This document shows positions 1-64,000 of a DNA stretch of 64,000 nucleotides, in pieces (positions within the stretch are counted from its first letter, which is position 1; each line of letters starts with the position of its first letter). The notes beneath the pieces are model-generated. The model was not told the origin of the DNA. It made no database searches and worked only from the letters and a program-made list of their open reading frames with translations. The DNA is from Xanthomarina maritima (GTDB taxonomy: Bacteria; Bacteroidota; Bacteroidia; Flavobacteriales; Flavobacteriaceae). The DNA lies in the NCBI RefSeq assembly GCF_008084905.1, contig NZ_VSFC01000020.1:62001-126000 (forward strand), in the 5' to 3' direction. The position numbers and the translations under genes are program-made.

Positions 1-460
1 CTATTTTTCTATAAATATGAGCTAGATACTTCACTTCATTAAGGGTCTCTTCGTTATAGGTATCTATTTTATTAAATAGTAAAATGGTTTTAATAGAATA
101 GGCCTCAGCTGTTACTAAAAACCTGTCTATAAAACTTGTAAAAGTTGGTGGGTTATCAATAGTAATCAACAAAAAAACCTGATCGATGTTTGAAGCAATA
201 ATGTGAGTTTGCTTTGAAAGATTTACTGACTTTCTAACAATGTAATTTTTCCTATCGTGTATATGTGTTACAATACCTACGGTTTCTTCATTATTGGTTG
301 TATCTAAATCGAAATCTACTCGATCGCCAACAGCAATAGGATTGGTGCTTTTAATACCTTGTATTCGGAACTTTCCTTTGATTCGGCATTGATAAGTAGC
401 ACCAAAATCTGTTTTTACAGTGTACCAACTTCCAGTAGATTTATATACGATTCCTGTCAT
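1..460 (-). CDS. rsgA: Ribosome small subunit-dependent GTPase RsgA (5' part only)
   Basis: About 153 N-terminal codons are present, read from an ATG at 460-458; the rest runs off the left edge of the window. The visible protein starts MTGIVYKSTGSWY and carries an OB-fold type domain (about residues 1-75, with the GDRVDFD strand). The start of the GTPase domain follows: NIDQVFLLITIDNPP and LLFNKID, the latter being the circularly permuted G4-like NKxD motif. RsgA is a GTPase that assists late maturation of the 30S ribosomal subunit in the cytoplasm. The permuted motif order is typical of the family. The zinc-binding C-terminal part cannot be seen. It is probably read independently of the aromatic operon, whose last gene ends 71 bases downstream of this start on the same strand. 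Confidence 0.88.
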   Translation of the reverse strand, partial: MTGIVYKSTGSWYTVKTDFGATYQCRIKGKFRIQGIKSTNPIAVGDRVDFDLDTTNNEETVGIVTHIHDRKNYIVRKSVNLSKQTHIIASNIDQVFLLITIDNPPTFTSFIDRFLVTAEAYSIKTILLFNKIDTYNEETLNEVKYLAHIYRKI

Positions 461-531
461 TACTACAAAGATGCCACTATTAATTTATATTTAAAAAGAG
501 ATTCGTAAATAATGACCTCATCTATTTACAT

Positions 532-1614
532 TTAACTATTAATAATCTTTTCTTGATGATTGATAGATTCTTGATGAATGGCTTTAAAAACTCTTAAAAT
601 AAATTCTTCGCTTAGGTTTTTCTCTTCCCCTTGAAGAATCATTTTTCCTAATATTTCATTCCATCTTTTAGTCTGTAAAACGGCCACATTATGAGATTTT
701 TTAAGCGATCCAATATCATCTGCAACTTTCATACGTTTCCCCATCATTTCAATTAATTGATGATCAATAACATCTATTTGTGTACGAAACGTGTTTATTT
801 TGTTTTGAAATTCTGCTGCTTCGCCTATTTCTTTTCTAATTCGTAAATCTTTAGTGTATTGAATTAGCGTTTCAGGTGTAATTTGTTGAGACGCATCACT
901 CCAAGCCTTATCTGGATTATGATGGGTTTCCACCATCAACCCATCGTAATTTAAATCAAGAGCTGTTTGGCATAAATCGAAAATAATATCTCTACGTCCA
1001 GCTATGTGCGAAGGATCTAAAATAAGTGGTAAATCTGGAAACCTATTTTGCAAATCGATTGGCAATTGCCATTCCGGATTATTTCTATATCTGGTTTTTT
1101 CATAGGTTGAAAACCCTCTATGAATAACTCCTAAGTTCTCTATTCCTGATGTATGAAGTCTTTCAACAGCACCTAACCAAAGAGCTAAATCTGGATTCAC
1201 AGGATTTTTTACCAAAACAATTTTATCAGTTCCTTTTAAGGCTTCAGCAATTTCTTGAACTATAAACGGACTAACAGTTGTTCTGGCTCCAATCCATAAA
1301 ACATCCACATCGTGTTGCAAGGCTAAATCCACATGGTTGGCATTGGCAACTTCAGTAGAAATTAATAGTCCTGTTTCTTGTTTGGCCTTTTGCAACCATT
1401 TTAAACCCAAAGCTCCTACGCCTTCAAAATTTCCTGGTCGTGTTCTTGGTTTCCAAATGCCTGCTCTTAAAACAGTAGCATCACTTTCTTTTAATTGATG
1501 TGCAATGGTTAAAACTTGTTCTTCTGTTTCTGCACTACAAGGTCCAGCAATCACTAAAGGATGTTCTAAATTGAATGCATTTAACCAGTTTCTTAATTCT
1601 TTTTTATTTTCCAT
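532..1614 (-). CDS. Bifunctional DAHP synthase / chorismate mutase
   Basis: 360 residues with two domains. Residues about 15-260 are a class I (KDO8P-synthase-like) 3-deoxy-7-phosphoheptulonate synthase with IAGPCSAE near residue 22, WKPRTRPGNFEG and DPSHIAGRRD near residue 200. Residues about 270-355 are an AroQ-type chorismate mutase (RTQIDVIDHQLIEMMGKRM). The first activity condenses phosphoenolpyruvate and erythrose-4-phosphate, and the second converts chorismate to prephenate. One protein therefore holds the first shikimate step and the branch step to Phe/Tyr; in this family the mutase domain is thought to mediate feedback control. It is the last gene of the pheA-aminotransferase-tyrA-aroG operon, 10 bases after tyrA, and so falls under the attenuator upstream of pheA. 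Confidence 0.93.
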   Translation of the reverse strand: MENKKELRNWLNAFNLEHPLVIAGPCSAETEEQVLTIAHQLKESDATVLRAGIWKPRTRPGNFEGVGALGLKWLQKAKQETGLLISTEVANANHVDLALQHDVDVLWIGARTTVSPFIVQEIAEALKGTDKIVLVKNPVNPDLALWLGAVERLHTSGIENLGVIHRGFSTYEKTRYRNNPEWQLPIDLQNRFPDLPLILDPSHIAGRRDIIFDLCQTALDLNYDGLMVETHHNPDKAWSDASQQITPETLIQYTKDLRIRKEIGEAAEFQNKINTFRTQIDVIDHQLIEMMGKRMKVADDIGSLKKSHNVAVLQTKRWNEILGKMILQGEEKNLSEEFILRVFKAIHQESINHQEKIINS

Positions 1615-1624
1615 AATCTTTTCT

Positions 1625-2476
1625 TTATGCTATTCCGTTTAAAATATCTTTAATATGATTTATGTTTTCCATGTCATTAAAAATATCATCAAATTTATCT
1701 GCTTCCATATACTCTTTAAATTTAGTTAGATTGCTTATATACTCATCTAAGGTTTCTATGACATTTGTTTTATTCTGCTTAAAAATAGGTGTCCACATAT
1801 TTGGGGAACTTTTTGCCAATCTAACGGTTGAAGCAAATCCACTTCCAGCCAAATCGAAAATATCACGTTCGTTTTTTTCTTTTTCAATTACAGTTTTTCC
1901 AAGCATAAAGGCACTTATATGAGATAAATGCGATACATATGCTATGTGTTTATCGTGTGCTTCCGGATTCATATAGCGTATATTCATACCCATAATTTTG
2001 AAAATAGTTAAAGCGCGTTCATGCAATTTAAAAGCTGTTTTTTCTACTTCACAAATGATATTTGTTTTGTTTTCAAACAAGCCTTCTATGGCTGCTTTTG
2101 GTCCTGAAAATTCGGTTCCTGCTATGGGATGCGTTGCTAAAAAATTTCGTCTTTTCGGGTGATTTTCAACAGCTTTACAAATACTAGCTTTAGTCGATCC
2201 AGAATCAATAACTAACGCATCATCCGATACGTTATCTAAAATGCTTGGCAATAAGATTTCGGTAGCATCCACTGGAATAGAAACGATAACTAAATCGGCT
2301 TTATATAAATCTTCAAAAGTTGCTTTTTCATCAATTAAATTTAAAGATATTGCCTCTTCTAAATGTGAGTCATTCTTATCGATTCCATGAATGGTGATTT
2401 CAGGATTTAATTTCTTAATATCTTTAGAGATGCTTCCTCCAATTAACCCAACTCCTATAATGTATATATGTTTCAT
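1625..2476 (-). CDS. tyrA: Prephenate dehydrogenase
   Basis: 283 residues. The N-terminal Rossmann domain shows IGVGLIGGSISKDIKK at residues 6-21 (the GxGxxG dinucleotide-binding loop). Next come DSGSTKASI and the THPIAGTEFSGP segment with the catalytic-type histidine, near residue 115, and then the helical dimerisation domain (HISAFMLGKT). It oxidatively decarboxylates prephenate to 4-hydroxyphenylpyruvate for tyrosine synthesis. No ACT domain is fused to it, so feedback control by tyrosine is not evident in the protein itself. It lies 4 bases after the aminotransferase gene and 10 bases before the DAHP synthase gene, all on the minus strand, which fits one transcript. Confidence 0.92.
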   Translation of the reverse strand: MKHIYIIGVGLIGGSISKDIKKLNPEITIHGIDKNDSHLEEAISLNLIDEKATFEDLYKADLVIVSIPVDATEILLPSILDNVSDDALVIDSGSTKASICKAVENHPKRRNFLATHPIAGTEFSGPKAAIEGLFENKTNIICEVEKTAFKLHERALTIFKIMGMNIRYMNPEAHDKHIAYVSHLSHISAFMLGKTVIEKEKNERDIFDLAGSGFASTVRLAKSSPNMWTPIFKQNKTNVIETLDEYISNLTKFKEYMEADKFDDIFNDMENINHIKDILNGIA

Positions 2477-2480
2477 TTTA

Positions 2481-3623
2481 TTAAATTCTTGCGATAGCTT
2501 CTTCTATGATATCTGTTGATGCACAAAGTGAAAACCTAACATACCCTTCACCTTGACCTCCAAAAATAGTTCCTGGAGCTATAAAAATTTCATGCTCTTT
2601 TAATAATAAATCGATAAATTCTTCCGATTTTAAAAAGGGTGGAATTTTAGCCCAAACAAACAATCCTGAAGCATTTCTATCATACGTACAGTTTAAACTA
2701 TCTGCTAATTTCCAGATTAATTTTCGTCTTTCTTCATACACATTATTTAAACTTACATACCATAATTTGGAACACTTTAGAGCTTCAATGGCTCCTTTTT
2801 GTATACCATAAAACATACCAGAATCCATATTGCTTTTTACCTTTAAAACATGATTTATATAGTCTGATTTTCCTAATACCATGCCTACTCTCCAACCAGA
2901 CATATTAAATGTTTTACTTAAAGAATTAAGTTCTAAACAAACATCTTTCGCTCCAGGAATACTTAAAATACTTAGAGGAATATCATTCAAAATAAATCCA
3001 TAAGGATTATCGTTAACAATTAAAATATGATGTCTTTTGGCAAATGCAACCAAACGTGTAAAAAAAGCTTCGGTTGCAACAGCTCCTGTTGGCATGTGTG
3101 GATAATTAATCCACATGATTTTCACTTTAGACAAATCTTGTTCTTCCAATTTTTCTATATCTGGTAACCAGCTAATAGCTTCGCTTAAATCATAAAAAAC
3201 AGGTTCGGCTCCAACCAAATTTGTAACCGATGCATAAGTGGGATATCCTGGATTTGGAATAAGCACCTGATCTCCTGGATTTAAAAAAGCCATAGAAATA
3301 TGCATAATCCCTTCTTTACTTCCCATAAGTGGTAACACCTCTGTAGTTGGGCTTAAATACACTTGAAACTGGTCTCTATAAAAACTAACAATAGCTTCGC
3401 GCAATTCAGGCAAACCTTGATAACTTTGGTATTGGTTAGCCTGAGCATCAGTTAAACTATTATTTAAAGCTGTAATGACACTTTGTGGAGGCTGTAAATC
3501 TGGACTACCAATCCCTAAATTTATGATTGGTTTACCATTAGCTTCTAACAATCTAACTTCCCTAAGTTTCCTCGAAAAGTAGTATTCTTCAATGGTTTGC
3601 AATCTATTTGCTGCTTCAATCAT
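2481..3623 (-). CDS. PLP-dependent aminotransferase, class I/II (aromatic operon)
   Basis: 380 residues, fold type I. The PLP lysine is in SLSKTFNMSGWRVG (about residue 235); NPGYPTY and NDNPYGF are cofactor-site motifs, and RFSLC near the C-terminus holds the carboxylate-binding arginine. It shares one base with pheA (ATGA overlap) and is followed 4 bases later by tyrA. That position makes it the likely transaminase for phenylpyruvate and 4-hydroxyphenylpyruvate, or possibly for prephenate itself. The sequence alone does not fix the substrate, as related enzymes are annotated as aspartate or LL-diaminopimelate-type aminotransferases. Confidence 0.88.
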   Translation of the reverse strand: MIEAANRLQTIEEYYFSRKLREVRLLEANGKPIINLGIGSPDLQPPQSVITALNNSLTDAQANQYQSYQGLPELREAIVSFYRDQFQVYLSPTTEVLPLMGSKEGIMHISMAFLNPGDQVLIPNPGYPTYASVTNLVGAEPVFYDLSEAISWLPDIEKLEEQDLSKVKIMWINYPHMPTGAVATEAFFTRLVAFAKRHHILIVNDNPYGFILNDIPLSILSIPGAKDVCLELNSLSKTFNMSGWRVGMVLGKSDYINHVLKVKSNMDSGMFYGIQKGAIEALKCSKLWYVSLNNVYEERRKLIWKLADSLNCTYDRNASGLFVWAKIPPFLKSEEFIDLLLKEHEIFIAPGTIFGGQGEGYVRFSLCASTDIIEEAIARI

Positions 3624-4447
3624 TATTTTGTGTTTTTATATTCACCTAATATTTTAAATGCTTCTGACATAATTTCTATAATAGATTTAGCCTTTTTATA
3701 ATCTTCATAATCATTAAAAGTAACATCAACAAAAAAGGCATATTTCCAAGGGGTTTCAATTTTTGGTAAAGATTGTATTTTAGTTAAATTTAATTTACAA
3801 TCGCTCATAACATTGAGTAAAGTTGCCAAACTGCCTCTTTTATGCTCTAATTCAAATTTTATGGATGCTTTGTTAATTTCTTCTTCTGGGATTTCGTGAT
3901 TTTCTCTTTTAACAATTACAAATCTTGTTTCGTTATGTTTTATGGTTTGAATGCTTTCAGAAATAATGTTCAATTCAAATATTTCTGAAGCTAATTTACT
4001 GGCAATTGCTGCAACTCCTTTTAAACTTTTATTTTGAATACGTTGCGCAACTTCAGCTGTATCTTTATCTTCTATGAGTTTGATACGTGAATGCTTTCTA
4101 AAGAATTCTTTGCATTGCAATAAGGCCATTGGATGCGAGTATACCTCAAAAATATCGTCTATAGATTGATTTGGTAAAGCCATTAAATGATGTTGCACAT
4201 CTAAATAATGCTCTCCAACTATATGCAAATTATGATGATCAATCAATGCATAATTTGGAATGATAGATCCAGCAATTGAGTTCTCTAAAGCCATAACAAC
4301 TGCATCTGTTTTCCCTGTAATCAGGCTATGTACTGCCTCATCAAAAGTCAAACAATCTTTTACAATTATTTGGTCTCCAAAATATTGCTGAGACACAATA
4401 TGATGAAACGATCCTTTAACACCTTGTATAGCTACTGTTTTTATCAA
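3623..4447 (-). CDS. pheA: Prephenate dehydratase with ACT domain
   Basis: 274 residues. The catalytic domain (about 1-185) begins KTVAIQGVKGSFH and holds the TRFVIV motif near residue 174 that is diagnostic for prephenate dehydratases. The C-terminal ACT domain (about 195-270; KRGSLATLLNVM, then LTKIQSLPK) is where phenylalanine feedback usually acts. It converts prephenate to phenylpyruvate. The start appears to be a TTG at 4447-4445: no ATG exists upstream in frame before a stop, and the family's N-terminus begins at exactly this point. It is the first structural gene of the aromatic operon and lies directly behind a Phe/Tyr leader peptide and terminator hairpin. Confidence 0.92.
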   Translation of the reverse strand: MIKTVAIQGVKGSFHHIVSQQYFGDQIIVKDCLTFDEAVHSLITGKTDAVVMALENSIAGSIIPNYALIDHHNLHIVGEHYLDVQHHLMALPNQSIDDIFEVYSHPMALLQCKEFFRKHSRIKLIEDKDTAEVAQRIQNKSLKGVAAIASKLASEIFELNIISESIQTIKHNETRFVIVKRENHEIPEEEINKASIKFELEHKRGSLATLLNVMSDCKLNLTKIQSLPKIETPWKYAFFVDVTFNDYEDYKKAKSIIEIMSEAFKILGEYKNTK

Positions 4448-4475
4448 AACGTTTATTCTAATTTAAAATTCATTA

Positions 4476-4510
4476 CAAAAAAAAAGTCTCGATATATATC
4501 GAGACTTTTT
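4476..4510 (-). terminator. Attenuator terminator of the phe/tyr operon
   Basis: Positions 4481-4510 are a perfect 30-base palindrome. Read on the minus strand it is a hairpin with GTCTCG and CGAGAC arms, followed by an unbroken T run. It lies after the leader peptide stop (4534) and before the pheA start (4447), so it would stop transcription before the structural genes. A second CGAGAC copy inside the leader ORF (plus-strand positions 4547-4552) can pair with the 5' arm (4500-4505) and prevent the terminator. Confidence 0.85.
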
Positions 4511-4533
4511 AAACGTGTATTATTAATTAAAAA

Positions 4534-4614
4534 TTACATGTACAGGGTCTCGTTTCTTTTATTAAAAAAGAAATAATGCCAGTTGTAATATGCAAAATTT
4601 AATGTTGCTTTCAT
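4534..4614 (-). CDS. Phe/Tyr-rich leader peptide (attenuation)
   Basis: A 26-codon ORF with ATG at 4614-4612 and TAA at 4536-4534. Its core is NFAYYNWHYFFFN: four Phe and four Tyr occur in 26 residues, seven of them within 11 residues, including three consecutive Phe codons. It begins a few bases downstream of the inferred transcription start and ends 24 bases before the terminator hairpin. Codons 21-23 contain CGAGAC, a copy of the terminator 3' arm. A ribosome stalled at the Phe/Tyr codons would leave this segment free to form an antiterminator, while one reaching the stop would cover it. This is the standard logic of amino-acid attenuation. The peptide itself probably has no other function. 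Confidence 0.82.
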   Translation of the reverse strand: MKATLNFAYYNWHYFFFNKRNETLYM

Positions 4615-4624
4615 ATTCAGATTG

Positions 4625-4653
4625 CTAAAGTAGCTAATAAAATGAAAAAACAA
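4625..4653 (-). promoter_or_regulatory. Candidate promoter of the phe/tyr operon
   Basis: Read on the minus strand there is TTG (4653-4651), 18 bases, then TACTTTAG (4632-4625), one mismatch from the Bacteroidota -7 consensus TAnnTTTG. The predicted start would lie only some 5-15 bases upstream of the leader peptide ATG at 4614. Confidence 0.55.
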
Positions 4654-4723
4654 AACGTAAAGGCAATTTTTTAATAGAAAACATTTATGAATTAGTTATT
4701 TTTACAAAAAAACTAAGCATTTT

Positions 4724-5620
4724 ATGTCTATAGAAGTAGAGAACATCACAAAAATTTACGGGTCACAAAAAGCGTTGAATAATGTATCATTTAAGGTTAA
4801 CAAACCAGAAATCGTTGGTTTCTTAGGACCAAATGGCGCAGGAAAATCGACCATGATGAAAATTCTAACTACATATATTAATGCTTCAGATGGTCTAGCT
4901 AAAGTAAACAACTTTGATGTTATAACTAATAAACAAAAGGTACAACAAAGTGTAGGGTATTTGCCAGAACACAATCCATTGTACTTAGAACAATATGTTA
5001 GAGAATATTTAGCTTTTAATGCGCAAGTGTATGCTGTGGATAAAAACCGAATTGAAGAAGTGATTCAACTTACAGGTTTAACTCCAGAAGCTCATAAAAA
5101 AATTGGACAGCTATCTAAAGGATATAGACAACGTGTTGGCTTGGCCAATGCCTTATTACACAATCCAGATGTTTTAATTTTAGATGAGCCAACTACAGGT
5201 TTAGACCCAAACCAATTGGTAGACATTAGAAATTTGATTAAGAATATTGGGAAAGAAAAAACCGTTTTTCTTTCTACACATATCATGCAAGAAGTTGAAG
5301 CTATGTGCGACCGAGTAATTATTATCAATAATGGTGAAATAGTGGCAGACAAAAAACTAAAAGAGCTTCGTGAAGGACAAGAACAAATTGTTATTGTGGA
5401 ATTTGATTATCGTGTGGAAGATGCATTTTTAATGAAACTTCCTAAAGTAAAACATGTTTTGAACACGCATGATTTTGTTTATGAAATAACCTTTTCTACT
5501 GCTGAAGATATGCGTTCTCATGTATTTGATTTTGCGCATGATAATCAATTAAAAATTCTTCAATTAAATCAGAAAAACGCGAGTTTAGAGAGTCTGTTTA
5601 GGGATTTGACAAACAATTAA
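4724..5620 (+). CDS. gldA: Gliding-motility ABC transporter ATP-binding subunit GldA
   Basis: 298 residues, an ABC ATPase: Walker A GPNGAGKST near residue 35, a signature-like LSKGYRQRVGLA near residue 133, Walker B VLILDEPTTGLDP, and the H-loop STHIMQEVEAM. After about residue 215 comes a C-terminal extension (QEQIVIVEFDY) as in GldA and other drug- or lipid-type exporters of Bacteroidota. GldA is the cytoplasmic ATPase that works with membrane partners GldF and GldG, which are not in this window; gldA lying apart from gldFG is usual for the family. It is divergent from the phe/tyr operon. The assignment rests on overall resemblance; another DrrA-like ABC ATPase is the alternative. Confidence 0.8.
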   Translation: MSIEVENITKIYGSQKALNNVSFKVNKPEIVGFLGPNGAGKSTMMKILTTYINASDGLAKVNNFDVITNKQKVQQSVGYLPEHNPLYLEQYVREYLAFNAQVYAVDKNRIEEVIQLTGLTPEAHKKIGQLSKGYRQRVGLANALLHNPDVLILDEPTTGLDPNQLVDIRNLIKNIGKEKTVFLSTHIMQEVEAMCDRVIIINNGEIVADKKLKELREGQEQIVIVEFDYRVEDAFLMKLPKVKHVLNTHDFVYEITFSTAEDMRSHVFDFAHDNQLKILQLNQKNASLESLFRDLTNN

Positions 5621-5621
5621 A

Positions 5622-6368
5622 TTAATCAAAAATAAGTTCTCCAGTATAAAACTGTTCAACCTCTACTATGGGTGGATTGTTTTTTGAAATTAAATCTCCT
5701 GTGCCTCGTAATTCTCCTGTTAATGATAGTTGCGGATTTACAATCATATCATTGCTTCCTCTATGGTAAATTTCTACTTCTTGAGCTTCTAGGTTAGCCC
5801 CTTCAAAACGACCAACTCCAGAGTAAAAACCAACAATTAAATTATTTGTTTGTCCAGAGATATAAAAAGAAGAGATATTATTAGCTGTTATTCTTAAGAT
5901 ATTCGTATTCACTTGCAATCTAAAGTCTCCAACAGTAATTGTTCCTGTATAATTAGAATCTTCAGAAAACAATTTTAAATTGTTATAGCTTAAAACGCCA
6001 TCTGATGAAATATCAAATTGTGTCGAGCTTCTAATATCTGTAATATTGGGAGCAGAAACATATACTTTTGTTGGTTCGTAATCTCTAACATAATTACAAT
6101 GGTTGTTATCTGTTAATCTTAATTGGTTGTTAACCACTTCTACTTCAACATCATTCATTAAATTTTCTCCAGTTTCAATTAAAACATGAAATTCTGGTGC
6201 TTCTTTTAAAATCAATTCTATGTTTCTGTTGACAAGAATTTTTTCAAATGGTTCAACTACAACCTCTTGTTGAATTATATTTCCTGATTTCTGGAAACAA
6301 TCAATGGCGTCCTCGCTATCACAAGAAAATAAAACTGCAAAAACTAATATGTAAAGTATTTTTTTCAT
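5622..6368 (-). CDS. Head GIN-domain (DUF2807) lipoprotein
   Basis: 248 residues. The N-terminus is a lipoprotein signal (MKKILYILVFAVLFSC, Cys at 16 as lipidation site). The body is beta-strand rich with the GIN/DUF2807 pattern: FEKILVNRNIELILKEAPEFHVLIETGENLM at about 42-72, then YVSAPNITDIRSSTQFDI and later a GTGDL-type turn. Proteins of this kind are predicted right-handed beta-helix domains on the cell surface of Bacteroidota, and their role is unknown. The gene is 3 bases after the PagL-like gene on the same strand, so the two envelope genes probably share a transcript. Its end is one base from the gldA stop, in convergent orientation. Confidence 0.8.
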   Translation of the reverse strand: MKKILYILVFAVLFSCDSEDAIDCFQKSGNIIQQEVVVEPFEKILVNRNIELILKEAPEFHVLIETGENLMNDVEVEVVNNQLRLTDNNHCNYVRDYEPTKVYVSAPNITDIRSSTQFDISSDGVLSYNNLKLFSEDSNYTGTITVGDFRLQVNTNILRITANNISSFYISGQTNNLIVGFYSGVGRFEGANLEAQEVEIYHRGSNDMIVNPQLSLTGELRGTGDLISKNNPPIVEVEQFYTGELIFD

Positions 6369-6371
6369 ATT

Positions 6372-7463
6372 TTATAATCTTATTCCAACACCAAACTCAA
6401 CAGCTTCAGCTTTAGCTCCATGAGATTTTAAAGTAATCGCTCCAAATATTTTTTCGCCAAAATAACGTTTCATCCCAATTCTAAGATAAGTTCTTCCTTC
6501 AAAATCATATGGGTAATAAACATAATAGCCTATTTGTGTTATTAAAGACATTTTATTGATAAATAATTCGTGCCCAGCAAAAACACCAACACGTTTATAA
6601 TCTTCATCTCCTGAGACATCTTCTTCAGGAAAAGACACCGATTTGTAATAAATAAGTTCTTTTAAAAACATAGAAAAGAAAACATCTGCACCTAATTGTA
6701 CTGCACTTTTTCGAGCCAGACGTTTATCTGCATAAGCCGAAAGTATGTAAAATGGATATTGACCACTTCCAACAACATCGCTTTCATTTATTCCACTTCT
6801 AAAAACTAAGTTATATTTAATAGGTTGTGTGAATTTTTCTTTGGTAACTGTCTTAATATATTCTGGGTTTTCCTCATCTAAATTATAAGTTACACCAATA
6901 TTAAAAGCTATGGAATTTACACTGGTGTTTGGCGCTTTTATATTGGCATTAGAATAATGTAGTAATGACAAACCAGCTTGAATTCCAAATCTATCAAACA
7001 ATCGTTCTTTTTTATAATTAATCATTAAATAGGTGGCACTTAAAATAGACGTTCCAAAAGCTACGTTTTTATGATTATCTACTTTATCGTATGGATTTGT
7101 ATTGTAAGCCAATCCTTGACCAATACGTAACATCAAATGACGTTTTATAAAGTAAAAATTATAATGTGCATATAGCGAATAATTATCTCCTAAAACTTCA
7201 TTCTTTAAATCTTGGTATGCAAAAGAAACACCCCAATCTGGATAACCATAACGCTGTTCCCAATCTTTTTCACCAAACGTTTTTTTGTTCCAACTTAAAA
7301 TAACACCTTCTGGATGCCCTTTTATTAAATGAAGTATGTCGTCATTATGCAAGGCAATATTACCTGTAAAATAATTTACATCGAAATAGGATTTGTTTTG
7401 CTTTTCTTGTGAAAAAACAAAACCAAAATACAGACACAACAAGCAGGTTAATAATTGCCTCAT
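6372..7463 (-). CDS. Acyloxyacyl hydrolase / lipid A deacylase, PagL-like
   Basis: 363 residues with a Sec signal peptide (MRQLLTCLLCLYFGFVFSQ). Alternating amphipathic strands suggest an outer-membrane beta-barrel. The segment LSLLHYSNANIKAPN near residue 170 carries the H-x-S-N pattern that holds the catalytic His and Ser in PagL enzymes. These remove an acyl chain from lipid A in the outer leaflet. The protein is longer than classical PagL (about 170 residues), as is usual in Bacteroidota, with a second barrel-like half (residues about 210-363). Substrate and activity are inferred from the motif only. Confidence 0.7.
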   Translation of the reverse strand: MRQLLTCLLCLYFGFVFSQEKQNKSYFDVNYFTGNIALHNDDILHLIKGHPEGVILSWNKKTFGEKDWEQRYGYPDWGVSFAYQDLKNEVLGDNYSLYAHYNFYFIKRHLMLRIGQGLAYNTNPYDKVDNHKNVAFGTSILSATYLMINYKKERLFDRFGIQAGLSLLHYSNANIKAPNTSVNSIAFNIGVTYNLDEENPEYIKTVTKEKFTQPIKYNLVFRSGINESDVVGSGQYPFYILSAYADKRLARKSAVQLGADVFFSMFLKELIYYKSVSFPEEDVSGDEDYKRVGVFAGHELFINKMSLITQIGYYVYYPYDFEGRTYLRIGMKRYFGEKIFGAITLKSHGAKAEAVEFGVGIRL

Positions 7464-7497
7464 TTATTTAATTTGTGAAGCAAAAATAGCAGAATAT

Positions 7498-8454
7498 TTA
7501 AAATACCTGCGATGCTATGGCTTTTATATTATCACTTTTTCCCATAGAATAGTAATGGAGAACTGGAATTCCTGCTTTTTGAAGCTCTTTAGATTGCTCA
7601 ATACACCACTCAATTCCTAATTGTCTTACTTGATTATTGTCTTTGCATTTTACCACTTCAAGTATTAATTCTTCTGGTAAATCTACATGAAAACGATGTG
7701 GAATTAAGTTTAGTTGTTTTTTCGTTGCTATAGGTTTTAAACCAGGAATAATAGGAACAGTTATACCCTCTTTTCTGCATTTTTTTACAAAATCGAAAAA
7801 CTTCTGATTGTCGAAAAACATTTGAGTAACAATATATTCTGCACCATTTTTAATTTTCTTTTTCAAGAAATGTATATCACTATCCAAACTTGGTGCTTCC
7901 ATATGTTTTTCTGGATAAGCAGCTACACCGACACAAAAATTGGTGGCTGAAGTATTAAGAAGTTCTTCATCTAAATAACTTCCACTATTTAACTCTGAAA
8001 TTTGTGTTACCAACTCACTTGCATAGTTGTGACCTTCTTTTTCTGCTCTAAAATAAGTTTCTGTTTTTACAGCATCGCCACGTAAAGCCATAACATTATT
8101 GATTCCTAAAAAATCTAAATCAATCAAGAAATTTTCTGTGTCTTCTCTTGTAAATCCACCACATAAAATATGCGGAATAGCATCTACATGATATTTGTTT
8201 TGAATAGCTGCACAAATTCCAACCGTTCCTGGACGTTTTTTAACTACCTTTTTTTGCAGCAATCCGTTTTCAAGTTCTTTATAAACATATTCTTCTCGAT
8301 GATAGGTAACATCAATAAATGGAGGTTTAAATTCCATTAAAGGGTCAATACTATCAAAAACAGATTGGATGTGTTGTCCTTTTAAAGGTGGTAAAATCTC
8401 AAATGAAAATTGTGTATTTCCATTTGCTTTTTTTATGTGTTCTGTTACTTTCAT
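7498..8454 (-). CDS. metF: Methylenetetrahydrofolate reductase
   Basis: 318 residues, a TIM-barrel FAD enzyme: FSFEILPP at the N-terminus, VTYHREEY, GINNVMALRGD near residue 118, and MFFDNQKFFDFVKKC, all typical of MetF. It reduces 5,10-methylene-THF to 5-methyl-THF, the methyl donor for MetH, and it is the last gene of the methionine operon. It is separated from metH2 by 155 bases that hold two copies of a palindromic repeat. One of these ends 1 base before the ATG and supplies an AGGAGG run just upstream of the start. Confidence 0.95.
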   Translation of the reverse strand: MKVTEHIKKANGNTQFSFEILPPLKGQHIQSVFDSIDPLMEFKPPFIDVTYHREEYVYKELENGLLQKKVVKKRPGTVGICAAIQNKYHVDAIPHILCGGFTREDTENFLIDLDFLGINNVMALRGDAVKTETYFRAEKEGHNYASELVTQISELNSGSYLDEELLNTSATNFCVGVAAYPEKHMEAPSLDSDIHFLKKKIKNGAEYIVTQMFFDNQKFFDFVKKCRKEGITVPIIPGLKPIATKKQLNLIPHRFHVDLPEELILEVVKCKDNNQVRQLGIEWCIEQSKELQKAGIPVLHYYSMGKSDNIKAIASQVF

Positions 8455-8455
8455 A

Positions 8456-8486
8456 GGCCTCCTAAATCCTCCATAGGAGGACTTTT
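8456..8486 (-). repeat. Palindromic element E1 (upstream of metF)
   Basis: On the minus strand it reads AAAGTCCTCC-TAT-GGAGGATTTAGGAGGCC in outline: a 6-bp stem (8467-8472 with 8476-8481) with a 3-base loop and a GATTTAGGAGG tail. It belongs with E2-E4 below. It ends directly before the metF ATG at 8454, and its tail gives an SD-like AGGAGG. Confidence 0.7.
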
Positions 8487-8591
8487 TATTTTTTTAAATT
8501 CTGATACTGTATTTAACTAGCAATATTTTCTATTTACAATTTGTCCATTTACTGATAACTTTAACCAGCTACAAAACCATGTTCATTTTGT

Positions 8592-8625
8592 GCCTTCTCT
8601 TTGGGAAGGCTAGGATAGGCTTAGG
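8592..8625 (+). repeat. Palindromic element E2 (end of metH2)
   Basis: GCCTTC and GAAGGC arms (8592-8597 and 8605-8610) are followed by a TAGGATAGGCTTAGG tail, the most diverged copy of the family. The tail overlaps the metH2 stop codon (8612-8610), so the last residues of MetH2 (NLSLS) are encoded by it. Confidence 0.55.
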
Positions 8626-11600
8626 TTAGGATTCAACCACTTTTCAGCTTCAACTTCAGAAATACTTCTACGTTTAGCATAATCTTTTACCTGATCTTCT
8701 TTTATTTTTCCGAGTCCGAAATATTTAGCTTCAGGACTGGCAAAATAGTAGCCACTAACACTTGCTGCTGGCCACATAGCTAAACTTTCAGTTAATTCAA
8801 CTCCTATATTTTCTTTTACAGCTAATAATTTCCAAATGGTCTTTTTCTCTAAATGATCTGGACATGCAGGATAACCAGGAGCTGGACGAATGCCTTTATA
8901 GTTTTCTTTAATTAAATCTTCATTAGTTAATGTTTCATTTTGAGCATAATTCCAATAATTAGTTCTTACTTCTTTGTGTAAATATTCGGCAAAGGCTTCA
9001 GCTAAACGGTCTGCGAGGGCTTTTATCATGATGGCGTTATAATCGTCATGATTTTTTTCAAATTCTTTTGCTAATGCTTCAGTTCCAAAACCAGTTGAAA
9101 CACAGAAACAACCTATATAATCTTGCTTCCCTGTGTCTTTGGGAGCAATAAAATCGGCTAAAGCTAAATTTGGTTTTCCTGATGCTTTCTTAGATTGCTG
9201 ACGAAGGGTAAGAAATTTAAATTTGCTTTTTTGAGATGCTTTGACAAGCTCATCATGACAGTTTTCAACTGAAACTTCAATATCGTCATCATTAACAGTA
9301 TTTGCAGAGAATAGACCGAAAACAGCTTTAGCTCTCAGGAGTTTTTCATTGAAAATACGATTGAGTAAAACTTTAGCATCTTTAAACAGCTCTTTAGCTT
9401 GTTCTCCAACAACATCATCTTCCAATATATTTGGATATTTACCATGTAAATCCCAGCTTCTAAAAAATGGACTCCAATCGATATATTCTTCAAGTTTTCT
9501 TAAATCAAAATCTTCTATAATCTGAGTCCCTAATTGTTTTGGTTTTACAATTTCAGACGCATTCCAATCTATTTGAAATTTATTTTTTCTTGCCTCTTCA
9601 ATTGTCAGGTATACTTTTTTCTTAGTACGTTTTAAAAACTGCTCTCTAAAGGCATTGTACTCTTCTCTAATTTGTTCTTTGAATACTTTATTGTCTTTCT
9701 GAAGCAAATTTCCAACAACGGTTACTGCTCTCGAAGCATCATTAATATGAACCACAGTATGATTATAGTTTGGAGCAATCTTAACAGACGTATGGGCTCT
9801 TGAAGTTGTGGCTCCACCTACAATTAACGGAATATCCAAATTCTTCTTTTCCATTTCTTTGGAAACATAAGCCATTTCATCTAATGAAGGTGTAATCAAA
9901 CCACTTAATCCAATAATATCAACTTTCTCTTTGATGGCCATTTCTATGATTTTTTCTGGAGGCACCATAACACCTAAATCGACTATCTCATAATTGTTAC
10001 AACCTAAAACAACACTTACAATATTTTTTCCAATATCATGCACATCGCCTTTTACTGTTGCCATTAAAATTTTTCCTGCATATCTAGCTTCTTCCGTCAC
10101 CAAAGGAGAAACTTCCAACTCAATCTTTATACGTTCTAAAACAAAATCAAGATTTGAAAGCACTTCATTATTTGTAAAACGAACAACTCTATAACCTTCA
10201 TTTTCCAACCATTTGGTTCTTTCTTCATCTGATGTTTTATTTTCTGGTAATTGATGAATGGAACCATCTATTTCAATGATTAAATTTTTCTTCAGACAAA
10301 TAAAATCTGCAATATAACTTCCAATAATATGTTGTCTTCTAAACTTATATCCTTCAAGTTTTTTACCACTTAACAAATCCCAAAGCAGCGCTTCAGCTTC
10401 TGTAGGTTGATTACGCATTTTTTTAGCATAATTCTTTAACAAATCATATAGCAATGGATCTGCAGTTTTCCAGTGAAAAGTCCCCTTTGGGGATTTAGGG
10501 GCTTTTTTTGCCTCTTCAATTAATGGTTGCAAATAAGCCACAGCTTTTTTCATAACTCTAGCCGATTTAACCACCTGTGGTAAGAACATTTTTCCGCTAC
10601 CAAACAAATCACCTACCACATTCATTCCAATCATTAAATGACCTTCAATAACTTCAATAGGTTTCTCAGAAGCTAAACGTGCTTCCTCAACATCTTCAAT
10701 TATAAAAGTATCAATCCCTTTTACTAAGGCATGTGTGATACGGTCTTGTAGGGGTTCTTTTCGCCACTCTAAAACGGCAACTTCAACATCTTTTTTATTT
10801 CCTTTTACTGTTTCAGCATAATCTAGCAAACGTTCTGTGGCATCTTCTCTTCTATCAAAAAACACATCTTCAACTAACTCTAATAATTCCTTATCAATTT
10901 CGTCGTACACCTCCAACATGGCAGGATTGACAATGCCTAAATTCATTCCGTGTTGAATGGCATGATATAAAAAAGAGGCATGCATCGCTTCGCGAACCGT
11001 ATCGTTTCCTCGAAATGAAAAAGACACGTTGCTAACGCCTCCTGAAACATTCGCATAAGGTAAATTTTCTCTGATCCATTTGGCTGCATTGAAAAAATCC
11101 ATGGCATTTTTTCTGTGTTCTTCCATTCCTGTAGCTACAGGAAAAATATTAGGATCGAAAATAATGTCTTGTGCTGGAAATTTCACTTTATTGACCAAAA
11201 TATCATAAGAACGTTTACAAATTTCTATCCTACGTTCTAAAGTATCTGCTTGACCTTCCTCATCAAATGCCATAACAATAACAGCTGCTCCATAACGCTT
11301 TACCAATTTTGCATGATGAATAAAGGCTTCTTCACCTTCTTTTAGACTGATAGAATTTACAACCGATTTCCCTTGAACCACTTTCAATCCTGCTTCAATA
11401 ATCTCCCATTTAGAGCTATCTATCATGATAGGAATTCGAGAAATATCTGGTTCGGAAGCAATTAAATTCAAGAATTTCGTCATGGCATAAACCCCATCCA
11501 GCATCCCTTCGTCCATATTCACATCTAGAATCTGAGCTCCACCATCCACCTGATGTCTTGCTACTTCTAAAGCTTCGTTATATTTTTCGTCTTTTATTAA

Positions 11601-11723
11601 ACGTAAAAATTTACGAGATCCAGTTACATTGGTTCTCTCACCTACATTAATAAAATTACTTTCTGGTGTTACAACTAAAGGCTCTAAACCAGACAATGTT
11701 AAATATCTTTGGTGTTTATTCAT
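8610..11723 (-). CDS. metH: Cobalamin-dependent methionine synthase, C-terminal subunit, with inserted DUF559 domain
   Basis: 1037 residues; the usual length for this half of a split MetH is about 890-900. In order: pterin-binding barrel (about 20-290; [21 protein letters not shown]), helical cap (about 320-400; [20 protein letters not shown]), a foreign DUF559 domain (about 405-543), the B12-binding Rossmann domain (about 544-670; GDVHDIGKN near 562 gives the axial histidine) and the SAM-dependent reactivation domain (about 690-1037; [12 protein letters not shown] near 943). It transfers methyl from methyl-THF to homocysteine together with MetH1, encoded 10 bases upstream. All MetH motifs are intact and the frame is open through the insert, so the enzyme may still work. 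Its C-terminus is recoded by repeat E2. Confidence 0.93.
10096..10510 (-). mobile_element. In-frame DUF559 (Vsr-like PD-(D/E)XK) nuclease insertion in metH2
   Basis: About 138 codons separate [10 protein letters not shown] from [17 protein letters not shown], which are joined by only a short linker in ordinary MetH. The insert reads [14 protein letters not shown], then [16 protein letters not shown] and [11 protein letters not shown], then [14 protein letters not shown]. This is the full DUF559 pattern, with the D and E-x-D residues of the PD-(D/E)XK fold present. The left edge (plus strand) is palindromic repeat E3 (10477-10510). The right edge (10096-10115) reads on the minus strand as a half-element GAAGTTTCTCCTTTGG, so the ends look like inverted copies of the same motif. 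Edges are approximate. That the segment is mobile is inferred from its foreign content and repeat borders. Confidence 0.75.
10477..10510 (+). repeat. Palindromic element E3 (left border of the DUF559 insert)
   Basis: AAAAGTCCCC-TTT-GGGGATTTAGGGGC in outline: the stem is 10481-10485 with 10489-10493, and the tail is GATTTAGGGGC. Translated on the minus strand it gives KAPKSPKG inside MetH2. The tail and lead-in match E4 closely. Confidence 0.75.
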
Positions 11724-11733
11724 AATTATAACT

Positions 11734-12759
11734 TTAAAAGTCCCTTCCTATTGGGAAGGGATTTAGGGATGGGCTCTTTCTAGGTTTATACTTTTTAGCC
11801 ACCTCAGCAATCGCTTTTATATGCTCTGGATTTGTACCACAACAGCCACCAATAATATTAATAAGTCCATCTTTTAGATAGTCTTCAATAAATTGCTGCA
11901 TCTCTTTAGGAGATTGATCATATTCTCCAAAGGCATTTGGTAATCCTGCATTTGGATGTGCTGATGTAAAAAACTCTGTTTCGTTAGATAAACGCTGTAA
12001 ATAAGGTTGCAATTGTTCTGCTCCAAGAGCACAATTAAACCCAACACTTAATAATGGAATATGCGAAATAGAAGTTAAAAAAGCTTCAACTGTTTGCCCA
12101 GATAAGGTTCTTCCTGAAGCATCTGTAATAGTTCCAGATACCATTATTGGAATATCAATGAGGCGCTCTTCTTTTACTTCTTCAATGGCAAATAAACAAG
12201 CTTTCGCATTTAGGGTATCAAAAATAGTTTCAACCAAAAGCACATCTACACCTCCATCTATTAAAGCTTCAACTTGCTGTTTGTAGGCAATTCTTAATTC
12301 GTCGAATGTAATGGCTCGAAATTCCGGCCTATTAACATCTGGCGATAAGCTAGCTGTTTTATTTGTTGGACCAATACTTCCAGCAACAAATCGTGGTTTT
12401 TCTGGATTTGCTTTGGAGAATTCATTGGCTACTTTTTTGGCAATTTTAGCAGATTCATAATTGAGTTCGTAGACCAAATTTTCCATATTGTAATCTGCCA
12501 TGGCTATAGTAGTTCCTGAAAAGGTATTGGTTTCTACAATATCTGCACCGGCTTCAAAATACAAACGGTGCACTTCTGCAATAGCTTCAGGTTGTGTGAG
12601 CGATAACAAATCGTTATTTCCTTTCAACGATGTTGGATAATCTTTAAAACGTTCGCCTCTAAAATCTTCTTCTGTAAATTTATAGCGCTGCAACATGGTT
12701 CCCATAGCACCATCGAGAACTAAAATGCGCTTTTGTATTTCTTCCTTTATGTCACTCAT
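11734..12759 (-). CDS. metH: Methionine synthase, homocysteine-binding subunit (MetH1)
   Basis: 341 residues, a homocysteine S-methyltransferase domain: [12 protein letters not shown] at residue 13, [35 protein letters not shown] with the first zinc cysteine near 240, and [11 protein letters not shown] near 306 with the paired zinc cysteines. It is the N-terminal module of MetH encoded as a separate protein, with the rest in metH2 10 bases downstream; this split arrangement is common in Flavobacteriaceae. The last dozen or so residues ([14 protein letters not shown]) do not look like MetH and are encoded by repeat element E4, which also provides the stop codon. Confidence 0.94.
11736..11779 (+). 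repeat. Palindromic element E4 (end of metH1)
   Basis: AAAAG lead-in, an 8-bp stem TCCCTTCC/GGAAGGGA (11741-11748 with 11754-11761), and the tail GATTTAGGGATGGGC. It has the same layout as E3 with a different stem sequence. It overlaps the 3' end and stop of metH1. Confidence 0.75.
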
Positions 12760-12765
12760 AATTTT

Positions 12766-13848
12766 TTAATTTAAACTATTTGACAGTTTTACAATATCTG
12801 AAAACAAACCTCTAGCAGTGACGCTTTTTCCGGCTCCAGCTCCTTGTATCACCAACGGAAATTCTTGATAAGATTCCGAATAAATCTCAAAAACCGAATC
12901 TGCTCCTTTTAACTGTCCAATAGCAGAGTTTTTCTCTTCTGAAATAAGCTTCACTTCTAACTTTTTATTAACCACATCTAATTCGCCAACATAACGCAAT
13001 ACCTGATTTTCTAAAAGGTTTTGTTTTCGCTTTTGAAATGGAAGATCCAATTCCTTGCTTCTACTTTTAAATTGATGAACTGTTGTTTTCCCATTGAGCT
13101 TTTTTGGCACCAAAGATTCAACTAAAACATCGTGTAACTCTGTTTTTATTCGAAGCTCTCTGGCCAAAATTAATAGTTTCCTAGCCACATCATTTCCTGA
13201 TAAATCTTCTCGAGCATCTGGCTCTGTTAAGCCCAAATGTGATGCTTGCTTTAAAATATCAGAAAAGGACACACTTTCAGAAGAGAATTCATTAAAGATA
13301 TAACTTAAGGAACCTGAAAAAACACCACGAATTCTCTGTATTTGTTCGCCAGAATCATACAATCGCTTTATGGTTTCTATCACAGGTAATCCTGCACCAA
13401 CATTGGTTTCATATAAAAATGACTTTTGGTGTTTTTTTAAAGTCAGTCTTAGTTGTTCATAAAATTCAAAACTTAAAGTGTTGGCAACCTTATTTGCCGA
13501 TACTATATGGAATCCGTTTTCAATTAATGGTATATAATTCTGAACAAAATTTTTACATGCAGTTGCATCAATAGCTACTAAATTTTGAAAATGATGCTTT
13601 TTTACAAAAGCTAAAATGTCTTCAATTTTATAAGGTATGGAAGCATTTTCAAAATCGCATTGCCAAGAATTTGCTAATCCAAATTCATTATAAAAAGCCA
13701 ACTTCGAATTTGTAACTACTGGAATTTGAATGTTTAATTGCTGTTGCAATTGCAATTGAGTTTTGGCAGCTTGAATTTGATTAATTAAGGTGCTACCTAC
13801 ATTCCCTATTCCAAAAATAACCACATGTAGGGTCTTACTGTTTGACAT
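12766..13848 (-). CDS. Homoserine dehydrogenase
   Basis: 360 residues. An N-terminal Rossmann fold (VVIFGIGNVGSTLINQI at about 9-25) is followed by VSANKVANT and YETNVGAGLPVIETI, then GVFSGSLSYIFNEF and the LTEPDAREDLSGNDVARKLLILARE block (about 215-240), which is diagnostic for homoserine dehydrogenase. It reduces aspartate semialdehyde to homoserine. It has no aspartokinase or ACT domain, unlike the fused ThrA, so it is probably a methionine-dedicated isoenzyme. It overlaps the upstream PLP-enzyme gene by 14 bases and ends 6 bases before metH1, inside the SAM-I controlled operon. Confidence 0.9.
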   Translation of the reverse strand: MSNSKTLHVVIFGIGNVGSTLINQIQAAKTQLQLQQQLNIQIPVVTNSKLAFYNEFGLANSWQCDFENASIPYKIEDILAFVKKHHFQNLVAIDATACKNFVQNYIPLIENGFHIVSANKVANTLSFEFYEQLRLTLKKHQKSFLYETNVGAGLPVIETIKRLYDSGEQIQRIRGVFSGSLSYIFNEFSSESVSFSDILKQASHLGLTEPDAREDLSGNDVARKLLILARELRIKTELHDVLVESLVPKKLNGKTTVHQFKSRSKELDLPFQKRKQNLLENQVLRYVGELDVVNKKLEVKLISEEKNSAIGQLKGADSVFEIYSESYQEFPLVIQGAGAGKSVTARGLFSDIVKLSNSLN

Positions 13849-15010
13849 AACCTGCTTCTTTAGTTTTATTAATGGCTTTAAAAGCCTGACTTAAATCATG
13901 TATTAAATCTTGAGAATCTTCAATCCCACAAGACAATCGAATCAACGAATCTTTAATCCCTGACTGCAAACGTTTTTCACGAGGAATCGATGCATGCGTC
14001 ATTTGTGGTGGATGACACAACAAACTTTTGACACCTCCAAGACTTTCAGCAAGTTTAAAATAATGGGTGTTTGTTACAAATTGATTGGCGGCTTCTTGTG
14101 TATCCTCTTTAAGTGTAAACGACACAATACCACCAAACAAACCGTTTTGTTGACGCTTTGCAATCTCATGATTTTTATGTGAAACTAAACCTGGGAAATA
14201 CACATCCTTTACTGCTTCATGATTTACTAAAAAAGCAGCCACAGCAAAGGCATTGTCGCATTGTTTTTTATATCGAAGTTCTAAGGTTTCAATTCCTCGA
14301 ATGGTTAAAAAGCAGTCCCATGGTCCTAAAATACCACCAGAAGCATTTTGTATAAATTTGATTTTCTCTGATAATTCCTGGGTTTTCGCCACCACCAAAC
14401 CTGCAACCAAATCGGAATGTCCTCCAATATATTTGGTACCACTATGGATGATAATATCTGCACCAAGTGAAATGGGTTTTTGGGCAATTGGACTCGCAAA
14501 CGTGTTATCAACCACTAAAAGCGCATTCACACTTTTTGCAATTTTAGATATCTCTTGAATATCAGACACTTTTAACGTAGGATTTGTTGGAGATTCAATC
14601 CAAACCAATTTAGTTTTGCTACTAATTTTGTTAGCAACATTTTCAGCATCTGTTGTATCTAAATAGTGAACTTTAATCCCTAGTTTTTCATAAACATGCG
14701 TAAATAAACGGTAAGCTCCTCCATAGATATCATCTACAGCAATAATCTCGTCGCCAGCAGATAATAATTTTAAAACAGAATCGATTGCTGCTAAACCTGT
14801 TGCAAAAGCAAAACCAGAATGACCTCCTTCAAGTTGTGCTACCACGTCTTCTAAAACTTTTCTGGTTGGGTTGTTGCTTCGTGCATAATCGAAGCCTTTG
14901 TTTACTCCAGGAGCTTCCTGAATAAAGGTGGATGTTTGGTACACTGGTACCGAAATAGCGCCTGTTAATGGATCGCTTGGAATGGAATGGATAATGTTTG
15001 TTGCACTCAT
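13835..15010 (-). CDS. Trans-sulfuration family PLP enzyme (cystathionine gamma-synthase type)
   Basis: 391 residues, Cys/Met-metabolism PLP family. PVYQTSTFIQE lies near residue 22, ARSNNPTRKVLE near 44, the cofactor lysine is in HSGTKYIGGHSDLV near residue 195, and the C-terminal SIPREKRLQSGIKDSLIRLSCGIE is typical of the family. Such enzymes join an activated homoserine with cysteine (or sulfide), or cleave cystathionine; the sequence does not settle which. First position in the methionine operon behind a SAM-I riboswitch favours synthesis (MetB-like). The reader frame starts at ATG 15010, about 125 bases downstream of the aptamer. Confidence 0.88.
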   Translation of the reverse strand: MSATNIIHSIPSDPLTGAISVPVYQTSTFIQEAPGVNKGFDYARSNNPTRKVLEDVVAQLEGGHSGFAFATGLAAIDSVLKLLSAGDEIIAVDDIYGGAYRLFTHVYEKLGIKVHYLDTTDAENVANKISSKTKLVWIESPTNPTLKVSDIQEISKIAKSVNALLVVDNTFASPIAQKPISLGADIIIHSGTKYIGGHSDLVAGLVVAKTQELSEKIKFIQNASGGILGPWDCFLTIRGIETLELRYKKQCDNAFAVAAFLVNHEAVKDVYFPGLVSHKNHEIAKRQQNGLFGGIVSFTLKEDTQEAANQFVTNTHYFKLAESLGGVKSLLCHPPQMTHASIPREKRLQSGIKDSLIRLSCGIEDSQDLIHDLSQAFKAINKTKEAGYVKQ

Positions 15011-15134
15011 TTTTCTAGTTTTTTTGAGTTAATTAATAGATTAAACCAAAAGTCAAATAAGCCTCCTTAGAAGCGTACCTAATAGAAAAATGTTAAAAAG
15101 AAAATTGAAATCACAGATGAGTAATTTCGTTTAA

Positions 15135-15256
15135 GTTATCTATCCAATAATTCGATAAATGAATCGAACATTAAGTAGAATGTAGCACCTTCATAGTATA
15201 GAACTAAGGGTTGCTAAGGCTTCATAGGGTCTAATCCCTCCACCTTTCTTGATAAC
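15135..15256 (-). promoter_or_regulatory. SAM-I (S-box) riboswitch aptamer upstream of the methionine operon
   Basis: On the minus strand the P1 stem is GTTATC (15256-15251) with GATAAC (15140-15135). Inside it are, in order, AAGAAAGGTGGAGGGATTAG, CCCTATGAAGCCTTAGCAAC, and AAGGTGCTACATTCTAC. These are the conserved S-box core strings (AGAGAGGTGGAGGGA, GATGAA..CGGCAACC, AAGGTGCTAA.TCC). The family binds S-adenosylmethionine and turns off methionine genes. A hairpin-capable GCTTCTAAGGAGGC (about 15058-15075) lies further down the leader, but a clear terminator is not obvious, so the switching mechanism is not established. Confidence 0.95.
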
Positions 15257-15286
15257 ATTTCAGTAAGTTTTTGAACTTTGTGAGCA

Positions 15287-15318
15287 CAAATATTGCAACA
15301 CAAAAAGTTAAATTCCAA
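15287..15318 (-). promoter_or_regulatory. Candidate promoter of the methionine operon
   Basis: On the minus strand: TTG (15318-15316), 21 bases, then AATATTTG (15294-15287), one mismatch from TAnnTTTG. It would start transcription about 20-25 bases before the SAM-I aptamer. Confidence 0.45.
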
Positions 15319-15347
15319 ATTATTTGTGATTAAAATTTGAAATTAAC

Positions 15348-15376
15348 TTGCCATCCATTTAATTTTTTTACATTTG
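15348..15376 (+). promoter_or_regulatory. metK promoter (consensus Bacteroidota type)
   Basis: TTG at 15348-15350, 18 bases, then TACATTTG at 15369-15376, an exact match to TAnnTTTG. The predicted start is near 15382, just before the SAM-II-like fold. It partly faces the divergent methionine-operon promoter some 30 bases away. Confidence 0.75.
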
Positions 15377-15390
15377 CATTTCAAATATTA

Positions 15391-15462
15391 AGAGGAAAAA
15401 TTTGTCTGATTGCAACCTCTCATGCTGAAAAAATTTCAGCAGAAACAAAAATGCTAAAGCAG
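15391..15462 (+). promoter_or_regulatory. SAM-II-like pseudoknot in the metK leader
   Basis: P1 is AGAGG/CCTCT (15391-15395 with 15416-15420). Its loop holds ATTTGTCTGATTGCAA, which lines up with the conserved SAM-II loop ending ATTGCAA. A 3' strand ATGCTAAAGCAG (15451-15462) matches the conserved GCTAAA segment and can form the pseudoknot: CTG 15406-15408 with CAG 15460-15462, GC 15412-15413 with GC 15453-15454, plus A-T pairs. Between them sits an extra perfect 8-bp hairpin (15423-15430 with 15434-15441). Downstream, TGCAATCA (15489-15496), followed by eight T, is fully complementary to TGATTGCA (15407-15414) in the aptamer core. That is a mutually exclusive alternative pairing. Position before SAM synthetase supports SAM sensing. 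Confidence 0.72.
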
Positions 15463-15534
15463 TAACAGTCTACTCCTCTAGCAATTAATGCAATCACTTT
15501 TTTTTCATAATTTATAAATTAAAAAAACTAGTAT

Positions 15535-16788
15535 ATGTCTTATTTATTTACTTCTGAAAGTGTTTCTGAAGGACATCCAGACAAAGTAGCAGACCAAATT
15601 AGCGATGCTTTAATCGATAACTTTTTAGCTTTTGATCCCGAATCAAAAGTAGCTTGCGAAACCTTAGTGACCACAGGACAAGTGGTATTGGCTGGCGAGG
15701 TAAAATCGAACACCTATTTAGACGTTCAGAAAATTGCACGTGATACTATTAATAAAATTGGCTACACAAAAGGTGCCTATATGTTTGACGGTAGCTCGTG
15801 CGGTGTATTTTCTGCAATCCATGAACAGTCCGAAGACATCAGTCGCGGTGTAGATCGCACCAGTAAAGAAGAGCAAGGTGCTGGAGATCAAGGAATGATG
15901 TTTGGCTATGCTACCAGCGAAACCGAAAATTACATGCCTTTGGCTTTAGATTTAGCACACAGAATGCTTATTGAATTAGCGGCTTTAAGAAGAGAAAACA
16001 AAGACATCACCTACTTACGTCCAGATTCTAAAAGTCAGGTAACTATAGAATATAGCGACGATAATGTACCACAACGCATAGATGCCATTGTAATTTCTAC
16101 ACAGCACGACGATTTCGATAATGAAGTTGCCATGCTGGCAAAAATTAGAAAAGATATTATAGAGATTTTAATCCCTAGAGTAGTTGCCAAATTACCAGAA
16201 AACTTACAAGCCTTATTTACCGATAGCATTAAATACCATATCAATCCAACAGGAAAATTCGTGATTGGTGGACCTCATGGAGATACAGGGTTAACAGGCC
16301 GTAAAATTATTGTAGACACCTATGGTGGAAAAGGCGCTCATGGTGGTGGTGCTTTCTCTGGAAAAGATCCTTCTAAAGTAGATAGAAGTGCTGCCTATGC
16401 TACCAGACATATTGCAAAAAACTTAGTAGCTGCAGGCGTTTGCGAAGAAGTATTGGTACAGGTAAGTTACGCCATTGGTGTGGTAGAACCTATGGGAATA
16501 TTTGTAGATACCTATGGTACCTGTCCGTTTAACATGACTGATGGCGAGATTGCCAAAAAAGTCTCTGAAATTTTCGACATGCGCCCAGCTGCCATAGAAG
16601 AGCGTTTAAAACTTCGCCAGCCTATGTATAGCGAAACAGCTGCCTATGGTCACATGGGAAGACAAAACGAAACCATTACTAAAACCTTCGACCAATTAAA
16701 TGGCGAATCCGTAACATTGGATGTGGAATTATTTACTTGGGAAAAACTGGATTATGTAGATAAAGTAAAAACGGCTTTTGGGTTATAA
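15535..16788 (+). CDS. metK: S-adenosylmethionine synthetase
   Basis: 417 residues, full length for the family. Motifs: [15 protein letters not shown] near residue 10, [23 protein letters not shown] near residue 119, [20 protein letters not shown] near 250, and [19 protein letters not shown] near 275. It makes S-adenosylmethionine from methionine and ATP in the cytoplasm. It is divergent from the methionine operon. Its roughly 150-base leader carries a consensus promoter and a SAM-II-like fold, suggesting product feedback, and a hairpin terminator follows. Confidence 0.97.
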
Positions 16789-16811
16789 TTTATAGTTTTT
16801 TATATCATATT

Positions 16812-16845
16812 AAAAGCTCCATAACATCCCTTATGGAGCTTTTTT
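16812..16845 (+). terminator. Terminator after metK
   Basis: AAAAGCTCCATAA (16812-16824) pairs with TTATGGAGCTTTT (16831-16843), followed by more T. The spacing fits an intrinsic terminator 24 bases past the metK stop. Confidence 0.85.
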
Positions 16846-17004
16846 GATTTGGGTTTGTGCTAAAAAAATAGGGCAATCTTGTTTCCTTTCCGTATCCCTT
16901 AAACTATATAATTGTTTTTGCACTCATATTATGAGACAATAAATATTATTCCTATTTTGTACACTTAAATACTAGTTCTAATTGGCTAATAAAATTTTTT
17001 ATTA

Positions 17005-18600
17005 ATGGGATATTTTAATCAATTAAATAAGTTTTTGACTCAAGCAAAAACTGAAAATTTAAAAACAAAGCATTTTTTATCTGAATATTTAGGAACTAAA
17101 GTAAAAGTTAGTTTTGGTCAAGGAAACATAGCAAGAATTCCTTGGATCTCTTTTTTAATAGAACCAAATACAACTAGTAAAGGTATTTACCCCGTTTATC
17201 TTTATTATAAAGAATTTGACATTCTTATTCTAGCATATGGAGTTAGTGAAACTAATGAACCTGAAATGGAATGGGATATTAAAAATAAAAAAACAATAAA
17301 TGAGTATTTCATAAAAAACTACAATCAAAAACCTGATAGATATGGAACGTCATTCGTATTTAAAGTCTACAACCTATTAGAATCATTAAATAAAAACTTG
17401 ATTGAACAAGATTTAGAACAAATAATTGAACAATATAAACACGCCAAAATTAAAAGTCTAAGAAATGTAAAACCTGTCATGAAGAATTCAGTAGCTTTTT
17501 CTGTTTTAGAATTTATACAAGATTGCAAAAAATCAGGGTTGCTTTATAGTGACAAACTCATTACTCGTTTTATCAGTTCCCTATTAACAAAACCATTTGT
17601 CATTTTAACAGGGCTTTCTGGTTCTGGAAAAACTAAGTTGGCACAAGCTTTTGTGCAATGGATTTGTCAAGAAGAAAATCAGTATCGCATTATTCCAGTA
17701 GGTGCAGATTGGACCAATCGAGAACCTTTGTTAGGATATCCTAATGCTTTAAAACCTGAAGAGTATGTAAAGCCAGATAATGGTGTAATCGACTTGATAA
17801 TGCAAGCAAATTCAAATCCTGAATTGCCTCATTTTCTGATATTAGACGAAATGAATTTGAGCCATGTAGAAAGGTATTTTGCAGATTTTCTTAGTGTTAT
17901 GGAATCGAATGAAGAAATCCCTCTTTTTGCTGAAGGTACTGTGGAAAATGGCGTTCCTTCAAAACTTAAAGTACCATCAAACCTGTTTATTATAGGTACG
18001 GTAAATATTGACGAAACAACAAATATGTTTAGTCCAAAAGTTTTAGATAGAGCAAATACTATAGAGTTTCGTATTAATCATAACGAAATGAAAGGCTTCC
18101 TTGCTGCTGCAAATATTCTCAACATGAAAGCGTTGCTAGGGAAAGGAGCAAATATGGCTCAAGACTTTATTACTCTATCAACTAATAAATCTTTCACTAC
18201 TAATGACAGAGATGAAATTAATAAAACACTTCTTAACTTCTTTGGTGAATTACAAAAAACGGGAGCCGAGTTTGGATATAGAAGTGCTACTGAAATTCTG
18301 AGATTGATTAATCAATTAAGCACTTTAAACAATGAATTAAGATCTTCTGAGAAGATAGATATTGCCATCATGCAAAAGTTACTTCCAAAGCTTCATGGTT
18401 CAAGAAGAAAACTGGCTCCTATTCTGGAAACTTTAGGTGGTTTCTGTGTTAAGGATAGTAAAACTGTCTTAGATAAGTTTAGGAAAGAAGACTTCGATTT
18501 TACAAACGAAGAAGTGTTGTATCCTTTGTCTTTAGAGAAAATTGCAAGAATGTATAAAGGAGCTATAGATAATGGATTTGCAAGTTATGCAGAAGCTTAA
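17005..18600 (+). CDS. McrB-like AAA+ NTPase with DUF3578 N-domain (type IV restriction)
   Basis: 531 residues. Residues about 1-150 resemble the MrcB/DUF3578 N-terminal domain (ARIPWISFLIEPNTTSKGIYPVYLYY), the presumed modified-DNA or ligand sensor. Residues about 185-450 are an McrB-type AAA domain: Walker A GLSGSGKTKLAQAF near 202, Walker B HFLILDEMNLSHVERYF near 278, and sensor segment FIIGTVNIDETTNMFSPK near 330 in the place of the McrB MNTAD-type signature. Such proteins form NTP-driven rings that translocate DNA and drive a McrC-type nuclease. Here the partner starts 4 bases after the stop. The start at 17005 follows an AT-rich leader with a CTCAT-ATT-ATGAG dyad at about 16923-16935. 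Confidence 0.85.
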   Translation: MGYFNQLNKFLTQAKTENLKTKHFLSEYLGTKVKVSFGQGNIARIPWISFLIEPNTTSKGIYPVYLYYKEFDILILAYGVSETNEPEMEWDIKNKKTINEYFIKNYNQKPDRYGTSFVFKVYNLLESLNKNLIEQDLEQIIEQYKHAKIKSLRNVKPVMKNSVAFSVLEFIQDCKKSGLLYSDKLITRFISSLLTKPFVILTGLSGSGKTKLAQAFVQWICQEENQYRIIPVGADWTNREPLLGYPNALKPEEYVKPDNGVIDLIMQANSNPELPHFLILDEMNLSHVERYFADFLSVMESNEEIPLFAEGTVENGVPSKLKVPSNLFIIGTVNIDETTNMFSPKVLDRANTIEFRINHNEMKGFLAAANILNMKALLGKGANMAQDFITLSTNKSFTTNDRDEINKTLLNFFGELQKTGAEFGYRSATEILRLINQLSTLNNELRSSEKIDIAIMQKLLPKLHGSRRKLAPILETLGGFCVKDSKTVLDKFRKEDFDFTNEEVLYPLSLEKIARMYKGAIDNGFASYAEA

Positions 18601-18603
18601 GTA

Positions 18604-20889
18604 ATGAAAGAATTAGTTGAAATAAAAATTAACTTAGACTCTGTTCAAAAAGGATTAAAACTTTGGATTAATTCCAGAAGAAATGGAACCTGTTTTGATG
18701 CTCTTGATACAGCTCTTGAGAATAATGAAGCTCGATTTCAGCTGATTGAAGGATGCTATTATGACTATGAAATTAGTGATGCCCAATTTATGTTAGGAAA
18801 TGTAGGCGAGAATATCATTCAACAACATAAAAGGCATTGTAATATAGGTACCATATCTCCAAATATTTACGTTGGAACACTAGAAATTCCTCTCTTAAAA
18901 AAGGGTAATCAAGAAAAGTGTAATTCAATAGAGTTAGAAGTACAATCTGTTAAATCAGGTTATCGAGATGATTATCGAGATATGCTTGAACTTATCACTG
19001 AGAAATGTACTGATTTACTATTACAGTCTAATTCTCCAGTATCTCATCATTTTGATGTAGACTATTTAAAAGATAGTCAAACGCTTTATCAAAAATTTGC
19101 CTTTATTAAATCTATAATTAGTTCAACAGAATTTAAGGATGCTGTTCATAGGGTAGTCACAGCACCAGTTACAAAATGGTCTGAAACACATGAACAAAAA
19201 GATATTAGAAGTGTAAGAAGATTTTCTAACACAAACATGAAGGAGCTTGTAAAAAGTGGGAAAAGAACTCCCCTTCCCAATCAACATCATTTAAAGAAAT
19301 ATGGGCTTAAAACGCTACCTGAAAGAATTACGAGTGTGCGTAAAACTGATTCTGTTGATACACCCGAAAATCGTTTCATTAAACATGCTTTAGAAACATT
19401 CTTAAAGTTTTGTGCAGATATCAATAAAGCTGCTGCTAAAGATTCAAAACTTGACAAAGAGTCTTCATTATTAATCAATGAATTAGAATCACAGCTACAT
19501 CATACTATTTTTAAAGATATTTCTAGACCAACCACTTTAAAACTTAATAGTCCTATTCTCCAGCGTAAGGAAGGATATAGAGAAATATTAAGAACTTGGT
19601 TGATGTTTGAATTGGCTGCCAAATTAATTTGGAAAGGTGGAGAAGATGTTTATGGAGCTGGTAAAAAAGATATTGCCACACTCTATGAATATTGGCTTTT
19701 CTTTAAATTATTAGACTTGTTTCAAGAACTATTCGAAATAAACCCAAAAGATATTTCTGATTTGATTGAAGAATCTGACAATGGTCTTAATCTTCGAATA
19801 AAACAAGGAAGATTTACGGCATTAAAAGGTGTCTTCGAAACAGACAACAGAAAATTAAACGTTCAATTTAACTATAACCGATCATTTAGTGGCAAGAAAA
19901 AATATCCTGATTCAGGAAGTTGGACAACAACATTAAGACCTGATTACACACTCTCATTCTGGCCATTCGGCATTTCTGAAGGTGAAGCTGAAAAACAAGA
20001 ATTAATCGTGCATGTGCATTTTGATGCTAAATATAAAATAGCCAATCTAACCGATTTTATAGAACAGAATACGGTAAAAGATTTAGATGAAGAAAAAACT
20101 GAAAATAGGAAAGGAATTTATAAAAATGCAGATTTAATAAAAATGCATGCTTATAAAGATGCCATTAGAAGAACTGGTGGTGCCTACGTTTTATATCCAG
20201 GAGATAAATCACTAAACAGAAAAGGATTTCACGAAATTATACCTGGTTTAGGCGCTTTCCCAGTTCGGCCATCAAAAAATGATAGCGGCATTGGTGAACT
20301 TAAGTCTTTCATTCTAGAGGTTATTAAACACTTTGTAAATAGAGCTTCCCAACGTGAAAGAATTGCATTTAGAACTTATGACGTTTATAAGAATAAACCA
20401 AATAAGGAAAATGAAGTAAATGAAGCATTGCCTGAGACCTTTGGTGAGAATCGTAATTTGATACCTGATGAAACATTTGTTCTTGTAGGTTTTTATAAAA
20501 CAGAAAATTTGAATTGGATAATAAAAAGCGGCTTATACAATGCAAGAGCCGATAGTAAAAGAGGTTCTTTAAGATTAGGTCCAGGTGAAGCTGGTGCTAG
20601 ATATTTGCTATTACATTCTACTGGAGAAACAAAAACAAGTCGATTGTTTAAAATTACTGAAACAGGTCCTAGAGTTTTTTCGAAAAAGACATTATTAGAC
20701 AAAGGTTATCCTACTGAACCTTCTCAAGATTATTATTTAGTATACAAAGTTGAAGAGGTTTCAGATGTTGAGTTGCAAAATCAAAAGTGGGACATAACTA
20801 AATTAGACAAACACAAGCAAGGCAGAGGCTCTGGTTTGCCATTTTCCGTGACAATGACAGAGCTTATGAAAGTAAAAGTGAATAATTAG
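18604..20889 (+). CDS. DUF2357 / McrC-like PD-(D/E)XK restriction nuclease
   Basis: 761 residues. The N-terminal half (to about 330) matches the DUF2357 region that in McrC-like partners contacts the McrB ring, including PENRFIKHALETFL near 257. The nuclease domain lies at about 340-580; LRPDYTLSF near 443 followed by VHVHFDAKYK near 475 gives the D...D-x-K core of the PD-(D/E)XK fold. A C-terminal block of about 120 residues (from about 620; FVLVGFYKTENLNWIIKSGLYNAR, then RGSLRLGPGEAGARYLLLH) is not part of plain McrC and I do not recognise it for certain; a PUA/EVE-like recognition domain is possible. With the upstream NTPase it forms a two-gene type IV restriction module aimed at modified DNA. 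Confidence 0.82.
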   Translation: MKELVEIKINLDSVQKGLKLWINSRRNGTCFDALDTALENNEARFQLIEGCYYDYEISDAQFMLGNVGENIIQQHKRHCNIGTISPNIYVGTLEIPLLKKGNQEKCNSIELEVQSVKSGYRDDYRDMLELITEKCTDLLLQSNSPVSHHFDVDYLKDSQTLYQKFAFIKSIISSTEFKDAVHRVVTAPVTKWSETHEQKDIRSVRRFSNTNMKELVKSGKRTPLPNQHHLKKYGLKTLPERITSVRKTDSVDTPENRFIKHALETFLKFCADINKAAAKDSKLDKESSLLINELESQLHHTIFKDISRPTTLKLNSPILQRKEGYREILRTWLMFELAAKLIWKGGEDVYGAGKKDIATLYEYWLFFKLLDLFQELFEINPKDISDLIEESDNGLNLRIKQGRFTALKGVFETDNRKLNVQFNYNRSFSGKKKYPDSGSWTTTLRPDYTLSFWPFGISEGEAEKQELIVHVHFDAKYKIANLTDFIEQNTVKDLDEEKTENRKGIYKNADLIKMHAYKDAIRRTGGAYVLYPGDKSLNRKGFHEIIPGLGAFPVRPSKNDSGIGELKSFILEVIKHFVNRASQRERIAFRTYDVYKNKPNKENEVNEALPETFGENRNLIPDETFVLVGFYKTENLNWIIKSGLYNARADSKRGSLRLGPGEAGARYLLLHSTGETKTSRLFKITETGPRVFSKKTLLDKGYPTEPSQDYYLVYKVEEVSDVELQNQKWDITKLDKHKQGRGSGLPFSVTMTELMKVKVNN

Positions 20890-20988
20890 TCAACAAATTA
20901 TTAAATATAGTTGTATAGTTATATTAGGATTTATTTATTAATCTGTATAGCTATTTTATAACGGGTCATTTTTTATGCCTATCCAATA

Positions 20989-21037
20989 GCTTCCTTATGG
21001 CTTTCCCATACCTTTCCTATACCTTTCCTATGGAAGC
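20989..21037. repeat. Pyrimidine-rich 11-bp tandem units within an inverted repeat
   Basis: GCTTCC (20989-20994) and GGAAGC (21032-21037) flank three to four near-identical 11-base units of the form CTTTCCTATAC. No coding potential is seen. It is part of the 456-base gene-free stretch 20890-21345 between the restriction genes and tRNA-Tyr. Function unknown. Confidence 0.55.
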
Positions 21038-21122
21038 CAGCGTTTTTTCCTACAAATTAAAACACTTAAAAAACATGCATATTGAGAAATCCTGTTTTAC
21101 TTAATGCCATTTTATAAATATG

Positions 21123-21290
21123 CTTGTGAGTGAAAAAGAGGATGAACTGCGTTGATTCTGCTAAACACTTTTGGAAATTGAAAAATCAAACGGCTCTCGC
21201 AGTTTGTTTTTAGTTATATAAAATAGACTTGTGAGTAAAAGAAGGATTAACTCCGTTGATCCTGCAAAGCGACGCTTTGAAAATACAAAA
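21123..21290. repeat. Two degenerate direct repeats on the 3' side of tRNA-Tyr
   Basis: Copy A starts at about 21123 (CTTGTGAGTGAAAAAGAGGA) and copy B at about 21229 (CTTGTGAGTAAAAGAAGGAT). They match over about 40 bases through GTTGATTCTGC / GTTGATCCTGC. Each is paired on its right side with a terminator-like hairpin: CAAAC/GTTTG at about 21187-21206 for A, and the tRNA terminator for B. This suggests duplication of the tRNA downstream flank. Confidence 0.55.
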
Positions 21291-21297
21291 AAACACA

Positions 21298-21337
21298 AAA
21301 CAAAAAAGCAAGCTTTATGTTTTGCTTGCTTTTTGTA
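21298..21337 (-). terminator. Terminator of tRNA-Tyr
   Basis: CAAAAAAGCAAGC (21301-21313) pairs with GCTTGCTTTTTG (21324-21335). Read on the minus strand the hairpin ends in a T run and lies 9 bases beyond the tRNA 3' end. Confidence 0.75.
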
Positions 21338-21345
21338 TTTATTCG

Positions 21346-21427
<82 letters not shown>

Positions 21428-21502
21428 AAAACCGAGTACAAATATATTATAGTTTTTAAATTATTTTACTAAAAACACTCACTTTTTTAATCTTAAAACA
21501 CA

Positions 21503-21545
21503 AAAAACTCATAATGATATATTTAGTTTTTCATTATGAGTTTTT
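21503..21545. terminator. Terminator between the M28 peptidase gene and tRNA-Tyr
   Basis: AAAAACTCATAATGA (21503-21517) pairs perfectly with TCATTATGAGTTTTT (21531-21545). Its position past the stop at 21627 suits termination of the minus-strand peptidase gene before the tRNA promoter. Confidence 0.8.
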
Positions 21546-21626
21546 AATAGTAATTTAAAAGTTCTCGATACAATTTTTTTTTCAAAAAAAATCACTCGAA
21601 CTGACTATGTTCAGATTTTTTGGATT

Positions 21627-23183
21627 CTAATCCAATCCTCCTCTACGTTCTGGCGAACGTGGTTCTGGCCAAATACGTTGTTCTCCTGTTCTAGAATCTA
21701 CTGGTAAAACAATTTTTTCTGTTGAAGTTCTGTTTGGATCTTCGCAGGCCATGTACACCAAAATAGCTGTTAAAATAGCATTGCTTCTTACATCGTCAAA
21801 CACAATTTTATCGTAGGTATCTCTGTTGGTATGCCACGTATAATTCCAATAAGACCAACTTAAAGAACTTAAATTAAAAGCTGGTGCACCTGCTGCTAAA
21901 AACGAAGCATTATCAGAGCCTCCTCCACTTGGAGAACCAGGAAAATGGGTTTCAATATGTTGGGTAATGTCTTTTGGAACGGCTTCTAACCATCTAGATA
22001 AATACTCGTAAGAATGTAAAAATCCGGCTCCTGAAAGATTCACCACACGTCCTGTACCGTTATCCTGATTGAACATGGCTTGCGTGTTGTTTACAATCTC
22101 TGGATGATCTTCCACAAACGCTCTAGACCCATTTAATCCTTGCTCCTCACTTCCCCAATGTCCAACTAAAATAGTACGCTTTGGGTTTGGATATACTTTT
22201 TTAAGGATACGCATAGCTTCCATCATCACTAAGGTTCCTGTGCCATTATCTGTGGCTCCTGTGCCTCCATCCCAAGAATCGAAATGTGCTGAAAGTACCA
22301 CATACTCATCTGGTTTCTCAGAACCTTTTATTTCTGCAATGGTATTATAGGTTGGTGCAACACCTAAATCTTTAGATTCCGCTACAATCTTAACCACAGG
22401 TTTGTTACCATACTCTACCAATCTGTATAACATGGTATAATCTTCCAACTCCATATCTACCGTTGGAATGTTTTTCGTTCTCGAACTGAATATCTTATTT
22501 GAGCCAAAAGCTTTGGACCAATAAGATGAAATGATTCCAGCTGCTCCAGCTTCTTCTAAGGCTTGACTAATTTCGCGTCTGCCATAACCTGTACGTTCCA
22601 TGTTTTCTCGCCATTCTTTTTCTAAAGAGTCTCTTTCTTTCTTCATTTTTTCGAAAGACTCTTCAGTTGCAAATTCTTCCCAGTTATAATCTGGACGACC
22701 TGTAGGTTGATACATAGACGTCATTACAAATTTGCCTTTTACACTTTTCATCCAGCTTTGAAATGCTAAAGAATCTTTTATGGTTGGGATAGTTACTACT
22801 TGAGCAGTTACACCTTTTGGTCCAGTACTAGGGTTCCATGCTAACTGCATGCCATCTAAAGTTTGCACTCGTGGCTCTAGCATGTCAATATGTGTGATGC
22901 CTCTTTCCCAAGCTTTCCATTCTCCCCATTGTTCATTTCTTGCTGAAATGCCCCATTTGGTATATTTAGCTACAGCCCAATCGTTAGCTTGTTGCATTTG
23001 TGGCGTCCCAACTAATCGTGGTCCAATAACATCTAATAATTCGTGAGCTAGAATCTCTAATTGCGAATTGTTTGTGGCTTCGTCAATAATGTTTTTTACT
23101 ACTGGATCTTGCTCTTGTGCTTGAAAACTGTAATTTGTAAGTAGAAGGACAGATACTAAGAATAATTTGAAAATCTTTTTCAT
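21627..23183 (-). CDS. M28-family secreted metallopeptidase
   Basis: 518 residues with a Sec signal peptide (MKKIFKLFLVSVLLLTNYSFQAQ). The zinc-peptidase domain (about 285-490) shows VVLSAHFDSWDGGTGATDN with metal-binding His and Asp, WGSEEQGLNGS with the catalytic Glu pair, and SPSGGGSDNASF with further ligands. An insert region at about 130-240 matches the PA-type domain common in this family. It is predicted to be an exported or periplasmic aminopeptidase or carboxypeptidase acting on short peptides; the exact specificity cannot be read from the sequence. It stands alone between a terminator and a structured repeat, with no obvious operon partner. Confidence 0.88.
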   Translation of the reverse strand: MKKIFKLFLVSVLLLTNYSFQAQEQDPVVKNIIDEATNNSQLEILAHELLDVIGPRLVGTPQMQQANDWAVAKYTKWGISARNEQWGEWKAWERGITHIDMLEPRVQTLDGMQLAWNPSTGPKGVTAQVVTIPTIKDSLAFQSWMKSVKGKFVMTSMYQPTGRPDYNWEEFATEESFEKMKKERDSLEKEWRENMERTGYGRREISQALEEAGAAGIISSYWSKAFGSNKIFSSRTKNIPTVDMELEDYTMLYRLVEYGNKPVVKIVAESKDLGVAPTYNTIAEIKGSEKPDEYVVLSAHFDSWDGGTGATDNGTGTLVMMEAMRILKKVYPNPKRTILVGHWGSEEQGLNGSRAFVEDHPEIVNNTQAMFNQDNGTGRVVNLSGAGFLHSYEYLSRWLEAVPKDITQHIETHFPGSPSGGGSDNASFLAAGAPAFNLSSLSWSYWNYTWHTNRDTYDKIVFDDVRSNAILTAILVYMACEDPNRTSTEKIVLPVDSRTGEQRIWPEPRSPERRGGLD

Positions 23184-23266
23184 ATCTAATTGGTTTGGTT
23201 TAATTTTTTAGTTAAACAAAATACAAATTATTCTACAATAAATCCATTTCAAATTGAAATGGTTTT

Positions 23267-23371
23267 GCGTTAAGGATGGAAGCAGTGGATTGAGCTCTTT
23301 TTGTGACTATAGCCACAAAAAAGCGAGTGCTGAAAGCCTGACTTTTGGGTTAATAAACCCAAAAGAAACGC
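23267..23371 (+). repeat. Structured three-way-junction element (dispersed-repeat type)
   Basis: Closing stem GCGTT (23267-23271) with AACGC (23367-23371). Hairpin 1 is CTTTTTGTG (23297-23305) with CACAAAAAAG (23314-23323), one bulge. Hairpin 2 is a perfect 10-bp stem CTTTTGGGTT/AACCCAAAAG (23342-23351 with 23356-23365). Single-stranded joints read AAGGATGGAAGC and CGAGTGCTGAAAGCCTGA. I recall similar GCGTTA-GGAT-GAAGC...AACGC blocks between genes of other Bacteroidota. It fills the gap between the M28 peptidase and beta-barrel genes; strand is arbitrary. Confidence 0.65.
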
Positions 23372-23378
23372 CATAATT

Positions 23379-26084
23379 TTAAAGCGAATAAATAGCTCTA
23401 ACTGTAAGGTATCTTGGCTGAATAAAATATTCTGTTGTGCTTACCGAAATATTACTTGTGTTACTTTGACTTTGCGATTGGGTGTTTAACAGGTTAGTTG
23501 CTTTAAGTTCAAATTCCCATTTGGCATCTTTATCTTTCCTGTATGCTAAGGATGCGTCCCAGAAATCGAAGGTGTTTATGGTTCTGTCTTCATCGCTAAA
23601 ATTATTATAAGCATAAGATGTTCTAAAAGTTACACTGTCCCAAATTAATGCATCGAATTCAATACTTGGCGCTTTGGTATAAAACTTACTTCTACCTGAG
23701 CCTTGGTCGTTATCTTGAATGGTGTATCGATATGCTACTTCTACATTTGGAGCTTTTTTAAAGTTGGTTCTTAATTCGGCTCCATAGATTTGCGAATAGT
23801 TTTCGTTTACAGAAGGTGTGTTTTGAATAAACTGATTAAATTTTGTATAAGTGAAATTCCCATTTAAAGTTCCTCTAAACTTCCCAAAAGACCTTTGAAA
23901 TTTACCACTTGCAGAAAGTGACTCGTCTGCATAACTAGAATTAAAAGGCGAACTTTCTCTAATAACACTTTCGAAATTGGTGATATTTCTAATTTGATCG
24001 ATGCTTTTTCTATAATTTACATTAGCAAATACATTGGTATAATTAAACATATTAAAACTAAAATAGGTTAGATTAACATTGTGTGCCGTTGCATTTTCCA
24101 GTTCTGGATTTCCATAGAAATACGAATTGTAATTATTCATTACATAGCCACGAGCAAAATTTGTAACATCTGTAAATTGTGTCTGCATGGTATAATTGAA
24201 GATTAACTGTTCACTTTTTTTCAATTGAATTCTAGCATCGAAATCTGGTAAGATTCTAAAGAAATTATCTTTATACTTGTCTCCAAATTGCGTGTTATTG
24301 ACATGATAGGCATGTGCTGAAAGTCCTGGAGTAAGTGTGAATTTACCTAGTTTTACAGTGTAATGAAGTCCCAAATACAAGTCTGTAAAATTGTAGCTAA
24401 TATCATTTGTTGCCAAGCCATTATTTTCTGTTGGTGTTGGATAAAATTCTGAACCATCATCTAAAAATTGAAATAATTCAGACGTAAATTTTTGATTGCT
24501 ATATATGGTTCCTAATGTAACATTGATATTACTCTTATTATTTAACACATTCCAATAATCTATTTTTCCATCTAACTGATTTGATTTAACACGCTTATCT
24601 TGAGCTACATTGTAATTTGATTGTGTGGTATCATAACCAATAACATCTGCAACAGTATTGTAGTTGTCTTTATCTTCCAATATGGCGTTATAAAAAGGGT
24701 CTTCGTCTTGAATTAAGGATTGTATTTCTAATGAAAAAATATTGCTTTCGTCTAAGGTATAATAATAATTAAGGCTTTGTTTAACACTAAATGGACTGGA
24801 TTCTTCATTAATATCTGTATTCCCTAAAACTGAAGAAAACACATTTTGTTCTTGCGATTCTTTTGAAAATCGTCCCAACACATCATAATCTAACTGATTG
24901 TTACTATTAGGCTTGTTTTTAACACTAAGTTTAACCAAACCTAAATCACTTCGTTGTATGGTATTACTTTGGGTTGTCTCGTCAGGAATACCTAATTCTG
25001 GGTCAGTATAAACAATTTCATCGTATTCTTGTAATTCGTTTTTACTATTTGAATAGATGGCAAAACCACTAATATCTAGTGTTTCTTTAGGTGAATAACT
25101 AAAATTGGTTGCACCAAAATTAGAGACAATGCTTTTGGCTCTATTATTTTGAAGCGTTAAAAAACCCAAATCGTTATTACCTAAATCGATACTTGTACCA
25201 CTTTTACGACTTGGCATTCTAAAACCTCCGGAAAAATTAAAATAATCTCTACGTGTAAAAGCCAATTCACCAATATTATTCATGTCACCAATAACATTGA
25301 TGCTTAATTTTGGACTGTAATAAAAGAGTTTAGGCTGAACTAAATACAAACCTTCATCGGTTGTTGCACCTCCTCCAGCTGTGACTGTACCAAACCAAAA
25401 GTTTTCTTTCCCTTCTTTAAGTTTAATATTAATAGCCACATTGTCTTGATTGTTTGTCACAGAACTTAACTGACTTATTTCTGAATAATTTTTTAAAACT
25501 TGAACCTTATCAACTGCATTCGATGGAATATTTTTGGAAGCTAATTTAGAGTCGCCATCAAAGAAATCTTTTCCATCGACCATAACTTTAGACACTTTTT
25601 TCCCTTCAACTTCTATTTCGCCATCATCATTTATTTCAACTCCTGGCAATTTTTTAAGTACATCTTCTAGTTTCCTTTCGGTACCATCTTTAAAAGAATC
25701 TGCATTGTAAACAATGGTGTCTCCTTTTATAGTTACAGGCATTTCGTAAGTAAGTTCTACTTCATCTAAAGCATTATCGTTTTGAAGCATAAAGTCTTTT
25801 GAAATATTTTCGGTGGTAGTTTCAATAAGTTCATCGGCCGATTTCATCCCAATATAACTCACTTGAATTTTATATTTTGAATTGTTTTCTAGAGTTAGTT
25901 TGTATCTACCAATATCGTTAGTAATGCCATAAGCATCCATATTATTGGTTTCCTGATTTATGGCTACTATATTGGCTAGTTCTAAGGGGTTCCCAATGCT
26001 ATCTTTAACGATACCTTCAATTTTTACTTGGGCAAAAGTAGAACAAACCACTAATATAAAAAGTAGCGTTATTTTATTCTTCAT
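23379..26084 (-). CDS. Outer-membrane beta-barrel protein with carboxypeptidase-like plug (OMP_b-brl family)
   Basis: 901 residues with a signal peptide (MKNKITLLFILVVCSTFAQ). Residues about 20-105 are a carboxypeptidase-regulatory-like repeat (VKIEGIVKDSIGNPLELANI). About 115-225 form a TonB-plug-like domain (LKKLPGVEINDDGEIEVEGKKVSKVMVDGK). The rest is a barrel of alternating strands ending in the aromatic-rich YLTVRAIYSL. This is the SusC-unlike, TonB-dependent-receptor-like family that co-occurs with GLPGLI proteins in Flavobacteria, and the GLPGLI gene lies directly upstream (54 bases). Likely substrate import or surface export; the ligand is unknown. Confidence 0.87.
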   Translation of the reverse strand: MKNKITLLFILVVCSTFAQVKIEGIVKDSIGNPLELANIVAINQETNNMDAYGITNDIGRYKLTLENNSKYKIQVSYIGMKSADELIETTTENISKDFMLQNDNALDEVELTYEMPVTIKGDTIVYNADSFKDGTERKLEDVLKKLPGVEINDDGEIEVEGKKVSKVMVDGKDFFDGDSKLASKNIPSNAVDKVQVLKNYSEISQLSSVTNNQDNVAINIKLKEGKENFWFGTVTAGGGATTDEGLYLVQPKLFYYSPKLSINVIGDMNNIGELAFTRRDYFNFSGGFRMPSRKSGTSIDLGNNDLGFLTLQNNRAKSIVSNFGATNFSYSPKETLDISGFAIYSNSKNELQEYDEIVYTDPELGIPDETTQSNTIQRSDLGLVKLSVKNKPNSNNQLDYDVLGRFSKESQEQNVFSSVLGNTDINEESSPFSVKQSLNYYYTLDESNIFSLEIQSLIQDEDPFYNAILEDKDNYNTVADVIGYDTTQSNYNVAQDKRVKSNQLDGKIDYWNVLNNKSNINVTLGTIYSNQKFTSELFQFLDDGSEFYPTPTENNGLATNDISYNFTDLYLGLHYTVKLGKFTLTPGLSAHAYHVNNTQFGDKYKDNFFRILPDFDARIQLKKSEQLIFNYTMQTQFTDVTNFARGYVMNNYNSYFYGNPELENATAHNVNLTYFSFNMFNYTNVFANVNYRKSIDQIRNITNFESVIRESSPFNSSYADESLSASGKFQRSFGKFRGTLNGNFTYTKFNQFIQNTPSVNENYSQIYGAELRTNFKKAPNVEVAYRYTIQDNDQGSGRSKFYTKAPSIEFDALIWDSVTFRTSYAYNNFSDEDRTINTFDFWDASLAYRKDKDAKWEFELKATNLLNTQSQSQSNTSNISVSTTEYFIQPRYLTVRAIYSL

Positions 26085-26138
26085 TTAGAATATTTTGATT
26101 GATTTTTAAATAGTTAGAAATTAATGACCTCTACCTGT

Positions 26139-27011
26139 TCAATGTCCTCCACGTCCTCTTCCTCCATACATTTCTCGCATCTCTTCAATTTTCTTTTTCA
26201 TGATGTCGTTATATTCTTCTTGAGTAACTTCCTTTCCTTTTTCTGGTTTTTTAATGTCTTCTTTATCTTCAGGATTTAATACAATTTTAGAACATAAAAT
26301 AGTTGTTCTATCGGCATGTACTTCAAGTATCAATCCTGGCAAACCCCAATATTCACCAGGACCTTGGTTTACTGGAATTTGCATGGTGTACCAAGCTGTA
26401 ACTTCAATAGTTTCTGGCACCTCTATTTCATCCATAACATCTTTTGTTTTAGTGCTATCTGTCTCTTTTTTAGATGCATCATCATTATTTTTTCTTCTCA
26501 TGCTTCTAAAATCCATAGCATCCACCTTTTTTGTAGCAGTTGCTTTAAAACAAGCATATTGCCCAATTTGTTTAGTTTCTCCACTCATCTTCCATTCAAA
26601 TTTTGGAAGCGAATCTTTAATTAAAAACTGCTTTCCAAAAAATTCTTGTTCCTGAAGTAACACATTCTCTTTTACATCTTTGTATTGTGCACCACCTGTA
26701 AAGTTTCCCATCATCATTCTAAATCCACTACTTTGGCCTGGAGTATCTAGCTTTTCTTCTTCTTTATAGGTCGACTCTGTTTTATTAAAAACTAAGAAAT
26801 ACGTTTTTTCAAGCATGCTTTTCATGCGCTCAGCAATTTGCTTTTTTTGTTCTTCGCTCATGTCTCCTCTTCCAAAATTATCCATATCTATGGTTGTTTT
26901 AGATAAGTACGTGGCTTTCCCTTGAAAATCTTGTTGCGAAAAAGAAAAAGATGTAGTTAAAACAAATATGAATACAGTAATTGCTTTAAAATGGTGAGAT
27001 CTAAAATTCAT
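26139..27011 (-). CDS. GLPGLI family protein
   Basis: 290 residues, signal peptide at the N-terminus (ITVFIFVLTTSFSFSQ). The family-defining sequence YWGLPGLILEVH is near residue 230, following WYTMQIPVNQGPGEYW. A low-complexity region rich in Lys, Asp and Glu (about 165-195) precedes it, and the tail is Gly/Arg-rich (GGRGRGGH). Function is unknown; members are exported, often upstream of an OMP_b-brl receptor as here, so the two probably act together at the cell surface. The TGA stop at 26141-26139 is followed in frame by five more family-like residues (TGRGH) and a TAA, so the tail may have been shortened by a point change. Confidence 0.85.
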   Translation of the reverse strand: MNFRSHHFKAITVFIFVLTTSFSFSQQDFQGKATYLSKTTIDMDNFGRGDMSEEQKKQIAERMKSMLEKTYFLVFNKTESTYKEEEKLDTPGQSSGFRMMMGNFTGGAQYKDVKENVLLQEQEFFGKQFLIKDSLPKFEWKMSGETKQIGQYACFKATATKKVDAMDFRSMRRKNNDDASKKETDSTKTKDVMDEIEVPETIEVTAWYTMQIPVNQGPGEYWGLPGLILEVHADRTTILCSKIVLNPEDKEDIKKPEKGKEVTQEEYNDIMKKKIEEMREMYGGRGRGGH

Positions 27012-27172
27012 TATATTAGTTGTCAGTATATTAAACTTTTAGTTAAGACTCTAAAAGTAGCATTTAGTTTAAAAGATTCATTTAAAATTTTCTTAAATAA
27101 TTTAATTATAGCTTTTGAATTATAGAATTTAAACTAATAACTAATTGGAATTTCGTACTTTTCAATTCGCAA

Positions 27173-27949
27173 ATGAAAACATTTATATTCTTCATATTTT
27201 TTGTCTCTTTTTCTACATTTGGTCAAGAATCAATAGAAACTACTTTTGTTTCTAAAACACCTTTTGATGCTGAATCTATAGTTGGCATTGATAATTTTGG
27301 AACTGTTTATTTTATAAAACACAATACCTTATTTAAACTTGAAGAAAACAGAAACTATTCTTATAGCAATGTACAATATGGTAAAATTACGACCGCTAAT
27401 AGTTTTAATCCATTAAAAATCACCATGTTTTACGAAGATTTTAATACAGCAATAATATTAGATAACCGATTTGCTGAAATAATTAAAATAGATTTTAACA
27501 TGCTAGATGTCTATAGAAATGTGTCTTTTGTTTCAACAGCAAATGATAATGCATTGTGGTTATTTAATCAAGATAATCAGCAATTAGAATTATTTAATTA
27601 TAAATCTAATAATACCTTAGCAACTACATTACCAACTCAATCTGAAGCTTTAGATTTAATAAGCAATTATAATTATTGCTGGATATTAACCGAAAAATTT
27701 CTTTATAAATATAACTACTTTGGAAGTTTAGTTTATAAAGTTAAAAATGAAGGGTTTACATCAATAATAGAAGATAATGAGCACGTTTATCTTACAAAGG
27801 AAAATAACCTTTATTATTTTAACGAAACAGAACAAGTATTTCAATTTATTAAAACTCCAGAATTGTTAACAAAACAGTTTTTAGTAACCAATGAAACCTT
27901 GTATATTTACGATTCAAAAAATTTACACAAATTCCAACTAAATAAATAA
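27173..27949 (+). CDS. Secreted beta-propeller-like protein of unknown function
   Basis: 258 residues with a Sec signal peptide (MKTFIFFIFFVSFSTFGQ). Short repeated strand motifs recur about every 40 residues (for example GTVYFIKHNTLFKL, NALWLFNQDNQQLELF, EHVYLTKENNLYYF, ETLYIYDSKNLHKF), giving a pattern like a propeller of about six blades. No catalytic or binding motif is recognised. It lies 6 bases before the deoxynucleoside kinase gene on the same strand, so they are probably co-transcribed; I see no functional reason for the pairing. Confidence 0.7.
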   Translation: MKTFIFFIFFVSFSTFGQESIETTFVSKTPFDAESIVGIDNFGTVYFIKHNTLFKLEENRNYSYSNVQYGKITTANSFNPLKITMFYEDFNTAIILDNRFAEIIKIDFNMLDVYRNVSFVSTANDNALWLFNQDNQQLELFNYKSNNTLATTLPTQSEALDLISNYNYCWILTEKFLYKYNYFGSLVYKVKNEGFTSIIEDNEHVYLTKENNLYYFNETEQVFQFIKTPELLTKQFLVTNETLYIYDSKNLHKFQLNK

Positions 27950-27955
27950 AAACTT

Positions 27956-28570
27956 ATGCATGTTGCAATAGCCGGAAACATTGGTGCTGGGAAAACCACA
28001 CTTACAAATTTACTTGCTAAACACTATAGATGGGAATCTCAATTAGAAGATGTTGTAGATAATCCATATCTAGACGATTTTTACAACCAAATGGAACGTT
28101 GGAGTTTTAATTTGCAAGTGTATTTTTTAAATAGTAGGTTTCGTCAAGTAGCTCAAATTAGAGAGAGTGGAAAAGACATCATACAAGACAGAACCATTTA
28201 TGAAGACGCTCATATTTTTGCGCCAAATCTTCATGCTATGGGATTAATGACAAATAGAGATTTTGAAAACTACAAATCGTTGTTCGATTTAATGGAATCT
28301 TTTGTTCAAGGTCCAGATTTATTAATCTATTTACGCAGTTCAATTTCTAATCTGGTATCTCAAATACATAAAAGAGGTCGTGATTACGAAAACTCTATTA
28401 GCATTGATTATTTAAGTAGATTGAATGAACGTTATGAAGCTTGGATACATGGTTACAATAAAGGAAACTTATTAATTATTGATGTAGATAATTTAGATTT
28501 TGTTGCTAATCCTGAAGACTTAGGAAGCATTATAAATAGAATTGACGCTGAGATTAACGGATTGTTTTAA
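27956..28570 (+). CDS. Deoxynucleoside kinase
   Basis: 204 residues. The P-loop IAGNIGAGKTTL is at residues 4-15, the DRTIYEDAHIF motif near 82 holds the family's base/acceptor Asp-Arg pair, and IYLRSSISNLVSQIHKRGRDYE near 125 matches the lid region with its arginines. It phosphorylates deoxynucleosides (deoxyadenosine/deoxycytidine/deoxyguanosine class) in nucleotide salvage. Length and motifs fit the dCK/dGK family rather than Tdk. A bidirectional terminator follows immediately. Confidence 0.9.
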   Translation: MHVAIAGNIGAGKTTLTNLLAKHYRWESQLEDVVDNPYLDDFYNQMERWSFNLQVYFLNSRFRQVAQIRESGKDIIQDRTIYEDAHIFAPNLHAMGLMTNRDFENYKSLFDLMESFVQGPDLLIYLRSSISNLVSQIHKRGRDYENSISIDYLSRLNERYEAWIHGYNKGNLLIIDVDNLDFVANPEDLGSIINRIDAEINGLF

Positions 28571-28584
28571 TCTCTATTTATTAT

Positions 28585-28618
28585 AATAAAAAAGCCACGC
28601 AATGCGTGGCTTTTTTAT
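28585..28618. terminator. Bidirectional terminator
   Basis: AATAAAAAAGCCACGC and GCGTGGCTTTTTTATT arms are separated by AAT, perfect pairing. It serves both the kinase gene (plus) and hppA (minus), whose stops lie on either side. Confidence 0.92.
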
Positions 28619-28638
28619 TTCAATTATTTAAAACTCAT

Positions 28639-31086
28639 TTATTTTATAATCTCTTCTTCTAGTTCTAGCTCAGTAACATTAGATTTCACTTTAATAGCCG
28701 AAGCACCTTCTTTTAATCCTTCCACTTTAGCTTTAACTTCTTCTAAAGTACCAGTAATTACTCTTTCATCTACAGTAGTTTCACCATTTTCAATAGTCGT
28801 TGTACTAACTACAGCTTTAGCTATATCATCGTTTTCAACTTCCATTTCAACGTAAACTTTCTTAAGTACTTCAGTTTTTTCAATTACTTCATTTAAAGCA
28901 ACTCCGTCTTCAACAGCATGACCTCCTAATATTGGTGCAATTACTAAACCAATTAAACAGGTTAATTTAATCAAGATGTTCATTGATGGTCCAGAAGTAT
29001 CTTTAAATGGATCACCAACAGTATCTCCAGTTACTGCAGCTTTATGAGCTTCAGAACCTTTATAAGTCATTTCTCCGTTAATCATTACACCAGCTTCAAA
29101 AGATTTTTTAGCGTTATCCCAAGCTCCACCAGCATTGTTTTGGAAAATGGCCCAAAGCACACCAGAAACTGTAACACCAGCCATATAACCACCTAACATT
29201 TCAGCAATTGCCATATTATTCATTCCAAAAATCATTGGAACAAAAGCAATGACTAAAGGAAATCCGATAGTTAATAAACCTGGCAACATCATTTCTTTTA
29301 AAGATGCTTCCGTAGAAATAGCCACACATTTATCGTATTGTGGTTTCCCAGTTCCTTCCATAATTCCAGGAATCTCTCTAAACTGACGACGCACTTCTTC
29401 TACCATTTCCATAGCAGCTTTTCCTACAGCATTCATTGCTAAAGCAGAAAATACTACTGGTACCATTCCACCAACAAATAACATGGCTAAAACAGGTGCT
29501 TTAAAGATGTTTATTCCATCGATACCTGTAAAGGTTACATAGGCAGCAAATAATGCTAACGATGTTAAAGCTGCAGAAGCAATAGCAAATCCTTTTCCTG
29601 TTGCAGCAGTAGTATTACCTACTGAATCTAATATATCTGTACGTTCTCTAACAATTGGCTCTTGTTCGCTCATTTCAGCAATACCACCAGCATTATCTGA
29701 GATTGGTCCAAAAGCATCAATAGCTAACTGCATAGCAGTTGTTGCCATCATAGCTGAAGCAGCTAAAGCCACACCATAAAATCCAGCAAATGCATATGAA
29801 GCCCAAATAGCTCCAGCAAACAATAATACAGATGGAAATGTAGAAATCATACCTGTTGCTAAACCAGCAATAATATTTGTTCCAGCTCCTGTACTTGACT
29901 GTTGTACAATATTTAATATTGGTTTTTTACCTAAACCTGTATAATATTCAGTTACCGAAGAAATAACTGCTCCAACAACCAACCCAACTAAAGTGGCATA
30001 GAATACACGCATTGAAGAAATTTCTTGCAATCCTTCTCCAAAGAAATTCATTTTCATAGTTTCTGGTAACATCCAAGTTACTAAAGCAAAACATGAGATA
30101 GCAACTAAACCAATAGATGTCCAGTTACCAACATTTAAAGCTCCCATAACTTGAGCCTCTTTAGCATCGTTATTTTTAATTTTCACTAACATGGTACCAA
30201 TGACAGAAATAATAATTCCAGCACCTGCAATTGCCATAGGTAATAAGATTGGTCCAATACCTCCAAAGGCATCGTCAATCATGCCACCCATATCTTTAAT
30301 AACATAGTTTCCAAGAACCATTGCAGCTAATACAGTTGCAACATAAGAACCAAATAAATCGGCTCCCATTCCAGCAACATCACCAACGTTATCTCCAACG
30401 TTATCTGCAATAGTAGCTGGATTTCTTGGATCGTCTTCTGGAATACCAGCTTCAACTTTACCAACTAAATCGGCTCCAACATCAGCAGCTTTTGTATAAA
30501 TACCTCCACCAACACGAGCAAATAAGGCAATAGATTCAGCTCCTAAAGAGAAACCAGCTAATGTTTCAAGAACAATAGTCATATCCATGGTGTTTGTCCA
30601 TGAACTATCCATAAAGAACCAGAAGAAAATTATGAAGAATAAAGTTAAACCTAAAACGGCTAAACCAGCAACTCCAAGTCCCATGACTGTTCCACCACCA
30701 AAAGAAATTTTAAGTGCATTTGGTAAACTAGTTCTTGCAGCTTGTGTTGTTCTTACATTTGTTTTTGTTGCTATTTTCATTCCAATATTTCCAGCGAAAG
30801 CAGAAAAGAATGCCCCAAAAATAAAGGCAACTACTATAAGCCAATGTGTTGTAGGTACTATAAAAGATACTGCTGTTAAAGCAACACTTACTATTACTAC
30901 AAAGATTGCTAATAGTCTATATTCAGCATTTAAGAATGCCAAAGCACCTTCGTAAATATGATCTGAAATTTCTTTCATTTTTCCATCTCCTGCATCTTGT
31001 TTCATAACCCAAGATTTCTTTACGATCATATAAATTAATCCTAAAAGTGCCATTGCAATTGGCATATAAATCATCATTGATTCCAT
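28639..31086 (-). CDS. hppA: Membrane-bound ion-translocating pyrophosphatase
   Basis: 815 residues with about 15-16 membrane segments. The pyrophosphate site is DDPRNPATIADNVGDNVGDVAGMGADL near residue 220, with a second acidic motif SDNAGGIAEM near 463. GNTTAATGKG near 490 has Ala where potassium-independent enzymes carry Lys, which points to the potassium-dependent class. It couples pyrophosphate hydrolysis to H+ or Na+ pumping across the inner membrane; which ion is not certain from the sequence. The last about 75 residues form a charged soluble tail (EKTEVLKKVYVEMEVEND), not present in the basic family. The soluble pyrophosphatase gene lies just upstream on the same strand. Confidence 0.94.
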   Translation of the reverse strand: MESMMIYMPIAMALLGLIYMIVKKSWVMKQDAGDGKMKEISDHIYEGALAFLNAEYRLLAIFVVIVSVALTAVSFIVPTTHWLIVVAFIFGAFFSAFAGNIGMKIATKTNVRTTQAARTSLPNALKISFGGGTVMGLGVAGLAVLGLTLFFIIFFWFFMDSSWTNTMDMTIVLETLAGFSLGAESIALFARVGGGIYTKAADVGADLVGKVEAGIPEDDPRNPATIADNVGDNVGDVAGMGADLFGSYVATVLAAMVLGNYVIKDMGGMIDDAFGGIGPILLPMAIAGAGIIISVIGTMLVKIKNNDAKEAQVMGALNVGNWTSIGLVAISCFALVTWMLPETMKMNFFGEGLQEISSMRVFYATLVGLVVGAVISSVTEYYTGLGKKPILNIVQQSSTGAGTNIIAGLATGMISTFPSVLLFAGAIWASYAFAGFYGVALAASAMMATTAMQLAIDAFGPISDNAGGIAEMSEQEPIVRERTDILDSVGNTTAATGKGFAIASAALTSLALFAAYVTFTGIDGINIFKAPVLAMLFVGGMVPVVFSALAMNAVGKAAMEMVEEVRRQFREIPGIMEGTGKPQYDKCVAISTEASLKEMMLPGLLTIGFPLVIAFVPMIFGMNNMAIAEMLGGYMAGVTVSGVLWAIFQNNAGGAWDNAKKSFEAGVMINGEMTYKGSEAHKAAVTGDTVGDPFKDTSGPSMNILIKLTCLIGLVIAPILGGHAVEDGVALNEVIEKTEVLKKVYVEMEVENDDIAKAVVSTTTIENGETTVDERVITGTLEEVKAKVEGLKEGASAIKVKSNVTELELEEEIIK

Positions 31087-31145
31087 ATTATTTTATTGTT
31101 TGTTTAGTTTTTAGCAGCGCAAATGTAACAAAATCGGTTTACATT

Positions 31146-31182
31146 TAAAAACCCTTCTACATGTAATGCAAAAGGGTTTTTA
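31146..31182 (-). terminator. Terminator after ppa
   Basis: TAAAAACCCTT (31146-31156) pairs with AAGGGTTTTTA (31172-31182). On the minus strand it lies 23 bases after the ppa stop and before hppA, so ppa and hppA may be separate units despite being adjacent. Confidence 0.75.
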
Positions 31183-31204
31183 AGTTATTCGATAAAGGGT
31201 TCTT

Positions 31205-31732
31205 TTAAATAGTAAAATCTCCTTTTAGTTTATGGTCGCTATTTTCGTAACGAGCCACACATTTATTAAGGATGTCGTAAGCTTCTACTGCATTTCCCCA
31301 ACCTCCAACATCGACTCTCTTTTTTTCTAAGTCTTTATACACTTGAAAGAAGTGTTCTATTTCTTTAATTTGATGTGGATTCATATCAGATAAATCGTTC
31401 AAACTATTCCAGATTGGATCTGAAACTGGAACACAAATTACTTTTTCGTCTGGTCCTTTTTCATCAGCCATGTGGAACACGCCTATTGGTTTTACCTCAA
31501 CCACACACATTGGGAAGGTTGGTTCTCCACCCATTACCAAAACATCTAATGGGTCTCCATCTAAGGCTAAGGTTTCAGGAATAAAGCCATAATCTGCTGG
31601 ATACATCATAGATGAAAACAACATTCTGTCGAAACGTATTTTCTTTAATTCGAAATCGTATTCGTATTTATTTCTACTCCCTTTTGGTATTTCAATCAAT
31701 ACATCGAACGTTAATTTCCCTTTACTTGTCAT
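31205..31732 (-). CDS. ppa: Inorganic pyrophosphatase (soluble, family I)
   Basis: 175 residues from the ATG at 31732, the usual length for bacterial family I enzymes. A longer frame to 31783 would add 17 residues not found in the family. Motifs: FDVLIEIPKGSRNKYEYD at the start, YPADYGFIPETLALDGDPLDVLV near residue 46 with the metal-binding Asp cluster, and DVGGWGNAVEAYDIL near the end. It hydrolyses pyrophosphate in the cytoplasm and pulls biosynthetic reactions forward. It neighbours the membrane pyrophosphatase, which would conserve the same energy as an ion gradient. Confidence 0.95.
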   Translation of the reverse strand: MTSKGKLTFDVLIEIPKGSRNKYEYDFELKKIRFDRMLFSSMMYPADYGFIPETLALDGDPLDVLVMGGEPTFPMCVVEVKPIGVFHMADEKGPDEKVICVPVSDPIWNSLNDLSDMNPHQIKEIEHFFQVYKDLEKKRVDVGGWGNAVEAYDILNKCVARYENSDHKLKGDFTI

Positions 31733-31879
31733 CTTAAATTTTTTTAGGACTGCAAAGGTACGTAAGTGTTTGGGTTTGGGCAACTAAAATGGATTTGAGT
31801 TTGTTGTTTTTTTGGTTAACTTAGTTTAATAGAGATTAAAGTCATTTAAATCAGGTTTTAGTATAGCAATTCCACACAT

Positions 31880-32608
31880 ATGAAAAAAACCCTTTCTACA
31901 ATAATTTTTGCTTTAGTTTGTACTTCAATCTTTTGGAATTGTAAACAAGAAACATCTCTGTCTGAAACGGAATTTGAACAAATTGTATTTTACGAGATGT
32001 TTCCTACTATTTTAGACTCTATCTATTATGATAATCGATTGATGCCTCCTCCACCTCCTCCAGAATTTTTTGAAAATTACAACAATAATAGGGACAATGA
32101 TTACACGAAAGCTATCGAAGAATGGAAAAAAACAAATGAATATAAAAAAGGAATATATGACTGGGAATTGAAAAAAGATTCAATTCAGCGAGATTCTACT
32201 TTTGTATATTTGATAGTACAAGACTCCTTAACACAATATGAAGAAAATGACAAATCGGAATTGATTAAACATTTTGCATTAAAATCAATGGAGGTAGATT
32301 CTCTTAATTTATCAACTGGATTTAAAATTGATTTATCAAAATTAAAACCAAATAATAAAATAGTAAAGTTCAAATATCAATCCAAATTTCCTAAAGGACG
32401 TAAATTTTGGCAGTCTAAATATGATTTTAACATTATAGCTTCCATAGGGTTTTCAAGAATTTTATTTGACAAAACAAAAAAATTTGGAGTTATAAATGCT
32501 GGTTACACAATGGCTCCTTTAAACGGTTACGGAGTAAGAATTTTTATTAAAAAAAGTATTGAAGGCAAATGGGTCATAGATAAAATAATAAACACTTGGA
32601 TATCATAA
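31880..32608 (+). CDS. Lipoprotein of unknown function
   Basis: 242 residues. The N-terminal lipoprotein signal (MKKTLSTIIFALVCTSIFWNC) puts the lipidation Cys at 21. A short proline run (MPPPPPPEFFENY) lies near residue 55, followed by a charged helical stretch (YTKAIEEWKKTNEYKKG). The C-terminal half has strands ending in VIDKIINTWIS. I do not recognise a family. It is divergent from ppa, and a 196-base gap to the next gene holds only a small GGTGAAA/TTTCACC dyad (32679-32693). Confidence 0.65.
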   Translation: MKKTLSTIIFALVCTSIFWNCKQETSLSETEFEQIVFYEMFPTILDSIYYDNRLMPPPPPPEFFENYNNNRDNDYTKAIEEWKKTNEYKKGIYDWELKKDSIQRDSTFVYLIVQDSLTQYEENDKSELIKHFALKSMEVDSLNLSTGFKIDLSKLKPNNKIVKFKYQSKFPKGRKFWQSKYDFNIIASIGFSRILFDKTKKFGVINAGYTMAPLNGYGVRIFIKKSIEGKWVIDKIINTWIS

Positions 32609-32804
32609 AAATTCGTTTTAGAAACTGAGTAAACCAAGCAATTTTAAGCTAATTGAAAAAACAATCTTGAAACAAGTTGGTGAAATTTTCACCTTAAAGG
32701 AAGTCTCTTCTTAAATTCCTAATATCAATCTGTTAAAATAAATATCTTCTTTCAAAATTTTTATATCTTGCTGTATCAATCAAAATAAAACCAACCTTCT
32801 CAGC

Positions 32805-35030
32805 ATGAAACACTTATTAATCCTTCTCGTGTCACTTTTCAGTTTTTCAACATTAATAGCTCAAACACAGCCTTGGCAAGGAAAATTTGAACCTATAGAC
32901 AACATGATTTCTCCACCAAATACCTATAGAACTGCAAGTGGAGCTCCTGGAAAAGACTATTGGCAACAAAGAGCCGATTATAAAATAAAAGTTGAATTAG
33001 ACGAAAAAAACAATGTGTTATCTGGTGAAGAAACCATTACATATTATAATAATTCTCCAGACGACTTAAATTATATCTGGATACAGTTAGAACAAAACGT
33101 TAACAAAAAAGGAAACGAAGATTTTGGTGAGGTCTTTGGTAGTGTTCAAGATTCTATAAGCTCGAGGCAAATGCAGTTTTTAACAAGAGCAGTAGAATTT
33201 CCTGCTGGATATACTATAAAATATATTAAGGATACTGCTGGCAAAGACATGACCTCTTATGTAAATAATACCATGATGAAAGTCATGCTTAACCAACCTT
33301 TAAAATCTGGTTCTAACATAAGTTTTTCTTTAGCTTGGTCTTATCCAATTACAGACAGAAGTATGTTCTTACTTTCTAGAGAAGGCTATGAATATTTCCC
33401 TGAAGATAATAATACAGTCTACTTACTTGGACATTGGTTTCCTAGAATGGCTGTTTATAATGATACCGAAGGTTGGCAGAATCAACAATTTCAGCGTTTA
33501 GGTGAATTTGCACTAGAATTTGGAGATTATGAAGTTGAAATAACGGTTCCTGAAGATCACATAGTAGCATCTACTGGAGAATTACAAAATTCTGAAACCG
33601 TTTTAACTAAAGACCAGAGAAAGAGAATGCTTGAAGCTAGACAATCCTTCGATAAACCTGTATTGATTATTACTCCAGAAGAAGCTACTAAAAACGAAAA
33701 AACAAAAGCGACTAAATTAAAAACCTGGAAATTTCATGCTAAAAATGTTCGTGATGTAGCTTTTGCAACTTCTCGAAAATTTATTTGGGATGCGCAAGCA
33801 CATCAATTTTCAGATCATGTTACTATGGCTATGTCTTACTATCCAAAAGAAGGCTTACCTGTTTGGAGTGAAGAGTCTACTAAAGCCATCGTAGCTGCCT
33901 TGGAAGTGTATTCTGAAGCAACTTTCGAATATCCTTATCCTGTAGCAATTTCTGTAAACACATCGAATATTGGAATTGAATACCCAATGATTAGTTTTAA
34001 TGGTGGACGACCAAAAGATGGCAAAATAAGCGACAGAGCCAAAGCTGGTATGATTGGAACCATTATACATGAAGTTGGGCACAATTGGTTTCCTATGATT
34101 GTGAGTTCGGACGAAAGAAAATGGATGTGGATGGACGAAGGTTTAAACACCTATTTACACCAAAGGACAGTTGCTGAAAAATATCCTGATTTTCATAGCT
34201 CCACACCTAAAGACATTGTACCATTTATGAGTGGCGACCAAAATATTTTAAGACCAATCATGACCACATCAGACAATGAATTATTAATGCAATTTGGTGC
34301 TAATTTTTATCAGAAACCCACTGTTGGACTACAAATGCTAAGAGAGTCTATTATTGGCCCTGAACTTTTTGACCAGGCATTTAAAGAATATGCCAACCGT
34401 TGGAAATACAAGCATCCAAATCCTGCAGATTTGTTTAGAACCCTTGAAGATGCCACAGCAACAGACTTAGATTGGTTTTTTAGAGGTTGGTTTTTTACTA
34501 CAGATAAAGTAGATATGGAACTTTCAAGTGTGAAATGGTTTAAAGTGTATGAAGACGATTTGAATATTGAAGACCAACATAAAAAAACAACCTTTAAAAT
34601 TGAAGGGGAAAGCACTGAAACTATTGCAGCCGATTTTTCTGGAGGTCCAGAAGTTATAACTATGACTCCAACCTCAGAGAATAGCTATGGAGGTTTTTTA
34701 TCAAGACTTGATGAGCCTGAAGTTAGAAAACAATTATCTGGTAAGAATATTTACGAATTAACCATTAAGAACATTGGTGGATTGGTAATGCCATTAACAA
34801 TAGAATGGGTTTATATAGATGGCACAAAAGAAATTGACAAATTACCTGCTGAAGTTTGGCGTTTAAATGAATATGAAATAAGCAAAACATTCATAAAAGA
34901 AAAAGAGGTAGCAGAAATAAATTTAGATCCTAATTTTGAATTTGCCGATACAGATATGAAAAATAATAGTTTTCCAAAAGTTGAATCAGCTTCAGATTTT
35001 GATGCTTTTAAAGAAAAAAGCAAGAATTAG
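32805..35030 (+). CDS. M1-family metallopeptidase (exported)
   Basis: 741 residues with a Sec signal peptide (MKHLLILLVSLFSFSTLIAQ). The N-terminal beta domain (about 40-270) resembles the gluzincin aminopeptidase saddle. The catalytic domain has GIIHEVGHNWFPMIV with HEVGH near residue 423 and the third zinc ligand in MDEGLNTYL 18-23 residues later; a GxMEN-like site is replaced by NIGIEYPMISFNG near 390. It probably trims peptides in the periplasm or at the surface. The ending has no type IX secretion C-terminal domain that I can see. It is convergent with the DUF5686 gene. Confidence 0.88.
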   Translation: MKHLLILLVSLFSFSTLIAQTQPWQGKFEPIDNMISPPNTYRTASGAPGKDYWQQRADYKIKVELDEKNNVLSGEETITYYNNSPDDLNYIWIQLEQNVNKKGNEDFGEVFGSVQDSISSRQMQFLTRAVEFPAGYTIKYIKDTAGKDMTSYVNNTMMKVMLNQPLKSGSNISFSLAWSYPITDRSMFLLSREGYEYFPEDNNTVYLLGHWFPRMAVYNDTEGWQNQQFQRLGEFALEFGDYEVEITVPEDHIVASTGELQNSETVLTKDQRKRMLEARQSFDKPVLIITPEEATKNEKTKATKLKTWKFHAKNVRDVAFATSRKFIWDAQAHQFSDHVTMAMSYYPKEGLPVWSEESTKAIVAALEVYSEATFEYPYPVAISVNTSNIGIEYPMISFNGGRPKDGKISDRAKAGMIGTIIHEVGHNWFPMIVSSDERKWMWMDEGLNTYLHQRTVAEKYPDFHSSTPKDIVPFMSGDQNILRPIMTTSDNELLMQFGANFYQKPTVGLQMLRESIIGPELFDQAFKEYANRWKYKHPNPADLFRTLEDATATDLDWFFRGWFFTTDKVDMELSSVKWFKVYEDDLNIEDQHKKTTFKIEGESTETIAADFSGGPEVITMTPTSENSYGGFLSRLDEPEVRKQLSGKNIYELTIKNIGGLVMPLTIEWVYIDGTKEIDKLPAEVWRLNEYEISKTFIKEKEVAEINLDPNFEFADTDMKNNSFPKVESASDFDAFKEKSKN

Positions 35031-35033
35031 AGT

Positions 35034-37535
35034 TTAGAATCTAAATCCGAAATTAATAGATACTCCAAAATCTCTGGCTCCTGGATTATCAAAATAATTT
35101 CCTCTAAAGTTAAAATCTATTCTCATGAGTTTGAATATATTTCCAACACCAACGCTGTATTCGTAATAAATTTCTTTGTTTGGAGCCAACAAAGGAATAT
35201 TTGTAGGACTGCTTAATGCTATATTACTGTCAGATAAATCTCCCCAAACACCACGAATTCCAACAATTTCACGCCAATTTAATTTTCTTAAAAAAGGAAT
35301 TCTTGAAAAGAACTTACCATTAAAATTGTGTTCTAAAAACAAAGCCACATAGGTGTCTGTGACAAACTCGTAATAATCTAATTGAGCAAAAGACTTGTAA
35401 AATGAAAAATACGACTGATTTCCAGGAACTATACTTAACAATCCAAGAGGTACATCTCCAAAAGTCTTTCCTGCTTCAAAAGTAGATTTAAGCTGACCAA
35501 GTCCACCAATTTGCCATGGTTGAATATAAGAAAACTGCACTTTCGTATAATCAAAATCGCTATTAAAAAAATCTTTTGTGCCTACACTAAATTGAGTAAA
35601 TAACGATGCATAATCATCATTGGCATTCAATCTTTCAACACCATGTCCAGTCATTTTTCTTTGTGGATAATAGTTTACTGAAAAGGTACTTTCAAACTGT
35701 TGTATTTCAGACGAAATACCTGTTGGAGATTCTGGATCTACATAATCTAAACTAAATGATGATGAAGCTGAAGATAAAGTTCGATAACTTCCGCCAACTC
35801 TAATTACCACATTCTGCCATGGCTCCATTTCTATAGCTAAAGCCCCTAAATTAATATTAGTAAGTTTATCATTTGGTGCTACAGAAAACACATCGTTGGA
35901 AGCTAAGCTTCTTCCTAAAACATCTGTAGAGCTTGTTAAATTAGCTCCTATTTGCTCGATATCTCGCCTATGACCTGCAGAAATAATTAATCTATTTTCT
36001 TTGTTGATTAACCACTTAGCAGAAAGCCCATATTTAAACTTATTATCTTTAAATCCATAAGCTAAAAATCCTTGAGCTCGCCATAAATCATTTTGACCGA
36101 AATAGGTTCTTGCGCCTGCTCTCATTCTTAAACCTTCTACATCATTATATCCAAAAGTTGATGAAATAGGTCCTATATCTATATTCCATTTATCAATTTC
36201 TATAAATCCTGAAGATAAAATAGAGCCCAAATTATAAAGTCTTTTAAATTTACTAACTGTTTTTAAGGTATCTAGCATTTTGTAAACACCTTTTTCGTCT
36301 TTAGATAAGGCTTCCATTCTATTTTCATCCCAAAACGCATCATCTCTATTATAAGCATCCTTATTGTAATCGAAAACTTCTTTTTTATAAAACCCTTCTT
36401 TCTTTACTTTATTAAATTCATAGTTATTATAAAGTGTGGTACGCTTGCCATAAATACCTCGTGATTCTTCCTTTTTGTTTAATGTAAAATCAGACATAAA
36501 ATAGTCGCGTTTTACTAAAAACACGGAATCGTTTAATACTTCAAACTCTTGTTCAATATAAATGTCTTTTACCCAATTTATATTAGCACTCTTTGAGGCA
36601 TGCATATTAATATCCTTAATTGCAAAGGTGGTATCTGCAACCCAAAAATCTCCTTTAAATGTTAATTCGTTTTTACGCCTTGGATAATATATAATATTAT
36701 AGCACCACTTATTATCAATAAAGGCACTATCTGCAAGCACATAGTTATAAGTATTTATTCCAGTTCTAGAAATGGGACTTACGAAACTTTTATCGAAAAA
36801 TTTTAAGTAATTATCATAGACATCGTATTCTGAATATAAATCTTTTACAAAATCTATAATGGCTTGGTTATTTTCAAATCCAGAATTTTTATTTCCTTTT
36901 ATTTCTACCTTTTCTTTCTTTAAAATATTATCTCCATACACTTTTGCAGCTTCTTCATTAATAAAAAATGGGAGATACGTTTTTCCTGTTACTCTTGAAG
37001 TGTCTACATGCTCAAAAACAAACTCCATGCCTTTAAACAGTTTACCGTTTATTAAAGCACTATCAATAGTATTAATATCAAACTCTACCTTTTCGTATCT
37101 ATCGTAATTATATTGTTTAAACTGTCTTAATCCATTTTTCCGTTTACGCTCCCATATTTTTTGTAAAATAACAATGGCTGGATTTTCTGAGGCTTTTTTT
37201 GATTGTTTTCCTGCAATAATTAAAACTTCGTTAAGTGCAGCAGCTTCTTCTTTTATAGTGAATTTAAGCTCGTAATTTACCTTTTTATTTAAAGGATACT
37301 CTATGGTTTCGTATCCAACAAAAGAGACAATTAATGTATTCCATGTATCTGAAGATTCTAAATAAAATTTTCCGTTTTCGTCTGTAATAGTTCCTTGTGA
37401 AGAATTTTTAAAAATGATATTAGCATAAGCTACTGGCTCATTGTTTTCATCGAAAACATGACCACTAACTTTTGTTTGAGAAAACAATAAGCCAATGCCA
37501 AAGAAAAAAAATAAAACTAGTAACTTAAACTTCAT
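35034..37535 (-). CDS. DUF5686 / carboxypeptidase-like regulatory domain outer-membrane protein
   Basis: About 833 residues when read from the ATG at 37535, which puts a proper signal peptide (MKFKLLVLFFFFGIGLLFSQ) at the start; an open frame to 37577 adds residues without a signal. Residues about 22-105 are a carboxypeptidase-regulatory-like domain (VSGHVFDENNEPVAYANIIF). The remainder matches the DUF5686 pattern of Bacteroidota: a periplasmic middle part with ENPAIVILQKIWERK, then a barrel-like C-terminus ending in FGVSINFGFRF with the terminal Phe of outer-membrane proteins. The function of the family is unknown. It shares a convergent junction of 3 bases with the M1 peptidase gene. Confidence 0.8.
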   Translation of the reverse strand: MKFKLLVLFFFFGIGLLFSQTKVSGHVFDENNEPVAYANIIFKNSSQGTITDENGKFYLESSDTWNTLIVSFVGYETIEYPLNKKVNYELKFTIKEEAAALNEVLIIAGKQSKKASENPAIVILQKIWERKRKNGLRQFKQYNYDRYEKVEFDINTIDSALINGKLFKGMEFVFEHVDTSRVTGKTYLPFFINEEAAKVYGDNILKKEKVEIKGNKNSGFENNQAIIDFVKDLYSEYDVYDNYLKFFDKSFVSPISRTGINTYNYVLADSAFIDNKWCYNIIYYPRRKNELTFKGDFWVADTTFAIKDINMHASKSANINWVKDIYIEQEFEVLNDSVFLVKRDYFMSDFTLNKKEESRGIYGKRTTLYNNYEFNKVKKEGFYKKEVFDYNKDAYNRDDAFWDENRMEALSKDEKGVYKMLDTLKTVSKFKRLYNLGSILSSGFIEIDKWNIDIGPISSTFGYNDVEGLRMRAGARTYFGQNDLWRAQGFLAYGFKDNKFKYGLSAKWLINKENRLIISAGHRRDIEQIGANLTSSTDVLGRSLASNDVFSVAPNDKLTNINLGALAIEMEPWQNVVIRVGGSYRTLSSASSSFSLDYVDPESPTGISSEIQQFESTFSVNYYPQRKMTGHGVERLNANDDYASLFTQFSVGTKDFFNSDFDYTKVQFSYIQPWQIGGLGQLKSTFEAGKTFGDVPLGLLSIVPGNQSYFSFYKSFAQLDYYEFVTDTYVALFLEHNFNGKFFSRIPFLRKLNWREIVGIRGVWGDLSDSNIALSSPTNIPLLAPNKEIYYEYSVGVGNIFKLMRIDFNFRGNYFDNPGARDFGVSINFGFRF

Positions 37536-37599
37536 ATTAACAAAAAACTTCATCAACAATATTGCCAATGAAGTCAATTTAATCTAAAATAATAAATTT

Positions 37600-38577
37600 T
37601 TATTTATACAATACTTTTTTTACAGCCTTAATCACTTCATCACTATTTGGCAACCACTCTTCTAATAAAACTGGTGAATAAGGTGCAGGTGTATCTGCTG
37701 TATTAATTTTTATAATTGGTGCATCTAAATAATCGAAGGCTTCTGCTTGAATGATGTATGTAATTTCTGTAGACACATTTCCAAAAGGCCAAGCTTCCTC
37801 TAAAATAACTAATCTGTTTGTTTTTTTAACCGAAGTTAAAATGGCTTCTTTATCTAAAGGACGAACCGTTCTAAGATCAATAATCTCACAAGAAATACCT
37901 TCTTTTTCTAATTCATCTGCAGCTTTATAAGCTTCTTTTATAATTTTTCCAAAAGAAACGATAGTAACATCTTTACCTTCTCTTTTAATTTCAGCAACTC
38001 CTAATGGAATGGTATATTCGCCTTCAGGCACTTCGCCTTTATCTCCATACATTTGCTCACTTTCCATAAAAATAACAGGATCGTCATCACGAATAGCAGA
38101 TTTTAAAAGTCCTTTTGCGTCGTAAGGATTTGAAGGCACAACTACTTTTAAACCTGGCGTATTAGCAAACCAACTTTCAAAAGCTTGAGAGTGTGTTGCA
38201 GCTAATTGTCCAGCAGAAGCTGTTGGCCCACGAAATACAATTGGACATTTAAATTGTCCACCAGACATTTGTCTTATTTTGGCTGCATTATTTATAATTT
38301 GATCAATTCCAACTAAAGAAAAGTTAAAGGTCATATACTCTACAATTGGTCTGTTTCCAGTCATGGTAGAACCAATAGCAATACCAGCAAAACCTAGCTC
38401 AGCAATAGGAGTATCAATAACACGTTTGGGACCAAATTCATCAAGCATACCTTTAGATGCCTTGTAAGCACCATTATATTCAGCTACTTCTTCTCCCATT
38501 AAGTAAATGCTCTCATCTCTGCGCATTTCTTCGCTCATGGCTTCACATATAGCTTCTCTAAATTGAATTGTTTTCAT
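37600..38577 (-). CDS. pdhB: Pyruvate dehydrogenase E1 component, beta subunit
   Basis: 325 residues. MKTIQFREAICEAMSEEMRRD at the start, GEEVAEYNGAYKASKGML near 28, the DTPIAELGFAGIAIG segment that contacts thiamine diphosphate near 56, and a transketolase C-terminal domain (about 200-320; SCEIIDLRTVRPLDKEAIL). With an alpha subunit encoded elsewhere it forms the E1 heterotetramer that decarboxylates pyruvate. Branched-chain 2-oxoacid E1 beta is the main alternative, but the overall sequence favours PdhB. It is a single gene, upstream of the DUF5686 gene on the same strand and divergent from etfB. Confidence 0.9.
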   Translation of the reverse strand: MKTIQFREAICEAMSEEMRRDESIYLMGEEVAEYNGAYKASKGMLDEFGPKRVIDTPIAELGFAGIAIGSTMTGNRPIVEYMTFNFSLVGIDQIINNAAKIRQMSGGQFKCPIVFRGPTASAGQLAATHSQAFESWFANTPGLKVVVPSNPYDAKGLLKSAIRDDDPVIFMESEQMYGDKGEVPEGEYTIPLGVAEIKREGKDVTIVSFGKIIKEAYKAADELEKEGISCEIIDLRTVRPLDKEAILTSVKKTNRLVILEEAWPFGNVSTEITYIIQAEAFDYLDAPIIKINTADTPAPYSPVLLEEWLPNSDEVIKAVKKVLYK

Positions 38578-38738
38578 TTGTATAACTTTTATATAGACAG
38601 CAAAAATAACAATAAATCAAAGACTTTATTAAAAAGAATTATTTAAAATTTATTATGCACGCATAGTAAATATTCAGAATAAAATAATTAACTTCGTAAC
38701 CTCAAAATAATTACACATATTTAAATAAGAATTCCGAT

Positions 38739-39485
38739 ATGAAAATATTAGTATGTATTAGTCATGTACCTGATACGACTTCAAAAATTAATTTTACTGA
38801 AGGAGACACAAAATTCGACACAAATGGTGTTCAATTTGTAATCAATCCGAATGATGAATTTGGCCTAACTCGTGCTATGTGGTTCAAAGAAAAACAAGGA
38901 GCAAGTGTTGATGTAGTGAACGTTGGTGGTCCTGAAACTGAACCAACTTTACGTAAAGCTTTGGCTATTGGAGCAGATGGAGCTATTAGAGTAAATATAG
39001 CTGCTACAGATGGTTTTGCAGTAGCAAAACAATTAGCAAAAGTAGTTCAAGATGGTGGTTACGATTTGGTAATTGCTGGTCGTGAATCTATTGATTATAA
39101 TGGAGGAATGGTTCCAGGAATGCTTGCTGGTTTATTAAAAGCAAATTTTGTGAATAATTGTATTAGCCTTGAAGTTGAAGGAACGAATGCAACAGCTGCT
39201 CGTGAAATTGATGGTGGAAAAGAAACTGTTTCTACATCTCTTCCACTTGTAATTGGTGGTCAAAAAGGGTTAGTAGAAGAAAGTGATTTACGTATTCCGA
39301 ATATGAGAGGGATTATGATGGCTAGACAAAAACCATTAAATGTTCTTGAACCAATTGATGCAAGTGCTGAAACTGAATCTGTGAAGTTTGAAAAACCAGC
39401 TCCAAAAGGTGCTGTTAAATTAGTGGATGCAGATAATGTGGAAGAATTAGTAAACTTACTTCATAACGAAGCAAAAGTGATTTAA
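38739..39485 (+). CDS. etfB: Electron transfer flavoprotein, beta subunit
   Basis: 248 residues of the ETF beta/FixA family: MKILVCISHVPDT at the N-terminus, VQFVINPNDEFGLTRAMW near 32, GRESIDYNGGMVPGMLAGLL near 108, and the RIPNMRGIMMARQKPL recognition-loop region near 188. It binds AMP and, with EtfA, shuttles electrons from acyl-CoA and other dehydrogenases to the quinone pool. It is 22 bases before etfA in the same direction. The 161-base upstream region is AT-rich, with no clear consensus promoter noticed. Confidence 0.95.
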   Translation: MKILVCISHVPDTTSKINFTEGDTKFDTNGVQFVINPNDEFGLTRAMWFKEKQGASVDVVNVGGPETEPTLRKALAIGADGAIRVNIAATDGFAVAKQLAKVVQDGGYDLVIAGRESIDYNGGMVPGMLAGLLKANFVNNCISLEVEGTNATAAREIDGGKETVSTSLPLVIGGQKGLVEESDLRIPNMRGIMMARQKPLNVLEPIDASAETESVKFEKPAPKGAVKLVDADNVEELVNLLHNEAKVI

Positions 39486-39507
39486 TAATCATACAAAATT
39501 AAAAACA

Positions 39508-40467
39508 ATGTCAGTTTTAGTATATACAGAATCCGAACAAGGAAAATTTAAAAAAACAGCTTTAGAAGTTGCTTCTTATGCCAAAGCAGTTGCAGACCAA
39601 ATGGGAACAACTGTTACAGCCATTACTATTAATGCAGAAGACACGTCTGTTCTAGGAAATCATGGTGTAGATAAAGTTTTAAAAGTAAACAACTCGCAAT
39701 TAGAATCTTTTAACGCAAATGGTTATGCCAATGTAATAGCTCAAGCAGCAGCAAAAGAAGAATCCAAAGTGGTAATAGTAAGCTCTAGTGCAGATTGCAA
39801 ATATTTAGCTCCTCTATTGGCTATAGATTTAAATGCAGGTTTTGCATCGAACGTAGTTGAAGCTCCATCGAGCATCTCTCCTTTTACAGTTAAAAGAACA
39901 GCTTTTACTAATAAAGCTTTTAATATGACATCTATTAATACAGATGTAAAATTAGTTGCAGTATCTAAAAATGCTTTTGGAGTTAAAGAAAATTCAGGAA
40001 GTGCAACTGCTGAAGATTTTTCACCTTCAATCCCAGAATTAGGAGTTAAAGTTGAATCTGTTGACAAAGTAACAGGAAAAGTAACTATTGCAGATGCAGA
40101 AATAGTTGTATCTGGAGGTCGTGGACTTAAAGGCCCTGAAAACTGGGGAATGGTTGAAGAATTAGCTTCTGTGTTAGGTGCTGCTACAGCATGTTCTAAA
40201 CCAGTAAGTGATTTAGGCTGGAGACCACATAGCGAACACGTAGGACAAACTGGGAAACCTGTAGCTTCTAATTTATACATTGCTATTGGTATTTCTGGAG
40301 CCATTCAACATCTAGCAGGAATTAATGCTAGTAAAGTAAAAGTAGTTATCAATACAGATCCAGAAGCGCCTTTCTTTAAAGCAGCAGATTATGGAATTGT
40401 TGGTGATGCTTTTGAAGTAGTTCCTAAATTAATTGAAAAATTGAAAGCTTTTAAAGCTCAGCAATAA
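39508..40467 (+). CDS. etfA: Electron transfer flavoprotein, alpha subunit
   Basis: 319 residues. The C-terminal FAD domain carries VSGGRGLKGPENW near 202, GATACSKPVSDLGWRPHSEHVGQTGK near 224, and the ISGAIQHLAGINASKVKVVINTDPEAP block near 268, all diagnostic for EtfA. It carries the FAD of the heterodimer with EtfB. Only a structured inverted repeat follows before the next gene. Confidence 0.95.
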   Translation: MSVLVYTESEQGKFKKTALEVASYAKAVADQMGTTVTAITINAEDTSVLGNHGVDKVLKVNNSQLESFNANGYANVIAQAAAKEESKVVIVSSSADCKYLAPLLAIDLNAGFASNVVEAPSSISPFTVKRTAFTNKAFNMTSINTDVKLVAVSKNAFGVKENSGSATAEDFSPSIPELGVKVESVDKVTGKVTIADAEIVVSGGRGLKGPENWGMVEELASVLGAATACSKPVSDLGWRPHSEHVGQTGKPVASNLYIAIGISGAIQHLAGINASKVKVVINTDPEAPFFKAADYGIVGDAFEVVPKLIEKLKAFKAQQ

Positions 40468-40494
40468 ATATTTTTTTTAACTTGTATAGTTATT

Positions 40495-40612
40495 AAGAAC
40501 TGTTTAAATTACGTATTTACTACAATAACAGCTCAGGTTTTGTAAAATCAAAATATCAAAATCTTTAAATATGACTAAAGCAGTTGGTAAAGTCCTAATT
40601 TAAACGGTTCTT
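40495..40612. repeat. MITE-like element: 16-bp terminal inverted repeats around 86 bases
   Basis: AAGAACTGTTTAAATT (40495-40510) pairs along its full length with AATTTAAACGGTTCTT (40597-40612), with a single G-T wobble. The 86 bases between have no ORF. It sits in the 161-base gap between etfA and the bifunctional nuclease gene, ending 16 bases before the latter's ATG. It could be a miniature transposable element or a long structured leader. Confidence 0.65.
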
Positions 40613-40628
40613 TGTTTTTTAAAATTTT

Positions 40629-41246
40629 ATGAGTTTAGTACGTCTTAATATCAAAGGAATTTCATACAGTCAAACGCAAAATGGTGCCTATGCACTTATT
40701 TTAAATGAAGTAGATGGTGACCGAAAATTACCTATTGTTATTGGTGCTTTCGAAGCTCAATCTATTGCTATTGCTCTTGAAAAAGAAATTAGACCTCCTA
40801 GACCACTAACACACGATCTATTTAAAAACTTTGCAGATCGGTTCGATATTGTAGTCAAACAAGTCATTATTCATAAATTAGTTGATGGTGTTTTTTATTC
40901 CAGTTTAATCTGCGAAAGAGATAAAATTGAAGAAATTATTGATGCCAGAACTAGCGATGCTATAGCATTAGCCCTTCGTTTTAACGCTCCTATTTTCACT
41001 TATAAAAACATCTTAGATAAAGCTGGAATTTATTTAAAAGTGAATCCTAAAAAAGAAGGTGAAGAAGACGAAGAAGACAGCGTTTTAGTGGATGATTTTA
41101 TTGCAGAAGAATTAGAAACCGGAACTACAAAAAATATTTACAAAAGTAAAACGCTTGACGAACTTCATAATTTATTAGATGAAGCTGTAGCCAATGAAGA
41201 CTATGAAAAAGCTGCAAAGATTCGTGATGAAATTTCTAAGCGATAA
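40629..41246 (+). CDS. Bifunctional nuclease (BFN/DUF151) family protein with UVR motif
   Basis: 205 residues. The BFN domain covers about 1-135: MSLVRLNIKGISYSQTQNGAY, then LPIVIGAFEAQSIAIALEKE, then ARTSDAIALALRFNAPI. An acidic linker (KKEGEEDEEDSVLVDDF) follows, and a UvrB/UvrC-type motif ends the protein (LLDEAVANEDYEKAAKIRDEI). BFN proteins have reported DNase/RNase activity in plants, and bacterial ones are less studied. The UVR motif suggests a protein partner. It is probably co-transcribed with the nucleoside transporter 17 bases downstream, which hints at nucleotide turnover. Confidence 0.87.
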   Translation: MSLVRLNIKGISYSQTQNGAYALILNEVDGDRKLPIVIGAFEAQSIAIALEKEIRPPRPLTHDLFKNFADRFDIVVKQVIIHKLVDGVFYSSLICERDKIEEIIDARTSDAIALALRFNAPIFTYKNILDKAGIYLKVNPKKEGEEDEEDSVLVDDFIAEELETGTTKNIYKSKTLDELHNLLDEAVANEDYEKAAKIRDEISKR

Positions 41247-41263
41247 CTAACCAAACCTTACAG

Positions 41264-42976
41264 ATGAAACAATTTTTACTAGCAATTTTTGCTGTTTTTT
41301 TCGGAATTACTTCAACCATAGAAGCACAAGAAATAGAAAAAAATTGGCAACTTGAAAGCATTCAAGATCAAACTGGTAAAAATCTAACTGTTAATAAAAA
41401 CACTGACGCTTTAGAACTTAATGAAGGAGTCTTCAGGTTTTCAGTTAGCTCAGATTCAATCCAAGCATATGGCGATTATATCTACCAAAACAATCTATTG
41501 GTATTTTATTATAATAATCCTTCTGATTCTGTAAAAAGATACAGAATTAATGAACTTACAGATTCCACATTAGTTTTTAAAGAAAGAGATTATACCTACT
41601 TTTTTTCAAGTGCAAAAACATCCTTTAACGAAGCCATAGCTGAAGGAACTGAAAATAGCATAAAACCTAGTGAAGGATTTTCTTTTAACAGTCTTTGGAG
41701 AGGTGTATTAGGAATGATTTCATTAATATTTATGGCTTTTTTATTCAGTTCTAACAAAAAAGCCATTAACTGGAAAACAGTTGGAATTGGTTTAGCATTT
41801 CAGTTATTAATTGCTATTGGTGTTTTAAAAGTACCTTTTATTCAAAGCGCATTCGAATCTGTAGGGCAAGTTTTTATCAGTATTTTAGATTTTACAAGAG
41901 CTGGAAGTAAGTTCCTATTCGAAGGTTTGGTTGTTGACATGGATACCTTTGGATTTATATTTGCATTTCAAGTGCTTCCAACAATCATCTTCTTTTCAGC
42001 TTTAACTTCTGTTTTATTTTACTTAGGCGTCATACAAAAAGCCGTTAAATTAATGGCCATGCTTTTAACCAAGCTTTTAAAAATATCTGGAGCAGAAAGT
42101 TTAAGTGTTGCTGGAAACATCTTTTTAGGTCAAACGGAAGCGCCTCTTTTAATTAAAGCCTATCTAGAAAAAATGACTAAAAGTGAAATGCTTCTGGTTA
42201 TGATTGGAGGTATGGCAACTGTTGCTGGAGCTGTACTTGCAGCATATATAGGTTTTCTTGGAGGAGATGATCCTGCTTTAAGGTTGGTTTATGCAAAACA
42301 CTTATTAGCTGCATCTGTAATGGCTGCTCCTGGAGCAATTGTTATATCAAAAATATTATATCCTCAAACTGAAAAAATAAATACTGAAGTAGAAGTATCT
42401 TCAGAAAAAATTGGATCAAATATCTTAGATGCCATTGCTAATGGAACAACAGAAGGCCTAAGATTAGCTGTAAATGTTGGAGCCATGCTTTTAGTATTCG
42501 TTGCTTTTATTGCTATGATAAATGGTATTTTGGGTTGGATTGGAGATTTTTCTATCATCAATACATGGATGGCTGCAAACACACCTTATCCTGCTCTTTC
42601 TCTTGAAGCTATTCTAGGAACCATTTTCGCGCCTTTAATGTGGTTAATTGGAGTGGCAAGTGAAGATATTATGATGATGGGACAATTGTTAGGTATAAAA
42701 TTAGCAGCCAGCGAATTTGTTGGCTATATACAATTAGCCGACTTGAAAAACGTTGCCAACGAAGTGCATTTAAATTATAATAAATCTATTATTATGGCTA
42801 CCTACATGCTTTGTGGTTTTGCCAACTTTGCATCAATTGGCATTCAAATTGGTGGTATTGGCTCCCTAGCTCCAGGACAACGTAAAACCTTATCAGAATT
42901 TGGAATGAAAGCCCTAATTGGCGGAACAATTGCTTCTTTAATTTCTGCAACTATTGCTGGAATGATAATCGGCTAG
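41264..42976 (+). CDS. NupC-family nucleoside transporter with N-terminal lipocalin-like domain
   Basis: 570 residues. A signal peptide or first membrane segment (MKQFLLAIFAVFFGITSTIEAQ) is followed by a periplasmic beta domain of about 100 residues (WQLESIQDQTGK, GVFRFSVSSDSIQAYGDYIY) that looks lipocalin-like. From about 145 it is a concentrative nucleoside transporter with 9-10 membrane segments: GNIFLGQTEAPLLIKAYL near 286 and the VGAMLLVFVAFIAMINGIL segment near 405 are family landmarks. It imports nucleosides with Na+ or H+. The added domain is absent from classical NupC. Confidence 0.88.
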   Translation: MKQFLLAIFAVFFGITSTIEAQEIEKNWQLESIQDQTGKNLTVNKNTDALELNEGVFRFSVSSDSIQAYGDYIYQNNLLVFYYNNPSDSVKRYRINELTDSTLVFKERDYTYFFSSAKTSFNEAIAEGTENSIKPSEGFSFNSLWRGVLGMISLIFMAFLFSSNKKAINWKTVGIGLAFQLLIAIGVLKVPFIQSAFESVGQVFISILDFTRAGSKFLFEGLVVDMDTFGFIFAFQVLPTIIFFSALTSVLFYLGVIQKAVKLMAMLLTKLLKISGAESLSVAGNIFLGQTEAPLLIKAYLEKMTKSEMLLVMIGGMATVAGAVLAAYIGFLGGDDPALRLVYAKHLLAASVMAAPGAIVISKILYPQTEKINTEVEVSSEKIGSNILDAIANGTTEGLRLAVNVGAMLLVFVAFIAMINGILGWIGDFSIINTWMAANTPYPALSLEAILGTIFAPLMWLIGVASEDIMMMGQLLGIKLAASEFVGYIQLADLKNVANEVHLNYNKSIIMATYMLCGFANFASIGIQIGGIGSLAPGQRKTLSEFGMKALIGGTIASLISATIAGMIIG

Positions 42977-43049
42977 TGGCAAATCGACACAGATAAATTA
43001 TTACTATTAGTAAGTATAATAATAAGTTAATAACTTTTAATATAAAACT

Positions 43050-43085
43050 AGGCTTCTATCCTTTTGATTTGAAGCTTTTTTTTAT
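43050..43085 (+). terminator. Probable terminator after the nucleoside transporter gene
   Basis: GGCTTC (43051-43056) pairs with GAAGCT (43071-43076), including one G-T pair, followed by a long T run. Modest stem, good T tract. Confidence 0.5.
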
Positions 43086-43146
43086 TTTTATTTTCTAAAA
43101 TTTTAAGTTTAATTTAAAGTGATTCCTGCTTTAGTGGGAAGTGAAT

Positions 43147-43971
43147 ATGAAACAATATTTAGATCTAGTTAAGTACGTTTTAGAAAACGGAAATGAAAAA
43201 GGAGATAGAACTGGAACCGGAACAAAAAGTGTGTTTGGCTATCAAATGCGTTTTGATTTAAACGAAGGTTTTCCAATGGTAACTACCAAAAAATTACACT
43301 TAAAATCGATTGTTCATGAATTATTGTGGTTCTTAAAAGGGGATACAAACATTGATTATTTAACTGAAAATGGCGTTCGTATCTGGAATGAATGGGCTGA
43401 CGAAAATGGTGATTTAGGACCTGTTTATGGACATCAATGGAGAAACTGGAATAACGACGAGATTGATCAAATAAAAGAAATAGTCGACACTTTAAAAAAG
43501 AATCCAAATAGCAGACGTATGTTAGTTTCTGCTTGGAATCCTTCAGTTTTACCAGACACGTCTAAAAGTTTTAGCGAGAATGTAGCTAACGGAAAAGCTG
43601 CACTTCCTCCTTGCCATGCCTTTTTTCAATTTTATGTAGCAGATGGAAAACTATCTTGTCAGTTATATCAACGCAGTGCAGATATTTTTTTAGGAGTACC
43701 TTTTAATATTGCGTCATATGCCTTATTTACCATGATGATGGCACAAGTTTGTGGCTACCAAGCTGGAGAATTTATCCACACATTTGGAGATGCTCATATC
43801 TACAACAATCATATAGAGCAGTTAGAATTACAGTTATCTAGAGACCCTAAAACATTACCAAAAATGATTATTAATCCTGATGTAAAAGATATTTTCGATT
43901 TCAAATTTGAAGATTTCACATTAGTAAATTACAATCCGCATCCACACATTAAAGGAGTTGTTGCTATATAA
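43147..43971 (+). CDS. thyA: Thymidylate synthase
   Basis: 274 residues from the ATG at 43147; a GTG six bases earlier would add two residues. [26 protein letters not shown] at the start, [20 protein letters not shown] near 82, the nucleophile in [12 protein letters not shown] near 160, [20 protein letters not shown] near 178, and DAHIYNNH near 217. It methylates dUMP to dTMP and turns methylene-THF into dihydrofolate. The dihydrofolate reductase domain that recycles it is encoded two genes downstream, so the cluster forms the thymidylate cycle. Confidence 0.97.
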
Positions 43972-43986
43972 TTTAAAATCTAAATC

Positions 43987-44505
43987 ATGAAATTTAATAT
44001 ATTCTTATTACTTTTTTTTACTAGCTTAATTTCTTTTACACAGGAAAACATTCAAGAATTAGATTCTATTCAAGATTCTGCAGAAGTCCCTTTTGCCATT
44101 ATTGAACAAGTTCCTGTATATCATGGTTGCGATGAGAACATGGGAAACCAAGCTCTTAAGCAATGTATGGGCTCGCAAATATCTAGTATAGTAAGTAGAA
44201 ATTTCAACATTAACATAGCTAGAAATTTGAATTTACCCGAAGGTAAAGTTAGAATTATGGCTTTCTTTAAAATTGGTGTTAATGGTGAAATTAAAGATAT
44301 TAAAGTAAATGCACCTCATAAAGTACTAGAGAAAGAAACTTTAAGGGTAATAAAACTAATTCCAGATTTAGAAAAACCAGGTTATCTTCGTGGAAAAGCA
44401 GTTGTAGTTCCTTACACTTTACCAATAGTATTTACTATAGAAAACAAAAAACCATTATCAAAAAAAGAACAAAGAAAACTTGATAAACAAAACAACAAAA
44501 GTTAA
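43987..44505 (+). CDS. Secreted protein with TonB C-terminal-like domain
   Basis: 172 residues. A signal peptide (MKFNIFLLLFFTSLISFTQ) is followed by about 30 linker residues. The domain IEQVPVYHGCDENMGNQALKQCM then appears, and VRIMAFFKIGVNGEIKDIKVNAP follows from about 95. This matches the TonB-C-like (energy transducer) fold seen in small Bacteroidota proteins without a membrane anchor. It has two conserved-looking Cys in the GCDENMGNQALKQC stretch. It is 15 bases after thyA and 2 bases before the DHFR gene, so it is co-transcribed; a link to folate metabolism is not evident. Confidence 0.75.
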   Translation: MKFNIFLLLFFTSLISFTQENIQELDSIQDSAEVPFAIIEQVPVYHGCDENMGNQALKQCMGSQISSIVSRNFNINIARNLNLPEGKVRIMAFFKIGVNGEIKDIKVNAPHKVLEKETLRVIKLIPDLEKPGYLRGKAVVVPYTLPIVFTIENKKPLSKKEQRKLDKQNNKS

Positions 44506-44507
44506 AC

Positions 44508-45416
44508 ATGTTCGGAAAGAAAAAAGATAGACCATTAATAGATAAAGAGCAATTAGAGTTAATTAAAACAGCTCAAAAACGTATCAAGCAAAAAAAGAGC
44601 CTGTACATACATTTTGTATTGTTTTTAATTGGCTCTGTAGCAATGATTGTTGCAAGTCTGGTTATTGGAGTTGGTGAAACCTTGAAACCTTTTGGAATAG
44701 ATTGGTTTGTATACGCTATTATTGCTTGGCTTTTAATATTTTTATATCATGCTTTCAACGTATATTTTACTCACAAGTTCTTAGGTGATACTTGGGAGCA
44801 AGAACAACTGAATAAATTGGTTGAAAAACAAAAAACACGTATTGCTAAACTTCAACAGCAAGTAGATAAAGAACATCCTCTTCCAACCGAAAAAAAAACT
44901 CCGATAACAAAAACAACCTCGAAGAAATCTGAAATAACTTTAATAGTTGCTGCTGGAGAAAATGATGCTATTGGAAAAAACAATCAACTAATCTGGCATT
45001 TAAGTGACGACTTAAAACGCTTTAAAAAGCTTACCAATGGACATCATATTATAATGGGAAGAAAGACGTTTGAAAGTTTTCCAAAACCTTTACCAAACAG
45101 AATACATATTGTAATTTCCAGACAAGAAAATTATCAAGTGCCTTCTGGTGTGATTTTGGTTAATAATCTGGAAGATGCTTTCGATGCTGCCAAGTCAGAC
45201 AAACAACCATTTGTTATTGGTGGAGGTGAAATTTACAAACAAGCCATGCCATTTGCTGATAAAATTGAGCTTACTAGAGTTCATGAAAATTTTGAGGCTG
45301 ATACTTCCTTTCCTAAAATAGATTCAAATATCTGGAAAGAAACTAGTAATACCTATCATGCTAAAGACAAAAATCACCAGTACGACTTTTCGTTTATTAC
45401 CTATTTACGCAAGTAA
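44508..45416 (+). CDS. folA: 2TM domain - dihydrofolate reductase fusion
   Basis: 302 residues, about twice the length of a plain DHFR. Residues about 25-110 form a 2TM domain: two hydrophobic segments (IHFVLFLIGSVAMIVASLVI and FVYAIIAWLLIFLYHAF) and a C-terminal W-E-x-E-Q-L helix, as in stand-alone 2TM proteins of Flavobacteria. A Lys/Thr-rich linker (about 115-140) leads to a complete DHFR domain: LIVAAGENDAIGKNNQLIWH, HHIIMGRKTFESFPKPLPNR, and FVIGGGEIYKQAM. The enzyme regenerates tetrahydrofolate for ThyA and would here be tethered to the inner membrane, facing the cytoplasm. No frameshift or internal stop separates the two parts. Confidence 0.9.
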   Translation: MFGKKKDRPLIDKEQLELIKTAQKRIKQKKSLYIHFVLFLIGSVAMIVASLVIGVGETLKPFGIDWFVYAIIAWLLIFLYHAFNVYFTHKFLGDTWEQEQLNKLVEKQKTRIAKLQQQVDKEHPLPTEKKTPITKTTSKKSEITLIVAAGENDAIGKNNQLIWHLSDDLKRFKKLTNGHHIIMGRKTFESFPKPLPNRIHIVISRQENYQVPSGVILVNNLEDAFDAAKSDKQPFVIGGGEIYKQAMPFADKIELTRVHENFEADTSFPKIDSNIWKETSNTYHAKDKNHQYDFSFITYLRK

Positions 45417-45478
45417 AAAACAGTTAATTAATTACAATTCACTACATTAGCTAAATTAGAATCCCAAATCTAAGCCTT

Positions 45479-46531
45479 ATGAAAGAGTTTCGTTTTAACA
45501 TATTTACAATTATATTATTATTTGGTTTACTTCTTTTTTCATGCCAATCTATGAATAATTTAACCATGAGTGTAACAGAACCTGCTCCTGTTTATATTCC
45601 ATCTACTATTAAAAACATAGGTCTTTTAAATCGAAGTTTGGCATCAGACAAAAACAAACCACTAGATAATATTGATCAAATTTTTTCGATTGAAGGAAAG
45701 AATCTAGACATAATAGGTGCTAATTATACCCTTCAAGGCATTATGGATGTCTTAGAAAAAGATGAACAATATAGTACCATTAAAATGGTATCGTCTGATA
45801 AAATAGAAAATCCAGGTATGGGAATTTTCCCAAGTGCCTTAACATGGGGAACAGTAAATAATTTATGTACTGAAAACAATATAGATGCTATAGTCTCTTT
45901 ATCATTTTACGATACAGATGCAAATATCTCATACAAAACTAGAACTGTTGAACAGCTAAATGCTTTTGGTATAAAAATACCCATGATAGAACATGAAGCA
46001 ACAATTAATACCAATATAAAAGCAGGTTTTCGTATTTATGATAATGTCAATAAAATTATTCGAGACGAAATAGTTACAGACAGATGGATTACTTCAATAG
46101 GCAAAGGCATTAACCCTTCTAAAGCCATTGAAGCCATTATTGGCAGAAAAGAAGCGCTATTACAGGAAAGCACAAAGATTGGTCAGGATTATGTAAACAG
46201 AACCTACCCATTTAAAATTCGCGTAACCAGACAATATTATGTAAAAGGTACAGAAAATTTTGAGATTGGTAAACGTCGTGCTCAAACTGGTGATTGGGAT
46301 GGTGCAGCAGAATTATGGGAACAGGAACTGAACAATCCTAAAGGTAAAATTGCTGGTCGAGCATGCTATAACATGGCTATTATTAATGAAATAAATGGCA
46401 ATTTGGAATCAGCAATAACATGGGCTTCTAAATCATACACAGATTACGAAGACAAAAATGCATTGAGATATCTAAAAATTCTTAGAAATAGACAAACCAC
46501 AAACATTAAGCTACAAGAACAAGCACAATAA
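45479..46531 (+). CDS. DUF6340-type lipoprotein
   Basis: 350 residues. The lipoprotein signal (IFTIILLFGLLLFSC) gives a lipidation Cys near 22. The middle region (LTMSVTEPAPVYIPSTIKNIGLLNRS, about 30-55) and the later YYVKGTENFEIGKRRAQTGDWDGAAELWEQ (about 255-285) fit the DUF6340 pattern. The C-terminal third is TPR-like (RACYNMAIINEINGNLESAITWASKSY). It is presumably a periplasmic or surface lipoprotein with a protein-binding tail; function unknown. The following hydrolase gene starts 1 base after its stop. Confidence 0.75.
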   Translation: MKEFRFNIFTIILLFGLLLFSCQSMNNLTMSVTEPAPVYIPSTIKNIGLLNRSLASDKNKPLDNIDQIFSIEGKNLDIIGANYTLQGIMDVLEKDEQYSTIKMVSSDKIENPGMGIFPSALTWGTVNNLCTENNIDAIVSLSFYDTDANISYKTRTVEQLNAFGIKIPMIEHEATINTNIKAGFRIYDNVNKIIRDEIVTDRWITSIGKGINPSKAIEAIIGRKEALLQESTKIGQDYVNRTYPFKIRVTRQYYVKGTENFEIGKRRAQTGDWDGAAELWEQELNNPKGKIAGRACYNMAIINEINGNLESAITWASKSYTDYEDKNALRYLKILRNRQTTNIKLQEQAQ

Positions 46532-46532
46532 T

Positions 46533-47435
46533 ATGGCAAACAAATGTATATATGTGTTTCTTTTACTTTCGACTTATTTTAATGGAATAGCACAATCCAC
46601 TTATAACATTACAATTCCAGATGGAAATTTACATATTACCACTTATGGCCAAGGCGAACCCATTCTAATTATCAATGGTGGTCCAGGAATGAATAGCGAA
46701 GGTTTTACGTCTTTGGCTAAAGAATTAGGAAAAAACAACCTTGCTATTTTATACGATCAACGAGGAACAGGTAATTCTACCATTTCTGAAGTCAGTACAA
46801 AAACCATGACTATGGATCTCATGGTAAAAGATATTGAAGCTATACGCAATCATTTTAATTTTAAACAATGGATTGTTTTAGGGCATTCATTTGGTGGTAT
46901 GTTAGCATCATATTATGTTTCTAAACATTATGAAAACATTAAAGCTTTAATCCTTTCAGGTTCTGGTGGTTATGATTTAAGCATCACAAGAAATCTAAAT
47001 TTACTATCTAAGCTTAGTCAAACTGAACGTGATTCTCTAAACTATTGGAACAGGCAAATTAGTCAAGGAGACACAACGTATCAAGCTAGATACAACAGGG
47101 GAAAATATTTAGCTCCAGCTTATATTTATGATAAAAAGCATACACCTATTATAGCAGAACGTTTAACTCAAGGAAACAGAACAATAAATACTTTGATCTG
47201 GCAAAACATAAGAGCCATTGATTTTAATTGTACTGAAGCTTATAAAAATTTTAAACAGCCTGTTCTAATTATTCAAGGAAAGCAAGACGTTATGGATGTT
47301 TCCATTGCTAAATCAGCACATGAACTATTAACAAATTCTCAATTAGTTTTTATAGATAAATGCGCTCATTATGGTTGGCTGGAGCAACCAGAAATTTACT
47401 ATCAAGCTATAGAAGCGTTTTTATCTAACAAGTAA
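46533..47435 (+). CDS. Alpha/beta hydrolase (proline iminopeptidase-like), exported
   Basis: 300 residues with a signal peptide (CIYVFLLLSTYFNGIAQ). Catalytic triad candidates are Ser in LGHSFGGMLAS near residue 117, Asp in IQGKQDVMD near 252, and His in IDKCAHYGWLEQP near 277. NGGPGMNSEGF near 50 is the oxyanion-hole HGGPG-like motif of the S33 peptidases and prolyl iminopeptidases. Likely a periplasmic peptidase or esterase. It is tightly coupled to the upstream lipoprotein gene. Specificity cannot be fixed from the sequence. Confidence 0.82.
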   Translation: MANKCIYVFLLLSTYFNGIAQSTYNITIPDGNLHITTYGQGEPILIINGGPGMNSEGFTSLAKELGKNNLAILYDQRGTGNSTISEVSTKTMTMDLMVKDIEAIRNHFNFKQWIVLGHSFGGMLASYYVSKHYENIKALILSGSGGYDLSITRNLNLLSKLSQTERDSLNYWNRQISQGDTTYQARYNRGKYLAPAYIYDKKHTPIIAERLTQGNRTINTLIWQNIRAIDFNCTEAYKNFKQPVLIIQGKQDVMDVSIAKSAHELLTNSQLVFIDKCAHYGWLEQPEIYYQAIEAFLSNK

Positions 47436-47633
47436 TAAATATTACATTTTACTAAAATTGCATTCAATACACTAAGGTTAAATACAGGTATTTCATTCTT
47501 CATTCAGGCAACCATTTATCTATAAATTACGTCTAATATATAAAGTAGTATCTTGTCGAGACAACAGCTATCATGTAACGTTTTTTGTTATATGTCGTCT
47601 TATTTACATTAACCAACCAAAAATCGCCTTTCA

Positions 47634-48518
47634 ATGAGTACATTAAAAATCAGTAATTTATCAAAAACGTATACTAATGGTGTTAAAGCATTAGATAATG
47701 TTAGTTTAGAACTAGAGAACGGCATGTTTGGCCTTTTAGGACCAAATGGCGCGGGAAAATCATCATTAATGCGAACACTTGCGACACTGCAGGATGCCGA
47801 TTATGGAAGTGCCACTTTAGATGATATTGACATTCTAAATCAACCAGCAGAATTACGTAAAGTCTTAGGCTACTTACCTCAAGAATTTGGTGTTTATCCA
47901 AGAATTACTGCCGAACAATTATTGACTCATTTAGCTATTTTGAAAGGCATAATAAATAAATCAGAACGAAAAGAGTTGGTAAAATATTTACTCGACAAAG
48001 TTAATTTATACGACAAGCGCAATAAATCTGTCAAAGGATTTTCTGGTGGTATGAAACAACGCGTTGGTATTGCTCAAGCACTTATTGGAAACCCCAAATT
48101 AATTATTGTTGATGAGCCTACTGCTGGTTTAGATCCTGGTGAACGTAACCGATTCTATAACTTACTTGCCGATGTTGGCAAAGATGTTATAGTTATTCTT
48201 TCAACCCATATTGTTGACGATGTAAGAGAATTATGCACGAATATGGCCATAATGAACTTGGGAGAAATTGTTTTTCATGGATCTCCACAAGTCGCAATTG
48301 ATGACTTAAGAAGCAAAGTATTCCAAAAAATTGTGAACAGAGACGAACTTGAAACCTATGCGAACGAGTACAAAATTATCTCTAACAAAATGGTTGCTGG
48401 AAGACCTCTAATTCACATATATAGTGAAGAAAATCCACAAAATGGATTTGAACAAGTAACACCTAACCTAGAGGATGTTTTCTTTTCTAAAATCAACACA
48501 TCTAACGTACTTGTTTAA
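47634..48518 (+). CDS. ABC transporter ATP-binding protein
   Basis: 294 residues: Walker A LLGPNGAGKSSL near 34, Q-loop YLPQEFGVYPR, signature FSGGMKQRVGIAQAL near 140, Walker B LIIVDEPTAGLDPGERNR near 160, and H-loop LSTHIVDDV. It is a DrrA-type cytoplasmic ATPase and the obvious partner of the permease-peptidase fusion that starts 21 bases later. The 198-base upstream gap holds no gene I can support. Confidence 0.9.
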   Translation: MSTLKISNLSKTYTNGVKALDNVSLELENGMFGLLGPNGAGKSSLMRTLATLQDADYGSATLDDIDILNQPAELRKVLGYLPQEFGVYPRITAEQLLTHLAILKGIINKSERKELVKYLLDKVNLYDKRNKSVKGFSGGMKQRVGIAQALIGNPKLIIVDEPTAGLDPGERNRFYNLLADVGKDVIVILSTHIVDDVRELCTNMAIMNLGEIVFHGSPQVAIDDLRSKVFQKIVNRDELETYANEYKIISNKMVAGRPLIHIYSEENPQNGFEQVTPNLEDVFFSKINTSNVLV

Positions 48519-48539
48519 TCTTTACTAACCATTTTAATC

Positions 48540-51500
48540 ATGTTTAAAACATTCTTTTTATCGGAATTAAAATATACACTTAGACAACCAATGGTGTATA
48601 TTTTTATATTCTTCTTAGCATTAATGGAGTTCTTTGCAACAGTTAGTGATAACGTACAGGTTGGAGGAGCAATTGGTAATGTCTATAGAAATTCGCCATA
48701 TACGATTACACTTCATGTGACTATTTTTTGCATATTTAGTTTATTAATGGCTGTTGCTTTTTTTAATAATGCAGCCTTACGTGACCATAATAATGAGTTT
48801 AATGAAATTCTATTTACAACCCCTTTAAGCAAATCAGGATACTTTTTTGGTCGTTTTTTTGGCGCTTTAGTCGTTTCAACTTTACCACTTATAGGTGTTT
48901 TTATTGGTGTTCTCATAGGTACTTATATGAATACAATTTTTGGATGGATTGATGTAGAACGCTTTGGCCCATTTTACCTTGAAACCTTTGTAAACAACTA
49001 CTTATTGTTTGTCTTACCGAACATGTTTCTCGCTGGAGCTGTCATTTTTGCCATGGCAAATAAATGGAAAAGCACAGTTATTTCTTTTGTAGGTGGATTG
49101 TTAATTATTATAACTTACATAGTTTCCGGTTCGTTAATGTCTGATGTTGATAACGAAACTATTGCTGCTTTATCAGATGTATTCGGTATTAACACCTACG
49201 CTATTGAAACCAAATATTTTACACCAGCTGAAAAAAACACAGTTAGTCCTGGGTTTTCTGGTGTACTGTTTTGGAATCGATTAATCTGGACTAGTGTTGG
49301 AATTATTATTTTATTAATCTCTTATTTTAGTTTTTCTTTTAAAGAGAAAAATAAAAAAATTAAGAAGGAGAAAGTATCTAAATCGGAAAAAGAAACGGTT
49401 TTTACTTTACCAAAATTAAATCCTTCATTTAATGCCAATACGAACTGGATTCAATTCAAGAGCTTCTTTTACACCAACTTCTTGAGCATTGTAAAGAGCA
49501 TCACTTTTAAAATATTATTTTTATTCTGTATTATCATTTTAGTTGCAGATTTAAGTGTCGGATTTGAATATTTTGGGCTTCAATCTTATCCACTTACCTA
49601 CAAACTTATAGACTCAATTAAAGGCAATACAAATATCTTTACCATCATTATTCTCATATTCTTTAGTGGTGAATTAATATGGCGTGATAGGGATTATAAA
49701 ATAAATGAGGTTGTTGATGCTACAGCACACACATCGTTTATATCCATGGCAGCTAAAGCCTTATCACTTGTTTGTATTACTTCAATTTTAAACTTATTTT
49801 TTATTGGCATTGCAATTGTTTATCAGCTTCTTCATGGATTTACACGTATTGAATTAGATGTCTATCTATTAGATTTCTTCTATGAAAATCTTGCGCTATA
49901 CATCATTTTTGGAGGTATTATGATTATGATTCAAGTGCTTTCTAGTAATAAATACATTGGTTACTTTATATCTATACTTGTTTTATTAGTTTGGAGTATA
50001 GTCTTGAATATTTTAGACATCACTTCTAATATGTTAAATATTGGAGGAAGTGCTTCTGTATTCTATTCAGATATGAATGCCTTTGGACCTGGTTTAAAAA
50101 GCACATTATGGTTTAATTTATATTGGATTCTATTATCCCTTTTAGGATTATTAATTGCAGGTGCTTTATGGAGTAGAGGTTCTAAAAACTCATTGTGGAA
50201 TCGCATAAAAACAGCAAGAAAGGAAGTGCCTAAAAGTTATAGAGGTGTTATACTTATTACAGCAGTTGCTTGGTTAAGTGTAGCAGCATTTGTTTATTAT
50301 AATACACAAATTTTAAATCCATACCTCTCGAGTGATAACTTAGAACAATTATCAGCTGAATACGAAAAAAAATATGGCAAGTACAGAGAAGTTATATCTC
50401 CTAAAGTTACAGATGCAAAGTATTACATAGATATTTTTCCTAATAAAAGAGATATTCATGTCAAGGCCGATTTAGAATTAACCAATGCTTCTGATAAACC
50501 TATTGATTCACTTCATTTTTATAATAATGAAGGTTGGGACACCAAGTTAATTATACCTAATTCAAAGGCCGTTTACAAAGACACAACCTATTTGTTTACA
50601 ATCTACAAATTGAGTCCTCCTTTACAACCTGGAGAAAAAATAACTATGACTGTAAATAACAAATACATTACAAAAGGATTTAGTAATGGTCAAGGGAATA
50701 CAATGATTGTTAAGAATGGTACATTCTTTAATAATAATGCTATTCTACCAACTATGGGTTATAATGATGGTTATGAAATAGGCGATAATAATACACGTAA
50801 AAAATACGACCTCCCTGAAAAAGAACGCATGCCAGAACTTACAGCAGGTGTTACCGAATTGCATATGGGTAATTATATTTTTAATGGACAATCAGATTTT
50901 ATTGATGTTGAAACCGTAGTTTCAACTTCTGTTGAACAAACAGCAATTGCACCTGGTTCTTTAATAAAAAAATGGGAAGAAAATGGACGTAATTATTACC
51001 ATTATAAAACCGACACGCCTTCTTTAAATTTCTATTCATTTATGTCAGCAAAATTTGAAATAGCAAGACGAAAATGGAATGGTATAGATCTTGAAATCTA
51101 TTATGATAAAAAGCATCCTGAAAACGTAGAAATGATGTTAGATGCTATTGAGCGCTCATTAGCATATTACACCAAAAATTTTGGACCATATTTTCATAAG
51201 CAATGTCGTATTATAGAGTTTCCACGTTATGCCTCTTTTGCACAAGCATTCCCAGGAACAATGCCTTATTCTGAAGCCATTGGTTTTATAATCAATTTAG
51301 AAGACGAAACTGAAAACAATATTGTCGATGAAGTCATAGCGCATGAAATGGCTCACCAATGGTGGGCACATCAAGTTATTGGAGCCTATATGCAAGGGAG
51401 CACTTTGCTTAGTGAAGCCTTTTCTGAATATTCTGCATTAATGACCTTAAAAAGCATTAATGAAAATCCTATGAAAATGCGAGAATTTCTTAAATATAAT

Positions 51501-52121
51501 CACGATCGCTATTTACGCGGACGAAGTGGCGAACGCGAAAAAGAATTGCCTTTATACCAAGTAGAAAATCAAGGCTATATTCACTATGGAAAAGGAAGTG
51601 TTATTTTATATGCGTTACAAGATTATATTGGTGAAGACAGTGTAAATACTGCAATGAAAGGCTTTCTAGAAGAATACCGTTACAATGGACCTCCTTATCC
51701 AAGTTCATATGACTTCTTACGCTATTTAGAACCACAAGTACCAGATTCATTAAACTATATAATTAAAGATTGGTTTAAAGAAATAACTCTTTATGACAAT
51801 AGATTAATAGATGCAACATATAAGACTTTAGACAATGGTAAGTTTGAAGTAACCATGGAAATTGAAAGTTCAAAAGTGAAATCGGATAGTCTTGGTAACG
51901 AAACAAAAGTTGCCATTAACGATTGGATTGATATTGGTTTCTTTATGGATAATGATGAGAACAGGCTATACCAACAACAACGCGTGAAATTTAACAAAGA
52001 TAAATCCTCAATCACAGTTCAATTAGATTCACTACCTGTTAAAGCTGCAATTGACCCAAGACATATATTAATAGATCGTGTATATAACGATAATATTAAA
52101 AGTTTAAAATTAGAAGATTAG
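48540..52121 (+). CDS. ABC permease fused to an M1-family aminopeptidase
   Basis: 1193 residues. Residues about 15-590 hold some 12 membrane segments in two permease-like halves (for example FIFFLALMEFFATV, IFCIFSLLMAVAFF, and after about 310 a second set). From about 620 the protein is extracytoplasmic and M1-like, with a beta domain and then a thermolysin-like domain. VDEVIAHEMAHQWWAHQ contains HEMAH near residue 935, and LLSEAFSEYSALM gives the third zinc ligand and its neighbours. The chain thus joins a transporter or lipid-channel membrane part with a periplasmic zinc aminopeptidase. Such fusions are known as annotations in Bacteroidota but their substrate is not. It pairs with the ATPase gene just upstream. 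Confidence 0.9.
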   Translation: MFKTFFLSELKYTLRQPMVYIFIFFLALMEFFATVSDNVQVGGAIGNVYRNSPYTITLHVTIFCIFSLLMAVAFFNNAALRDHNNEFNEILFTTPLSKSGYFFGRFFGALVVSTLPLIGVFIGVLIGTYMNTIFGWIDVERFGPFYLETFVNNYLLFVLPNMFLAGAVIFAMANKWKSTVISFVGGLLIIITYIVSGSLMSDVDNETIAALSDVFGINTYAIETKYFTPAEKNTVSPGFSGVLFWNRLIWTSVGIIILLISYFSFSFKEKNKKIKKEKVSKSEKETVFTLPKLNPSFNANTNWIQFKSFFYTNFLSIVKSITFKILFLFCIIILVADLSVGFEYFGLQSYPLTYKLIDSIKGNTNIFTIIILIFFSGELIWRDRDYKINEVVDATAHTSFISMAAKALSLVCITSILNLFFIGIAIVYQLLHGFTRIELDVYLLDFFYENLALYIIFGGIMIMIQVLSSNKYIGYFISILVLLVWSIVLNILDITSNMLNIGGSASVFYSDMNAFGPGLKSTLWFNLYWILLSLLGLLIAGALWSRGSKNSLWNRIKTARKEVPKSYRGVILITAVAWLSVAAFVYYNTQILNPYLSSDNLEQLSAEYEKKYGKYREVISPKVTDAKYYIDIFPNKRDIHVKADLELTNASDKPIDSLHFYNNEGWDTKLIIPNSKAVYKDTTYLFTIYKLSPPLQPGEKITMTVNNKYITKGFSNGQGNTMIVKNGTFFNNNAILPTMGYNDGYEIGDNNTRKKYDLPEKERMPELTAGVTELHMGNYIFNGQSDFIDVETVVSTSVEQTAIAPGSLIKKWEENGRNYYHYKTDTPSLNFYSFMSAKFEIARRKWNGIDLEIYYDKKHPENVEMMLDAIERSLAYYTKNFGPYFHKQCRIIEFPRYASFAQAFPGTMPYSEAIGFIINLEDETENNIVDEVIAHEMAHQWWAHQVIGAYMQGSTLLSEAFSEYSALMTLKSINENPMKMREFLKYNHDRYLRGRSGEREKELPLYQVENQGYIHYGKGSVILYALQDYIGEDSVNTAMKGFLEEYRYNGPPYPSSYDFLRYLEPQVPDSLNYIIKDWFKEITLYDNRLIDATYKTLDNGKFEVTMEIESSKVKSDSLGNETKVAINDWIDIGFFMDNDENRLYQQQRVKFNKDKSSITVQLDSLPVKAAIDPRHILIDRVYNDNIKSLKLED

Positions 52122-52140
52122 TATTTTTTAAACAATTTCA

Positions 52141-52180
52141 AAATACCCTAAATCATGAATCTGGTTTAGGGTGTTTATTT
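52141..52180 (+). terminator. Terminator after the permease-peptidase gene
   Basis: ACCCTAAATC (52145-52154) pairs with GGTTTAGGGT (52163-52172), ten pairs with one G-T, followed by a T-rich run. Confidence 0.75.
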
Positions 52181-52206
52181 ATTTTAATATTCCTTAATTT
52201 TGCCAC

Positions 52207-53763
52207 ATGATAAAAGATCTTCAGTTACGTATTAGTTTAAAAGAAGAAAAAATTCCAAATATTCTTTTAATTAAATCTGCTGAAAACTTAGGCATGTCCA
52301 GAGATAAAATTTCTGGCATTAAAGTGCTTCGAAAATCTATCGATGCACGCAAGCCCAAAATAATTTTAAACTATAAGGTTGCTGTTTACATTAACGAACC
52401 AGTTCCAGAAAAATCAGAATACACCTTCGATTATAAAGATGTTTCTAAAGCTAAACCCATACATATTATTGGTTTTGGTCCAGCAGGTATATACGCTGCT
52501 TTACGTTGTATCGAGTTAGGTTTTAAACCCATTGTTTTAGAAAGAGGTAAAAATGTGCAAGACAGACGTCGCGATTTAAAAGCTATCAATCAAGACCATT
52601 TTGTTAACGAAGATTCCAATTACTGCTTTGGCGAAGGTGGAGCAGGAACATATAGCGATGGGAAATTGTATACACGTAGTTTAAAACGTGGCGATGTAAG
52701 ACGCATTTTTGAAAACCTAGTTTTTCATGGAGCTACAGACCAAATTCTTGTTGATGCTCATCCACATATTGGCACTAACAAACTCCCAAAAGTGGTTACA
52801 AATATTCGTGAAACCATTTTAAAATATGGTGGAGAAGTGCATTTTGAAACTCGTGTAACCGATTTTAAAATCAAGAACAATAAAATTCAAGCCATCCAAT
52901 TACTTAATGGCGAGGAACTCTCAGCAAATCGTGTGATTCTTGCAACTGGACATTCGGCAAGAGATATTTATTATCTATTACATAAAAAGAAAATAGCTTT
53001 AGAAGCGAAATCTTTTGCCATGGGAGTTCGTGTAGAACACCCACAGCATATTATAGATTCTATTCAATATCATTGTACTGGACAAAGAGACGAATTACTT
53101 CCGGCTGCTTCCTATAGTTTGGTACAACAAGTAAACAATAGAGGTGTGTATTCTTTTTGTATGTGTCCTGGAGGCTTTATAGTTCCAGCAGCTACTGCCA
53201 ATGGCGAAGTAGTTGTAAATGGCATGTCTCCATCTAGAAGAAACAACCAATTTGCAAATTCTGGCATAGTAGTAGAATTAAATGTAGAAAGAGATTTCCC
53301 AAAATACGAACACTTTGGTGTTTTAAAAGGTTTAGAATACCAGAAAGATTTAGAACGCTTGGCTTTTACTGCTGGAGGACGAACTCAGTCTGCTCCTGCA
53401 CAACGTTTAACAGATTTTGTAGAAGGTAGATTATCTTCAGATTTAAACTCGACGTCTTATCAACCTGGATTAAAATCGGCTCCTTTACATTCTCTTTTAC
53501 CAAAACTCATTGGTGGAAATTTACGTCAAGGTTTTAAAGCATTTGGCGAAAAAATGAAAGGTTATTACACTGCAGAAGCCAATGTAGTTGGTGTTGAAAG
53601 TAGAACCTCATCGCCTGTAAGTATTCCTAGAAATGAAAATTTAGAACATCCTGAAATTGAAGGTTTGTTTCCTTGTGGTGAAGGTGGTGGTTATGCTGGA
53701 GGTATTGTTTCGGCAGCCATGGATGGAGAGCGTTGTGCTGAAGCGGCTGTTATTGGATTATAA
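52207..53763 (+). CDS. NAD(P)/FAD-dependent oxidoreductase
   Basis: 518 residues. An N-terminal about 90-residue alpha-beta domain (ISLKEEKIPNILLIKSAENLG) precedes the FAD-binding fold: IIGFGPAGIYAALRCIELGFKPIVLERG near 94, NYCFGEGGAGTYSDGKLYTR near 142, an ATGHSARDIYYLL motif near 247, and the C-terminal FPCGEGGGYAGGIVSAAMDGERC that closes the FAD site. This matches the FAD-dependent dehydrogenase family often written as an uncharacterised HI0933-unlike oxidoreductase. The substrate is unknown. It stands alone upstream of fabD on the same strand, 70 bases apart. Confidence 0.85.
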   Translation: MIKDLQLRISLKEEKIPNILLIKSAENLGMSRDKISGIKVLRKSIDARKPKIILNYKVAVYINEPVPEKSEYTFDYKDVSKAKPIHIIGFGPAGIYAALRCIELGFKPIVLERGKNVQDRRRDLKAINQDHFVNEDSNYCFGEGGAGTYSDGKLYTRSLKRGDVRRIFENLVFHGATDQILVDAHPHIGTNKLPKVVTNIRETILKYGGEVHFETRVTDFKIKNNKIQAIQLLNGEELSANRVILATGHSARDIYYLLHKKKIALEAKSFAMGVRVEHPQHIIDSIQYHCTGQRDELLPAASYSLVQQVNNRGVYSFCMCPGGFIVPAATANGEVVVNGMSPSRRNNQFANSGIVVELNVERDFPKYEHFGVLKGLEYQKDLERLAFTAGGRTQSAPAQRLTDFVEGRLSSDLNSTSYQPGLKSAPLHSLLPKLIGGNLRQGFKAFGEKMKGYYTAEANVVGVESRTSSPVSIPRNENLEHPEIEGLFPCGEGGGYAGGIVSAAMDGERCAEAAVIGL

Positions 53764-53833
53764 AAACAAAACAAAGCTAACTTATCATCTAAAAAAATTA
53801 TTCCTATTTTTGCAACATTAAAACTAGAAAGAC

Positions 53834-54727
53834 ATGAACGCATATATATTTCCTGGTCAAGGAGCACAATTTTCTGGAATGGGTTTAGACCTTTATGAAG
53901 GATCAACTTTAGCACAAGAATTATTTGAACAAGCCAATGATATTTTAGGCTTTTCTATTACAGATGTTATGTTTCAAGGATCTGCTGAAGATTTAAAAGA
54001 AACTAAGGTAACACAACCTGCTATCTTTTTACATTCAGTGATATTGGCTAAAATTTTAGGCAATAGTTTTAAACCAGATATGGTTGCTGGACACTCGCTT
54101 GGTGAATTTTCAGCATTAGTAGCTAATGGCACTTTAACATTTGAAGATGGTTTGAAATTAGTATCTCAACGAGCTTTGGCTATGCAAAAAGCCTGTGAAC
54201 TACAACCAAGTACCATGGCTGCCGTTTTAGGATTAGACGATGATATTGTTGAGAAAATATGTGCTACAACTGATGGTATTGTTGTTGCTGCAAATTACAA
54301 TTGTCCAGGGCAACTTGTTATTTCAGGAGAAGTTGAAGCCATAAACAAGGCTTGTGAAAGTTTAAAAGAAGAAGGGGCTAGACGTGCTTTAGTGCTACCT
54401 GTTGGTGGCGCTTTTCATTCGCCTTTAATGGAACCTGCTCGAGAAGAATTGGCATCTGCTATTGAAAACACCTTTTTCAATAAACCTAATTGTCCTATTT
54501 ACCAAAATGTAACAGCTTCTGCTGTTTTAGATGCTGCTGCAATAAAAACAAATTTAATTTCTCAATTAACTGCTCCTGTAAGATGGACACAATCTGTTCA
54601 ACAAATGATTACAGATGGAGCTACTTTATTTACAGAAGTTGGTCCTGGAAATGTATTGCAAGGTTTGGTTAAGAAAATAAATAGAGATGCACAAACAGCT
54701 TCGGCTAATTATACTAAAGAAGCTTAA
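53834..54727 (+). CDS. fabD: Malonyl-CoA:ACP S-malonyltransferase
   Basis: 297 residues. IFPGQGAQFSGMG is at residue 5, the nucleophile is in VAGHSLGEFSALVANG near 92, the QRALAMQKAC arginine segment is near 116, and the catalytic His is in PVGGAFHSPLMEPA near 200. GPGNVLQGLVKKI is near the end. It loads malonate onto acyl carrier protein for fatty acid synthesis. Its stop overlaps the lspA start (TAATG), so the two are translationally coupled. The start at 53834 is directly followed by the family N-terminus. Confidence 0.95.
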   Translation: MNAYIFPGQGAQFSGMGLDLYEGSTLAQELFEQANDILGFSITDVMFQGSAEDLKETKVTQPAIFLHSVILAKILGNSFKPDMVAGHSLGEFSALVANGTLTFEDGLKLVSQRALAMQKACELQPSTMAAVLGLDDDIVEKICATTDGIVVAANYNCPGQLVISGEVEAINKACESLKEEGARRALVLPVGGAFHSPLMEPAREELASAIENTFFNKPNCPIYQNVTASAVLDAAAIKTNLISQLTAPVRWTQSVQQMITDGATLFTEVGPGNVLQGLVKKINRDAQTASANYTKEA

Positions 54728-55224
54728 TGAAATTATCTCGAAACTCTTTTATTGTCCTTCTTATTGTCTTAAATATAGCCTTAGACCAGATTTCTAAAGT
54801 TTTAACACGCCTATACGTAACACCAGGAAGTGAGACTCCAATTATTAGAGATTTTTTCACATTACATAATGTGGAAAATTCTGGAGCTTTTCTTGGCATG
54901 GGAAGCGATTTAAATCCAACTTTGAGAATCATCTTTTTACTAATACTACCAATTCTGGTTTTAGGTTATGTAACTGTTCATATTATTAAAAATAAAGAAC
55001 TAGACAAACTGTCTTTAATAGGATTTTGTTGTATTGTTGGAGGAGGAATAGCGAATGTTTACGATAGAATAGTATATGGTTCTGTAACAGATTTTTTCCA
55101 CATAGATTTAGGAGGTGTTTTTAAAACTGGTATTTTTAATCTAGCTGATATGTCAGTCATGTTAGGACTTGGTCTTTTATTATTTGCTGGTTTTAAAAAC
55201 AAAAAGGAAATAAAAAAAGCATAA
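54727..55224 (+). CDS. lspA: Lipoprotein signal peptidase (signal peptidase II)
   Basis: 165 residues with four membrane segments. VLNIALDQISKVLT near 14 and VENSGAFLGMG near 50 are conserved. Catalytic Asp residues are in GGGIANVYDRIVYGSVTDF near 108 and FNLADMSVMLG near 138. It cuts the signal peptide from diacylglyceryl-modified lipoproteins in the inner membrane, so it would serve the many lipoproteins coded in this window. It overlaps fabD by one base. Confidence 0.95.
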   Translation: MKLSRNSFIVLLIVLNIALDQISKVLTRLYVTPGSETPIIRDFFTLHNVENSGAFLGMGSDLNPTLRIIFLLILPILVLGYVTVHIIKNKELDKLSLIGFCCIVGGGIANVYDRIVYGSVTDFFHIDLGGVFKTGIFNLADMSVMLGLGLLLFAGFKNKKEIKKA

Positions 55225-55256
55225 AAAAAAGCCTCTTTAAAAGAGGCTTTCATTTT
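55225..55256. terminator. Bidirectional terminator after lspA
   Basis: GCCTCTT (55231-55237) and AAGAGGC (55241-55247) are flanked by A and T runs. It lies between the convergent ends of lspA and the small minus-strand gene. Confidence 0.88.
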
Positions 55257-55447
55257 TATCTTGCTAGATTGCAAGCTTCGCAATCTTTAATTTCACCATA
55301 ATAGGTTTCGCGATATTTGTGAATGGTTTTAATTGGGATGCTTAAGAATGCTTTTTTAATATAAGTTACTTTAGTAAGCAGTTCTCCCATTTTAGGCGTG
55401 TACCTTTTTTCTTCTTTTGTTTCTCTTTTAATTGTAATCAATTTCAT
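55256..55447 (-). CDS. Small conserved-looking protein, 63 residues
   Basis: Read from the ATG at 55447 (MKLITIKRETKEEKRYTPKM), it is basic and ends with a Cys pair (KDCEACNLAR). An upstream in-frame start at 55462 would add five residues. I recall very similar short proteins in other Flavobacteriaceae but no function. The codon pattern looks genuinely coding, and the gene sits in its own space between a terminator and galE. Confidence 0.65.
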   Translation of the reverse strand: MKLITIKRETKEEKRYTPKMGELLTKVTYIKKAFLSIPIKTIHKYRETYYGEIKDCEACNLAR

Positions 55448-55616
55448 GTTTTCCGTTATCATTTAGGCTACAAAGTAACAAAGATGATTACAGAATTCCA
55501 AAAAATGAAAGCTAAATCCTTGTTAATCAATATATTATTTATAATTCCTCAACAGAATCAATATATCACTAACAAATCTTCAACATATCAAGCATTTGAG
55601 TGAAGATTTCTAATTT

Positions 55617-56639
55617 TTAAGGTTTTGAAAGTTTTTGTTCCCAATTCCATGCCGAACACATAGCATCATCAAGAGTTAATTTAGCAGTCCAACCTAATTC
55701 CTTGTTAGCTTTATTAGTATCTGCATAGACCGAAATAACATCTCCTTCTCTTCTATCAGCAAACTTATAATTTAATTTTTTACCAGAAACACGTTCGAAA
55801 GAATTGATAACTTCTAATACAGAACTTCCTGTTCCAGTTCCTAAATTAAACACTTCAAAATCTGCTTTATTCTTATTGCTTATTAACCTTTCTAAAGCAA
55901 TAACATGAGCTTTAGCTATATCTACTACATGAATATAATCTCGAATACATGTACCATCATTAGTTGGATAATCATTACCAAAAACTGACAGTTGATTTCT
56001 TTTACCAATAGCTGTTTGAGTAATATAAGGCACTAAATTTTGTGGTACTCCAAGAGGTAATTCGCCAATATTAGATGACTCGTGAGCTCCAATAGGATTA
56101 AAATACCTTAATGAAATAACATTAAAATGTGGATTAATATGACATGTATCTTTTAGAATTTCCTCTCCAATTTGTTTGGTATTTCCATAAGGTGATAATG
56201 CAGGTTTTACTGGAGCTTCTTCTGTTATTGGTAATTTATCTGCTTGACCATAAACTGTACAAGAGGAACTAAAAATAAAATTAGCTTTATCAATATTTTT
56301 ATATTCCTGAAGTAAATAAACTAAAGAATTGATATTATTTTCATAATACATTAAAGGCTCAATAACACTTTCTCCAACTGCTTTACTTGCAGCGAAATGG
56401 ATGATACCTTCAATATTATTATGACGAATAAAAAAATCTTTTACTCGTAGTTTATCTTTTAAATCTATATTTTCAAATTCAGGTTTTATACCAGTTATAA
56501 TAGTGATACCATCTAAAACTTCAATAGAAGAATTTGATAAATTATCTATAATAACAACCTCGTATCCTCTATTTTGTAATTCGACAACTGTGTGAGACCC
56601 AATAAAACCTAAACCTCCTGTAACTAAAATTTTAGCCAT
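55617..56639 (-). CDS. galE: UDP-glucose 4-epimerase
   Basis: 340 residues of the short-chain dehydrogenase/epimerase type. ILVTGGLGFIGSHTVVEL binds NAD at the N-terminus, FIFSSSCTVYGQADK near 122 holds the catalytic Ser, and YGNTKQIGEEIL near 151 holds Tyr-x3-Lys. The substrate motif RYFNPIGAH is near 178 and GTCIRDYIHVVDIAKAH near 229. It interconverts UDP-glucose and UDP-galactose for surface glycans. It overlaps the upstream aminotransferase gene by 8 bases, which ties both to envelope sugar synthesis. Confidence 0.93.
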   Translation of the reverse strand: MAKILVTGGLGFIGSHTVVELQNRGYEVVIIDNLSNSSIEVLDGITIITGIKPEFENIDLKDKLRVKDFFIRHNNIEGIIHFAASKAVGESVIEPLMYYENNINSLVYLLQEYKNIDKANFIFSSSCTVYGQADKLPITEEAPVKPALSPYGNTKQIGEEILKDTCHINPHFNVISLRYFNPIGAHESSNIGELPLGVPQNLVPYITQTAIGKRNQLSVFGNDYPTNDGTCIRDYIHVVDIAKAHVIALERLISNKNKADFEVFNLGTGTGSSVLEVINSFERVSGKKLNYKFADRREGDVISVYADTNKANKELGWTAKLTLDDAMCSAWNWEQKLSKP

Positions 56640-57765
56640 TTATAAATTCTATAATTTTAGATGCTATAAATTCAATTTGCTCATCATCCAACTCCGTATG
56701 CATAGGCAAAGAAATAACGTCTTTTACTAATTGGTTTGTAACTTCAAAATCGGCTTCGTTATAACGAGAATCCTGATATGCTTTTTGTTTATGAAGTGGT
56801 ATTGGATAATAAACGCCACACGGAATAATATTTGAATTTAAAAAGGCAACAAGTCCATCTCTATCTACGCCATTAAGTTTTAAGGTATATTGATGAAATA
56901 CATGGTTGTCTGAAGTTCCATATTCAAAAGGAGTTGTTATTTTATCAATATTTTTGAATGCTTCGTTATATTTATTTGCAGCTTCTCTTCTTGCTTTATT
57001 ATAACTGTCTAGTTTTTTTAATTTAATATCTAAAACAGCTGCTTGAATAGAATCCAATCTGGAGTTTACACCAACTACATCGTGATGATAACGTTCATAC
57101 ATACCATGATTAACAATCCCTCTAATAGTATGAGCTAGTTCATCATTATTTGTAAAAATAGCTCCTCCATCGCCATAACATCCTAGATTTTTAGAAGGAA
57201 AAAAAGACGTAGATGCCACATGACCAATAGTTCCAGCTTTTGCCTTTTTACCATTCTTAAATGAATAAGTTGCTCCAATAGCTTGAGCATTATCTTCAAT
57301 AACAAATAAATTGTGCTCTTTAGCAATATCCATGATAGCATCCATATTGGCACATTGCCCAAACAAATGCACAGGTACAATAGCTTTTGTTTTAGGTGTA
57401 ATAGCCTTTTTAATGGCTTCAATATCAATATTGAAATCATCTGGATTTACATCTACTAAAACAGGTGTTAATTGTAAAAGCGCAATTACTTCTACAGTTG
57501 CAGCAAAAGTAAAATCGGCTGTTATAACCTCATCTCCTGGCTTTAAACCCAAAGCCATCATAGCTATTTGCAAAGCATCTGTACCGTTTGCACAAGGAAT
57601 AACATGTTTGACTCCTAAATAATTTTCAAGATTTTTTTGAAACTCATGAACCTTTGGTCCATTAATGAAAGATGTGTTTTCAATTATTTCCTGAATGGCA
57701 GGATTAACAGCATCTTTGATACCTTTATACTGACCCTTAAGGTCAACCATTTGAATTTTTTTCAT
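56632..57765 (-). CDS. DegT/DnrJ/EryC1/StrS-family sugar aminotransferase
   Basis: About 377 residues from the ATG at 57765 (MKKIQMVDLKGQYKG); an open frame to 57816 adds 17 residues unlike the family. PLP fold: PCANGTDALQIAMMALGLKPGDEV near 56, ITADFTFAATVEVI near 80, IEDNAQAIGATY near 156, the cofactor lysine in SFFPSKNLGCYGDGGAIFT near 188, and HQYTLKL in the C-terminal domain. It resembles the enzymes that aminate UDP-3-keto-2-acetamido-glucuronate (WbpE/WlbC type). It is coupled to galE and divergent from waaA, so it belongs to lipopolysaccharide or capsule sugar synthesis. Confidence 0.87.
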   Translation of the reverse strand: MKKIQMVDLKGQYKGIKDAVNPAIQEIIENTSFINGPKVHEFQKNLENYLGVKHVIPCANGTDALQIAMMALGLKPGDEVITADFTFAATVEVIALLQLTPVLVDVNPDDFNIDIEAIKKAITPKTKAIVPVHLFGQCANMDAIMDIAKEHNLFVIEDNAQAIGATYSFKNGKKAKAGTIGHVASTSFFPSKNLGCYGDGGAIFTNNDELAHTIRGIVNHGMYERYHHDVVGVNSRLDSIQAAVLDIKLKKLDSYNKARREAANKYNEAFKNIDKITTPFEYGTSDNHVFHQYTLKLNGVDRDGLVAFLNSNIIPCGVYYPIPLHKQKAYQDSRYNEADFEVTNQLVKDVISLPMHTELDDEQIEFIASKIIEFING

Positions 57766-57847
57766 ATAGCACGAAATTACAAAATTCGTAAACGTTAACC
57801 AATGAAATTCTATCAAAGAAGTGTATTTTAGCAGGAAAGAATAAAAA

Positions 57848-59083
57848 TTGAAGACTATTTATAATATTGGCATCCACATTATTGGTTTTGTGTTAAAAAT
57901 TATTTCGGTTTTTAACCATAAAATAAGACTTGGAGTTTTAGGAAGAAAAGGAACTTTCGAGACTTTAAAAAAAAATATTTCTCAAAATGACAAAACCCTA
58001 TGGTTTCATTGTGCTTCTTTAGGTGAATATGAGCAAGGCCTTCCTGTTTTTAAAGAATTAAGAAAAGACTATCCAAAACATAAAATAGTTTTATCTTTTT
58101 TCTCTCCTTCTGGCTACGAGATAAGAAAGAATACTGATATAGCTGATGTTGTAGTTTATCTTCCTATTGACACGAAAGCAAATGCCAAAAAGTTTCTAGA
58201 TTTAGTTCATCCAGAATTAACCATTTTTGTCAAATATGATATTTGGCCAAACCTCTTAATTGAATTAAAAAAAAGACAACTAAGAGCTATTCTAATTTCT
58301 GCTTTGTTTAGAGACAATCAAATCTACTTTAAGTCTTACGATTGTTTTATAAAAAATGCCTTGTTTGCTTTTCAGCATATATTCACACAGGATAGTAATT
58401 CTAAGTCATTATTAAATAAAATTAATTACAATCAAGTTACAGTTTCAGGAGACACAAGATTTGATCGAGTTTTTAATCAACTTGAACAAAATAATACTCT
58501 TGATTTTATAGAAACTTTTAAAAATGATAAATTATGTATAGTTGCAGGAAGTACTTGGCCTGAAGATGAAGCATATTTAGTACATTTTATAAATCAATTA
58601 CAATCAAATGAAGTTAAATTTATTATAGCTCCACATAACATAAAGGATGCTCAAATAAAAAAACTTAAACAGTCCATAAATAAGAAAACAATTCTATTTT
58701 CTGAAATAAAAAACGCTTCGCTAGAAGATTTTCAGGTAATAATTATAGACACTATTGGTCTTCTTTCTAAAATTTATAGCTATGGAGACATCGCTTATGT
58801 AGGTGGAGCAGTTGGGAAAACAGGTTTACATAACACATTAGAACCTGCTGTTTTTGGAATTCCGATTGTTATTGGAGAAAATTTTAAGCATTTTCCAGAA
58901 GCCATACATATGACTAAAAACAATGGTATGTTTTCAATTCAAAATACTGATAATCTTAAAGTTATATTAAATCTTCTCATTAAAAGTAAAGTTAAAAGAA
59001 AAGAATCTGGCCAAAAAAATTTAAATTATATTAAAAAAAATACGGGTTCTGTAATCCAAATCATGTCCTTCATTCGTACATAA
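57848..59083 (+). CDS. waaA: 3-deoxy-D-manno-octulosonic acid (Kdo) transferase
   Basis: 411 residues, GT30 family. The N-terminal membrane-associated segment (MKTIYNIGIHIIGFVLKI) is followed by the first Rossmann half with LWFHCASLGEYEQGLPVF near 51. The second half has AGSTWPEDEAYLV near 234, FIIAPHNIKD near 259, and YGDIAYVGGAVGKTGLHNTLEPAVFGIP near 312, the nucleotide-sugar binding signature. It adds Kdo to the lipid A precursor at the inner membrane. The start codon is a TTG at 57848, as no suitable ATG fits the family N-terminus. Confidence 0.93.
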   Translation: MKTIYNIGIHIIGFVLKIISVFNHKIRLGVLGRKGTFETLKKNISQNDKTLWFHCASLGEYEQGLPVFKELRKDYPKHKIVLSFFSPSGYEIRKNTDIADVVVYLPIDTKANAKKFLDLVHPELTIFVKYDIWPNLLIELKKRQLRAILISALFRDNQIYFKSYDCFIKNALFAFQHIFTQDSNSKSLLNKINYNQVTVSGDTRFDRVFNQLEQNNTLDFIETFKNDKLCIVAGSTWPEDEAYLVHFINQLQSNEVKFIIAPHNIKDAQIKKLKQSINKKTILFSEIKNASLEDFQVIIIDTIGLLSKIYSYGDIAYVGGAVGKTGLHNTLEPAVFGIPIVIGENFKHFPEAIHMTKNNGMFSIQNTDNLKVILNLLIKSKVKRKESGQKNLNYIKKNTGSVIQIMSFIRT

Positions 59084-59202
59084 GTAGATTAATTTACGTG
59101 GCTAAATAAATAATGTTAAAAATTGTTAATAAAACATAAACGTTGTTTGACATAAAGTTATTAAATTCGTAAATTATTTTATAACACTAAAACTTTAAAC
59201 TA

Positions 59203-59505
59203 ATGAAAAAATTATTATTAAGTACTGTATTATTATTATGCTTAAGTTTAACTTTTACTTCTTGTAGAGATACTAAGAATGCTGAAGACGCTGTAGAAAA
59301 TGCTGCTGATGCAACTGAAGAAGCTATGGAAGATGCTTCTGAAGCAACTGAAGAAGCTGCTGAAGAAGCTATGGATGCTGCTGAAGAAGCTATGGATGCT
59401 GCTGGTGAAGCTGCAGACGATGCTGTTGATGCTGCTGGTGAAGCTGTTGATGCTGCTGGTGAAGCTGTAGATAAAGCTGCTGATGCTGTAAAAGGAGCAC
59501 AATAA
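59203..59505 (+). CDS. Ala/Asp/Glu-rich repetitive lipoprotein
   Basis: 100 residues. The lipoprotein signal (LLLSTVLLLCLSLTFTSC) gives a lipidation Cys near 21. From about 25 on, the chain is almost only A, D, E, V, M and G, with 7-residue near-repeats such as EEAMDAA and GEAVDAA, matched by near-repeats at the DNA level (GAAGCTATGGATGCTGCT). The pattern predicts one long, strongly acidic amphipathic helix. The function is unknown; a periplasmic or surface helix linked to lipid is likely. The clear signal peptide and downstream terminator argue for a real gene. Confidence 0.78.
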   Translation: MKKLLLSTVLLLCLSLTFTSCRDTKNAEDAVENAADATEEAMEDASEATEEAAEEAMDAAEEAMDAAGEAADDAVDAAGEAVDAAGEAVDKAADAVKGAQ

Positions 59506-59528
59506 TTAAATAGCTTTAAATAACATTA

Positions 59529-59564
59529 TTAAAAAGACTCTCATTATTTGAGAGTCTTTTTTTT
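59529..59564 (+). terminator. Terminator after the repetitive lipoprotein gene
   Basis: AAAAAGACTCTCA and TGAGAGTCTTTTT arms are separated by a short loop, with an extended T run on the right side. Confidence 0.88.
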
Positions 59565-59658
59565 GCTTTTTAATTCTCATAAAGCAATTAATAAACTAGA
59601 TATTATGATTAATATCATAGCTTTTCCTTAAATTTTTTGATAATTTTATTTTTATAAA

Positions 59659-60504
59659 ATGTCGAAAATGAAACAGATTCTCTTATTAACCGATTTTTCT
59701 GAAAATTCCAAAAATGCTATAAACTATGCTTTGCAATTATATGAAAAGCAAAAATGTATATTTTATGTTTTAAACACACAAAAACCTGAAAGATATACTA
59801 CTAGCGATTTAATGTTAGCTGGAAATAAGAGTGTATACGATTCTTTAGTAAAAAAAACGAAACAAAAATTAGAGCGATATGTAAAATCTCTTCAAAATAA
59901 ATTTCAAATTGAAAATCATCAATTCAATACAATTGTAGATTATGATAGTTTAACAGATGCTATTAATCAAATTATTCAAGCAAAAAATATTGAGCTAATT
60001 GTCATGGGAAGCAATGGAGCAACAGGAGCAAAAGAAATTGTTTTTGGAAGTAATGCCATTCAAGTGATAAGAAAAGTAAATTGTACAACTTTGGTCATTC
60101 CTGAAAGATTTAAGTTTAATAAACCAAAAAACATTCTTCTTCCATTAGATTCTGAAGATTCTTTAAGTAGTAAGGCCTTTAAAGAATTACATAAGTTTGT
60201 GAAATGGCATAAAATCAAATTACATATTTTACGTATTCAACCAAATAATAACATTTCAAAATTTAAAAAAAAGGATACTGAATTAATTGATAATTTATTA
60301 ATTAACACCTCGTTTTCTTATAAAGGAATACATAATATTCCAATACATTATGCAGTGGATAGTTATTTACAAACTAATAATATAGATTTAATAACTTTAC
60401 TCGTTCAAAAAGAAAGTGCCTTCGAACGATTTTTTGGCGGATCGGCTACAAAAAAAATAAGTTATAATCTTAGAGTTCCCTTATTAATTTATCATAGCAA
60501 ATAA
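59659..60504 (+). CDS. Universal stress protein (tandem Usp domains)
   Basis: 281 residues with two Usp folds. The first (about 4-150) ends with the ATP-binding-type motif VMGSNGATGAKEIVFGSNAIQVIRK near 115, then CTTLVIPE. The second (about 155-281) is degenerate and lacks the glycine motif, with RFFGGSATKKISYN at its end. Usp proteins are small cytoplasmic stress factors, often induced by low oxygen or starvation. A second, related Usp gene lies at the right edge of the window, on the other side of the MBL and ATP-cone genes. The start could also be the ATG three codons later. Confidence 0.85.
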   Translation: MSKMKQILLLTDFSENSKNAINYALQLYEKQKCIFYVLNTQKPERYTTSDLMLAGNKSVYDSLVKKTKQKLERYVKSLQNKFQIENHQFNTIVDYDSLTDAINQIIQAKNIELIVMGSNGATGAKEIVFGSNAIQVIRKVNCTTLVIPERFKFNKPKNILLPLDSEDSLSSKAFKELHKFVKWHKIKLHILRIQPNNNISKFKKKDTELIDNLLINTSFSYKGIHNIPIHYAVDSYLQTNNIDLITLLVQKESAFERFFGGSATKKISYNLRVPLLIYHSK

Positions 60505-60529
60505 CTGGTTTTACATTTTAATAAATATC

Positions 60530-60946
60530 CTAACTATTAATAACACTTTGCAGGTAATTATAAATCTCTAATTTTAACTGAGATACTTGGTTGAAATATT
60601 TAATTGTGGTTTGCTCTAAACTTGTATGAGTATTTATAAAATAATTATCGCAAGCTATATCATTACATTCAACTTTATCAGTAATTTTATTCACATGAAA
60701 ACTTAAATCAATTATTAGTTTTTCACATGTTTTAAGTTGCTTATTTATCTCTTTTTTAAAATGCTCTAAATTTTCAAATAGGTTCATTACTTTAGAGCTA
60801 TAAATATCTGAACTTATCAAAAATTGTAAAAAGAATAATTCTTCTTTTAAAAATTGAAGTTTATCTAACTGAAACAACATATTATATTGAAGCTCCTCAA
60901 TAGATTTCTCTTGATTAAAACTTGTGTATTTTAGATGTGTTTTCAT
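60530..60946 (-). CDS. Helical protein of unknown function, 138 residues
   Basis: No signal peptide and no recognised motif. The sequence is nearly all helix-forming, with leucine-rich heptad-like spacing (MLFQLDKLQFLKEELFFLQFL, FENLEHFKKEINKQLKTCEKLIID). It suggests a coiled-coil or four-helix bundle, perhaps a small cytoplasmic partner protein. It is 17 bases downstream of the MBL gene on the same strand and so probably in the stress operon. Confidence 0.65.
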   Translation of the reverse strand: MKTHLKYTSFNQEKSIEELQYNMLFQLDKLQFLKEELFFLQFLISSDIYSSKVMNLFENLEHFKKEINKQLKTCEKLIIDLSFHVNKITDKVECNDIACDNYFINTHTSLEQTTIKYFNQVSQLKLEIYNYLQSVINS

Positions 60947-60963
60947 AACAAAAAGGTATTAAT

Positions 60964-62337
60964 TTACAACATAACTTTTTCAACATCTGTAAGTTTAGGA
61001 ATGCTAACATTCCAATTATAAATATCTTTTATTTTAACTCTAAAAGCATCTAATACCATAGGTTCTCCATGAACTAAATAAACTTTTTCTGGAATGTTTT
61101 TTATATCACTCATCCAATTTAATAAATCTTGTTGATCTGCATGTGCAGAAAGACTTTCTAGATGTTTTATTGCTGCTTTAACTGGATAATATTTTCCAAA
61201 GAATTTAACTTCATGAACTCCTTCCAACAATTGTCTTCCTCTTGTTCCTTCTGCTTGATAGCCCACTAAAAGCACAGTTGTAGAAGGCTCATCTACAAGT
61301 TGTTGTAAGTAAGTTAAGACTCTTCCTCCTGTAACCATGCCACTTCCAGCAATAACTATTTTAGAGCGTTTGTCGTCTATAGTTTCCCATGTTTCTTTAT
61401 AAGATTGTATAATATTTACATGGTTACACATAGCTCTGTATTCTTCTTCTGAAAGTTTATGCCACTTTGGAAAATTTTTAAATACGTCCAATACATTATT
61501 TCCCATAGGACTATCTATAAAAATAGGAATGTTTGGGATTCTATTAGCTTTATAGAGCTTCCATATTATATACATTAATGTTTGTAGTCTTTCAACAGCA
61601 AAACTTGGAATAATTAGATTTCCTTTTTTGTAAATAGTTTCAATAATTAGGTTTGAAAGTATGGTTTCAACATCTTCTTCAGGATGCAATTTATTTCCAT
61701 AAGTACTTTCAATAAATAAAAAATCTGCCCATTCTGGTCTTTTTGGATCATCCAGCAAATAATCGTTAGTTCTACCAATATCTCCTGAAAAAACAAATCG
61801 TTTTCCTAAGATATCTAATTCAATAAAAGTGGCTCCAATAATATGTCCATTATATTGAAATCTATAAGATATGTTTTCAGATAATTTAATCCATTTATCA
61901 TGCATTTCAACTTCAAACATTTTAATAGTTTTCTCAGCTTCACGAGTAGTATAAAATGGCAATGCAGGTTGGTGCTTTGAATAATGTTCTTTATTAGCCT
62001 TTTCAGCCTCTTCTTCGTGAATTTTAGCACTATCTTTTAAGATAATTTCTGCAATAGCTAAGGTTGGAGCTGTTCCAATAATTCTTCCTTGAAACCCTTG
62101 TTTTAGTAATCTTGGTAAAAATCCAACATGGTCTAAATGTCCATGAGTAAGCAATACAACATCTATATTTTCTACATTAACCGGAAGGTTATTCCAGTTT
62201 AATTCTCTTAGTTCTTTTAGACCTTGAAACATGCCACAATCTATAAGGATGTTTTTTTCGGATGTTTCTATTAAAAATTTAGAACCAGTAACAACTCCTG
62301 AAGCTCCTAAAAAGTTAATTTTTGCAAATTTTTCCAT
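60964..62337 (-). CDS. MBL-fold beta-CASP exoribonuclease/RNA-metabolising protein
   Basis: 457 residues. The metallo-beta-lactamase part (about 1-200) shows ILIDCGMFQG, LTHGHLDHVGFLPRLL near 63 (HxHxDH zinc motif) and FSGDIGR near 177. The beta-CASP insert (about 210-400) follows (IPSFAVERLQTLMYI, GSGMVTGGRVLTYLQQLV), and the RNA-specificity end has LSAHADQQDLLNWM near 396 and VYLVHGEP near 417. The arrangement matches bacterial and archaeal CPSF73-like RNA nucleases, as distinct from RNase J. It likely processes RNA during stress. It is 10 bases after the ATP-cone nuclease gene. Confidence 0.88.
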   Translation of the reverse strand: MEKFAKINFLGASGVVTGSKFLIETSEKNILIDCGMFQGLKELRELNWNNLPVNVENIDVVLLTHGHLDHVGFLPRLLKQGFQGRIIGTAPTLAIAEIILKDSAKIHEEEAEKANKEHYSKHQPALPFYTTREAEKTIKMFEVEMHDKWIKLSENISYRFQYNGHIIGATFIELDILGKRFVFSGDIGRTNDYLLDDPKRPEWADFLFIESTYGNKLHPEEDVETILSNLIIETIYKKGNLIIPSFAVERLQTLMYIIWKLYKANRIPNIPIFIDSPMGNNVLDVFKNFPKWHKLSEEEYRAMCNHVNIIQSYKETWETIDDKRSKIVIAGSGMVTGGRVLTYLQQLVDEPSTTVLLVGYQAEGTRGRQLLEGVHEVKFFGKYYPVKAAIKHLESLSAHADQQDLLNWMSDIKNIPEKVYLVHGEPMVLDAFRVKIKDIYNWNVSIPKLTDVEKVML

Positions 62338-62347
62338 TTCATTAGTT

Positions 62348-63184
62348 TTAAGAATTGCATAGTTGTTTTATTTCATTTAATACACGCTCTTTTCTTGTTT
62401 CAGATACACCTAAATGATCTAAATAAAAAGAATCTCCTATTAAATCTCTGCATAAAACTACATCTCTACTTAGTAAAAATTGTTTTTCTCTATTGGTTAA
62501 TAACGTAGAAACTGTTATAGGATATAAACCCAATCTGTCTATAATGTCTTTTAAAGCATCTTCTTTTGGGTAATCCCAACTTAAAAGCTTTAAACCTATA
62601 CATTTACCATATTGTAAAGCATCTTCTGTAAAACGCGTATTGGTAACTACCCAACCCGAATTAAGTTTAGTTTTATGAGGTTTAGAATCCCAGAAATCTT
62701 TAACATCTTTAAATCTAGCTGCTATATAAAGTGGTATTTTTACATTACAATTTCTACCTTCTTCGCTATGAAATTTACATTCTACAATAGTTGTTTCTTC
62801 ATTTTTATGAGCTACTACATCTATTTCATGAGTGACACATTTTCCTTGTAAAATTTTCCCAACTTCTGTTTTATAACCTGAATAATTAAAGATAGCTGCA
62901 ACAAAATTTTCAAAAGGAAAACCAGTAGGTCCCAACTCGTAAATAGCCTTTTTAAGTTTATACTTTGAAGCGAAAAAACTTTTCTTCTTTTTTAATAAAG
63001 AAAATGCTCTATTATAAATTTCTTTTGTTGAAATTCCTTGATAAAGTTCATCTCGAACTTTATCTATTATTTGATTAACTAGCTCTTTATCTGCTCCAGA
63101 TCTATTTAAAGAAGCTCTTAATTTTTCTAAGGAAAATTTAGTTTTCTCACCTGAAGATTTTAAAATTTCTATTTGATACTCCAT
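62348..63184 (-). CDS. ATP-cone domain fused to Mrr-type restriction endonuclease
   Basis: 278 residues. The N-terminal about 90 residues are an ATP-cone (IEILKSSGEKTKFSLEKLRASLNRSGADKEL), the nucleotide-sensing module of ribonucleotide reductases and NrdR. About 95-210 form an Mrr-like PD-(D/E)XK nuclease: GFPFENFVAAIFNYSGYKTE, CVTHEIDVVAHKNEETTIVECKFH with the D...E-x-K core, and an SGWVVTNTRFTEDALQYG segment. A helical C-terminal part follows. It could be a nucleotide-gated nuclease acting on DNA. It has no methylase partner nearby, so plain restriction-modification is unlikely. It is in line with the MBL and Usp genes. Confidence 0.88.
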   Translation of the reverse strand: MEYQIEILKSSGEKTKFSLEKLRASLNRSGADKELVNQIIDKVRDELYQGISTKEIYNRAFSLLKKKKSFFASKYKLKKAIYELGPTGFPFENFVAAIFNYSGYKTEVGKILQGKCVTHEIDVVAHKNEETTIVECKFHSEEGRNCNVKIPLYIAARFKDVKDFWDSKPHKTKLNSGWVVTNTRFTEDALQYGKCIGLKLLSWDYPKEDALKDIIDRLGLYPITVSTLLTNREKQFLLSRDVVLCRDLIGDSFYLDHLGVSETRKERVLNEIKQLCNS

Positions 63185-63214
63185 AAAAATATATTTAAAA
63201 GCAATTTACAATAC

Positions 63215-64000
63215 CTATATCTCTATTTTATTTTTTTTATCTGAAGGGATTACAAGAAAAGGAATATTAAGATGAAAACCAATTTGACTAACTGTTGATT
63301 TAAAGAATAAATTTTCAAAAAACGAATGCTTATTATTTATCATTATTAGCAAATTAATTCGTGCTTTTTGTTGAAAATTAGTAATGGCTTCCGTTACTTC
63401 CTGATTACTAATATCATGAAACAAGTGTGCAATTTTGTTAAAATAAGCTTCTAATTTAGCTTTATTTTGTTCTTGCTCATCCAATAAATCTATTCCAGTA
63501 GATACATGCAACACATTTATTCTAGAAGTAAATTGTTTAGCAATTTCAATTATAGGCTTTATCTGTTTGTCCTGATAATTAATTTCGTAATCTGTTGGGA
63601 ATAAAATATCGTGTGGTGTTTCAAATTCAAAATTGTCTGGTATAGCTAAAACCGGACATTTAACATGTTTAAATGCTTGTACTGTGTTACTACCAAATAA
63701 CACCTCTTTTGCTCCAGTTGCACCTTTGGTTCCCATAACAACATAATCTATTTCTTGTTCTTCAACTAACTCTTTTATTTCGAGGATAAGTGTATTAAAT
63801 GATGACACGTTTTTAAAACTATGCTTTGGGTTTATATAGTTTTTTTTTATTTGTTTTTGCAATGTATTTAATCCTTTTTCAGACGATTCTCTAACTACAT
63901 CTGCTAGTCCAAATTGAGATGGACTTACCATAATATATTCTACATGATATACAATTGGTGTATATGTATTTAACAAATAAAACGTACAATCATCCTCTTT
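63215..64000 (-). CDS. Universal stress protein (5' end outside the window)
   Basis: The frame stays open to the right edge; the last visible residues are KEDDCTFYLLNTYTPI, the inside of a Usp first strand-helix unit, so roughly 20 residues are missing upstream. Tandem Usp layout: the first domain ends with VMGTKGATGAKEVLFGSNTVQAFKH and VLAIPD, the second is degenerate and ends GFHLNIPFLVIP. It is clearly related to the Usp at 59659 (shared GATGAKE-FGSN motif). It is the first visible gene of the minus-strand stress cluster. Confidence 0.85.
   Translation of the reverse strand, partial: KEDDCTFYLLNTYTPIVYHVEYIMVSPSQFGLADVVRESSEKGLNTLQKQIKKNYINPKHSFKNVSSFNTLILEIKELVEEQEIDYVVMGTKGATGAKEVLFGSNTVQAFKHVKCPVLAIPDNFEFETPHDILFPTDYEINYQDKQIKPIIEIAKQFTSRINVLHVSTGIDLLDEQEQNKAKLEAYFNKIAHLFHDISNQEVTEAITNFQQKARINLLIMINNKHSFFENLFFKSTVSQIGFHLNIPFLVIPSDKKNKIEI

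Follow-up and report, generated by a model that had tools for sequence, protein, structure and literature searches.

A nuclease domain in the reading frame of MetH2

Why does the MetH2 enzyme of Xanthomarina maritima carry a complete nuclease domain in its reading frame, and what links this domain to the palindromic sequences around it? The window analyzed here is a stretch of 64,000 nt (contig NZ_VSFC01000020.1, positions 62,001 to 126,000) and contains the following features, given in window positions:

7498..8454, minus strand: metF (MTHFR), neighbouring gene
8458..8481, minus strand: E1, triplex motif TCCTCC.tat.GGAGGA.ttt.AGGAGG, immediately ahead of the start codon of metF
8593..8619, plus strand: E2, triplex motif of the CTAGGA sub-type, overlapping the metH2 stop
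8610..11723, minus strand: metH2, the host gene, with pterin-binding domain, B12 cap, the insert, B12-binding domain and activation domain
10087..10503, minus strand: inserted unit of 417 bp (139 codons), in frame in metH2, residues about 407-545 from outer edge to outer edge
10087..10113, minus strand: decayed right end of the unit, judged against the intact GTCTCCCCTTTTGGGGGAGATTTAGAGGGGGC of locus L035, with a weak hairpin left
10116..10439, minus strand: DUF559 (PF04480) PD-(D/E)XK nuclease domain, MetH2 residues 429-536, E = 7.6e-36
10481..10501, plus strand: E3, class II intrastrand-triplex motif TCCCC.ttt.GGGGA.ttt.AGGGG, left end of the unit in coding sense
11734..12759, minus strand: metH1 (homocysteine S-methyltransferase half), neighbouring gene
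11741..11772, plus strand: E4, triplex motif TCCCTTCC.tattg.GGAAGGGA.ttt.AGGGATGG, forming the C-terminal codons of metH1 (14 residues)

The preliminary description of this DNA had proposed a complete in-frame DUF559 domain with an intact putative active site. This is borne out by a Pfam score of 122.7 bits against a cut-off of 20.6, which places the domain within the family, and by an alignment that shows the putative active site, D-ExDG..H, to be intact. The domain is located between the B12-binding_2 cap and the B12-binding domain, and a profile search of the whole 3.04 Mb genome revealed this copy in MetH2 as the single DUF559 match. The insertion as such stands, but its limits, first placed at residues 405-543, were reset by comparison with a double insertion in genome G221 and with four insert-free same-genus alleles, in combination with arithmetic. 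E3 does form the left edge as suggested, and what had been taken for a half-copy of the motif at the right edge is a decayed end. The decay of this end counts against reading the insert as a mobile unit.

Between the MetH domains, Pfam found DUF559 together with the overlapping MTES_1575 and nothing else. As Pfam detected no splicing domain at the insert ends of MetH2, an intein was rejected, and the mature protein presumably retains the 139 inserted residues. In a profile search against solved structures we found a remote likeness to I-Bth0305I (PDB 3r3p, E = 2.6e-4; E = 0.042 by single-sequence search), and the other matches, with E-values of 0.12 and above, were treated as noise. In a defence-system scan, the window domain matched a homing endonuclease weakly (E = 0.0023), and YcjD had no match.

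The palindromes match the plan of BoxC/PIT repeats

A triplex finder, which took over from a hairpin scan whose 75% GC limit missed many stems, detected exactly four motifs in the 64 kb, E1 to E4, and these span at most 3.3 kb around DUF559. All of them score at least 10, a level at which 30 dinucleotide-shuffled windows yielded 0.03 matches on average (maximum 1); at any score the mean was 0.77 (maximum 4), and the reversed window gave one weak match. The pattern AAAGTCC...GATTTAGG occurs three times in the window with 0.00 expected and four times genome-wide, including these three, with two occurrences in the reversed control at that loose spacing. The palindromes are thus real, and a chance origin was rejected from the pattern counts and the shuffles together with the near/far density and the control ORFs described below.

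E1 to E4 all follow the class II plan of BoxC/PIT, with a pyrimidine arm, a complementary purine arm and a mirroring third purine strand separated by short loops, and in each element the "tail" corresponds to the third strand of the predicted triplex motif. As far as the accessible parts of the literature go, the order of pyrimidine arm, loop, purine arm, linker and mirror purine strand is the same in the BoxC/PIT or G-C rich intrastrand triplex motif, which also occurs at times in inverted pairs and has an E. coli copy beside ycjD. By this match, the four elements appear to belong to the known orphan repeat BoxC/PIT/"TM". They had been introduced as one AAAGTCC family; the common plan holds, but the letters do not for E2, which reads GGGAAGG-CTA-GGATAGG and lacks both AAAGTCC and GATTTAGG. 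The last metH2 codons at E2 are unlike those of one relative read there.

In the portion of Holder et al. (2015; PMC4666352) available to us, 23 BoxC copies are counted in E. coli K-12, the repeat is always intergenic in E. coli MG1655 and shows no association to transposons, phages or plasmids, and no regulatory role was found for it in E. coli. Unlike BoxC in this part of the published account (PMC4666352), the motifs here make up the termini of a DUF559 unit and are translated inside enzymes.

Empty sites, probable scars and a double insertion

An empty-site comparison set beforehand showed that the insertion is precise and patchy, and revealed both empty sites and probable scars. Four same-genus metH2 loci are without the insert, and no triplex motif was found in about 11 kb of these insert-free relatives (4/4). 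In G221, one MetH gene carries two inserts of 417 bp each, which share 82.5% identity over 418 aligned bp, from AGCCCCCC to GGGGGGGGCT, and their likeness ends where the host sequence starts. No direct repeat was detected at the borders of either insert, in a comparison made without a pristine allele of that genome. As such a repeat was not found and the unit encodes DUF559 alone, a classical DDE insertion sequence was rejected. L227, a distant stretch of G221, contained no triplex motif.

In-frame remnants occur at empty RecG sites, one of them in the RecG of the window genome itself, and are probably scars of lost inserts. Repeat-like peptides (HAEPVEAS, SPRAQSRG, SEAKQS) occupy the same loops as the inserts, an observation that counts against the mobile unit. 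For ycjD, no clean empty site was found among E. coli strains; at least 80% of a sapF-ycjD-fabI query is held by 3334 of 5426 E. coli genomes, and in two other E. coli strains that were read, efflux or regulator genes adjoin fabI or sapF.

In-frame inserts in other enzymes

Among the best matches listed, units of the window's DUF559 family lie in frame in MetH (two sites), LeuRS, IleRS, RecG, HemD and HisD, amounting to 57 in-frame inserts at seven sites in six genes. Together with 17 free-standing genes they make up a sample drawn from these matches and not at random, from which L071, L072, L014 (fragment) and the duplicates L056, L060 and L061 were left out; L070 turned out to be free-standing. 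All 57 listed inserts have the triplex motif at one end at least, and 49 have it at both; the motif was present in 16 of 584 control windows from the insert loci (score 8). The outer sequence of the insert ends repeats as GGGGC/GCCCC, in a comparison where the ends of several HemD inserts and of L043 and L082 are poor. Furthermore, the third strand suits its own stem in 0.765 of triads, compared with 0.641 ± 0.011 after shuffling (0/1000), in a test that excluded 29 of 114 ends with stems below 6 bp. Among the free-standing genes of the family in the best matches listed, 8/17 lack the motif (score 8), and this counts against the mobile unit. Gene fusion could explain seven HemD and two HisD cases, in which the domain stands at the end of the protein.

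In the DUF559 tree, the MetH inserts fall into a single group. LeuRS occupancy requires 10 changes on the host tree, 7 of them forced by supported branches, and L059 and L067 are 89% alike in the host and 44% in the insert. Host and insert distances of LeuRS correlate with r = 0.43 (0/2000 permutations), therefore the history is partly vertical. The earlier suggestion of an intein-less homing domain fits the recurrent sites, the conflict with the LeuRS host tree and the catalytic motif, which is kept in 54 of the 57 listed inserts. Judged from sequence, the distribution resembles that of a homing gene, with empty next to occupied alleles and a spread that does not simply follow the host tree.

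DUF559 and the motif are paired across phyla

In 80 DUF559 loci from many phyla, selected by protein alone, the motif lies within 300 bp in 68 cases and on both sides in 51; the 12 loci without it at this distance count against the mobile unit. Motif density is 3.54 per kb near DUF559 versus 0.30 in far intergenic DNA. For loci with full flanks, at least one motif was detected in 61/73 and motifs on both sides in 46/73, and the corresponding values for control ORFs are 37/619 and 1/619. Both flanking motifs have stem letters in common in 38/51 genes, and lineages have their own stem types. A second sample, from the order of Kluyvera, revealed the motif beside DUF559 in 16/20 cases; the remaining 4 have none within 350 bp, two of them near a contig end. 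In E. coli K-12, a BoxC copy is located 167 nt behind ycjD, which encodes a DUF559 protein. The statistical link expected between DUF559 and the palindromes is strong in all these comparisons, but it is not a speciality of Bacteroidota as first assumed, since the pairing extends over many phyla and is linked to the BoxC/PIT repeat already known.

Full-length DUF559 is missing in 7 of 15 BoxC-bearing genomes, one of them with 72 copies, and this counts against DUF559 as mobiliser. The BoxC pattern is missing in 13 of 21 DUF559 genomes, which points the same way, although several of these carry another motif type. A genome pattern of the window family gave DUF559 in 11/12 matching genomes versus 188/397 overall (p = 0.002), a figure to which we give little weight, as the pattern is too strict, misses the window's own genome and includes weak DUF559 matches (G260 1.6e-6, G020 2.3e-10, G282 1.7e-13).

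Comparison with known mobile elements

In REP/REPIN sequences with RAYT (TnpA-REP), a small nuclease-type gene stands beside palindromes that it supposedly moves, and solitary and paired copies occur elsewhere. The DUF559 system is similar in its nuclease-type gene next to palindromes and in its solitary and paired copies; it differs in its enzyme, PD-(D/E)XK DUF559 instead of a Y1 HUH transposase, and in units that lie in frame in housekeeping genes. With no Y1_Tnp (PF01797) match in the window genome and no Y1 domain in the unit, membership in REP/RAYT was rejected for this genome, and the counterpart proposed earlier survives as an analogy only. Y1_Tnp was also without a match in G182 and G022; the search detected it in 17 of the 20 DUF559 genomes covered.

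Inteins with a homing nuclease likewise carry a nuclease domain inside conserved enzymes, in frame and at sites that are occupied repeatedly; unlike inteins, the DUF559 insert has no splicing domain found by Pfam. The EDxHD or Vsr-like homing endonucleases such as I-Bth0305I may be related, given the remote sequence likeness, and resemble the DUF559 unit in their patchy, recurrent site occupancy, but here neither intron nor intein is involved, the ends of the unit are palindromic, and it is found in several genes. Rickettsia palindromic elements (RPE), as described in the accessible part of the source (PMC10969869), are about 150 bp long, encode a short peptide and lie in frame in unrelated genes. 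The tolerance of a palindromic element in frame in unrelated genes is common to both, but the DUF559 unit has 417 bp and carries a complete nuclease, and the enzyme-free RPE of about 150 bp was rejected as its class.

A probable mobile unit with its own nuclease

We consider it probable that motif, DUF559 and motif constitute an autonomous unit that homes or transposes and belongs to a class not described before, and that DUF559 is the likely mobiliser of BoxC/PIT repeats. As far as DNA comparison can tell, the DUF559-motif pairing and the mobility are well supported; cleavage, fold recognition and the role of DUF559 as mobiliser are what we infer. The unit would consist of a triplex motif of BoxC/PIT type, the DUF559 nuclease gene and an inverted triplex motif, about 0.4 kb in total, and its intergenic form would be a small free-standing gene between motifs. 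The reading frame can apparently pass through both ends, and therefore the unit could land in a tolerant loop of a coding gene as an in-frame domain. On single-stranded or supercoiled DNA, DUF559 may recognise the hairpin or triplex fold that its own ends adopt, and then cut at the foot of this fold. The unit would home into alleles that lack it at the same site and now and then insert at a new one, without clear target-site duplication; internal deletion would leave in-frame scars, and the solitary motifs E1, E2 and E4 might be non-autonomous derivatives or leftovers. To our knowledge, no strand-transfer activity is known for PD-(D/E)XK enzymes.

It is rather unlikely that DUF559 is a passenger, i.e. 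that the motifs are moved by another enzyme such as a RAYT-type Y1 transposase or by host recombination, and that two inverted copies caught the nuclease gene like a composite transposon. The many solitary motifs, some in genomes without full-length DUF559, the frequency of Y1_Tnp in the DUF559 genomes searched and the peptides in the same loops, by which in-frame insertion of repeats is not confined to DUF559, would agree with this. A passenger does not account for one gene family being bracketed in phylum after phylum, in contrast to a single control ORF, nor for the common stem letters and lineage-own stem types, the preserved active site and the three genomes without a Y1_Tnp match.

Still less probable is a Vsr-like repair nuclease that was captured at hairpin/triplex break or recombination hotspots and does not move the motifs. 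The accessible text on Caulobacter VsrA, a DUF559 protein, reports that it causes an SOS response in a methyltransferase mutant, which the authors interpret as probable mismatch repair (PMC12907096), and BoxC motifs are linked to genome instability in the available part of PMC4666352; capture at hotspots, however, predicts varied cargo instead of bracketing by matching inverted motifs, and predicts neither a 417-bp unit with fixed edges repeated in one gene nor the preservation of the active site in MetH, LeuRS and RecG. Ordinary domain accretion, a single old vertical insertion into MetH2 with palindromes around it by chance, would agree with the single group of MetH inserts and the partial agreement of LeuRS distances, but is highly improbable given the same-genus genes without insert or motifs, the seven sites in six genes among the best matches listed, the RecG remnants and four strong motifs versus 0.03 expected, and is already contradicted by the 80-locus pairing, the G221 double insert and the 10 LeuRS occupancy changes.

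Returning to the mobile unit, we are evenly divided on the wider claim that DUF559 (YcjD) mobilises BoxC/PIT repeats across bacteria as a separate element class (neither REP/RAYT nor DDE nor intein) whose nuclease reads the folded triplex/hairpin end, and that some units reside as additional in-frame domains in essential enzymes (LeuRS, IleRS, MetH, RecG), from which the host does not easily lose them. BoxC/PIT has been an orphan repeat since the 1990s. Its pairing with one nuclease family would provide a directly testable mobiliser, even in E. coli K-12 with ycjD and the 23 copies counted in the accessible part of the literature, and would propose a role for DUF559, which Pfam labels "unknown function". 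It also suggests a further route for selfish DNA inside essential proteins, beside inteins and Rickettsia palindromes.

A DUF559 Unit and Four Triplex Motifs Around the metH Genes

The preliminary description placed a complete DUF559 nuclease domain inside MetH2, and our domain search confirmed it: residues 429-536 represent a complete DUF559, preceded by the B12 cap and followed by the B12-binding domain in the following frame.

8610-11723, minus strand: MetH2, host of the DUF559 insert

No other DUF559 match was found in the genome (3.04 Mb), and the domain belongs to a unit of 417 bp. Seven other genomes of the genus were searched. Four of them contain metH2, in all four the insert is absent, and the remaining three gave no metH2 match. 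The surroundings of the four insert-free genes (about 11 kb) are free of triplex motifs.

The elements formerly named BoxC and PIT are treated by Holder et al. (2015; PMC4666352) as class II intrastrand triplex motifs, which consist of a pyrimidine arm, a purine arm and a purine strand able to fold back onto the purine arm. A triplex finder written after this plan returned four matches in the 64-kb window, which are the palindromes E1-E4 around metF, metH2 and metH1, and one weak match in the reversed window. Thirty dinucleotide shuffles of the window yielded on average 0.03 matches at a score of at least 10 and 0.77 at any score (maximum 4), and the chance that four random positions in 64 kb fall within 3.3 kb is about 5e-4. 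The pattern AAAGTCC...GATTTAGG is fitted by E1, E3 and E4; it occurs four times in the genome, three times within these 3.3 kb and once adjoining the 3' side of the stop of an ORF read from its sequence as glycosyltransferase-like. As single strands E1, E2 and E4 fold into a hairpin, with E1 close to its shuffles (z = -1.5), whereas in E3 the pyrimidine arm pairs preferentially with the third strand instead. The final codons of metH1, known from three relatives, are replaced by E4 in the window, and those of metH2, known from one relative, by E2. At 8446-8481 the third strand of E1, AGGAGG, lies directly 5' of the metF start codon, as if the element provided the gene with a ribosome-binding site.

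In-Frame Units in Other Host Genes

A genome scan detected DUF559 in 188 of 397 genomes of the family, which gene content suggests is Flavobacteriaceae, weak matches counted, and among the matches listed many sit inside long frames. We read 57 in-frame copies.

Host genes of the 57 embedded DUF559 copies
LeuRS: 24 copies, between WIG[RK]S.GA and TTRPDTIFG
RecG: 10 copies, including L089, labeled free-standing by the script
MetH site 1: ten copies, including that of the window
HemD: 7 copies, at the amino end
MetH site 2: two copies
HisD: 2 copies, at the carboxyl end
IleRS: 2 copies

Host names were checked with NCBIfam using one representative each; all scored above the cut-off of the matching model except HemD, which was below. 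Outside the family, in a genome from the order of Kluyvera (G518), DUF559 lies in frame within a type I specificity (Methylase_S) protein (L241, 1429-3702), and triplex motifs were seen on its flanks.

At score 8, all 57 embedded units carry a triplex motif at one end at least and 49 at both ends, compared with 16 of 584 control windows from the same loci; at score 11 the numbers are 55 and 44, compared with 15 of 584. The third strand points outward in 101 of 120 motifs. It matches its own stem better (0.765) than shuffled partners (0.641; 0 of 1000 as high; 85 of 114 ends), a statistic inflated by the relatedness of the ends, and the own third strand beats the ends of other hosts in 58 of 85 cases. 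The catalytic motif is intact in 54 of the 57 domains, with a single change in each of the other three. In a DUF559 tree of 112 columns, in which many forks are unresolved, the non-HemD inserts form one group separate from the free-standing genes (support 91/93); inserts cluster according to host gene, those of MetH sites 1 and 2 being intermixed and RecG falling together with IleRS.

Two further LeuRS genes have the full occupied length in genomes whose DUF559 matches are only weak, L184 (G009, E 1.8e-12) and L183 (G119, E 2.8e-16). Both probably contain inserts that have diverged; the peptides that normally flank the insert are unrecognizable in L184.

Unit Boundaries, Empty Sites and Scars

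The extent of the unit can be read from G221, a genome with two inserts in one MetH gene. The inserts are 82.5% identical over 418 aligned bp, their likeness runs from AGCCCCCC to GGGGGGGGCT and ends there, and each measures 417 bp when counted from AGCC to GGGC. No direct repeats were found at the insert borders (GAAGT and TTTCCGT at site 2); among the relatives read at site 2 none is pristine, since they hold other short sequences. In L022, MetH site 2 lacks DUF559 and instead encodes SPLGGDLEAA in frame, apparently the translation of a triplex motif standing alone. Other peptides, which we take to be repeat-like, occur in the same tolerant loops of MetH site 2 (L044, L045, L047) and LeuRS (L194, L196), and therefore these loops may accept in-frame insertions from several repeat families.

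A RecG search of 60 genomes gave some match in 59, that of G602 being too weak for RecG, and the site is occupied only in G013. Among 19 unoccupied RecG genes read, seven, six from the genus of the window and one from another genus, have a KGP..S-type peptide at the insertion site:

L214 (G000:C6, the window's own genome), L215, L218, L220, L221, L222, L224: RecG in which a short peptide (GPSQSDQNES..., GPPKSSQNGPDSGAT) is encoded in frame where other genomes carry DUF559

The site is pristine in L226, also from this genus. The clearest case is L221, whose DNA retains both unit ends (GGCCCTCCTAAATCCTCCCAAAA...AGGGGCT); the peptide of the window's own genome is worn. Judged from these sequences, the peptides are probably deletion scars of DUF559 units, but they may also stem from abortive or partial insertion.

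At least 12 of 149 genomes have an occupied LeuRS. On a host tree of 43 rows, 24 of them occupied through the choice of loci, occupancy requires 10 changes, 7 of which are forced by well-supported branches. LeuRS hosts that are 89% alike carry inserts only 44% or 53% alike, and yet host and insert distances correlate overall (r = 0.43); therefore, descent and replacement are mixed.

DUF559 and Triplex Motifs Across Phyla

In Escherichia coli MG1655, PMC4666352 counts 23 motifs, all intergenic and five times in inverted pairs, and describes them as not associated with transposons, phages or plasmids. YcjD of K-12 belongs to DUF559; 167 nt 3' of ycjD there is a BoxC in which one pair is mismatched, and a weak remnant lies at the ycjD end.

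For a motif-blind sample, 84,980 species genomes were scanned using YcjD aligned to five proteins from the window's family, and the best 80 of at least 557 confirmed candidates were taken, two genomes appearing twice. Judged by record titles, these loci span alpha-, beta-, gamma- and deltaproteobacteria, cyanobacteria and Gastranaerophilales, Chloroflexi, Verrucomicrobia, Omnitrophota and others. In 13 of the 80 a stop interrupts the matched region, usually at the end of it. Motif density is highest in the first 100 bp beside the gene (2.7 per kb) and falls to 2.4 (100-200 bp), 1.1 (200-300 bp), 0.2 (300-500 bp) and 0.05-0.13 beyond, and near the gene it is 12-fold that of intergenic DNA more than 1 kb away (3.54 vs. 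0.30 per kb). A motif lies within 300 bp in 68 of the 80 loci, on both sides in 51, and 12 have none. The statistical link between DUF559 and the palindromes raised in the preliminary description is borne out: when the 73 loci with complete flanks are counted, 61 carry one motif or more and 46 carry motifs on both sides, compared with 10 and 0 of 133 control ORFs of similar size and 37 and 1 of all 619. In 38 of the 51 two-sided loci at least one left motif has the same first stem letters (up to 8) as a right motif. Motif pairs are common at these loci; of the 166 motifs no more than 300 bp away, 108 have their third strand directed toward the gene, in contrast to the outward orientation at the inserts of the window's family.

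The order of Kluyvera (taken as Enterobacterales) has 21 genomes with strong DUF559, and 20 of these contributed one DUF559 locus each to a second sample. A motif lies within 350 bp in 16 of 20 and on both sides in 10 (15 and 9 without the weak L238), and stem types vary by lineage. Among the 197 genomes of this order, the BoxC pattern is found in 8 of 21 with DUF559 and in 7 of 176 without (p = 1.7e-5, kinship ignored).

A Possible Self-Spreading Nuclease

By sequence, the closest solved structure is 3hrl, an "endonuclease-like protein" (4e-40), and a remote match is 3r3p, a "mobile intron protein" (2.6e-4), which we take to be I-Bth0305I. In PMC3943268, the EDxHD family of homing endonucleases is exemplified by I-Bth0305I. 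A Caulobacter DUF559 protein induces an SOS response when a methyltransferase is mutated, and the authors of that study propose that the protein introduces breaks in the course of mismatch repair (PMC12907096). We favor a self-spreading nuclease because of the matching inverted ends, the lack of a clear duplication, the homing-like occupancy and the remnants at empty sites. The nuclease would recognize the folded ends of its own unit, which would spread through break and repair.

REP sequences and their RAYT transposases follow the same logic with an unrelated enzyme. Rickettsia palindromic elements share the in-frame tolerance, but, as described in PMC10969869, are about 150 bp long and lack a nuclease. 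In the open-access PMC literature we found no link of DUF559 or YcjD to BoxC/PIT or to in-frame insertion.

BoxC copy numbers in the order of Kluyvera reach 187 in G571, which has DUF559, 89 in G593, where a DUF559 fragment contains a stop, and 72 in G517, where a DUF559 match is absent. DUF559 may also move solitary BoxC copies, and BoxC in genomes without full-length DUF559, such as G517 and G593, would fit the loss of a former mobilizer.
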